From a virus: a stretch of 27,904 bases of DNA. Shown here in pieces: positions 1 to 27,904 of this stretch. Each line of letters opens with the position of its first letter. Within the stretch, counting starts at the first letter, position 1. A program made the position numbers and the translations under genes. The notes under the pieces are model-generated. The model did no database searches, had not been told where the DNA came from, and saw only the letters and a program-made list of their open reading frames with translations. The DNA is taken from positions 1 through 27,904 of the IMG/VR virus record IMGVR_UViG_3300023178_000209; one strand, written 5' to 3'.

Positions 1-1
1 A

Positions 2-889
2 CCCTGCAAAGCAACCGACTGCGTGAACGGCAAGTGGAAGGGCAAGTCCCGCTACAATTGCTTTACCTGTGGAGGCACAGGCGAGTTCAAGCAAGTCGCA
101 TCAGCCGAACATCAAGCGATGGTGGACACCATTCGCGAATACCTGCCCAAGCGTTCCTTCGCGGTCAGCCTGTGCAACCAAATGGAGAGCAAAGGAAGCC
201 TCTCGCCCAAGCAGATGCCGTTCTTCAACGACCTCTATGCACAGGCGGTCAAGGTGTCCTCTCGCCCTGCCCCTGTCGCTGTCGCTGTCCCTCCACTCCA
301 ACCCGACAACACGGGCTGGGATGCTGTCGTTGAGATGATGAACTCCGCCAACGAGAACGGACTCAAGGTGGCTCGCATTCGCCTCAACGGTGTCGTCTTC
401 AAGGGCTCTCAAGACCGAAGGACAGGCAAGTTCAACAACATCGCTGTCGTGTCCCGACACGGCAACACCTTGCTCGCTACGCTTGACCGCACCAGCGGAG
501 TGTTGAGCCCACGCAACAACCGAGTGGACTTCTCCGAGAAGGCATGGGAAGACTTCAAACTCAACCCTGTCCAAACCCTTGCTGAAATCGGCAAGAAGGA
601 AGGGAACTGTTGCTTCTGTGCAAGGGACTTGACCGACCATCGCTCAACCGCACATGGCTACGGTGCTATCTGTGCAAAGAAGTTCGGCTTGGCTTGGGGC
701 AAGGAAACCGCTGACGCTATTGAAGCCAATATCGCTGACCGTGTTCAAGAAGTCGTGCTGGAACTCACCGATGCTGGCGAATATCTCGTCAAGGACTCCG
801 AGAGTGGTGAGGTTATCGCAACCTTCACCAGCCGACGCGATGCACTCAAGTTCGCAGACCAATTCAGCGTGGTGGAGGAAGTCCAATGA
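2..889 (+). CDS. Zinc-binding protein with DUF6011-like motif (5' truncated)
   Basis: The frame is open from the first complete codon at position 2, so the true start is probably left of the window; the first ATG-like start inside is at 23. Reading from position 2 there is a Cys-x4-Cys pair followed by Cys-x2-Cys-Gly-Gly-x-Gly, which looks like a zinc ribbon or knuckle and would be cut off if the start were at 23. Near residues 195-225 (counted from 23) lies C-x2-C-x3-L, then HGYGxxCAKK, the pattern of the DUF6011 zinc-binding motif common in phage and actinobacterial proteins. The middle part has no motif I recognise. The role is unknown; nucleic-acid binding is an inference from the two cysteine clusters. 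It is the first gene of an overlapping run, and its stop overlaps the next ATG. Confidence 0.7.
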   Translation, partial: PCKATDCVNGKWKGKSRYNCFTCGGTGEFKQVASAEHQAMVDTIREYLPKRSFAVSLCNQMESKGSLSPKQMPFFNDLYAQAVKVSSRPAPVAVAVPPLQPDNTGWDAVVEMMNSANENGLKVARIRLNGVVFKGSQDRRTGKFNNIAVVSRHGNTLLATLDRTSGVLSPRNNRVDFSEKAWEDFKLNPVQTLAEIGKKEGNCCFCARDLTDHRSTAHGYGAICAKKFGLAWGKETADAIEANIADRVQEVVLELTDAGEYLVKDSESGEVIATFTSRRDALKFADQFSVVEEVQ

Positions 890-1038
890 TTCCAATGGTC
901 ATCATCAACGAAGACAGCACGAAGCAGTCCATCTGCGAGCGTGTGATGCTACAACACGCCATGATGCTCATGGCGATGGCTGACGACTCCCCGATTCCAT
1001 CCCCCATCGTGCTGACACGCAAGGGGTTGATGGGATGA
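886..1038 (+). CDS. Small hypothetical protein, 50 aa
   Basis: An ATG overlaps the stop of the upstream gene (ATGA), and the frame ends in TGA that itself overlaps the ATG at 1035. This double stop-start overlap fills the 150-base gap between two real genes exactly, the usual sign of a translationally coupled gene. The product is methionine-rich in the middle (several Met between residues 21 and 31) and ends in a basic tail. No family is recognised. The evidence is architectural only. Confidence 0.5.
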   Translation: MIPMVIINEDSTKQSICERVMLQHAMMLMAMADDSPIPSPIVLTRKGLMG

Positions 1039-1577
1039 ACGCGTACCCGCTGGAATACGATGATGACGGCACTCCCTGTCCGATTCGGTCTGCACTCTCG
1101 CTGTGCGATGAACACATCAACAAAATGGGGTTGGAAGGGATGCAAGTCCTGTCCACAGCCCTCATCCTCAACGGATGCCCCGAAGAACTGCTTCCACGCA
1201 CGAAGGCTGGGACTCCATACAAAAAGACGCACCAACACCACCCTGTCGTCAAATGGGCGAGCGAGAGCGTTGTCAATTGGCTTTGGCTGGTGAATCACGC
1301 TCTCACCATCTGTATCATGAAAGACGAGAGGATGGACACCAAATACGCCTGTTTGAAATCGTTCCAAGAGTGGAATTATGCCGAGTGCCTCAAATACCTT
1401 CCCCAAACCGCCATGACCCCATTTGCACTCGCTATGGATGACGAGTTCAAGACGGATGACCCTGTGGAAGCATACAGGGCGTTTTACAACGACAAACGCT
1501 TCAAGAACGGTCATAGACCCTCTTGGACTCATTCCTCGCCACCAGCGTGGTTTAAACAGCAACAGGAGTGGTTTTGA
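1035..1577 (+). CDS. Phage-conserved protein of the 'DEHxxKM / THxxHP / TPFALAMDDE' type
   Basis: The 180-aa product shows the pattern of a protein found in many tailed phages: CDEHINKM followed by LSTA near residues 24-42, YKKTHQHHPVVKWASES near 62-80, W-L soon after, TPFALAMDDE near 125-135, DPVEAYRAFY and a C-terminal PAWF. Homologues are usually listed as hypothetical and sometimes as pyrimidine dimer DNA glycosylase-like; I recall the pattern from memory and would not assign an activity. The conserved His, Asp and Glu residues could form an active or metal site. The start overlaps the upstream stop and the stop overlaps the next ATG at 1577, so it belongs to the same operon. Confidence 0.7.
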   Translation: MNAYPLEYDDDGTPCPIRSALSLCDEHINKMGLEGMQVLSTALILNGCPEELLPRTKAGTPYKKTHQHHPVVKWASESVVNWLWLVNHALTICIMKDERMDTKYACLKSFQEWNYAECLKYLPQTAMTPFALAMDDEFKTDDPVEAYRAFYNDKRFKNGHRPSWTHSSPPAWFKQQQEWF

Positions 1578-1939
1578 TGCCGAAGGGTGCATACAGAAGG
1601 TTGGATTGGGACAGCATGGAACGAGCCGTTGCTGGTGTTCTGCAAACATACGAGGAACAGGGCGTTCAAATCGTGGAGTGGGATTCGTTCCGCCTCGCAG
1701 TCAAGGAACTCTATGTCATCATGGCTGAACACCAGCAAGGGCGAAACTACGGTCGTGGTCGCAACGCTCTCAACAGGTTATCAGCCCCGATAAGCCTCTA
1801 TTTCAAGAATCACACGAATTGGAAGAGAGGCAAGCAAGTGTATCAGCGACCTGTGATTTGGGAAGACGGCACTCGCGATTCAGTTCGCGACCAACGCCAT
1901 GTCATCCGATGGGTCGGAAGTCCAACGCAGACGCGCTGA
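1577..1939 (+). CDS. Hypothetical protein, possible small terminase subunit
   Basis: The ATG at 1577 shares one base with the preceding stop (TGATG); a GTG nine bases upstream is possible but lies inside the previous gene. The 120-aa product is basic in its second half (RNYGRGRNALNRL, NWKRGKQ) with tryptophans and a C-terminal RHVIRWVG segment. No helix-turn-helix could be recognised with certainty. Its only functional hint is position: directly before the large terminase, where tailed viruses usually carry the DNA-recognition small subunit. That assignment is an inference and could be wrong. Confidence 0.6.
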   Translation: MPKGAYRRLDWDSMERAVAGVLQTYEEQGVQIVEWDSFRLAVKELYVIMAEHQQGRNYGRGRNALNRLSAPISLYFKNHTNWKRGKQVYQRPVIWEDGTRDSVRDQRHVIRWVGSPTQTR

Positions 1940-1990
1940 CATCCTATAAACATATTGATATTCCAATGTCTTGAGATTGGTGGGCAATTC

Positions 1991-2002
1991 TTCAAAAACC
2001 AC
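1991..2002 (+). promoter_or_regulatory. Candidate TATA-like box for the terminase gene
   Basis: The sequence TTCAAAAACC lies 30 to 21 nt before the GTG at 2021, the same spacing seen at stronger boxes in this window. A TTGATATT element (1955) and a degenerate TTGAGATT (1971) lie upstream. The box is weak, so this is a low-confidence call that mainly serves the choice of start. Confidence 0.3.
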
Positions 2003-2020
2003 AGCACACCAGCGTGGTGC

Positions 2021-3538
2021 GTGGTGGAAGACTTCCAACGGCTCTCACAGCAACAGGCGAGGGAGATTGCCCTGTTCCCCGACCGCTGGAGTTCGTATTT
2101 TCGCACGATTGACGGGAAGGCGTTCCGCTTGGATGCTCGCCCATACCTTGAGGAAGTGTATCGCCACTTCTCCGCCACCAGCAAGAACTCCGCCACGAAG
2201 GTCATCGTGTTGAAGTGTTCTCGGAAGGTTGAGAAGACCGAAACCATCTGCAACATTCTGCTGTACGCGTTGCTCAATATCCCGTATTTCAACGCAGTCT
2301 ATACCGCGCCCCGCCAGCCCCAAGTGAGCCGATTCGTTGAGGAACGATTCAACGGTGCGATGATGTCCAGCGTGAACAACGGATGCCTGTTGAAGCAACG
2401 AGTCAAGTCATCTGTGAGCCACCAAACCTTTGATGTCGGTGCAAGGTCGCTGAACCACTTCTATGCCTATTCCAATTGGGGAGATGCTCACGGTCTGCTG
2501 GGGATTGAGGCTGACCTGTGTTGCATTGACGAATATCAAGACAGCGACCCCGATGTGCTTCCGATGCTGATGGAGATGCTCGCTCAATCGGACTACAAAT
2601 GGGTCATCGTCAGCGGGACAGCCCGTGAGCAAGGCTCGGAGTTTTGGAGGCTGTGGAACACCTCCACGCAAGCCGAGTGGGATGGTGAGAAGTGGATTCA
2701 CAAAGAGGCAGAAGCCCCGAACATCATCGGGTATCACATCACCCAATTGATGCACCCCGACATCACGACCGAAGACATTGAACAAAAGCGAATCACATAC
2801 ACGCCCCGCAGATTCGCGAACGAGGTTCTCGGTGAGTTCTTTTCGGGTTCAGCCAAACCGCTGACTCTTGACCAAGCCTTGACGATTATTGAGCCCGATA
2901 TGGACATCGTGGATTCAGTCGTTCCACCCAGCGAATCGTTCATCGGAATTGATTGGGGGTTGGCGACAACCATCGTGGTCATGGACAAAGACGGCAACAT
3001 TCTCAACGCCATGAAGGTGGAATCGCGTGGAGAAGACGACTTTGATGAAGTCGCCATCATCAAGGACATCATTCTCCGATACAACGCTGTCCAAGTGGTC
3101 TGCGACATCGGCTACGGTGCGAGGCAAGTCCGTGAACTCCAGCGTGAGTTCGGAGAGCGTGTGAAGTCGTGCTATTATGCGAGCCGACCGATGACTCCGT
3201 TTGAATATAAGAAACGGGACTCCAATCGCAACCTCATTTTCATGGCTGTCGTGGACAGAACCACATACCTTGAGCAAACGATTGAGGCAATCAAGAACGG
3301 TGAGATTCGCTTGCCTTTCAAGGACAGAAGGCTGGAGTGGGTGCTGGATGAGTTCTGTGCAATCAATTCGTCAGCCGAAGCAGATATGCGGTCGGGTCGG
3401 CAGATTCGTGGACAGCAATTGACCAAATACGGTCGCGATGGCGATGACCACGCTCTCCACGCTCTCCTGTATGCGAGGCTTGCCCATGAGATGAATGACG
3501 ATGGTGGGCTTCCGACCATGCGAACCTTCGGAGTTTGA
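2021..3538 (+). CDS. terL: Terminase large subunit (packaging ATPase and nuclease)
   Basis: This is the motor that cuts and pumps viral DNA into the prohead through the portal. Counting from GTG 2021 (505 aa), an ATPase Walker A-like motif SRKVEKTE sits near residues 67-74, Walker B with catalytic Glu (CCIDEYQD) near 167-174, and a coupling motif IVSGTA near 196-201. The RNase H-like nuclease follows with acidic residues in FIGIDWG (about 311), VVCDIGYG (about 362) and GDDHA (about 475). Walker A has Glu where Gly is usual (R-x-V-E-K-T), a variant seen in other terminases. The frame continues up to a TTG at 1955, but that TTG lies inside a promoter-like TTGATATT element, so I prefer GTG 2021, which has an AAACC box 25 nt upstream. 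The 22-residue longer form remains possible. Confidence 0.92.
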   Translation: MVEDFQRLSQQQAREIALFPDRWSSYFRTIDGKAFRLDARPYLEEVYRHFSATSKNSATKVIVLKCSRKVEKTETICNILLYALLNIPYFNAVYTAPRQPQVSRFVEERFNGAMMSSVNNGCLLKQRVKSSVSHQTFDVGARSLNHFYAYSNWGDAHGLLGIEADLCCIDEYQDSDPDVLPMLMEMLAQSDYKWVIVSGTAREQGSEFWRLWNTSTQAEWDGEKWIHKEAEAPNIIGYHITQLMHPDITTEDIEQKRITYTPRRFANEVLGEFFSGSAKPLTLDQALTIIEPDMDIVDSVVPPSESFIGIDWGLATTIVVMDKDGNILNAMKVESRGEDDFDEVAIIKDIILRYNAVQVVCDIGYGARQVRELQREFGERVKSCYYASRPMTPFEYKKRDSNRNLIFMAVVDRTTYLEQTIEAIKNGEIRLPFKDRRLEWVLDEFCAINSSAEADMRSGRQIRGQQLTKYGRDGDDHALHALLYARLAHEMNDDGGLPTMRTFGV

Positions 3539-3596
3539 TACACCACGAAGTTCAAGTTTATCAATGTTTGTTTATCTCACCATTTTTGCATATCAA
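3539..3596 (+). terminator. AT/T-rich stretch after terminase, possible archaeal terminator
   Basis: The gap after the terminase stop is much richer in A and T than the rest of the window and has short T tracts (GTTTATC twice, then ATTTTTG near 3582). Archaeal transcription often ends at T-rich stretches without a hairpin. This is suggestive only. Confidence 0.3.
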
Positions 3597-3609
3597 TATA
3601 TTTATATGC
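3597..3609 (+). promoter_or_regulatory. TATA box, AATATATTTATAT
   Basis: This is the best textbook archaeal TATA-like stretch in the window. With the roughly 26-nt spacing used elsewhere, transcription would begin near 3629, leaving a leader of about 35 nt before the ATG at 3664. That leader contains the perfect hairpin described next. Confidence 0.5.
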
Positions 3610-3623
3610 TGACATGATTTGGG

Positions 3624-3659
3624 ACATGGTGAAGCGGGTATGACCCGCTGACATGGTGA
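3624..3659 (+). promoter_or_regulatory. Inverted repeat flanked by direct repeats in leader of the 3664 gene
   Basis: A perfect 7-bp inverted repeat (AGCGGGT at 3633-3639, ACCCGCT at 3643-3649, loop ATG) is bracketed by two copies of ACATGGTGA at 3624-3632 and 3651-3659. It lies at or just after the predicted transcription start. It could be an operator for a dimeric regulator or an RNA hairpin controlling the gene downstream. The second repeat supplies the GGTGAT ribosome site used by that gene, so folding or binding could block translation. Confidence 0.45.
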
Positions 3660-3663
3660 TAAC

Positions 3664-3933
3664 ATGGAAGAAAAACAGGAAAAGGTCGCAACGCTTCACA
3701 AGCGATGCGAGGATTGCGAAAAATACCCCCGATTCGCTTCGGCGGTCGGGTGCTGGAACAGGGACTTCGTGTGCAATTGCACCGAAGGCAATATGCTCAT
3801 GAATGGGCGACGCGTACACCGAGTTCATATCGGGCGATACGAAGACTTCGTTGGGCAACCTCCACGCAGGGCGATTGACGACCCCGATGTTGCTGACCCG
3901 CTTCCACCGAGAAAACCCTCGCTCTTTGAGTGA
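3664..3933 (+). CDS. Small cysteine-rich protein, probable zinc ribbon
   Basis: An 89-aa protein whose first half carries CEDC near residues 15-18, a further Cys near 30 and CNC near 37-39, a spacing consistent with one bound zinc. The second half is proline-rich and acidic without a recognisable fold. Start at 3664 is supported by a GGTGAT ribosome site ending four bases upstream (3655-3660). Function unknown; DNA or protein binding is an inference from the cysteines. Its leader has an unusual hairpin and repeats, which suggests controlled expression. Confidence 0.65.
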   Translation: MEEKQEKVATLHKRCEDCEKYPRFASAVGCWNRDFVCNCTEGNMLMNGRRVHRVHIGRYEDFVGQPPRRAIDDPDVADPLPPRKPSLFE

Positions 3934-3945
3934 AAAAGCGGTTCT

Positions 3946-3957
3946 GTGATAAACCCC
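3946..3957 (+). promoter_or_regulatory. Leaderless promoter box GTGATAAACCCC
   Basis: The box begins exactly 30 nt before the ATG at 3976, the spacing repeated throughout this window, so the mRNA should start at or within a base or two of the start codon. Confidence 0.6.
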
Positions 3958-3975
3958 CTTTGTGATGGTTGAGGC

Positions 3976-4182
3976 ATGGAAGCCTCCACGCTCTTGCTCA
4001 TTCTCACGGCAGTCGCAGTCCCAACAGCCCTTTGGCTGTTTGAACGCTACAAGCGTGTCATGGCTGACGGCAAAATCACCCTTGACGAAGTGCTTGAGGA
4101 AGGCAAAGCCCTCCTTGACAAAGCAGAAGAAGTCAAGGAAGCCGTTGAAGACATCGTGGAAGAATCCGAGAAGACGGAGTGA
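3976..4182 (+). CDS. Small membrane protein with acidic coiled coil
   Basis: A 68-aa protein with one hydrophobic segment at residues 4-22 (LLLILTAVAVPTALWLF), then a short basic patch and a Glu/Lys-rich helix to the end with heptad-like spacing, probably a coiled coil. It has its own promoter. It begins a set of three adjacent membrane proteins (to 4924) with coiled-coil parts, so it may belong to a holin/lysis or membrane-associated complex. That grouping is inferred from context; the sequence shows topology only. Confidence 0.65.
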   Translation: MEASTLLLILTAVAVPTALWLFERYKRVMADGKITLDEVLEEGKALLDKAEEVKEAVEDIVEESEKTE

Positions 4183-4190
4183 TTCATCAC

Positions 4191-4652
4191 ATGGCTCGCA
4201 TGACAGACCCGCTTGCCCCTGCTCGCAGGGGGAACTCGTTCAACGACCGCTTGATGTTGATAGTCGGTGTCCCTGTGGTTCTGTGCTGGGTTGCTTTCGC
4301 TTGCTTGGTCATTTGGAACGGACTTCGTGATGACGCTGTGCTTGACCGTGTTGAAGAATACGGTCTGTTGCTCGCCATCATCGCCACGCCAGCCATGCTG
4401 ATTCTCAATTCCATCGTGGAACTGTGGAAGACCGAGCAAGGCAACGAGATTCAAATGCAACCCGACCAAATCCGCGCGGCGATTGAGCAAGGAATCGCAC
4501 AGGCTGAACACAAGCGTATGCTGGCTATCAAAGACCAAGAACACGCTCAAGTTCTCGCTATTGAGAAGGCTCGCCACGAACTGACGGGTCGTATTGATGG
4601 ACAGCATCAAGACTGTGCTTTGGAAGACGACCCATCCGAATCGGAGGAATGA
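4191..4652 (+). CDS. Two-span membrane protein with C-terminal coiled coil (holin-like candidate)
   Basis: The ATG at 4191 has an upstream GTGATT ribosome-like site; a GTG at 4179 overlapping the previous stop would add four residues. The 153-aa product has two hydrophobic segments at about residues 21-42 and 57-77, separated by an acidic turn, then a long charged helix (about 85-130) rich in Gln, Glu and Ala and an acidic tail. Two spans plus a charged cytoplasmic tail is a common holin topology, but many other membrane proteins look alike. Its stop overlaps the next start (ATGA), so the two are translated together. Confidence 0.65.
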   Translation: MARMTDPLAPARRGNSFNDRLMLIVGVPVVLCWVAFACLVIWNGLRDDAVLDRVEEYGLLLAIIATPAMLILNSIVELWKTEQGNEIQMQPDQIRAAIEQGIAQAEHKRMLAIKDQEHAQVLAIEKARHELTGRIDGQHQDCALEDDPSESEE

Positions 4653-4924
4653 GCATGACCGAGAAAGACCCAACGCTCGCTTGGGTTCAAGCCATCCATC
4701 GCGACCTCACTACGCTCAAGGACAACCACTTGGCTCATGTGGATGCTGACCTCCAAATGATGAAGCGGGACATCGCTGAAATCAAGGAAGACTTGGCCGA
4801 AGTCAAGCCAATGATGGACAACATTCGTGTGTTCTCCAGCAAGTTCGGTCGGAAGATGCTCATGGTCTTATTGATTTCAATATCATTCACCATCGGCGCA
4901 CCGATAGGAATGGAAACGCTTTGA
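4649..4924 (+). CDS. Coiled-coil protein with C-terminal membrane anchor (XhlA-like topology)
   Basis: The start overlaps the previous stop and has a GGAGG site at about 4640-4645. The 91-aa product has a heptad-rich N-terminal part (MKRDIAEIKEDLAEVK near 38-53) and one hydrophobic segment at about 69-87. This is the plan of XhlA-type phage proteins that act beside holins in host lysis. Similarity is at the level of length, coiled coil and anchor, not of a proven motif, so the lysis role is an inference. Confidence 0.6.
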   Translation: MSMTEKDPTLAWVQAIHRDLTTLKDNHLAHVDADLQMMKRDIAEIKEDLAEVKPMMDNIRVFSSKFGRKMLMVLLISISFTIGAPIGMETL

Positions 4925-4930
4925 AACCCA
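4919..4930 (+). promoter_or_regulatory. Leaderless promoter box CTTTGAAACCCA
   Basis: AAACC begins exactly 25 nt before the ATG at 4949, as at other genes here. The box overlaps the stop codon of the upstream gene. It is weaker in A/T than most copies. Confidence 0.4.
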
Positions 4931-4948
4931 ACCGCACATTGACGGTTC

Positions 4949-5176
4949 ATGCCTCGCAAGTTCGTTGAGTGTCCCGTGTGCAAACATCAACGCTGGACAG
5001 TCGCTAAACGACCCAAGTGCAAACGGGAACTACACAAAGGAACACTTGACCCCGAACCACGAATGTTTGAAGTCCCGTTCAACGAAACGCCCGATGAATA
5101 CACCATCTCGGACACCCCGCCAGCACGAAAATCACCAAATTGGTGGGAAAATCATCTTGATAGACCGAAGCATTGA
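4949..5176 (+). CDS. Small zinc-ribbon-like protein
   Basis: A 75-aa protein beginning with a Cys-Pro-x-Cys motif (CPVCKHQRW, residues 8-16) and a further Cys near 24 in a basic stretch. It resembles a degenerate zinc ribbon that lacks a clear fourth ligand. The C-terminal half is acidic then aromatic (NWWENH). Function unknown. The TGA stop lies inside the next promoter element (TTGATATA at 5173), so gene end and RNA promoter are interlocked. Confidence 0.6.
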   Translation: MPRKFVECPVCKHQRWTVAKRPKCKRELHKGTLDPEPRMFEVPFNETPDEYTISDTPPARKSPNWWENHLDRPKH

Positions 5177-5185
5177 TATACCCCC
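5157..5185 (+). promoter_or_regulatory. Twin-element promoter of the putative structured RNA
   Basis: TTGATAGA at 5157 and TTGATATA followed by CCCCC at 5173 are spaced 16 nt apart, as in the twin promoters at 14159 and 14572. The -30 rule derived from neighbouring genes puts the transcription start at 5203, exactly the first base of a 7-bp hairpin. The nearby ATG at 5196 is only 23 nt away and does not fit the rule. Confidence 0.6.
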
Positions 5186-5202
5186 ACCTGCTGTCATGGA
5201 TT

Positions 5203-5840
5203 GTTGGGGCAACAACCCCGACCGAAGCGATACCTCCCGATGCGAGTCGGGGGGTGAATTGGAAACACAGGATGGCGAGCAACGCCCCTTAGCAGACAGG
5301 TGCAACGCACCTTGCAGACAGGGACAACGCTCTCATCCCATACGATACAGGTTGAATGTTAGCCCTGCCCGACCCCAATGTTTTGATGCGACACTCGCTT
5401 CGGTGAGTCCCTCCACACTTCTTGGGCATACGGTAAGAATCCCCTTGCCTCCCTGTCGTGTGTCATCGGCTCAATCGGTCGGGGAAACCCGACTCCCTCA
5501 AGAGTGTGGCTGTGGCTGACCAAGTGTAAGGGCGGGGAGAGATACCCCGTGAACCTGCTTGCGAAGGTAAAGGCTCGTAAGGCAAGGCTAAGGTGATATT
5601 AGTGCTGGGAAGGTTCGCCCCAGCCCGATGTTGTGTTTCCTCCCAACCGCCCAAACATACACTCAAAGTCAATTCAAGAGCGTAGTGGGAAAACGAGTCA
5701 TGTCGTTCTTAACCGCTTGGATGGAGAGGAAGGAGGTTCATAGCCCGCCAATCCCGAAAAGGTTGGATGGGGGTTGGTTTCGCAGTCCCACCCCAATGCC
5801 TTTGGGCAATACGGTGGTTTCGGTCGGCTGTTGCCTCAAC
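5203..5840 (+). ncRNA. Candidate large structured non-coding RNA between terminase and portal
   Basis: No credible protein gene lies here, but strong local hairpins do: 5203-5209/5216-5222; 5233-5240/5247-5254 (extendable by two pairs); 5298-5303/5307-5312; 5393-5398/5403-5408 closed by a UUCG tetraloop; 5478-5483/5488-5493 closed by GAAA; 5533-5537/5545-5549; 5558-5562/5582-5586; 5604-5609/5619-5624; 5676-5682/5704-5710; 5748-5753/5761-5766; 5797-5800/5805-5808. The first stem begins at the predicted transcription start. Reading frames across it have atypical Cys/Pro/Arg/Ser-rich composition unlike the acidic viral proteins. I recognise no known class (not tRNA, tmRNA, RNase P, SRP or a self-splicing intron). 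The 3' end is uncertain: it may stop near 5624 or run towards the portal promoter at 5844. A role in packaging is only a guess from position. Confidence 0.6.
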
Positions 5841-5861
5841 ATCGTTAAAAACGGCACAGCC
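5826..5861 (+). promoter_or_regulatory. Portal promoter box inside an inverted repeat
   Basis: GTTAAAAACGGC starts at 5844, exactly 30 nt before the ATG at 5874. It is enclosed by an inverted repeat, GGCTGT (5826-5831) with ACAGCC (5856-5861), extended inward by GCC (5833-5835) with GGC (5853-5855) across a one-base bulge. The overlap suggests that an operator or the end of the upstream RNA controls the portal promoter. Confidence 0.45.
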
Positions 5862-5873
5862 CAACGAACATTC

Positions 5874-8264
5874 ATGTCGGAGAGGCGTAGCCGTTTTCCA
5901 TTTTGGCGAAGGCGAGGTTCGCCCGAAGACGCTAACCGCATGACCGAGATGTTCAACCAGCCCGAATCGGAGTTCCGCTGGGATGGGAAGACGCTCGCAT
6001 CAATGTCCCGAATCGGCAATTCCACGAAGACGGGCAAGAGCGTGAACGGCTTTGAACCGATTGGCGACATGGACTTGATTCGTGAAATCTCGCTCAAGAA
6101 CGAGGTGGTCAATGCGATTCTCCGCAGAACCGTTGATGACACGCTGGGCAACGGCTACGAGTTTGTTCTGCCCGATGGGAAGGAGGAAGGAGATGCTGGT
6201 CAATTGGCGAGGGTGCGTGAGTTCTTCCGAGCCCCCAACCCCGATGACAACGGGGATGAGTGGCTTGAATCCCTCATCTATGACCTCCAATTGTTCGGTG
6301 ATGCCTATTTGGAACTTGACGGCTCGGAAGACAAACAGATGAGCGATGACGGAACGAAGTGGACATACGGTGGCGAATTGGTGTCAATATGGAACATTCC
6401 CACCGAAACGATGAAACTGCTTCCAGCGAACAAACGCCCAGCCCCACCAGCGATGGCGTATGTGCAGAAAATTGACGGCTTGAAGCGTGAGTTCTCATCC
6501 AGCAAAATCCTCCATGTGTCCAAGTTCAAGCATGGCCGAGCATACGGCACATCGCCCATCGTTCCCCTGCTGAATGTGATTGCTGGGCATCTCAACCTGT
6601 CAAATTATCTCAACGAACTCTATACGGGAACGCTTCCCAAGACCATCCTCAATGTCGGGGACATCTCCAATGGCGAGATGAAAGCGATGCTCTCACTCCT
6701 TGAACAGCAATTGGCTGGAGGCAAGTCGCCCTTCGGTTTGGTCGCTGTGAACGGAGGAACGGGGTTCAATATGCACAAACTGTTGGACTCAACGAGGGAA
6801 GGCGCGCAATTGGACTTGATTCACTATTATCGCGAGGAAATCTGTGCGGTCTTCGGCATCCCACCCATGAAATTGGGCTGGGTGCAGACGGGGAAGATGT
6901 CCAACCCCGAACAGCAATTGGATGCGTGGTATGATGTCATTGAATCCTTCCATAACCGAATTGAATCGCTCATTAACAACCGTATTCTTCCCCTATTGGA
7001 CATCACCGATTGGGTCTTCAAGTTCGTGTCCATCCGACCAAAGCGGGACAATGAGATAGCCGAAACGCAATCGCGTCAAGCACAGGCAATCTCCAATCTC
7101 CGACAGGAAGGTGTCATCTCCATCAACGAGGCTCGGAACTTCTTGGGTCTTGAGCGACTTGACTTGGCTGACGCAGACGACCCGATGTTCCTGTCGCCCA
7201 AGTTATCCATCAACAAAGGCAAGGTCAATGGCGGTGGCGAGGAAACGGCGGATTCCAATGACTCATCTCCATTGACACCTCCATCTCTTGCTGAATTGTT
7301 CCCCCCACCCGAAGCACCCGACAACGAAGGTGCGAAACTTGGCGGGATTCCTCCATGCACCGTTCCTGTTGATATTGAACTCAATAGCAACACAACGGGG
7401 CTCATGGCGAATCGGAGAATGAAGCAGAACGATGAATACGAGGCTCTCATCACCACGAACTCGCTGGAACTTCTCGCTCAATTCACCGACCTTCAAAGTC
7501 AGTTCGCCGTTGATGTCTTGGATGCCCTTGACAAAATGTTCGCAGACGGAGATGAAGCGGTGCAGATGCCGAATGTGGATTTGAAGTCGGTGCGAGCATA
7601 CAGACGCAAGGCGGATATTGACCTCAATCAAATTGAATCAGCCATCGTTGAGATTGACACCCGAATCGCTGACACGATTGGTCGTCAAAACTTGATGGCG
7701 ACAGCGGTTTTGACCGATTCGTTTGGCGAGTCGCTGGAACTGACGCTGGGTGGAACTGCGATTGATGTTGCACTCAACGCAGACGACCTCTCGGCCATCG
7801 CTTATTGGAATGGTCGCTGGACACTCCCTGCCTTAAGAAACACGCTGGGGGCTCACAGGAACGCCCTGCTCGGTGTCTTTGAGGCTATGGTGGGTCAAGG
7901 GCAGTCTTGGCGATGGGCGAAGACGGAGATGCGTTCTTTGATTGACCCAACGGGGTCGCGATACCCAGCATATTGGTATGAACGCATCGCCCGAACCGAA
8001 ACCCGAAGGGTCGTGGAGAACGCTCACCTATCGGGCTTGAGGAAGGCTGGCTTCCAAAAGGTTGAGCGAATCGTGGTCGTTGATGAACGAACCGACCGTG
8101 ATTTGTGCGCGCCCTTTGAGAACGCCATTTACCCAATCGCTGAATCGCGAAGTGTTGTTCCAGCACACCCGAATTGCCGATGCACATTCGTTGCGTATGC
8201 TGGCGACAAAGAGCCTATTGACTCCGATACGATTCTCGTTCCCGATGTGGAGGGCTCGGAATGA
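5874..8264 (+). CDS. Portal protein fused to a Mu gpF-like minor head domain
   Basis: The 796-aa product forms the ring through which DNA enters and leaves the head. The first roughly 470 residues have portal features: an N-terminal basic segment, a central body with ILHVSKFKHGRAYGTSPI, and IPPMKLGWVQ followed by a long helix. After an acidic, proline-rich linker the last part matches the Mu gpF/SPP1 gp7 pattern: ERIARTETRRVVENA, then DERTDRDLC and the hallmark HPNCRC near the end. Fusion of portal and this internal head protein is known in some tailed viruses. The frame is open back to 5628, but ATG 5874 has a box 30 nt upstream and the extension has odd composition. Its stop overlaps the next ATG. 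Confidence 0.9.
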   Translation: MSERRSRFPFWRRRGSPEDANRMTEMFNQPESEFRWDGKTLASMSRIGNSTKTGKSVNGFEPIGDMDLIREISLKNEVVNAILRRTVDDTLGNGYEFVLPDGKEEGDAGQLARVREFFRAPNPDDNGDEWLESLIYDLQLFGDAYLELDGSEDKQMSDDGTKWTYGGELVSIWNIPTETMKLLPANKRPAPPAMAYVQKIDGLKREFSSSKILHVSKFKHGRAYGTSPIVPLLNVIAGHLNLSNYLNELYTGTLPKTILNVGDISNGEMKAMLSLLEQQLAGGKSPFGLVAVNGGTGFNMHKLLDSTREGAQLDLIHYYREEICAVFGIPPMKLGWVQTGKMSNPEQQLDAWYDVIESFHNRIESLINNRILPLLDITDWVFKFVSIRPKRDNEIAETQSRQAQAISNLRQEGVISINEARNFLGLERLDLADADDPMFLSPKLSINKGKVNGGGEETADSNDSSPLTPPSLAELFPPPEAPDNEGAKLGGIPPCTVPVDIELNSNTTGLMANRRMKQNDEYEALITTNSLELLAQFTDLQSQFAVDVLDALDKMFADGDEAVQMPNVDLKSVRAYRRKADIDLNQIESAIVEIDTRIADTIGRQNLMATAVLTDSFGESLELTLGGTAIDVALNADDLSAIAYWNGRWTLPALRNTLGAHRNALLGVFEAMVGQGQSWRWAKTEMRSLIDPTGSRYPAYWYERIARTETRRVVENAHLSGLRKAGFQKVERIVVVDERTDRDLCAPFENAIYPIAESRSVVPAHPNCRCTFVAYAGDKEPIDSDTILVPDVEGSE

Positions 8265-8671
8265 AACCCGATGACAACCCGTTCCTCAAAGCAAGTGCAT
8301 GGTGGAGGCAACGAACCAAACCATCCATCGTTGATTCCAAGACCACGCGAGAACTTGACAGGCTCGCACATCTCATTCTCACAGATGCGGTTAAACGAGC
8401 CCCTGTGCTGACGGGCGCGCTTCGTGCTTCGGGTCGTGTGAGGCGAATCAACAAATACCGCAGGGCGATTGAGTTCGGTGGTGCTGGAACAGGCGTGGAC
8501 TACGCTTCGTATGTTGAGTTTGGGACAATGCGTACGCGCCCCCAACCGTTCTTGCGACCAGCGTTGGAACGAAACAAAAAAGCCATCGCGAAGGGCATGG
8601 GCAAGTCTGCCCAACGAGTCTTCGGTGGGGCTGTTTTCAACATCATGGGAACAATCAAGGTGGGTGAATGA
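8261..8671 (+). CDS. HK97 gp10-like head-tail protein
   Basis: A 136-aa protein with the typical pattern of the HK97 gp10-like family: a helical N-terminus with DAVKRAPVLTGALRASGRV near residues 42-60, then VDYASYVEFGTMRTRPQPFLRPAL near 78-101 and a basic helix. These proteins act at the head-tail joint or in tail completion. The start overlaps the portal stop (ATGA) and its stop overlaps the next ATG, so it is translated from the portal mRNA. Confidence 0.85.
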   Translation: MKPDDNPFLKASAWWRQRTKPSIVDSKTTRELDRLAHLILTDAVKRAPVLTGALRASGRVRRINKYRRAIEFGGAGTGVDYASYVEFGTMRTRPQPFLRPALERNKKAIAKGMGKSAQRVFGGAVFNIMGTIKVGE

Positions 8672-8820
8672 ATGGATGGATTTGGCGAGGCTGTTGCTAT
8701 TTTGCTGACGAAGTGTTCCCACATGGATTTTGTCGCAAGTGCTGGATTGCACACGGAATGCCGAAGGCGATGAACATGATTCAATACCCCGAAGCACAGG
8801 AGATGATTGACAATGGCTGA
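8668..8820 (+). CDS. Small cysteine-rich protein, 50 aa
   Basis: An ATG overlaps the preceding stop (ATGA), and the frame ends at 8820, eight bases inside the next gene. The peptide carries CC near residues 9-10 and C-x2-C near 23-26 with a neighbouring His, a small zinc-binding arrangement. It fills the gap between two head genes completely. No family is recognised. Confidence 0.55.
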   Translation: MNGWIWRGCCYFADEVFPHGFCRKCWIAHGMPKAMNMIQYPEAQEMIDNG

Positions 8821-9844
8821 CAGCGTGGACAAGGGGCAATTCGTATCGTGGACAACCGAGAAGGGTCGCTATGTCGGTCAAGTGCTGTCCGTTATCACAT
8901 CGGGGCGCGTTGCTGTGGTGTCGGCATCGGGCGGTCAAGAAACCATTGAAGCCAGCACCGAGAACGCGGTCGCGAATGTTCGCATCTATGTGAACAACGA
9001 AGACGGCACATTCAGCAGAAGCGACAGGAACGCCCCTGTGCGTGTCGCCATGCTTCGCATCATCTCCGAGCCCGAAACCAAAGCGGTGTCGGCTGGAGTG
9101 CGAAAGACGCTCAAGCAGAAGGCAGAAGACCATAACGAGAAGGTGAACAACGCATCATCCAAGAAAACCACTACACGCACCCTCGTAGCCGTGTTTGAAC
9201 GCGGTGTGGGCGCGTATCAAACGAATCCTCAATCGGTGCGACCAACCGTGTCCAGCGCGGAACAATGGGCATACGCAAGAGTGAACTCGTTCCTGTACGC
9301 GTTGAGGAATGGTCGCTTTCGTGGAGGCAAGCACGACACCGACCTGTTGCCCAAAGGTCATCCCCAATCCTCCAAGAGCGTGGATGACGAACCCGAACTT
9401 CCTGTGGAAGAATCGGTATTGGATTCAATAACCAAAGCACCGAAGACCAATTTTCCGAAGCGCGGTGATGACAAAAAGGTGAGTCTGCGAAACTCGCAAT
9501 ACGACCAATTCCCGCTGGCCGAAGCCGAAAAACTGCGAACTGAATGGCCGATGATTTGGAGGCGTGGAGGCAACATTCTCGGCAACACTCAATTTCAACG
9601 ATTGAAGAAGGTTCACGAACAGATGGGCGAAGTCAAGACCCCAACAGATGAGAAGGCTGTGCGTCTGCGTGAGGCTTGGTCTGCTCGGCACTACAAAGAC
9701 TTCCGACTCGCTGGAGTCGTGGCTCAAATCAAGTGGCTCATGGTCGGCAGTCGTGGGCTGTCGTTCATGCGAAAAGTCATCTCCGATGAGAAGAAACGCC
9801 TTCGGGACAGGGAGAAGAACGGAGATTCTGACCAAAACCATTGA
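8813..9844 (+). CDS. Conserved phage head-region protein with SH3/Tudor-like N-terminus
   Basis: ATG 8813 is chosen over an in-frame TTG six bases upstream. The 343-aa protein begins with KGQFVSWTTEKGRYVGQV, resembling the small SH3/Tudor-like DUF2945 fold, also seen at the front of some phage head proteins. The middle contains AEQWAYARVNSFLYALRNG followed by DTDLLPKGHP, a motif I associate with phage head-associated proteins. The C-terminal part has WPMIWRRGGNILGN and REAWSARHYKDFRLAGVV with a hydrophobic helix. Sitting between the gp10-like gene and the protease, it is probably an internal head or maturation protein; the exact role is unknown. Its TGA lies within the next promoter element. 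Confidence 0.7.
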   Translation: MADSVDKGQFVSWTTEKGRYVGQVLSVITSGRVAVVSASGGQETIEASTENAVANVRIYVNNEDGTFSRSDRNAPVRVAMLRIISEPETKAVSAGVRKTLKQKAEDHNEKVNNASSKKTTTRTLVAVFERGVGAYQTNPQSVRPTVSSAEQWAYARVNSFLYALRNGRFRGGKHDTDLLPKGHPQSSKSVDDEPELPVEESVLDSITKAPKTNFPKRGDDKKVSLRNSQYDQFPLAEAEKLRTEWPMIWRRGGNILGNTQFQRLKKVHEQMGEVKTPTDEKAVRLREAWSARHYKDFRLAGVVAQIKWLMVGSRGLSFMRKVISDEKKRLRDREKNGDSDQNH

Positions 9845-9870
9845 TATTCACCGAACCATTGATATAGGGG
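9841..9870 (+). promoter_or_regulatory. Twin-element promoter (TTGATATT / TTGATATAGGGG)
   Basis: Elements at 9841 and 9859 are spaced 18 nt apart; the second begins 30 nt before ATG 9889. An in-frame ATG at 9871 lies too close to the box to be the start of a transcript made from it. Confidence 0.6.
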
Positions 9871-9888
9871 ATGCGACTACGACCAACC

Positions 9889-10110
9889 ATGCCCAACAAA
9901 GCATGGATTAGAGAAACCCCCGCCGATGTGATGAACCGACTCGCTGGAGAAGCCCGTCTTCACCGCATTCGTCGCCAACAGGAGATTGCTGTTGAAACGC
10001 CCGAACCAACCACTCTCGCAGACACGATGATGTCCGTGATGGAAGGCATGACCCCCGAAGAAGTCGTTTCACTTCTCCGAAAGGTCGTCAGCACCTTGAA
10101 CCAAGAGTGA
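9889..10110 (+). CDS. Small hypothetical protein, 73 aa
   Basis: The start is placed at ATG 9889 because of the promoter spacing; a frame start at 9871 would add six residues. The protein is helical with a basic N-terminal half (RLAGEARLHRIRRQQE) and a hydrophobic/acidic C-terminal helix (TPEEVVSLLRKVVSTL). No family is recognised. It sits between the head-maturation genes and the protease and has its own promoter. Confidence 0.6.
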   Translation: MPNKAWIRETPADVMNRLAGEARLHRIRRQQEIAVETPEPTTLADTMMSVMEGMTPEEVVSLLRKVVSTLNQE

Positions 10111-10120
10111 ACCGCTTTCG

Positions 10121-10131
10121 TCATAAACCCC
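10121..10131 (+). promoter_or_regulatory. Leaderless promoter box TCATAAACCCC
   Basis: The box begins 30 nt before the ATG at 10151, with AAACC 26 nt upstream, one base longer than most copies. It is followed by CAAGGAGGGGGGC, which also offers a strong purine-rich ribosome site directly before the ATG. Confidence 0.6.
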
Positions 10132-10150
10132 TTCGCTCAAGGAGGGGGGC

Positions 10151-11692
10151 ATGGACAAGGTTCTCAACGCTCGCTACATTGAGTCCGAAGAGGACTTCGC
10201 CAGCAAGTCGGGCGAGGTCAAGGAATATCAAGTGGAGATTCGTGTGAACACTCCGTTCACGGTCATGAAGCAAGCCCATGACGAGCCAATGGACACGGGC
10301 GAATACGAGATGGCTGATGATGATGTCATGATTCGTGGTGCTGTGTATGTCGGCAACGAAGCCATGCTGGACAGGCATGGAGAACTCGTTGATATGGGTG
10401 CAATCATGAACGCATGGGACAAATATCGGCAGAACCCCGTCATCCTGTATAACCACTCCAAGACCAATGGTGTCATCGGTCGTATGGTTGATGTCAGCAT
10501 GGAAAAAATGGATGGGATGGATGAAGAAGTCCCCTTCGGGCGAGCCATCATTGACGGTGGCGAGAAGGACATCGTGAGGAAGATTCGGAAGGGTCTTCTG
10601 CGAGCGTTTTCAATCGGTTTCATAGCCCGCGCGGCGGTTAAGGAGTGCAAGGATGAGGACTCATGTTATGTGCGATTCACCGAGATTGAGTGGCTTGAAA
10701 CCAGCGTTGTTGATGTTCCAGCCAGCCCCAACGCTTTGTTCAGCGTGGAGAAGCACATCATTGGCTACGAAGACATGGGCGACCGAATCGCGATTCTGTT
10801 TGAGAAGCCAGCCAGCGAAGAAGCCCCAGCGGAATCGCCAGCACAGGAGAACTCCGTGATTGACTCCGATACGGAAGTGAAGGCTCACGATGGCTGTGGC
10901 TGTCAATCCGAAAAATCCGACTTGGAGGAAGAAGCGGAGGAAGTGGAGGAATCCGAAGAGATTTCACCTGTTGGAACATTTGACAGCGACTTGGTTGGCC
11001 GTTTAGAACTCTTGGAAGCCTATGTTGAAGCCCTTGAGAGCAAGGGTATTGAGCCCGATACGCTTAATACCCCTCTCGCTCAACCTGCTGGGCAACGAGG
11101 GAACGAAATGACCCAAGAAGAAATCATCGCATCCGAGAAGGAAGCAGAAGAAGTCGTTGTCAAGACGGAGGAAGAAGCCTCCGAAGAACCTGTGCTTGAA
11201 GAGGCTGTCAGCGAGGAAGTCGTTGAAGAAGTCGCAGAAGCAACCGAAGAAGAATCCTTTGAGGAAGAAGTCGTGGTCAAGGAGGCAGACGAGCCTTCCA
11301 CCAACGACATTCTCATTGAAGTCGTCAAGACCCTCGCTGGAATTGACGCACGAATCGCTGGCTTGGAAGAGAAAATGGTCGTTGAAGACCTCTCCGATGA
11401 AGTCGCATCCCTCAAGGCTGAACTTGAAGCCAAAGACGCTGAACTTGCCGAGTTCAAGGCAAAGGCAGAAGAGATGGCTAAGGAAGCCGAGATTGAGGCA
11501 GAAGTCAGCAAGCGAATCGCAGAACGCATTGGCGATTCCCCAGCAGTCGTGAAGACCGCTGACCCCAAATCCCTTTCACCTGTGGTCAAGGAAGACATCA
11601 CCCGCCATGACCCACAGCCAAATGTCAGCAAAGGCATGAACGGCCTTGCTGTGTGGCTGGAACAGCAATTGATTAGCAAGAGGGGTGCATAA
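10151..11692 (+). CDS. Prohead serine protease fused to scaffold-like domain
   Basis: The 513-aa protein has an N-terminal HK97/S78-type prohead protease (about residues 1-205): PVILYNHSKTNGVIG carries the catalytic His (102), GLLRAFSIGF the nucleophile Ser (154), and EWLETSVVDVPASPNALF is the conserved end of the domain. These enzymes remove the scaffold or the capsid-protein extension during head maturation. The remaining 300 residues are extremely acidic (Glu/Val/Ala) with long coiled-coil stretches, typical of a scaffolding protein, so assembly scaffold and protease are made as one chain. An internal ATG at 11108 with a GAGGGA site could yield scaffold alone. The next gene is the capsid protein, as expected. 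Confidence 0.9.
   Translation: MDKVLNARYIESEEDFASKSGEVKEYQVEIRVNTPFTVMKQAHDEPMDTGEYEMADDDVMIRGAVYVGNEAMLDRHGELVDMGAIMNAWDKYRQNPVILYNHSKTNGVIGRMVDVSMEKMDGMDEEVPFGRAIIDGGEKDIVRKIRKGLLRAFSIGFIARAAVKECKDEDSCYVRFTEIEWLETSVVDVPASPNALFSVEKHIIGYEDMGDRIAILFEKPASEEAPAESPAQENSVIDSDTEVKAHDGCGCQSEKSDLEEEAEEVEESEEISPVGTFDSDLVGRLELLEAYVEALESKGIEPDTLNTPLAQPAGQRGNEMTQEEIIASEKEAEEVVVKTEEEASEEPVLEEAVSEEVVEEVAEATEEESFEEEVVVKEADEPSTNDILIEVVKTLAGIDARIAGLEEKMVVEDLSDEVASLKAELEAKDAELAEFKAKAEEMAKEAEIEAEVSKRIAERIGDSPAVVKTADPKSLSPVVKEDITRHDPQPNVSKGMNGLAVWLEQQLISKRGA
11097..11110 (+). promoter_or_regulatory. Internal ribosome site and start for a free scaffold
   Basis: GAGGGA (11097-11102) lies five bases before an in-frame ATG (11108, residue 320 of the protease fusion). 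Translation from here would give a 194-aa, Glu-rich coiled-coil protein. Nested scaffold starts of this kind are known for lambda C/Nu3-like genes. This is an inference; only the site and frame are seen. Confidence 0.35.
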
Positions 11693-11727
11693 TCACAGTC
11701 CACCGATGATTCGGAAGACAAAACAAG

Positions 11728-11735
11728 GAAGTGAA
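11728..11735 (+). promoter_or_regulatory. Ribosome site GGAAGTGA of the major capsid gene
   Basis: This is one substitution from the archaeal-type GGAGGTGA and ends five bases before the ATG at 11741. No box is visible 30 nt upstream of this gene, unlike its neighbours, so the capsid gene seems to be translated from the protease transcript. Confidence 0.5.
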
Positions 11736-11740
11736 GAAAA

Positions 11741-12790
11741 ATGGATAACTTTGAGTTCAACGAAGTCGTAGCAAGAGTGAAGGATGCTCTCGGTGGTGCA
11801 GGTTCATCAACGGGTTCAACCTTCTTCCCAACAGAAACCAGCGATGAAATCATCCAAATCGTGTATGAGCAGAACTTCATGCGAAGTCTGTTCCCAGCGA
11901 TGCCGATGTCCACTCGCACCGTGAATGTCCCAAAACTGTCGGGAAGCGTGAACTTCCACGCTCACACCCTTTCGGCTGTTGAGTCGGGAACGGAAGCAAC
12001 CGAGTCCCGCCAAGCAACGACTGAAATCACCCTCACCTTGAAGACGATGATTGCGAATGTCCCAATCGGGAACTACCTCATCGCGTACGGTGTGGAAGGT
12101 CTTCTCACCGTTCTCCGTGATGACATCGCCTCTCGCCTCGCATACAACGAAGCGAACTTGATGATTAACGGGGACACCGAAACGGGTTCGTCATACGCTG
12201 ACAACATCATGGGTGCTTACAACGCATCCACCAACCCAACAGGCGTGAACGCAACCAACAACGACTACCTGCTTGAGATGGATGGCCTTCGCAAGTCGGC
12301 CTCCGCCACCGCAGTCAGCGTCAGCGGAACTTTCGCCCTGTCCCACCTTCGTCAAGCCATCGCCACTCTCGGAGTGTATGCTGACAACCGTGATGACCTT
12401 GCCCTCATCGTTCCTCGCAACCTTGAGGTTCAATTGCTCGGCATCACCGAATTGCAGACGGTGGACAAATACGGTGCTGGTGCAACCATCCTGTCGGGTG
12501 AGATTGGCCGAATCTACGGTGTCCGTGTCTTCGGAACGGGTGTCATCCCAACGAACTTGAACTACGCTGGTGTGTATGACGGTTCAACGACCACGCAGAC
12601 CCAAGCCATCTTGACCCACATTCGTTCCCCACTCATCGGCAACCCAACGCAAGCGGAACGCCGATTCAGCATGGGCTTTGAAGACGAGCCTCAACGCGAC
12701 CGATTCGTGTTGATTCCTCGCCAAGACATCGCCTTCGGAATCCGATACAGCGACGCAATCTGCCTCTTGAACGGAATTGACACCGTTTGA
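11741..12790 (+). CDS. Major capsid protein, HK97 fold
   Basis: The 349-aa protein follows the protease/scaffold and precedes the head-tail connector, the standard place for the capsid subunit. Its sequence fits: an N-terminal helical segment, then FFPTETSDEIIQIVYEQNFMRSLFPAMPMSTRTVNVPKLSG, a long N-arm/E-loop region rich in Thr, DDIASRLAYNEANLMINGD typical of the spine helix, and a C-terminal part with LQTVDKYGAGATILSGEIGRIYGV and FVLIPRQDIAFGIRY. Composition is dominated by small residues. No extra decoration or immunoglobulin domain is seen. The signal is strong for the family, but no precise relative can be named from sequence alone. Confidence 0.9.
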   Translation: MDNFEFNEVVARVKDALGGAGSSTGSTFFPTETSDEIIQIVYEQNFMRSLFPAMPMSTRTVNVPKLSGSVNFHAHTLSAVESGTEATESRQATTEITLTLKTMIANVPIGNYLIAYGVEGLLTVLRDDIASRLAYNEANLMINGDTETGSSYADNIMGAYNASTNPTGVNATNNDYLLEMDGLRKSASATAVSVSGTFALSHLRQAIATLGVYADNRDDLALIVPRNLEVQLLGITELQTVDKYGAGATILSGEIGRIYGVRVFGTGVIPTNLNYAGVYDGSTTTQTQAILTHIRSPLIGNPTQAERRFSMGFEDEPQRDRFVLIPRQDIAFGIRYSDAICLLNGIDTV

Positions 12791-12839
12791 GGCTGAACGC
12801 TGACCGCTGATGCGAACACAGGCAAGTGCCGTGAGGCTT

Positions 12840-12856
12840 TGAGGGCTTGACCCTCA
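12840..12856 (+). terminator. Hairpin after the capsid gene
   Basis: TGAGGG (12840-12845) pairs perfectly with CCCTCA (12851-12856) over a CTTGA loop, within the 114-base gap between capsid and connector genes. There is no T tract, so it may mark an mRNA 3' end or processing site rather than a classical terminator. Confidence 0.35.
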
Positions 12857-12874
12857 CACACCCTCTCGGAATGG

Positions 12875-12884
12875 CTGATAAACC
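12875..12884 (+). promoter_or_regulatory. Leaderless promoter box CTGATAAACC
   Basis: The box begins exactly 30 nt before the ATG at 12905 and restarts transcription after the capsid gene. Confidence 0.55.
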
Positions 12885-12904
12885 GCTTCGGGAATGTTCA
12901 TCTC

Positions 12905-13561
12905 ATGACGGCAGAAGACTATTGCACAGTCGCAGAAGTCCGAAACTACATCGGGATTGCATCGGGCGATTCCTTTGGTGCAGATGACACGGCAATTGAA
13001 GGGTTCATCACCAACGCCTCTCGCATCGTGGATGCGTATGCCCTCCGACAATTTGCTTCAACGGAGAGTGTGGTTGAGTGGTTTGATGTGTCATACGGCC
13101 TCCAACACTTGACTTTATCCAAAAGACCTGTCGCTTCCTTGACATCTGTGGAAGAGGCTGATGGCGAAGGGTCGCTCACCGCACTCACCATTGGGCGAGC
13201 AAGAGGAACTGACCATGCGTATTTGGAAGACGGTGATGCTGGAATCGTGTCGTTCCACTATCCGTTCACAGAAACGCTGAAACAACGAGTCAAAATCACA
13301 TACACCACAGGAGTCGTATTGGGGTCAATACCCGCAGAAGTCAAAATGGCGACCGTCATGATGGCTGGTCGTTCAGCAATCCGAAGTGCATTGACTGACG
13401 AAAACTGTCCCGACAGGCTCAAGGAGATGTGGATTCCTTTGCTCAAGTCCACCGATTCGGAAGTCAAGGAGATGCTGGAACTCGTCAAGCGTCATCGCAG
13501 TCTTGATGTCGCTGTGTTCGGAACGCACATCACGGATGGTGTGGTTTGGAGAACGGGGTGA
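12905..13561 (+). CDS. Head-tail connector (gp6/YqbG-like)
   Basis: The 218-aa protein starts with a helical portion (DYCTVAEVRNYIGI, then FITNASRIVDAYALRQF) followed by a beta-rich middle (SVVEWFDVSYGLQHLTLSKRPVASLTSVEEADG) and a return to helix (VKMATVMMAGRSAIR). This helix, beta, helix plan with LxLxxRPVxSLTSV is characteristic of the gp6-like connectors that bind beneath the portal. It sits immediately after the capsid gene, as expected. The assignment is by pattern and position. Confidence 0.8.
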   Translation: MTAEDYCTVAEVRNYIGIASGDSFGADDTAIEGFITNASRIVDAYALRQFASTESVVEWFDVSYGLQHLTLSKRPVASLTSVEEADGEGSLTALTIGRARGTDHAYLEDGDAGIVSFHYPFTETLKQRVKITYTTGVVLGSIPAEVKMATVMMAGRSAIRSALTDENCPDRLKEMWIPLLKSTDSEVKEMLELVKRHRSLDVAVFGTHITDGVVWRTG

Positions 13562-13565
13562 TTGA

Positions 13566-14057
13566 GTGGCGAAGACCGACAGGGGCGTTCCCGACAAAGA
13601 CCCTCACACGATGCTCAAGGATTTTATTGAAGCCAATATGGATTCACCCGATGGCTCTTGGACTCCAGCGGTCAATTCGGGTTGGCTCAAGGCCAAGAAG
13701 CAGAAGACATTCCAAATCGCGATTCAGCACATCTATGGCGAATCGGAGATGGCTCACTTTGGGCTCGGAACGCAGGTCGCCATGACCTCACGGCAGTTCC
13801 TCCAAATCACCCTATTCGCACCGACCCGCACAGGCGTGTGGAGTCTGTTCCAAAAACTCAAACTCGCTCTCAACAACGGAACGCTGGCGTACGCGCCCGA
13901 TGGGATTGACGACTATCACTACATCATCATCCGAAGGACTGAACTCTCCAAACCCATGACCATCTCCGAGCCCGACTGCGACTTCGGTGGGAATAACGAT
14001 GACAATTGCATCGGCTATCGCATTGATGTGTCCGTTGAGGTTCGCTGGGAAGAGTGA
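13566..14057 (+). CDS. Tail completion/terminator-like protein
   Basis: A GTG start lies four bases after the preceding stop; no better start is close. The 163-aa protein has a helix (MLKDFIEANM), then alternating beta strands (TFQIAIQHIY, QFLQITLFAP, YHYIIIRRTEL) and ends in YRIDVSVEVRWEE. Short alpha/beta proteins with a terminal strand of this sort at this place usually cap the tail and join it to the head. Function is mainly inferred from gene order. Confidence 0.7.
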   Translation: MAKTDRGVPDKDPHTMLKDFIEANMDSPDGSWTPAVNSGWLKAKKQKTFQIAIQHIYGESEMAHFGLGTQVAMTSRQFLQITLFAPTRTGVWSLFQKLKLALNNGTLAYAPDGIDDYHYIIIRRTELSKPMTISEPDCDFGGNNDDNCIGYRIDVSVEVRWEE

Positions 14058-14144
14058 TGCTGGGAACGCTGTGAGCCAACGCATAGAGCCCCGTAGCCAC
14101 CCAAAACCAAACGACCACGCTGATGTGGGGTGGATTCCGAAACC

Positions 14145-14188
14145 CCTTGCTCATCATGTTGATATTGCGAAGCATTGATATACCCCCT
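14145..14188 (+). repeat. Promoter repeat, copy 1 of 2 (44 bp)
   Basis: This segment is identical over 44 bases to 14558-14601, by eye. It contains the whole twin promoter (TTGATATT at 14159, TTGATATA at 14175) and 14 bases upstream. The two copies bracket the gene at 14205-14555. Confidence 0.85.
14159..14187 (+). promoter_or_regulatory. Twin-element promoter of the 14205 gene
   Basis: TTGATATT and TTGATATA are 16 nt apart; the second starts 30 nt before ATG 14205 and is followed by CCCCC. Confidence 0.65.
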
Positions 14189-14204
14189 TCACTTCCCAAT
14201 CATC

Positions 14205-14555
14205 ATGGCCGACCAATGCCCTATCAAGTGGTTCAATGCTGACGAGATGGTGGATGCAATCGCGTTCCCCGAAAACGAACAGCGTTCAATGACGATTCAA
14301 GAAGTCAAGGAGATGGCTTGGTCGGACATCATGGAACAGGTTGAGTTTGAGTGTGATATTGAAGTCAATGGCTCGTTCATCACCGATAAGTTCGGAGTTC
14401 AGTCGTTCATCGTTTCAAAGTTCAAAGACGGCATCTATGGCGAGGCAGTCATGTGCGTTGTTGGTTCTTACGATGTGGCTAAGGTTGTAGCCGACCGCCA
14501 CGAAGGTGCTGGTGTAGTCCAATACGCAAGCAACGGCTTCGTCATCGTGTGCTGA
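14205..14555 (+). CDS. Hypothetical accessory protein, 116 aa
   Basis: ATG 14205 is fixed by the promoter spacing. The product is acidic, with a helical first half (NADEMVDAIAF, IQEVKEMAWSDIMEQVEFE) and a beta-rich second half (SFIVSKFKDGIYGEAVMCVVGSY, VVQYASNGFVIVC). No family is recognised. Placed between identical promoters in an accessory block, it could be a mobile gene cassette. A role in structure is not suggested by the sequence. Confidence 0.65.
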   Translation: MADQCPIKWFNADEMVDAIAFPENEQRSMTIQEVKEMAWSDIMEQVEFECDIEVNGSFITDKFGVQSFIVSKFKDGIYGEAVMCVVGSYDVAKVVADRHEGAGVVQYASNGFVIVC

Positions 14556-14557
14556 TT

Positions 14558-14601
14558 CCTTGCTCATCATGTTGATATTGCGAAGCATTGATATACCCCC
14601 T
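14558..14601 (+). repeat. Promoter repeat, copy 2 of 2 (44 bp)
   Basis: Perfect copy of 14145-14188, here driving the gene at 14618. It begins two bases after the stop of the 14205 gene, so the gene and one repeat form a clean 413-bp unit. Confidence 0.85.
14572..14600 (+). promoter_or_regulatory. Twin-element promoter of the 14618 gene
   Basis: TTGATATT (14572) and TTGATATA (14588) lie in repeat copy 2; the second begins 30 nt before ATG 14618. An in-frame TTG at 14588 lies in the box itself and is rejected as a start. Confidence 0.65.
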
Positions 14602-14617
14602 ATGCGTAGCACTCACC

Positions 14618-15289
14618 ATGACCCGACACACTCACATCGTTGAGTTCACGACCCCGATGACCGAGCGCGAACTGAAAGTCGCTATCGGCAAGGCCGTTTC
14701 CTTTGTCCAAGAAGAATCCAACACCATCGGGCGACAGGTTGCCGAAGCAGATGCGTTCCGCTGGGTCAAGCACCCATTCACCAACATCACATACGAGGAC
14801 AAGCAAGTGGACAAGCCCACCAGCCTCCCCTTTTACACCACGCACGACTTTCAGTTCCGCATGGTTGATGGAAAAATCCAGCAATACGCAGTTATCCACC
14901 TATCCATACAAGTCGGTGGACAGGTCAAGGGCGATTCAATGACTCTTGACGAGATGCCCGAAGACTTGACAATTGAAGGCATCAAGTTCGGCAAGACCCG
15001 AAGCCGTCAAGGAACGGTTTGGATGGACTTCACGGGCGATTCTCACGCCTTCGTCTTCTTCGTTGCCTTGAAGGACTGCATGACCTTTGAAACGCCCGAT
15101 GAACTTCGTGAGGCTTATGTCGGCTACGGGCGACAACCCACAGACTTCCAACGCATTGACTCGGCAAGGGGATTCGCACACGGGATTCAGCGAGTCAAGG
15201 AAGCAAACGGCATCACAGCCGTTTCGGATGAGAACACCATCAAGGCCATCACGCTTCTCTATGAAGACCGCAAGGACAAGCGGGTTTGA
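14618..15289 (+). CDS. Hypothetical accessory protein, 223 aa
   Basis: The protein mixes helices and strands: an N-terminal HIVEFTTPMTERELKVAIGKAVSF, a middle with aromatic strands (FQFRMVDGKIQQYAVIHLSIQVGG, GTVWMDFTGDSHAFVFFVALKD) and a basic C-terminus. I recognise no family. The start is set by the promoter at 14588. It ends tail-to-tail with the HNH gene on the other strand, with one base between the stops. Confidence 0.65.
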   Translation: MTRHTHIVEFTTPMTERELKVAIGKAVSFVQEESNTIGRQVAEADAFRWVKHPFTNITYEDKQVDKPTSLPFYTTHDFQFRMVDGKIQQYAVIHLSIQVGGQVKGDSMTLDEMPEDLTIEGIKFGKTRSRQGTVWMDFTGDSHAFVFFVALKDCMTFETPDELREAYVGYGRQPTDFQRIDSARGFAHGIQRVKEANGITAVSDENTIKAITLLYEDRKDKRV

Positions 15290-15290
15290 T

Positions 15291-15782
15291 TCACTCTTCC
15301 TCATCGGGATTGAGCCGACCGAACTTTTGCTGGTTGCGTCTGCGTTGGCGACCTTCCGCCTTGCGTCTGCGAGTGTTGTCCTTGCGAGCCGATTCGTTGG
15401 GCAATCGGTTGTTGTAGTCATCGCCCTGTTCCTCAAACCGCTTGCGTTCACGGGCGCGATGACAATTGGAACACACGGGTTCGCACTTCTTGATTTCAGC
15501 GAGGACTCGCTTCCACGCGATTCCATCGGAGAGCATTCGTGAGATGGTTCGTTCCTTCGTATCGCGGTCAATATGGTCAAACTCCATCGCCCACACATTC
15601 CTGTGGCCTTCAAATCCACAGTCGGTGCAGACGAGTCCCTTTTTGTATTCCTCATATTGACGCTTGATTTTCTCTCGCCTTCGCTTCGCCTTCTCAAGAT
15701 ACATCTGCCTGTTGCTTGCGTAGTGCTGTGGGTTGTATCGCTTTTGATACGCCTTCCGCTTCGCAGGGTCTTTGTAAGGCAT
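15291..15782 (-). CDS. HNH endonuclease, antisense to the structural genes
   Basis: The 163-aa protein has a very basic N-terminus (KDPAKRKAYQKRY, KAKRRREKIKRQ), then a zinc-bracketed HNH core: CTDCG (52-56), MEFDHID (66-72, with the metal/catalytic His), ISRMLSDGIAWKRVLAEIKKCEPVCSNCHRARE (80-112, ending C-x2-C-H). This order matches free-standing phage HNH nucleases, which nick or cut DNA and may promote their own spread. The tail is basic and disordered. It is the only gene on the minus strand and has its own promoter, which favours a mobile gene over a packaging cofactor; the latter usually lies beside the terminase. Confidence 0.88.
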   Translation of the reverse strand: MPYKDPAKRKAYQKRYNPQHYASNRQMYLEKAKRRREKIKRQYEEYKKGLVCTDCGFEGHRNVWAMEFDHIDRDTKERTISRMLSDGIAWKRVLAEIKKCEPVCSNCHRARERKRFEEQGDDYNNRLPNESARKDNTRRRKAEGRQRRRNQQKFGRLNPDEEE

Positions 15783-15783
15783 T

Positions 15784-15801
15784 GAACCGCAATAGCGGTT
15801 C
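15784..15801 (-). promoter_or_regulatory. Operator-like perfect inverted repeat at the HNH start
   Basis: GAACCGC (15784-15790) and GCGGTTC (15795-15801) form a perfect 7-bp inverted repeat around AATA. It fills the space between the HNH promoter box and ATG, so on a leaderless transcript it would not be transcribed and should act as DNA, for example as a repressor site. Confidence 0.45.
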
Positions 15802-15812
15802 GCGGTTATTGA
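15801..15812 (-). promoter_or_regulatory. Minus-strand leaderless promoter box
   Basis: Read on the minus strand this is TCAATAACCGCG, starting 30 nt before the HNH ATG, the same spacing as the plus-strand genes. Confidence 0.5.
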
Positions 15813-15822
15813 ATGAAAGGGT

Positions 15823-15876
15823 GGAGAGCAGGGGGTAGAAAGGGCATACCGACCCACCAGCGAGCCCCTGCCCTCC
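15823..15876. repeat. Long inverted repeat in HNH / 15991 intergenic region
   Basis: Twelve-base arms 15823-15834 and 15865-15876 pair with one mismatch (A opposite C) around a 30-base loop. It may be a boundary of the HNH insertion, a protein-binding site or a transcript end. The rest of 15813-15990 holds only the small frame at 15917 and a promoter. Confidence 0.4.
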
Positions 15877-15916
15877 GTCATCACCGATGTGAGAGCCGAA
15901 ACACAAGGAGGTGGTG

Positions 15917-15967
15917 ATGAGAGGTGATTCCCGCTGGCGAATTGAAGACCAACCCCCACCTTATTAA
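15917..15967 (+). CDS. Possible 16-aa leader peptide
   Basis: An ATG follows a near-perfect ribosome site (GGAGGT at 15907-15912) and reads 16 codons to a TAA inside the promoter of the 15991 gene. The good site is the only support; it could be chance or a remnant. Confidence 0.2.
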   Translation: MRGDSRWRIEDQPPPY

Positions 15968-15970
15968 ACC
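15961..15970 (+). promoter_or_regulatory. Leaderless promoter box TTATTAAACC
   Basis: The box starts exactly 30 nt before ATG 15991. Confidence 0.6.
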
Positions 15971-15990
15971 AAGTGCGTGGTGGAAATTGC

Positions 15991-16398
15991 ATGAGCGACC
16001 TCATGGAACTCACCAAGAAGCAATTGATTGCCCTGTGCGAAGAAGCAGGGTTGGACACGGATGGAACGAAGGCTGACCTCGTTGCTCGTTTGGAAGCACC
16101 CGCAGAATCACCCGCAGAAGCCCCTGTGGAAGCCGTTGTTGAGGAAGTGGTGGAAGAACCCACCCCAGCCCCAACAAAGCCCAAGAAAGCCACGCAGAAG
16201 GGCTCTATGCCCGATGTGGAAGACGAGAGCCTCTCCAGCGAGGATTTTGTCAAGCAAGCATACCTCGCTATCCTCAAGCGTGAGGCTGACCCAAGTGGCC
16301 TCAAGCACTACACACGGGCATTGGATTTGCACCGAACCTTGACTCGCCAGCAGGTCTTGGACAAACTCTCCGATTCGGAAGAAGCCAAGTCCCTGTGA
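15991..16398 (+). CDS. SAP-like domain joined to a DUF4214-like domain
   Basis: The 135-aa protein opens with LTKKQLIALCEEAGLDTDGTK...LVARLE (about 7-34), which fits the SAP helix-extended loop-helix DNA-binding motif. A Pro/Glu/Ala-rich linker with repeats of PAESPAEAPVEA follows. Residues about 84-134 read FVKQAYLAILKREADPSGLKHY...LTRQQVLDKLSDSEE, closely like DUF4214, a short helical domain known from secreted and phage structural proteins. SAP domains also occur near phage tail genes. The role is unknown; a virion protein that touches DNA is one guess. ATG 15991 is preferred to an upstream in-frame GTG at 15973 on promoter spacing. Confidence 0.75.
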   Translation: MSDLMELTKKQLIALCEEAGLDTDGTKADLVARLEAPAESPAEAPVEAVVEEVVEEPTPAPTKPKKATQKGSMPDVEDESLSSEDFVKQAYLAILKREADPSGLKHYTRALDLHRTLTRQQVLDKLSDSEEAKSL

Positions 16399-16415
16399 TT
16401 TGAGCGATTAAGACA

Positions 16416-16441
16416 TTGATACGACAAAGGTTTGATATACC
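16416..16441 (+). promoter_or_regulatory. Twin-element promoter (TTGATACG / TTGATATA)
   Basis: Elements at 16416 and 16432 are 16 nt apart; the second begins 30 nt before ATG 16462. Confidence 0.6.
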
Positions 16442-16461
16442 AGCATCGGCTGGTTCATATC

Positions 16462-16683
16462 ATGTCGGACAACCGAACACCGAAGAAGGGACACACCGAA
16501 TGGGGAACAGGTCTTGGGCGAATCCACCTCGTTCATTCCATGACAGGTCGCTGTATGGGATGCAAGAAGAAAGTCGCCAAGTGGGTCGGCCAGCAAGACA
16601 TGACTGTTCAAGAAGTCAAGGAAACCGACTTCGGCCTTTGTTCCTTCGTGAGCGACTTTTGGCTTGACCAATTGACGAACTGA
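16462..16683 (+). CDS. Small zinc-binding-like protein, 73 aa
   Basis: It carries CMGCKKK near residues 31-37 and another Cys near 60, with two His in the N-terminal half, compatible with one metal site. The rest (QDMTVQEVKETDFGLCSFVSDFWLDQL) is amphipathic. No family is recognised. ATG 16462 is fixed by the promoter. The stop overlaps the promoter box of the next gene. Confidence 0.6.
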   Translation: MSDNRTPKKGHTEWGTGLGRIHLVHSMTGRCMGCKKKVAKWVGQQDMTVQEVKETDFGLCSFVSDFWLDQLTN

Positions 16684-16693
16684 AATAAACCCC
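16682..16693 (+). promoter_or_regulatory. Leaderless promoter box GAAATAAACCCC
   Basis: It starts 30 nt before ATG 16712 and overlaps the stop of the upstream gene. Confidence 0.6.
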
Positions 16694-16711
16694 ACAGACC
16701 CATCGTGAAGC

Positions 16712-17140
16712 ATGGGTCGCAATTGGGGCGCGTCGGCACTCGCTCGGTCGGGCAGAACGATTCCATCGTGGAGTCCTCGCCCTCTCGCGTACGATGAAGA
16801 CTATTTTTGGCTCACGCTACGCTGGGGTCAATGGGCTGGTGATGGTGCGACCATATCGGGAACAGTCGCTCTCGTATCGGGCGAGAGCATGGGTGAAATC
16901 GCCCCTGCCTTGCTTCCTTATCCGTTTGCTGGATGGGGCTACAACACGGATTCGGCCATCGGATTCGGCACACGAACCGAACCCTATGTCGTGCCTGTCC
17001 TGTCGCAATCGGGGACTCTCCTGTTCCACGATTCCACCTTCTTGGACAGATGTTGGCTATCGGTTTCGGGGACTCTCCAGCGTGAACTTGACGAGCGTGA
17101 GAAGCGAACTTTTCGCCCAAACTTCGTCAAGCAGTCGTGA
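16712..17140 (+). CDS. Hypothetical beta-rich protein, probable virion component
   Basis: The 142-aa protein has many aromatic and glycine residues and short predicted strands (YFWLTLRWGQW, ATISGTVALVSGES, GTLLFHDSTFL, CWLSVSGTL) and ends with a basic tail. This composition resembles small tail or head decoration proteins. The single TAAACC promoter, used mostly by structural genes, agrees with that. No family motif was recognised, so the call is tentative. Confidence 0.65.
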   Translation: MGRNWGASALARSGRTIPSWSPRPLAYDEDYFWLTLRWGQWAGDGATISGTVALVSGESMGEIAPALLPYPFAGWGYNTDSAIGFGTRTEPYVVPVLSQSGTLLFHDSTFLDRCWLSVSGTLQRELDEREKRTFRPNFVKQS

Positions 17141-17188
17141 TATTGACTCCGATAACAGCCTCGCTGTCCAAACCCAATCTCAAAACCA

Positions 17189-17216
17189 TTGATATTCCGA
17201 AGGTATTATAGGGGGC
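17189..17216 (+). promoter_or_regulatory. Twin-element promoter (TTGATATT / TATTATAGGGGG)
   Basis: An upstream TTGATATT at 17189 is followed by TATTATA at 17204-17210, about 30 nt before ATG 17235. The second element departs from TTGATATA but is a better TATA box. Confidence 0.55.
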
Positions 17217-17234
17217 AACCTGTTGGCTCACATC

Positions 17235-17426
17235 ATGCAGAAGCAACACTTCGTCAAAGTCCGAGAAGACGGCCAGCGATTCGTGGTCTATTGGTTCATC
17301 GTTGAGCCAACGCGAGCATACGGGGGCGACATCATCGGAATCCAGCAAAGCCGATGCAACGCTATGGAGGTCGCATACAGCGTAGCCCAGCGACACGGCA
17401 CTACGGTCGTCATGCACCAAGCGTGA
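17235..17426 (+). CDS. Small hypothetical protein, 63 aa
   Basis: ATG 17235 fits the promoter spacing; a TTG at 17223 would add four residues. The peptide has beta-like first half (FVKVREDGQRFVVYWFIVEP) and a helix (CNAMEVAYSVAQRHG) ending in a strand. No family is recognised. Confidence 0.55.
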   Translation: MQKQHFVKVREDGQRFVVYWFIVEPTRAYGGDIIGIQQSRCNAMEVAYSVAQRHGTTVVMHQA

Positions 17427-17435
17427 ACCAATTCC

Positions 17436-17446
17436 GTTAAGAACCG
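17436..17446 (+). promoter_or_regulatory. Leaderless promoter box GTTAAGAACCG
   Basis: It begins 30 nt before the ATG of the tail-tube gene and is the last box seen before the 8-kb tail operon. Confidence 0.45.
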
Positions 17447-17465
17447 CATTGACCAACCAATCGGT

Positions 17466-17858
17466 ATGGCGGTTCACTCTTTCACAGGTGTCAGCGGAAA
17501 AATCACCGTGTCGGGAAGCATTGTCGGATTCGTTTCGGGCGACTTCTCAATGACTGCGACAACGGGCAAATATATCACACTCGGAACGAACTACAACACG
17601 GCACACACTCGCGGTGTGCGAACTGTGTCGGGCTCGCTCAAGAAAGCGTGGGGTGTCAGCGATGACGAACTCTTTGATTGGTTCAACAACGACACCGAAC
17701 TTGACATTGAGTTTGACGCTGATGACGCTGGAACGCACACATACACCGTGTCGGGCTGTGTCTTGACCGACCTTGCGATTGAAGGACTTGAAGCAGGGAA
17801 CGAGGGTGCGTTGATGATTAACGCTTCCTTTGAGGGCTTGACTTGGGCTCGCGATTGA
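17466..17858 (+). CDS. Tail tube protein
   Basis: A 130-aa protein made of short strands, with an N-terminal GVSGKITVSGSIVGFVSGDFSMT, a middle GVRTVSGSLKKAWG, an acidic loop (LDIEFDADDAG) and a C-terminal LINASFEGLTW-like end. This beta-barrel plan and length match the tube subunits of long-tailed viruses, and the gene directly precedes two chaperone-like genes and the tape measure, the standard order. No sheath gene is visible, which points to a non-contractile tail. Confidence 0.8.
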   Translation: MAVHSFTGVSGKITVSGSIVGFVSGDFSMTATTGKYITLGTNYNTAHTRGVRTVSGSLKKAWGVSDDELFDWFNNDTELDIEFDADDAGTHTYTVSGCVLTDLAIEGLEAGNEGALMINASFEGLTWARD

Positions 17859-17865
17859 GGTGATT
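17857..17865 (+). promoter_or_regulatory. Ribosome site GAGGTGATT deciding a TTG start
   Basis: A nearly perfect archaeal-type site overlaps the tail-tube stop and lies four bases before TTG 17870, which supports this rare start codon. Confidence 0.6.
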
Positions 17866-17869
17866 CACT

Positions 17870-18232
17870 TTGTCTTGGCTGGATTCAACATTGGATGCTC
17901 ACTCTTCTGCTATTGAGGTCAATACCGCTGGTCTTGGGCTCAAGGGAGAAGACGGGAAGGAACTCAAGACGCTCATGGCGAAACCGCTGTCGGCTCACGA
18001 ATATCAAGTTCTCAAGAACGAACCCGAACTCCGAACTCTCATCGGCCAAGACAGAACCGAACTGCTTGGCCTTCGCATGACCTTTGAGATGCTCAAGAAG
18101 TGCGATGATTCGCTCAAGTGGGGCGTGTTCCGTCAATTGCCTCTCACCCTCATCGCTGAACTCGCCCAGCGTGTCAGCGAGGCTGTGGGCTCACCATCCG
18201 AGAACGGTGGTGGTGCGTTGGGGGAAGCGTGA
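17870..18232 (+). CDS. Tail assembly chaperone-like protein (G-type)
   Basis: The 120-aa protein is mostly helical with LMAKPLSAHEYQVLKNEPELR and LGLRMTFEMLKKCDDSLKWGVFRQLP. It occupies the position of the first tail assembly chaperone, between tube and tape measure. TTG is the start because of the ribosome site. The final codons run through a G5A2 stretch (18220-18226) before TGA, a possible slippery site for a -1 frameshift into the next frame. Function is by position. Confidence 0.7.
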   Translation: MSWLDSTLDAHSSAIEVNTAGLGLKGEDGKELKTLMAKPLSAHEYQVLKNEPELRTLIGQDRTELLGLRMTFEMLKKCDDSLKWGVFRQLPLTLIAELAQRVSEAVGSPSENGGGALGEA

Positions 18233-18417
18233 GGTTCGCCCGTTCCACAGAAGGACAGTTCTATTTTGAATTGCTGGCTAAGTTCGGGCTCACCCCTCAA
18301 CAATGGAGGGAACTTGACCCCCGCGACACGACATTCTTAACCCACGCATTCCTTGAACGGACTAAGCGTGAGCATGAGCAACAGAAGCGACTGCAAGCGA
18401 AGAACAGGAGGCGATGA
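18229..18417 (+). CDS. Second tail chaperone or frameshift extension (T-type)
   Basis: The 62-aa frame opens with GTG overlapping the previous stop (GTGA) and is in the -1 frame relative to it. It has FELLAKFGLTPQQWRELDPRDTTFLTHAFLERTKREHEQQ, helical and basic at the end. In many long-tailed viruses the equivalent piece is made as a frameshift fusion to the first chaperone. Coupled separate translation is the other option. Its stop overlaps the tape-measure ATG. Confidence 0.65.
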   Translation: MRFARSTEGQFYFELLAKFGLTPQQWRELDPRDTTFLTHAFLERTKREHEQQKRLQAKNRRR

Positions 18418-20708
18418 GCGTGGCGATGGATAGCGTGGCTAAAATCACGGCCATCGTTGAAGCGCGTACGGCTGGCTTCAAGAAGGGAATGGCGGAGGTC
18501 GGAAGTGGGCTCACGGTTGCTGGTGGTCGTTTCAGCCGATTCGGTGAAACGGCTCGCAAGTCCTTCGTGGCGGTTCAAATCGGTGCTGTGCTTGCAGGTC
18601 AAGCCCTCGTTGCTGGCTTCGCAGTCAAGGCTTCAAAGGCGTTCATTGAGTTTGAGGATTCACTCCTTCGGACTTCGGCTATCATGGGCGGGAAGTCCAT
18701 CTCGGACATTCAACGAGTGGCTGACGAAGTGATGCACTTGGGTGCTACAACCCGTTCCACAGCCGTTCAAGTGGGCGAGGCGGCGCAGATTTTGGCGTTG
18801 GCTGGTTTGAAGGAAGAGGACTTGGTGGACAACAAGGCACTTGAGCAATTGAACAACCTCGCAATCGCCGCTGGCGTTGATATGCCGACCGCCGCTGGCG
18901 TTGCGATTTCAGCCCTTAAAGGTATGGGAATGGAAACCAGCGAATTGGGTCGCGTGAACGATGTGATGATGCAAACAATGAGCAATTCGTTCACTACGGT
19001 TGAGTCGCTTGGGCAGACCATGAAGTTCCTTGCACCAACGGCTCGCGCGGCGGGCATTTCATTGGAAGAAGCATCCGCCGCGGCGGGTGCATTGGGCAAC
19101 GCAGGGCTTCAAGGAACGATGGCTGGAACAGGTATGCGTATGGCTATCAACAAACTCATCAAGCCGACTACGGAGGCTCGGAGGGTCATTGAAGACTTGA
19201 ACCTCAATGTCTTCCGATTGACTCCAGCGGGTGAATCGGCTCGCAACAGTCTGCGAGGGGTTGAGGCTGGGTTGGAAGAAACTCGGCTTCAAGCGGAGGG
19301 CGTGAACCTTGAAATCAAGGCACTCAACAGCGAACTCAACGACCTGTCCATTGACCAGCAGAAGAACAACCTTGAGATAGCCAAAATCCGCCAGCGAGCA
19401 TCCAAGCAGGGTCGTGAATTGACCAAGCGTGAGATTGAACAGATTGAGCGTTTGGAGATGGCGAATGATGACTTGAACATCACCATGCAAGAACGCAGTT
19501 TGGAACTGTCCATCCAGCGAAGAGAGCAGACGCAGTTATCGGAGTCAATAAGCAGTCAAGAATCGGAGATGAACTCGCTCAACCAAACCATCACCGACCA
19601 AACTCAAGGACTGACATCGCTGACCGATTTGTTCCAGCAATTGCGCGATGCTGGTGCGACAACATCGCAGATTCTCCAAGTCTTCGGTGTGCGTGGTGGA
19701 AACGCAATCAACGCCATTTTGGGACAGGCCGATGCCTTTGAGGAATTGGTCGCCAAGAACGAGGATGCAAACGGCAGAACTGCGGAGTTCGTTCAAACCA
19801 TGACAGGCTCAACGCAGAACGCCCTGTTTGAATTGCAGTCAGCCTTCACAGCGTTGATGATAACAGTCGGTGAACAGTTCGCCCCGATGATAAAGGACAC
19901 ACTCGTTCCAGCACTCATCTTGGCGACTGAAAAATTGGGCGATGAAGGCTTCGTGGAGGCGATGGGAGAAATCGCTGACAAATTGGTTGAGGTCTTGCCC
20001 CAATTGATTGATTCCTTCGTGCCTGTGCTGATTCAAATGGCGGAACAGTCGGATGACTTGATTTATGTCTTCGTGGCTCTCGCTCACGCTCTCCGATTCC
20101 TCATGGTTTTCATTGAGCCCATCTATGAATTGCTGGGCGGTATCGGGATGATATTTGAGGGAATCGCGACCCTAAATCCACAGATGATTTTTGAGGGGCT
20201 TGGAAAGGCGGCGGGTGGTCTTGCACTCATATTGATGCCGATATACAGGCTGGTTGAAGCGATTGCTGATTTCTTGGGCATTATTGACGAGGAAGGAACG
20301 GGCGCGCAACGGGCTGGGTCGGGTGCTTTGAAGGGGGCGGCGGCTGGTGCGTTGGTCGGTTCTGCTGTCCCCGTTGTCGGAACGGCGGCGGGTGCTGTCG
20401 TGGGTGGAATCATCGGTGCTGGGCTCACGATGTTCGCAGAAGGTGGAATCGTGAACGAAGCCACGCTGGGTGTCTTCGGTGAGGCTGGTTCGGAGGCTGT
20501 GATTCCGCTGGACAGACTCCCTGCATTGATGAGCGAATCAATGGGAGGGCAAGCCTCAAAGCCCGAAACCACAGTCGTTTTCAGCGGGGACATCATCATT
20601 GGCGAAGGCAACAACCTTTCAAAGCGCGATGTTGAGCAGATAATGGTGGAAACGATGCCGAAGGTGTTCAACCGATTCGGAATGCAAGGTGCAAGGGGTG
20701 TGATTTGA
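18414..20708 (+). CDS. Tape measure protein
   Basis: The 764-aa protein sets tail length. It has TP901-type minor-tail core features: FEDSLLRTSAIMG, ATTRSTAVQVGEAAQILALAG, AAGALGNAGLQGTMAGTGMR, then a long coiled coil (about 280-395) set within the core before LTSLTDLFQQLRDAG...FGVRGGNAINAIL. Hydrophobic helices follow (about 540-620), then a Gly/Ala-rich zipper-like segment (about 640-680) and the familiar FAEGGIVNEATLGVFGEAGSEAVIPLDRLP. At roughly 0.15 nm per residue, a general rule for this family, the tail would be near 115 nm. The start overlaps the upstream stop and has AGGAGG before it. Confidence 0.92.
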   Translation: MSVAMDSVAKITAIVEARTAGFKKGMAEVGSGLTVAGGRFSRFGETARKSFVAVQIGAVLAGQALVAGFAVKASKAFIEFEDSLLRTSAIMGGKSISDIQRVADEVMHLGATTRSTAVQVGEAAQILALAGLKEEDLVDNKALEQLNNLAIAAGVDMPTAAGVAISALKGMGMETSELGRVNDVMMQTMSNSFTTVESLGQTMKFLAPTARAAGISLEEASAAAGALGNAGLQGTMAGTGMRMAINKLIKPTTEARRVIEDLNLNVFRLTPAGESARNSLRGVEAGLEETRLQAEGVNLEIKALNSELNDLSIDQQKNNLEIAKIRQRASKQGRELTKREIEQIERLEMANDDLNITMQERSLELSIQRREQTQLSESISSQESEMNSLNQTITDQTQGLTSLTDLFQQLRDAGATTSQILQVFGVRGGNAINAILGQADAFEELVAKNEDANGRTAEFVQTMTGSTQNALFELQSAFTALMITVGEQFAPMIKDTLVPALILATEKLGDEGFVEAMGEIADKLVEVLPQLIDSFVPVLIQMAEQSDDLIYVFVALAHALRFLMVFIEPIYELLGGIGMIFEGIATLNPQMIFEGLGKAAGGLALILMPIYRLVEAIADFLGIIDEEGTGAQRAGSGALKGAAAGALVGSAVPVVGTAAGAVVGGIIGAGLTMFAEGGIVNEATLGVFGEAGSEAVIPLDRLPALMSESMGGQASKPETTVVFSGDIIIGEGNNLSKRDVEQIMVETMPKVFNRFGMQGARGVI

Positions 20709-23700
20709 TGGCTTCAACCAAACAAAGCATCACACAGACCTTCTCACGCATGAAGAACGGCCTTGCTGAACTCCAGCGGTGGTTTCCAGCCTTCATCAAG
20801 AATGATGGCGTTGGAGGGCTCTCCATTGACCCTGTGCTGTATCGCACAAACTTCTCCGCCAAGACCCCAGCCCAAACGGGTGGCTACGATGACGAAGCCA
20901 GCCAAGCAGGGATTCGGGTGGAGGCAATCAACGATGACGGCACAGATGTCAGCAACAACCCAACCATCGTCATATCGGGAAGCGGAACACTCAACGCCAA
21001 ATGCACCATCAACCATGATGATGGAAGTGGCTCAACCGTCATTCGCTTGATTGCACCATCGGGCGACTTGACAGGAAGTGGAACAAAAACACGCTCGCAT
21101 GAGGGAATCGGGGATGCGACTTCCGACACGACCACGACCGCGCCCTTCCCCGTGTTCATGACGATTCAAGAACTGACCGAGATGCTTGACACCTATCGGC
21201 ACATCGGAGATGGTGATGAAAACAAAAAGGCATGGCTTCCACATGGGTTGGAAGGCGGAGGGCAACACGGCCACTCATCAGCATCGGCTTTGCCTTCGCT
21301 CGCTGGAGGCGACCCTCGCGAACCCACATCGGTTGCGTTCCCCACAGCCTCTCCGTATCGCGCAACCGTGTTCATGCCGATGATGCTGGACAACAACCAA
21401 TTTGACAAACGAATCACGGGTGCGAGCAACGAGGTTGCTGACTATACCTACCTCCTTGCGAACTTCGGTGGGGGCTACGATGTTCTTGACATTGACCGAT
21501 ACGACCCCGACCCCGAAGGCGAAGACTCGGCCACGATTCGCTACAAAACGGTGGGGTATTCGGGCGACCATTTGCTTGGGAAGAACACAGCACAGCAAGC
21601 ATACAAAACCGCGCCCAGCGGAACGGCACACAACACAATGACACACAACAACCCCGACTTATCGTTTGATGGAAGTGCAAGCCACTTCCCCAAATACCGA
21701 ACCCGCTGTGCTTTGGCGATGTTCCTCAAAGACGGGACATACACGCTCAAGGGCGGGACTCTCATTCCATACATCTATGACACGAATCGCGAGATTGGGG
21801 GCAACCAAACCAGCACAGTCCACGCGATTTGGGATGGGCTTGATGGAGAAGGCGACTTTGACATGACCGCTTCGGGCATTGAAAAACAATGCTCGGCTCA
21901 AATCACTCCGATGTTTGACTTCCTCCAGCCACCCATCACAACCTCCGCACAGGGAGGCAATTTTGACTACGAGGTGGTCAATGGGTCAGCCAAGTTCAAT
22001 TGGGCAAACTACATCACAGATGTGCAGTCAATCCAAGCCAGCGATTCCAACCTGTTCACAGATGGTGATGGAACGGACTTAGACCACATCACTACGGCAC
22101 GACCGTTCTTGGTTCGCAACAACCCAGCAAGCGTTCCTGTGCGATACATTCGGAGGAACAATCTCATCCTGTCCATTTGGCTTGACTACACGAATGTCAG
22201 CGGTATCAGCGGTTCAACGATTCCTCAATTCACAGTCGGAAGTCCGATTGAACTGTGGGGACTCACGGGCGCGTTGGGCAGGGACACCTCTCAAGGTCGG
22301 AACATTGGGCATAAGTTCGGCCTCTATGAGTTCGCACCACGAAGCGAAGAAACGAATCCCGACACATATTCTTTGGGCGGGTTGAATCACAACGGATGGT
22401 GGATAATCAACGCGTACGATGACGATGGCGGTGGTCTTGACGGAGAGTTTGTCGTGGATGACATTCTCGGCAACGGGGACTCAACCGAGTTCTATGGGGC
22501 TCGGATTGATATTCAAATCTATTCAAACGAAGCCCTTCCGAGTCAAGGGAATGTCAGCGCGTACGCGCCGACCAGCGGGTATGTTTGTCAAGGACTGATT
22601 GGAGGCGCGGAAAGCACTTCTTCTCACTATGGAACTGTTGCTTGGGCAACCAGCCAAAGCAATTCCCACCCCCAATTGCGACTCTTCGGTAGTGCGAGCG
22701 AGAAACTGTATGGAACGGGTGTTGGGTATATGGGCGGGGCAAACACCCCAGCGAACAATTTGCAGTCCCATGTTGGACATCGCTATTTTTACCCATCACG
22801 CATGGTTGATTCTTATGTTGATGAGGGAGAATGGGGTGCGACAGGAAACACGGGGAATCTCAAGTTTTTCTTTGCCGATGACGCGACCGCGTTCCGTTCA
22901 ATTGAATTGCAGAAGGCGACCGACTTGCTCTATTCCAATGGTGTTCCTGTTGTTCAAAGGGGAGATGGTTTGCTTCGGCTTCCAGCACCACAGGGCAAGG
23001 ACATTGGTGCAAGGCGACTCTATTCCCTCACACAGACTCACATCACAGGCACATTCGTGAGTGAAGAAACTGACTTTCGCGGGCTCGGTTCGGACTTGGT
23101 TGAAAGCCTCCCAGCAACATGGTTGTCAAGAGGGCTTCACATTCCCCTGTGGTCATACATTGACACGGCGAATGGCCGTCATGCTTGGGACTACATCAAG
23201 CCCATTGGTGCATCGGGAACATGGCTCTATGGGCGAAACCGACCATTCCCAGCCCATGAACGAACAGGAACGCGATTGGGCTACAACGGAGGCGTTGCTC
23301 TTGACACGACCAAATACGGCTTGAGCGAGATGGGATGCTCGCAGATGTGGCTGGATTGGGAGATGAAGGCCAAAATCCCATTCCGAACAAATCAAATGGT
23401 GCGAATCACCTTTGACACCAACGAGGAACACTATGTCTTTGGTCGCCACGCTTTGATGTTTGATGACTTTCAAGGAACGATGAGGGGTGGTGCTGGCTTT
23501 TTGCCCCTGTATGATGGGAAGACATCAGCATCACCACTCACATTGAGTGCGTCATCATCGCCCGAAATCTATATTCGGGCTGGTGAAGGGTATTCAAATG
23601 GCTTCATAACGCACCCGTATGTGAACGGTGCGTTCACAGCACCGCGTACGATAATTTGGTTCGGGGATGCTACATTCCTCAAGGATTCGGCTTGGTTGGG

Positions 23701-25444
23701 TGAGAAGGAATATCCGCTGGAGAACGCTGGTGGGAACTGTGGTTGGGGGTCAATGAACAACGGCTACGGCACAGGCACATCGTTCACCTATGCGGAAGGC
23801 TATCACACAGTCCGAGCAGTCTTCAACCAAGCAGGGATGAACTTGCTCTTTGATGGTGTCAGTCAAGGCATTGACACCGAATCGGCCAAGACGGTGTATG
23901 GGCTGACCATTGAAAACTGCAAAATGGGCTTGTCCGTTTGGAATCAAAGCATCGGTGTTGATGAAAGCAGATTCCCCAAAGACGATGACGGCAACAGACT
24001 CGTTGCTGACAATCAAGCGTTGAGCAAGAATCAGTCCGATTTGCAGATTGACGAGATGGTATTGAGGTCAATACCGACTTCTGCGATGTTGCCGTTCAAG
24101 GTTCACACGATGAAACAGGACTTCTCCAATGTGGCTCGCTATACCTCATTGACGGTTGAGGCTGACAACATTGACACCAAGAAGGGAATGAATGTCAAGG
24201 CGACCTTGATGACTCCATCCACCACGACCGTTGAGAACGAGGGGCAAGCCGTCATCAGCGGGTTTGAGAATGTGGATTTGGCGTTCAGCGGTGGCGTTGG
24301 TTCAATGGACTTGACCGACCTTCCAGCGTCAGCAATCGCAGATGGGTTTGTGATTCGGTTTGACTTCTTCATCCCTAACAACACACAGACCGAATATCAC
24401 CCGATTGATTGGTCAAAATTGCCCATCATTCGCTCTTGGACTGTGGAATACGATGAGAAGCCAACGGCTTCGCTGGCGGTCATTGGGAACACATTCAACG
24501 GGGACATCACAGGAACAATCAACACCCGTGTTGGACACATCATCTCGTTGCGTGGAACAGGCACGACAACCGATGTGGACAGAACCATCTCGGAGGTCAA
24601 GTTTGACTTCGGTGATGGGGCTTCAACGGGCTGGATAAAGTTCGCAGACCAAACGACTCAAAGCACGACATACGACATCGCTCACTCGTATTTGGCGAGT
24701 GGAACATACACCGTCAAGTGCTATTCTCGCGATGACTCCAACAACGAATCGCTGGAATCAAACAACATCACCATCGTGGTCGCTAACGCGCCCCCTGTCG
24801 CCATCCTTCGTGCTGTGCCTTCAATGGTTCGTGCTGGGCAAGCAATCACCTTTGACGGCTCGGCATCGTATGACATCAACGCTGGTGGAACGCTGACGAC
24901 ATACACCTTCACCTTCGGAGATGGGTCGTCATCTGTGTCGGGTGCTTCGTCTTCGGTCAGCCACACATACGCCAACGGTGGTGAATATCAAGCCACGCTG
25001 GTCGTGGTTGATTCCGATGGGGCGACATCGCAGACTGCGAGCGTTGTTGTCAAGGTGCTTCCAGCGACCCTCGTTGTTCCGCTGGTTTTGAACACCAAGC
25101 CGAGAGCGTTCAGCCGAACTCGGTCAGCGAATCTCACTCAAACGCCCGTATTGGACTCAATATACCCCGAACTCACAGACATGGGACAGCGAACTGACGA
25201 GTTCAAATTGGAAGGTTCGTTCCTCAAGCACACGGCCAATGCCGACATTGAGTTCATGGAAGAACTTCACCTGTCGGGCGCGCTGGTTGAAATCGTGTGG
25301 GAAGAGGTGAACTTCACAGGAACGCCAACGGGCAAGACATTCGTTGGTCGCATGACTTCGTTTGACTATCAGCGCGAGGGCGGTCGTCATGGCGAAACGC
25401 CATACACAGCGGTGTTCGTGAGGGAGGCTGGGCTCGGTGCTTGA
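20708..25444 (+). CDS. Giant tail-tip adhesin with PKD repeats
   Basis: ATG 20708 overlaps the tape-measure stop (TGATG). The 1578-aa protein has no signal peptide. The first 900 residues are Gly/Asn/Asp/Thr-rich and beta-like. A region near 900-1080 (HYVFGRHALMFDDF, then YHTVRAVFNQAGMNLLFDGVSQG) resembles a concanavalin/LamG-type lectin fold. Two PKD-like repeats follow with FDFGDG (about 1300) and FTFGDG (about 1400), each ending in a HSYLASGTYTV or HTYANGGEYQA strand. The last 130 residues (LDSIYPELTDMGQRTDEFKLEG to the end) resemble a small beta domain that attaches to the tail. Immediately after the tape measure, it likely forms the tip that binds host surface sugars or S-layer; this is an inference. 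Confidence 0.8.
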   Translation: MASTKQSITQTFSRMKNGLAELQRWFPAFIKNDGVGGLSIDPVLYRTNFSAKTPAQTGGYDDEASQAGIRVEAINDDGTDVSNNPTIVISGSGTLNAKCTINHDDGSGSTVIRLIAPSGDLTGSGTKTRSHEGIGDATSDTTTTAPFPVFMTIQELTEMLDTYRHIGDGDENKKAWLPHGLEGGGQHGHSSASALPSLAGGDPREPTSVAFPTASPYRATVFMPMMLDNNQFDKRITGASNEVADYTYLLANFGGGYDVLDIDRYDPDPEGEDSATIRYKTVGYSGDHLLGKNTAQQAYKTAPSGTAHNTMTHNNPDLSFDGSASHFPKYRTRCALAMFLKDGTYTLKGGTLIPYIYDTNREIGGNQTSTVHAIWDGLDGEGDFDMTASGIEKQCSAQITPMFDFLQPPITTSAQGGNFDYEVVNGSAKFNWANYITDVQSIQASDSNLFTDGDGTDLDHITTARPFLVRNNPASVPVRYIRRNNLILSIWLDYTNVSGISGSTIPQFTVGSPIELWGLTGALGRDTSQGRNIGHKFGLYEFAPRSEETNPDTYSLGGLNHNGWWIINAYDDDGGGLDGEFVVDDILGNGDSTEFYGARIDIQIYSNEALPSQGNVSAYAPTSGYVCQGLIGGAESTSSHYGTVAWATSQSNSHPQLRLFGSASEKLYGTGVGYMGGANTPANNLQSHVGHRYFYPSRMVDSYVDEGEWGATGNTGNLKFFFADDATAFRSIELQKATDLLYSNGVPVVQRGDGLLRLPAPQGKDIGARRLYSLTQTHITGTFVSEETDFRGLGSDLVESLPATWLSRGLHIPLWSYIDTANGRHAWDYIKPIGASGTWLYGRNRPFPAHERTGTRLGYNGGVALDTTKYGLSEMGCSQMWLDWEMKAKIPFRTNQMVRITFDTNEEHYVFGRHALMFDDFQGTMRGGAGFLPLYDGKTSASPLTLSASSSPEIYIRAGEGYSNGFITHPYVNGAFTAPRTIIWFGDATFLKDSAWLGEKEYPLENAGGNCGWGSMNNGYGTGTSFTYAEGYHTVRAVFNQAGMNLLFDGVSQGIDTESAKTVYGLTIENCKMGLSVWNQSIGVDESRFPKDDDGNRLVADNQALSKNQSDLQIDEMVLRSIPTSAMLPFKVHTMKQDFSNVARYTSLTVEADNIDTKKGMNVKATLMTPSTTTVENEGQAVISGFENVDLAFSGGVGSMDLTDLPASAIADGFVIRFDFFIPNNTQTEYHPIDWSKLPIIRSWTVEYDEKPTASLAVIGNTFNGDITGTINTRVGHIISLRGTGTTTDVDRTISEVKFDFGDGASTGWIKFADQTTQSTTYDIAHSYLASGTYTVKCYSRDDSNNESLESNNITIVVANAPPVAILRAVPSMVRAGQAITFDGSASYDINAGGTLTTYTFTFGDGSSSVSGASSSVSHTYANGGEYQATLVVVDSDGATSQTASVVVKVLPATLVVPLVLNTKPRAFSRTRSANLTQTPVLDSIYPELTDMGQRTDEFKLEGSFLKHTANADIEFMEELHLSGALVEIVWEEVNFTGTPTGKTFVGRMTSFDYQREGGRHGETPYTAVFVREAGLGA

Positions 25445-25562
25445 TTGGCTGACTTGGCTCATCCTCTTGGAACTGATTTGGTGGGCATTCATTGGATTCG
25501 TGGGGCGGGAACTGTTGTCCCTGTGGCGAATGATTCGTGAAATCCCGATTGAATACAATTGA
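25437..25562 (+). CDS. Small membrane peptide, 41 aa
   Basis: A GTG start lies eight bases before the end of the adhesin gene, and the frame reads 41 codons to TGA. The peptide is a single hydrophobic segment (LTWLILLELIWWAFIGFV) with a basic, short tail, so it should insert in a membrane. Overlap with the upstream gene suggests coupled translation. It may serve host exit or membrane penetration, but small hydrophobic frames can arise by chance. Confidence 0.45.
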   Translation: MLDWLTWLILLELIWWAFIGFVGRELLSLWRMIREIPIEYN

Positions 25563-25616
25563 TTCCAAAACGGGCTTCGGCTCATCGCGATTTGGCGATT
25601 TTAGGGGTGAAAACCA

Positions 25617-25646
25617 TTGATATTGTGAAAACATTGATATACCCCA
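25617..25646 (+). promoter_or_regulatory. Twin-element promoter (TTGATATT / TTGATATACCCC)
   Basis: Elements at 25617 and 25634 are 17 nt apart; the second begins 29 nt before ATG 25663. Upstream, 25563-25616 has a T-rich piece (CGATTTTAGG) that may end the tail transcript. Confidence 0.6.
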
Positions 25647-25662
25647 CCCCTAATGCCTAACC

Positions 25663-26040
25663 ATGAGCCCAACCATGAGCCCCCACGCACTCCAGCGCGT
25701 TGATGAGCGACTTGTCGGTGCAGAAGCCGAGAAGGTCGCCAACGCTGTCAAGTCTGCCTGTGCAAAGCATGGAAGCCGAAGCATCGGAATCATCGCTCAC
25801 CGATTGAACGGTCAGCGTGGTCAAGCATGGGGCGAGAAGTCCAATGGCGACTGCGTTGTTGTCATCGTGCGAAACAACCAAGTCAAGACCACATACCTCC
25901 GCCGAGCCACTCAAACCTTTGACCTCTCCGTGTCCCGCACCGATGTGCTGGTGGACATGACGGGAACTGTCCTCAAGTCCGTCATGACCAAGAACGGTGG
26001 CGGTCGTGGTGCTGACTTCAACCCATTCAACATGAACTGA
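25663..26040 (+). CDS. Hypothetical protein, 125 aa
   Basis: Several ATGs lie close together; 25663 best fits the promoter. The protein has an N-terminal helix with HALQRVDERLVG, a beta part (GDCVVVIVRNNQVKTTYLRRATQTFDLS) and a glycine-rich tail. HALQRVDERL followed by a strand ending TTYLRR is loosely like DUF4258/BrnT-type small proteins, but the match is weak and no partner gene is present. Function unknown. Confidence 0.6.
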   Translation: MSPTMSPHALQRVDERLVGAEAEKVANAVKSACAKHGSRSIGIIAHRLNGQRGQAWGEKSNGDCVVVIVRNNQVKTTYLRRATQTFDLSVSRTDVLVDMTGTVLKSVMTKNGGGRGADFNPFNMN

Positions 26041-26053
26041 ACAGGTGATACAG

Positions 26054-26176
26054 ATGAAAGCAGAAGGAAGACCCAACAAGCGACACAGCCGAGATAAGCG
26101 AGGCTTCACAGGAAAATACAACAAAGGCGGGAAGCGAATGTCGGGGGCTCGCCCTCTTCACCAATGCCGTCTGTGA
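26054..26176 (+). CDS. Small very basic protein, 40 aa
   Basis: ATG 26054 is preceded by an AGGTGAT ribosome site (26043-26049). The 40-aa peptide is about one third Lys and Arg (NKRHSRDKRGFTGKYNKGGKR), so nucleic-acid binding is plausible. Its stop is directly followed by the next ATG without a gap. No family recognised. Confidence 0.5.
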   Translation: MKAEGRPNKRHSRDKRGFTGKYNKGGKRMSGARPLHQCRL

Positions 26177-26419
26177 ATGGAGATGATGAACATGACGAAT
26201 CTAAGCGAGATGGACATACCCGAAAACTACGAGTTTCGTGGCTACGAATACGACCTGTGGAAAGCATACACCGAAGAAGGCATGGCTCGCATTGAAGCCA
26301 GCGGTGTCCGTGATGGCTATGCCGAGCGAATGTATGGCGTGAACCGAGCCTGTGTCAAGCGATGGGTCATTGACGGGGTTGAGGTTTGGTGCGTGTATGC
26401 TCGCTATTCCTCATGGTGA
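26177..26419 (+). CDS. Small hypothetical protein, 80 aa
   Basis: ATG 26177 abuts the previous stop. The protein is acidic and aromatic: MDIPENYEFRGYEYDLWKAY, then RVxxRWVIDGVEVWCVYARYSSW-like strands at the end. No motif was recognised. The start could be a later Met (26183-26192), since several follow each other. Confidence 0.6.
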   Translation: MEMMNMTNLSEMDIPENYEFRGYEYDLWKAYTEEGMARIEASGVRDGYAERMYGVNRACVKRWVIDGVEVWCVYARYSSW

Positions 26420-26421
26420 TG

Positions 26422-26433
26422 CTCTTAAACCAG
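26422..26433 (+). promoter_or_regulatory. Leaderless promoter box CTCTTAAACCAG
   Basis: AAACC begins exactly 25 nt before ATG 26452, which decides this start over the in-frame ATG at 26527. Confidence 0.5.
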
Positions 26434-26451
26434 CGTTGGACTGCCTAAAGC

Positions 26452-27904
26452 ATGGTCGTCAGCACAGGGGGGCTTCCAGCCACCCATTCCGAACTGACCC
26501 AGCCTCTTGGGTCAAAAGGACTGCCCATGACGCTCGTTTTTGCTGACCACTACGATGACACCATCGGGAACACTCCTGTGGACAGGAAGGTGCTTTTTGA
26601 CACCTCCCTGCACCAACCTCGCCCCACAGGGTCGGGGACTTCCATCGTTGCCCCAATCGCGCCCAGCGTGATTCTCACGAACATGAGTGGGACAACCCTC
26701 GCATACCCGACCAGCGATTCAACCAATCACACGATGAGCCCTCGCAACGCTGGACTGACCACGAACCTCTCCCCACCGTCTTTGAATCACGAATCGGGCG
26801 CGTTGGAGTTCGGTCAAATCGTTCACGATGTCAGTCGCTCGCACCACGATGCGACAGAATTGCGTTCAAGCGTTCCATTTGCTCGCCTTTCACTCTCGGA
26901 GGTGGGTCGGTTCACCGCGTACGAAAGAAGGCGATACGCAAGCGGAAGACCAGCAAATCACACATTCCAACAGACCAAGACGACCGATGACGATGTGGTG
27001 GGTTCAATTGACATGGGCTGGGGTGCTTATGCGGGAAGTGGGACATTCAATTGCGAAGTCCCAGCGTTCACACAGGGAGGGCGTGTGGAGGCAATCACAC
27101 ACTACGCTAAGGCAGACTTGCCCAGCAACGCTATGGGTGTGTCGTGGGGCGATGCTCACAACGCCACATTCCTCACCACGCTGGGTTCAGCACCCATCGC
27201 TCAAACGGGGGCTTCCAGCATGGGCATCGCAGTCCAAGACGATGACAAACTCTTCTCATCCCATTGGAACTTGAATCTCGGAGTTCGCCAACCGATTCTC
27301 GCTTCGGGGACTTCAATCTCCAGCCCCGATGGTTCGCCCGTATCGGTGTCAATATCCGAAGACGCAGATTCCGTGAATCTGCTGACATCTGTTGAAACGA
27401 TTCAATCCATTTTGGTGGCCGACCGCTTCTCCGATGGAACTGCCTCGCCCAGCGATGAAGACAACATGACGCTGGGGCGCGTTGATTTGGGCAACCACAC
27501 CGTTGCCGATTCGTGCGGTTTGATTGGCTACGAGGGCGTTATCACGGCCACAGCCTTCTTCTCCATCTCCAAGAACTCCGACCCCTCACAGACGCAAGGG
27601 GCGGTCAGTTTCACCGATGACATGACCTATGCTGGACTGAACATTCAAGTCCATTCGGGAACGACTGTGCGAAGGAATGGCGACCCAAACAAACAGGGCG
27701 GGTATGGACTGACTCCATTCGCCCCATACCGATACGGAAGCGATGGAACGAGCGTTGATGTCATGACCGATGCAATCACGACCTCCGCACACCGAACAGG
27801 AAGCGGGTCGTTCTCCACCAGCGATGCAAACCGCACCGTCTTCTCAACGAGGCGAGATACCCACTACAACACGGATGCAACGCAGGTGCTTCCGCTGGGT
27901 GCTG
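26452..27904 (+). CDS. Large beta-rich tail/fibre protein (3' truncated by the window)
   Basis: A frame of 484 codons runs without a stop from ATG 26452 to the window edge; the gene continues to the right. The product is rich in Ser, Thr, Gly and Asp with few Lys, much like the first part of the 1578-aa adhesin, and has short strands such as VVGSIDMGWGAYAGSGTF and YEGVITATAFFSISK. There is no signal peptide. I see no catalytic motif or PKD repeat in the visible part. Location after the tail module and composition suggest a fibre, baseplate or other virion surface protein; this is an inference. ATG 26527 is an alternative start 25 residues shorter. Confidence 0.75.
   Translation, partial: MVVSTGGLPATHSELTQPLGSKGLPMTLVFADHYDDTIGNTPVDRKVLFDTSLHQPRPTGSGTSIVAPIAPSVILTNMSGTTLAYPTSDSTNHTMSPRNAGLTTNLSPPSLNHESGALEFGQIVHDVSRSHHDATELRSSVPFARLSLSEVGRFTAYERRRYASGRPANHTFQQTKTTDDDVVGSIDMGWGAYAGSGTFNCEVPAFTQGGRVEAITHYAKADLPSNAMGVSWGDAHNATFLTTLGSAPIAQTGASSMGIAVQDDDKLFSSHWNLNLGVRQPILASGTSISSPDGSPVSVSISEDADSVNLLTSVETIQSILVADRFSDGTASPSDEDNMTLGRVDLGNHTVADSCGLIGYEGVITATAFFSISKNSDPSQTQGAVSFTDDMTYAGLNIQVHSGTTVRRNGDPNKQGGYGLTPFAPYRYGSDGTSVDVMTDAITTSAHRTGSGSFSTSDANRTVFSTRRDTHYNTDATQVLPLGA

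Follow-up and report, generated by a model that had tools for sequence, protein, structure and literature searches.

A candidate family of structured noncoding RNAs in magrovirus-like tailed viruses

What is encoded in the gap between the terminase and portal genes of this virus? The window (the whole stretch of 27,904 nucleotides analysed, IMG/VR record IMGVR_UViG_3300023178_000209) has the gene order terminase, portal, protease and capsid genes. The terminase (1955-3538, + strand) is a large subunit of the ordinary type. The portal (5874-8264, + strand) has a C-terminal Mu-F-like domain and matches Phage_portal PF04860 and PHROG portal profiles. Between it and a small ORF (4949-5176), which is zinc-ribbon-like as judged by eye, about 700 bases hold no credible gene. 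A preliminary description had placed a large structured RNA in this gap and had guessed at a link to packaging or head assembly.

Folding energy and coding content of the gap

The 638-nt RNA (5203-5840, + strand) has a minimum free energy of -256.7 kcal/mol, compared with -227.6 ± 7.2 kcal/mol in 20 dinucleotide shuffles (z = -4.1). None of the shuffles folded as well, so the proposed structured RNA passed this energy comparison. The stems named in the proposal (5203-5209/5216-5222, 5393-5408 and 5478-5493) are real. Homologues are present at the loci L007 and L004 of related viruses, and the consensus fold has a z of -4.7 (see below).

The gap had also been described as lacking a credible protein gene, and every reading frame is lost in these two relatives. 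The frame starting at ATG5196 (107 aa) was rejected as a gene: both L007 and L004 have ATA at this position and an in-frame stop seven codons on. A second candidate, reading from 5628 on into the portal, was rejected as well, being interrupted by stops in both relatives. The longest ATG frames inside the RNAs of the window and its relatives are short, and none is common to them. In the ungapped 3' block, the differences between window and L007 are spread over all codon positions.

The claim that the RNA belongs to no known class agrees with the Rfam searches. They gave nothing at gathering scores in the window or ten related loci, and no match for 4900-6000 even at E up to 5. Introns, riboswitches, RNase P and tmRNA found no Rfam or ARAGORN match in the RNA, and ARAGORN detected no tRNA in the window. 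Annotated phages queried with the RNA region gave no match. The structured region 5203-5840 is real, beyond chance, and very probably a noncoding RNA. Its predicted first base is G5203; the 3' end was placed from the terminal helix described below.

Promoter and distribution in related viruses

The promoter of the RNA consists of a BRE-like element and a TATA box, ACCGAA-NNA-TTGATATA (5164-5180, + strand). The exact motif recurs at 9850, and looser versions of the ACCGAA-N3-TTGATATA box are located at 14166 and 14579. The window virus and its relatives have 17 TATA-type boxes with an ORF-starting ATG 10-41 nt downstream. In 16 of the 17, the ATG lies 21-23 nt after the box, and the promoters are for this reason leaderless and of archaeal type. 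The sole exception is the box of the window RNA, whose only ATG is found at 15 nt. Counting 22/23 nt from this box leads to G5203, the first base of the first stem. The spacing count bears out the earlier prediction of a start at 5203 and of a wrongly spaced ATG5196. The RNAs in L007, L014, L017, L055, L062 and L065 have equal promoter spacing and no ATG at the start point.

Leaderless promoters with a TTGATATA box and an ATG 21-22 nt downstream are present in the window at 9850, 14166, 14579, 16423 and 25634; those at 14166 and 14579 have TGCGAAGCATTGATATACCCCC in common. The box spacing is useful for correcting gene starts in this virus group. Upstream of the portal, L006 and L017 have a TTGATATA promoter on the opposite strand (L006 5829, - strand). 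It is directed away from the portal, stands back to back with the portal-side promoter and has no ATG at 21-23 nt.

Over the compared region, the window is identical to longer and shorter contigs, one of them of 78.3 kb (IMGVR_UViG_3300023110_000023). This contig encodes a family-B DNA polymerase (PolB), an RFC-like clamp loader and an XPD-like helicase; within the annotated phage set, the PolB is nearest to haloarchaeal tailed viruses. Magroviruses of Poseidoniales carry genes for PolB, portal, terminase, capsid and prohead protease (PMC10160649). Based on the PolB, the RFC-like clamp loader and the leaderless TATA promoters, the virus can be read as an archaeal, magrovirus-like tailed virus, probably of marine archaea.

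L007 and L004 are divergent homologues obtained by portal searches, with about 70-85% DNA identity in blocks. Relative to the window, they retain the 5' and 3' blocks, and the middle is exchanged or shorter. Pattern scans, first for promoter and start motif and then for the second hairpin, revealed the 5' domain in L054, L055, L060, L065 and L062. Four contigs of 30-82 kb have a single match each to the promoter with start motif. For the 5' domain, a covariance model (R1, 5196-5254) scored 78-90 bits in the window, L004, L007, L054, L055, L060, L062 and L065, and at most 18 bits in the next best match; the model was built from members, so its score separates members from other loci and is not an independent test. 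Strong R1 matches were confined to these eight loci and copies of them, and 56 further terminase loci gave weak matches only. A pattern of the 3' block matched only in the window virus, L004 and L007. A portal profile found no relative in a genome collection of sequenced hosts. Some candidates were rejected: the single match of a pattern for the second hairpin in that collection, in Amycolatopsis, was read as chance, and pattern matches L067-L076 and L077-L147 were dismissed as chance after inspection.

Common to the family are the TATA promoter, a start about 22 nt on, a first hairpin P1, the sequence CCGAAG and a second hairpin P2. The body of the RNA is rebuilt between viruses, and lengths range from 198 nt (L065) to about 760 nt. 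The window RNA looks like a member of an undescribed RNA family with a single copy per virus.

Structural elements and their conservation

The family-wide constant part is the first ~52 nt, comprising P1, ACCGAAG and P2. P1 is a 7-bp hairpin at the transcript start (5203-5209/5216-5222, + strand) and is kept with changed letters in relatives: UUCGGG/CCUGAA in L007 and L004, UGGGGG/CCCCCA in L062, UUGUCG/CGACAA in L017 and GUAGC/GCUAC in L005. L014 also seems to retain it with different letters. The joining strand ACCGAAG (5221-5227, + strand) is conserved across the family. Its CCGAAG is present in the window, L004, L005, L007, L054, L055, L060, L062 and L065, and missing from the short pre-portal versions L014 and L017. 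P2 is the hairpin CCUCCCGA-UGCGAG-UCGGGGGG (5233-5254, + strand), which is covered by model R1. A pair-count tool applied to five sequences found one P1 pair changed on both sides. Taken alone, the 5' domain would prove little, because 109 of 500 shuffles reach its pair count.

Two long-range pairings involve the same 5' region. The closing helix PX joins 5218-5228 with 5817-5827 (+ strand) by 11 bp in the window and by 9 bp with different letters in L007 and L004. In shuffled 3' ends, none of 500 was as good for the window (p = 0.004 for L007, 0.014 for L004). Within the last 60 nt of L062, L055, L060, L065 and L005, PX was not above shuffles; it is therefore claimed only for the window, L007 and L004. 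In the terminal helix, the first and the last 12 bases of the RNA are mutually complementary: 5829-5840 (+ strand) forms 12 bp with 5203-5214, UGUUGCCUCAAC with GUUGGGGCAACA (p = 0.002), and the equivalents in L007 and L004 are CGGGCAACACC/GGUGUUGCCCG. A pairing as strong occurred in 0.2-0.4% of shuffled 3' ends. The terminal helix and P1 are mutually exclusive. RNA position 4 changes from G in the window to C in L007 and L004, and its partner changes to match, from C to G, in P1 as well as in the terminal helix. Both alternatives are thus preserved in two lineages. In the window subfamily, P1 may form during transcription and the terminal helix may replace it once the RNA is complete.

Further elements are located between these ends. 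A 3' block (5649-5783, + strand) has 94% mean column identity in the subfamily of window, L007 and L004. It holds two hairpins: 5692-5696/5703-5707 changes from AACGA/UCGUU in the window to ACCGA/UCGGU in L004, and 5748-5753/5761-5766 from CCAAUC/GGUUGG to CCGUCG/CGACGG. The variable body of the window RNA has a UUCG-capped hairpin, ACUCGC-UUCG-GUGAGU (5393-5408, + strand), and a GAAA-capped hairpin, GUCGGG-GAAA-CCCGAC (5478-5493, + strand), both read from the sequence. The latter is paired in the consensus of window and L007, with an exchange of C-G to U-A.

RNAalifold gave this consensus an energy of -128.1, compared with -102.8 ± 5.4 in column shuffles (z = -4.7, none of 60 as good). It has 15 pairs changed on both sides and no broken pair. 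With L004 added, z was -3.8 against column shuffles. A body consensus of L054, L055 and L060 reached z = -7.9, with none of 200 column shuffles as good. In the same type of control, the consensus fold was not significant for the middle of the body (about 5265-5630; z = -0.3), and z was -1.0 for the 3' block by itself. The column shuffles do not preserve dinucleotides, and the covariation comes from few independent lineages, two in the window type and about three in the L054 type. Folding of single sequences gave z values of -3.5 (L007), -5.4 (L004), -5.9 (L055) and -7.1 (L065). As judged from the alignments, divergent relatives preserve the fold by compensating changes.

The conservation of the body bears on a cis-acting function of the start. 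In the put antitermination RNA of phage HK022, a viral transcript starts with two hairpins, which render the polymerase resistant to termination. A put-like element would agree with a conserved part of exactly two hairpins at the transcript start and a body free to vary. However, the body itself retains structure via compensating changes, and in the L054 group there is no downstream gene to benefit. The window RNA also differs from put by its long structured body and by the lack, in some viruses, of a gene downstream. This explanation is very unlikely.

Genome position, possible function and known RNAs

The RNA is located just before the portal, on the same strand, in the window, L004, L005 and L007. 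This is not the case elsewhere. In L062, RNA and portal are on one contig, at 70.9 kb and about 46 kb; the RNA lies between a gene that is tail-hub-like by eye and a 2409-aa gene, on the strand of the latter. In L054, L055, L060 and L065, the RNA is found next to a tail gene and a 666-aa gene. It starts between the diverging 666-aa gene and a convergent gene, which is YqbQ-like in L065, and runs into the 3' end of the convergent gene.

These positions do not favour the packaging or head-assembly link guessed at in the preliminary description. An RNA acting like the pRNA of phi29 would suit the place of the RNA in the window virus and the relatives closest to it, where terminase and portal flank it. 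The two are also alike as structured viral RNAs, and the one described here is near packaging genes in one lineage. Yet in L062 and the L054/L055/L060/L065 group the 5' domain is far from the packaging genes, and the RNA is missing from many viruses in which terminase and portal are in the same order. The window RNA is also much larger than pRNA, its position is not tied to packaging genes and the terminase of the virus is an ordinary large subunit. A pRNA-like role is highly improbable.

The position before the portal would also fit a leader: the RNA would be the structured 5' end of the portal-operon mRNA and would regulate, in cis, how the head genes are translated or transcribed. The RNA precedes a same-strand gene in the window and L062 viruses. 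In addition, the portal of L014, L015, L017, L018 and L020 is preceded by a promoter and a noncoding segment of 130-330 nt, and some of these segments open with the same ATAGATTG start. Several observations count against a leader. A probable promoter box of the portal itself, TTAAAAAC (5845-5852, + strand), ends 21 nt before the portal ATG at 5874. TTAAA boxes in the virus group cluster 22-25 nt before ATGs, and relatives without the RNA keep AATTAAAC or TTAAAC at portal spacing (TTAAAC in L168). Genes in these viruses are leaderless, and the two ends of the RNA pair with each other (5203-5214 with 5829-5840) ahead of the portal box. In L062 another gene follows, and in L054, L055, L060 and L065 the RNA cannot be a leader because there is no same-strand gene downstream. 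A leader is unlikely. The portal box and the varied loci argue for an independent noncoding RNA instead, which we regard as likely.

Other candidate noncoding units were observed in the virus group. A further TATA promoter, TTCATATA, lacks a start codon and is located downstream of the RNA in L055 (from 1679, - strand), L054, L056, L058 and L065. The second unit, which it opens, also appears to be noncoding and has a hairpin motif of ~50 nt, CGAGAAUCCC..AGGGCxAAGUUCUCG, in two tandem copies in L054 and L055 and one in L065. Promoters without ATG at the leaderless distance are also present in L181 (7421-7620), L183 (7031-7250) and L190 (8358-8735), followed by foldable noncoding stretches unrelated in sequence to the window RNA. 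The L181 stretch (7451) follows the terminase, has z = -2.2 and opens with GUAGCAG, which pairs with CUGCUAC; the L183 promoter at 7031 also follows the terminase, and L190 (8388) has z = -2.4. The short structured pre-portal segments of L014 (4684), L015 (4830), L017 (4867), L018 and L020 have a different promoter, TTCTTATA. Across L014-L020 these segments of 130-330 nt have z values from -1.5 to -2.9 (L016 -0.3). The L014 segment seems to retain P1 and P2 and lacks CCGAAG. Taken one by one, the L181, L183, L190 and L014-L020 segments are weak cases, and they may represent different RNAs.

What could an independent RNA do? A decoy or inhibitor of host defence or RNA-binding proteins, with fast-changing arms as the mark of an arms race, would be in line with one copy per virus at shifting positions. 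L004 and L007 would suit it as well, since their RNA bodies differ despite near-identical flanks. But the analysis revealed neither a target nor a connection to defence. In a search for antisense targets in the virus's own genome, the longest complementarity to the RNA was 14 nt, on the opposite strand. A decoy is quite unlikely.

We hold with moderate confidence that 5203-5840 is an independently transcribed virus noncoding RNA of an undescribed family of archaeal (magrovirus-like) tailed viruses. For its function we favour, by analogy, a trans-acting scaffold of the GOLLD/ROOL type. The RNA would act in trans. The constant 5' domain would be the part that binds or assembles, with a protein of the virus or its host, or further copies of the RNA, as the partner. 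The variable arms, held by the closing helix, would carry the lineage-specific part, as in GOLLD and ROOL.

GOLLD and ROOL are large ornate RNAs of phages and prophages with unknown function, and ROOL forms RNA nanocages (PMC12286853). The window RNA shares with GOLLD its large size, ornate fold and viral origin, and in both noncoding RNAs one part is conserved and another variable (PMC12286853). In GOLLD, however, the 3' region is constant and the 5' region variable, whereas the 5' region is constant in the window family. GOLLD is often near tRNA genes; the window RNA has no neighbouring tRNA and belongs to an archaeal-type virus. ROOL is similar in length (about 640-660 nt), multi-branched and virus-encoded (PMC12286853). 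The window RNA differs in not being beside tRNAs, and it matches neither Rfam covariance model. It resembles GOLLD and ROOL in kind and is a member of neither.

In the literature searched, no report of a noncoding RNA in Poseidoniales viruses and no large structured RNA in archaeal viruses was found. We know of no large structured RNA of the GOLLD/ROOL sort in archaeal viruses. Tentatively, archaeal viruses could have in this family their first class of large ornate noncoding RNAs: trans-acting, with a constant 5' assembly domain, interchangeable bodies and a 5'-strand switch, and possibly forming RNA-only or protein-RNA assemblies. The large structured RNAs of phages, GOLLD and ROOL, are abundant and unexplained, and the window family offers a handle on their role. 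Partners can be sought with the constant 52-nt domain as bait, and the natural versions of 198 to about 760 nt show which parts are dispensable.
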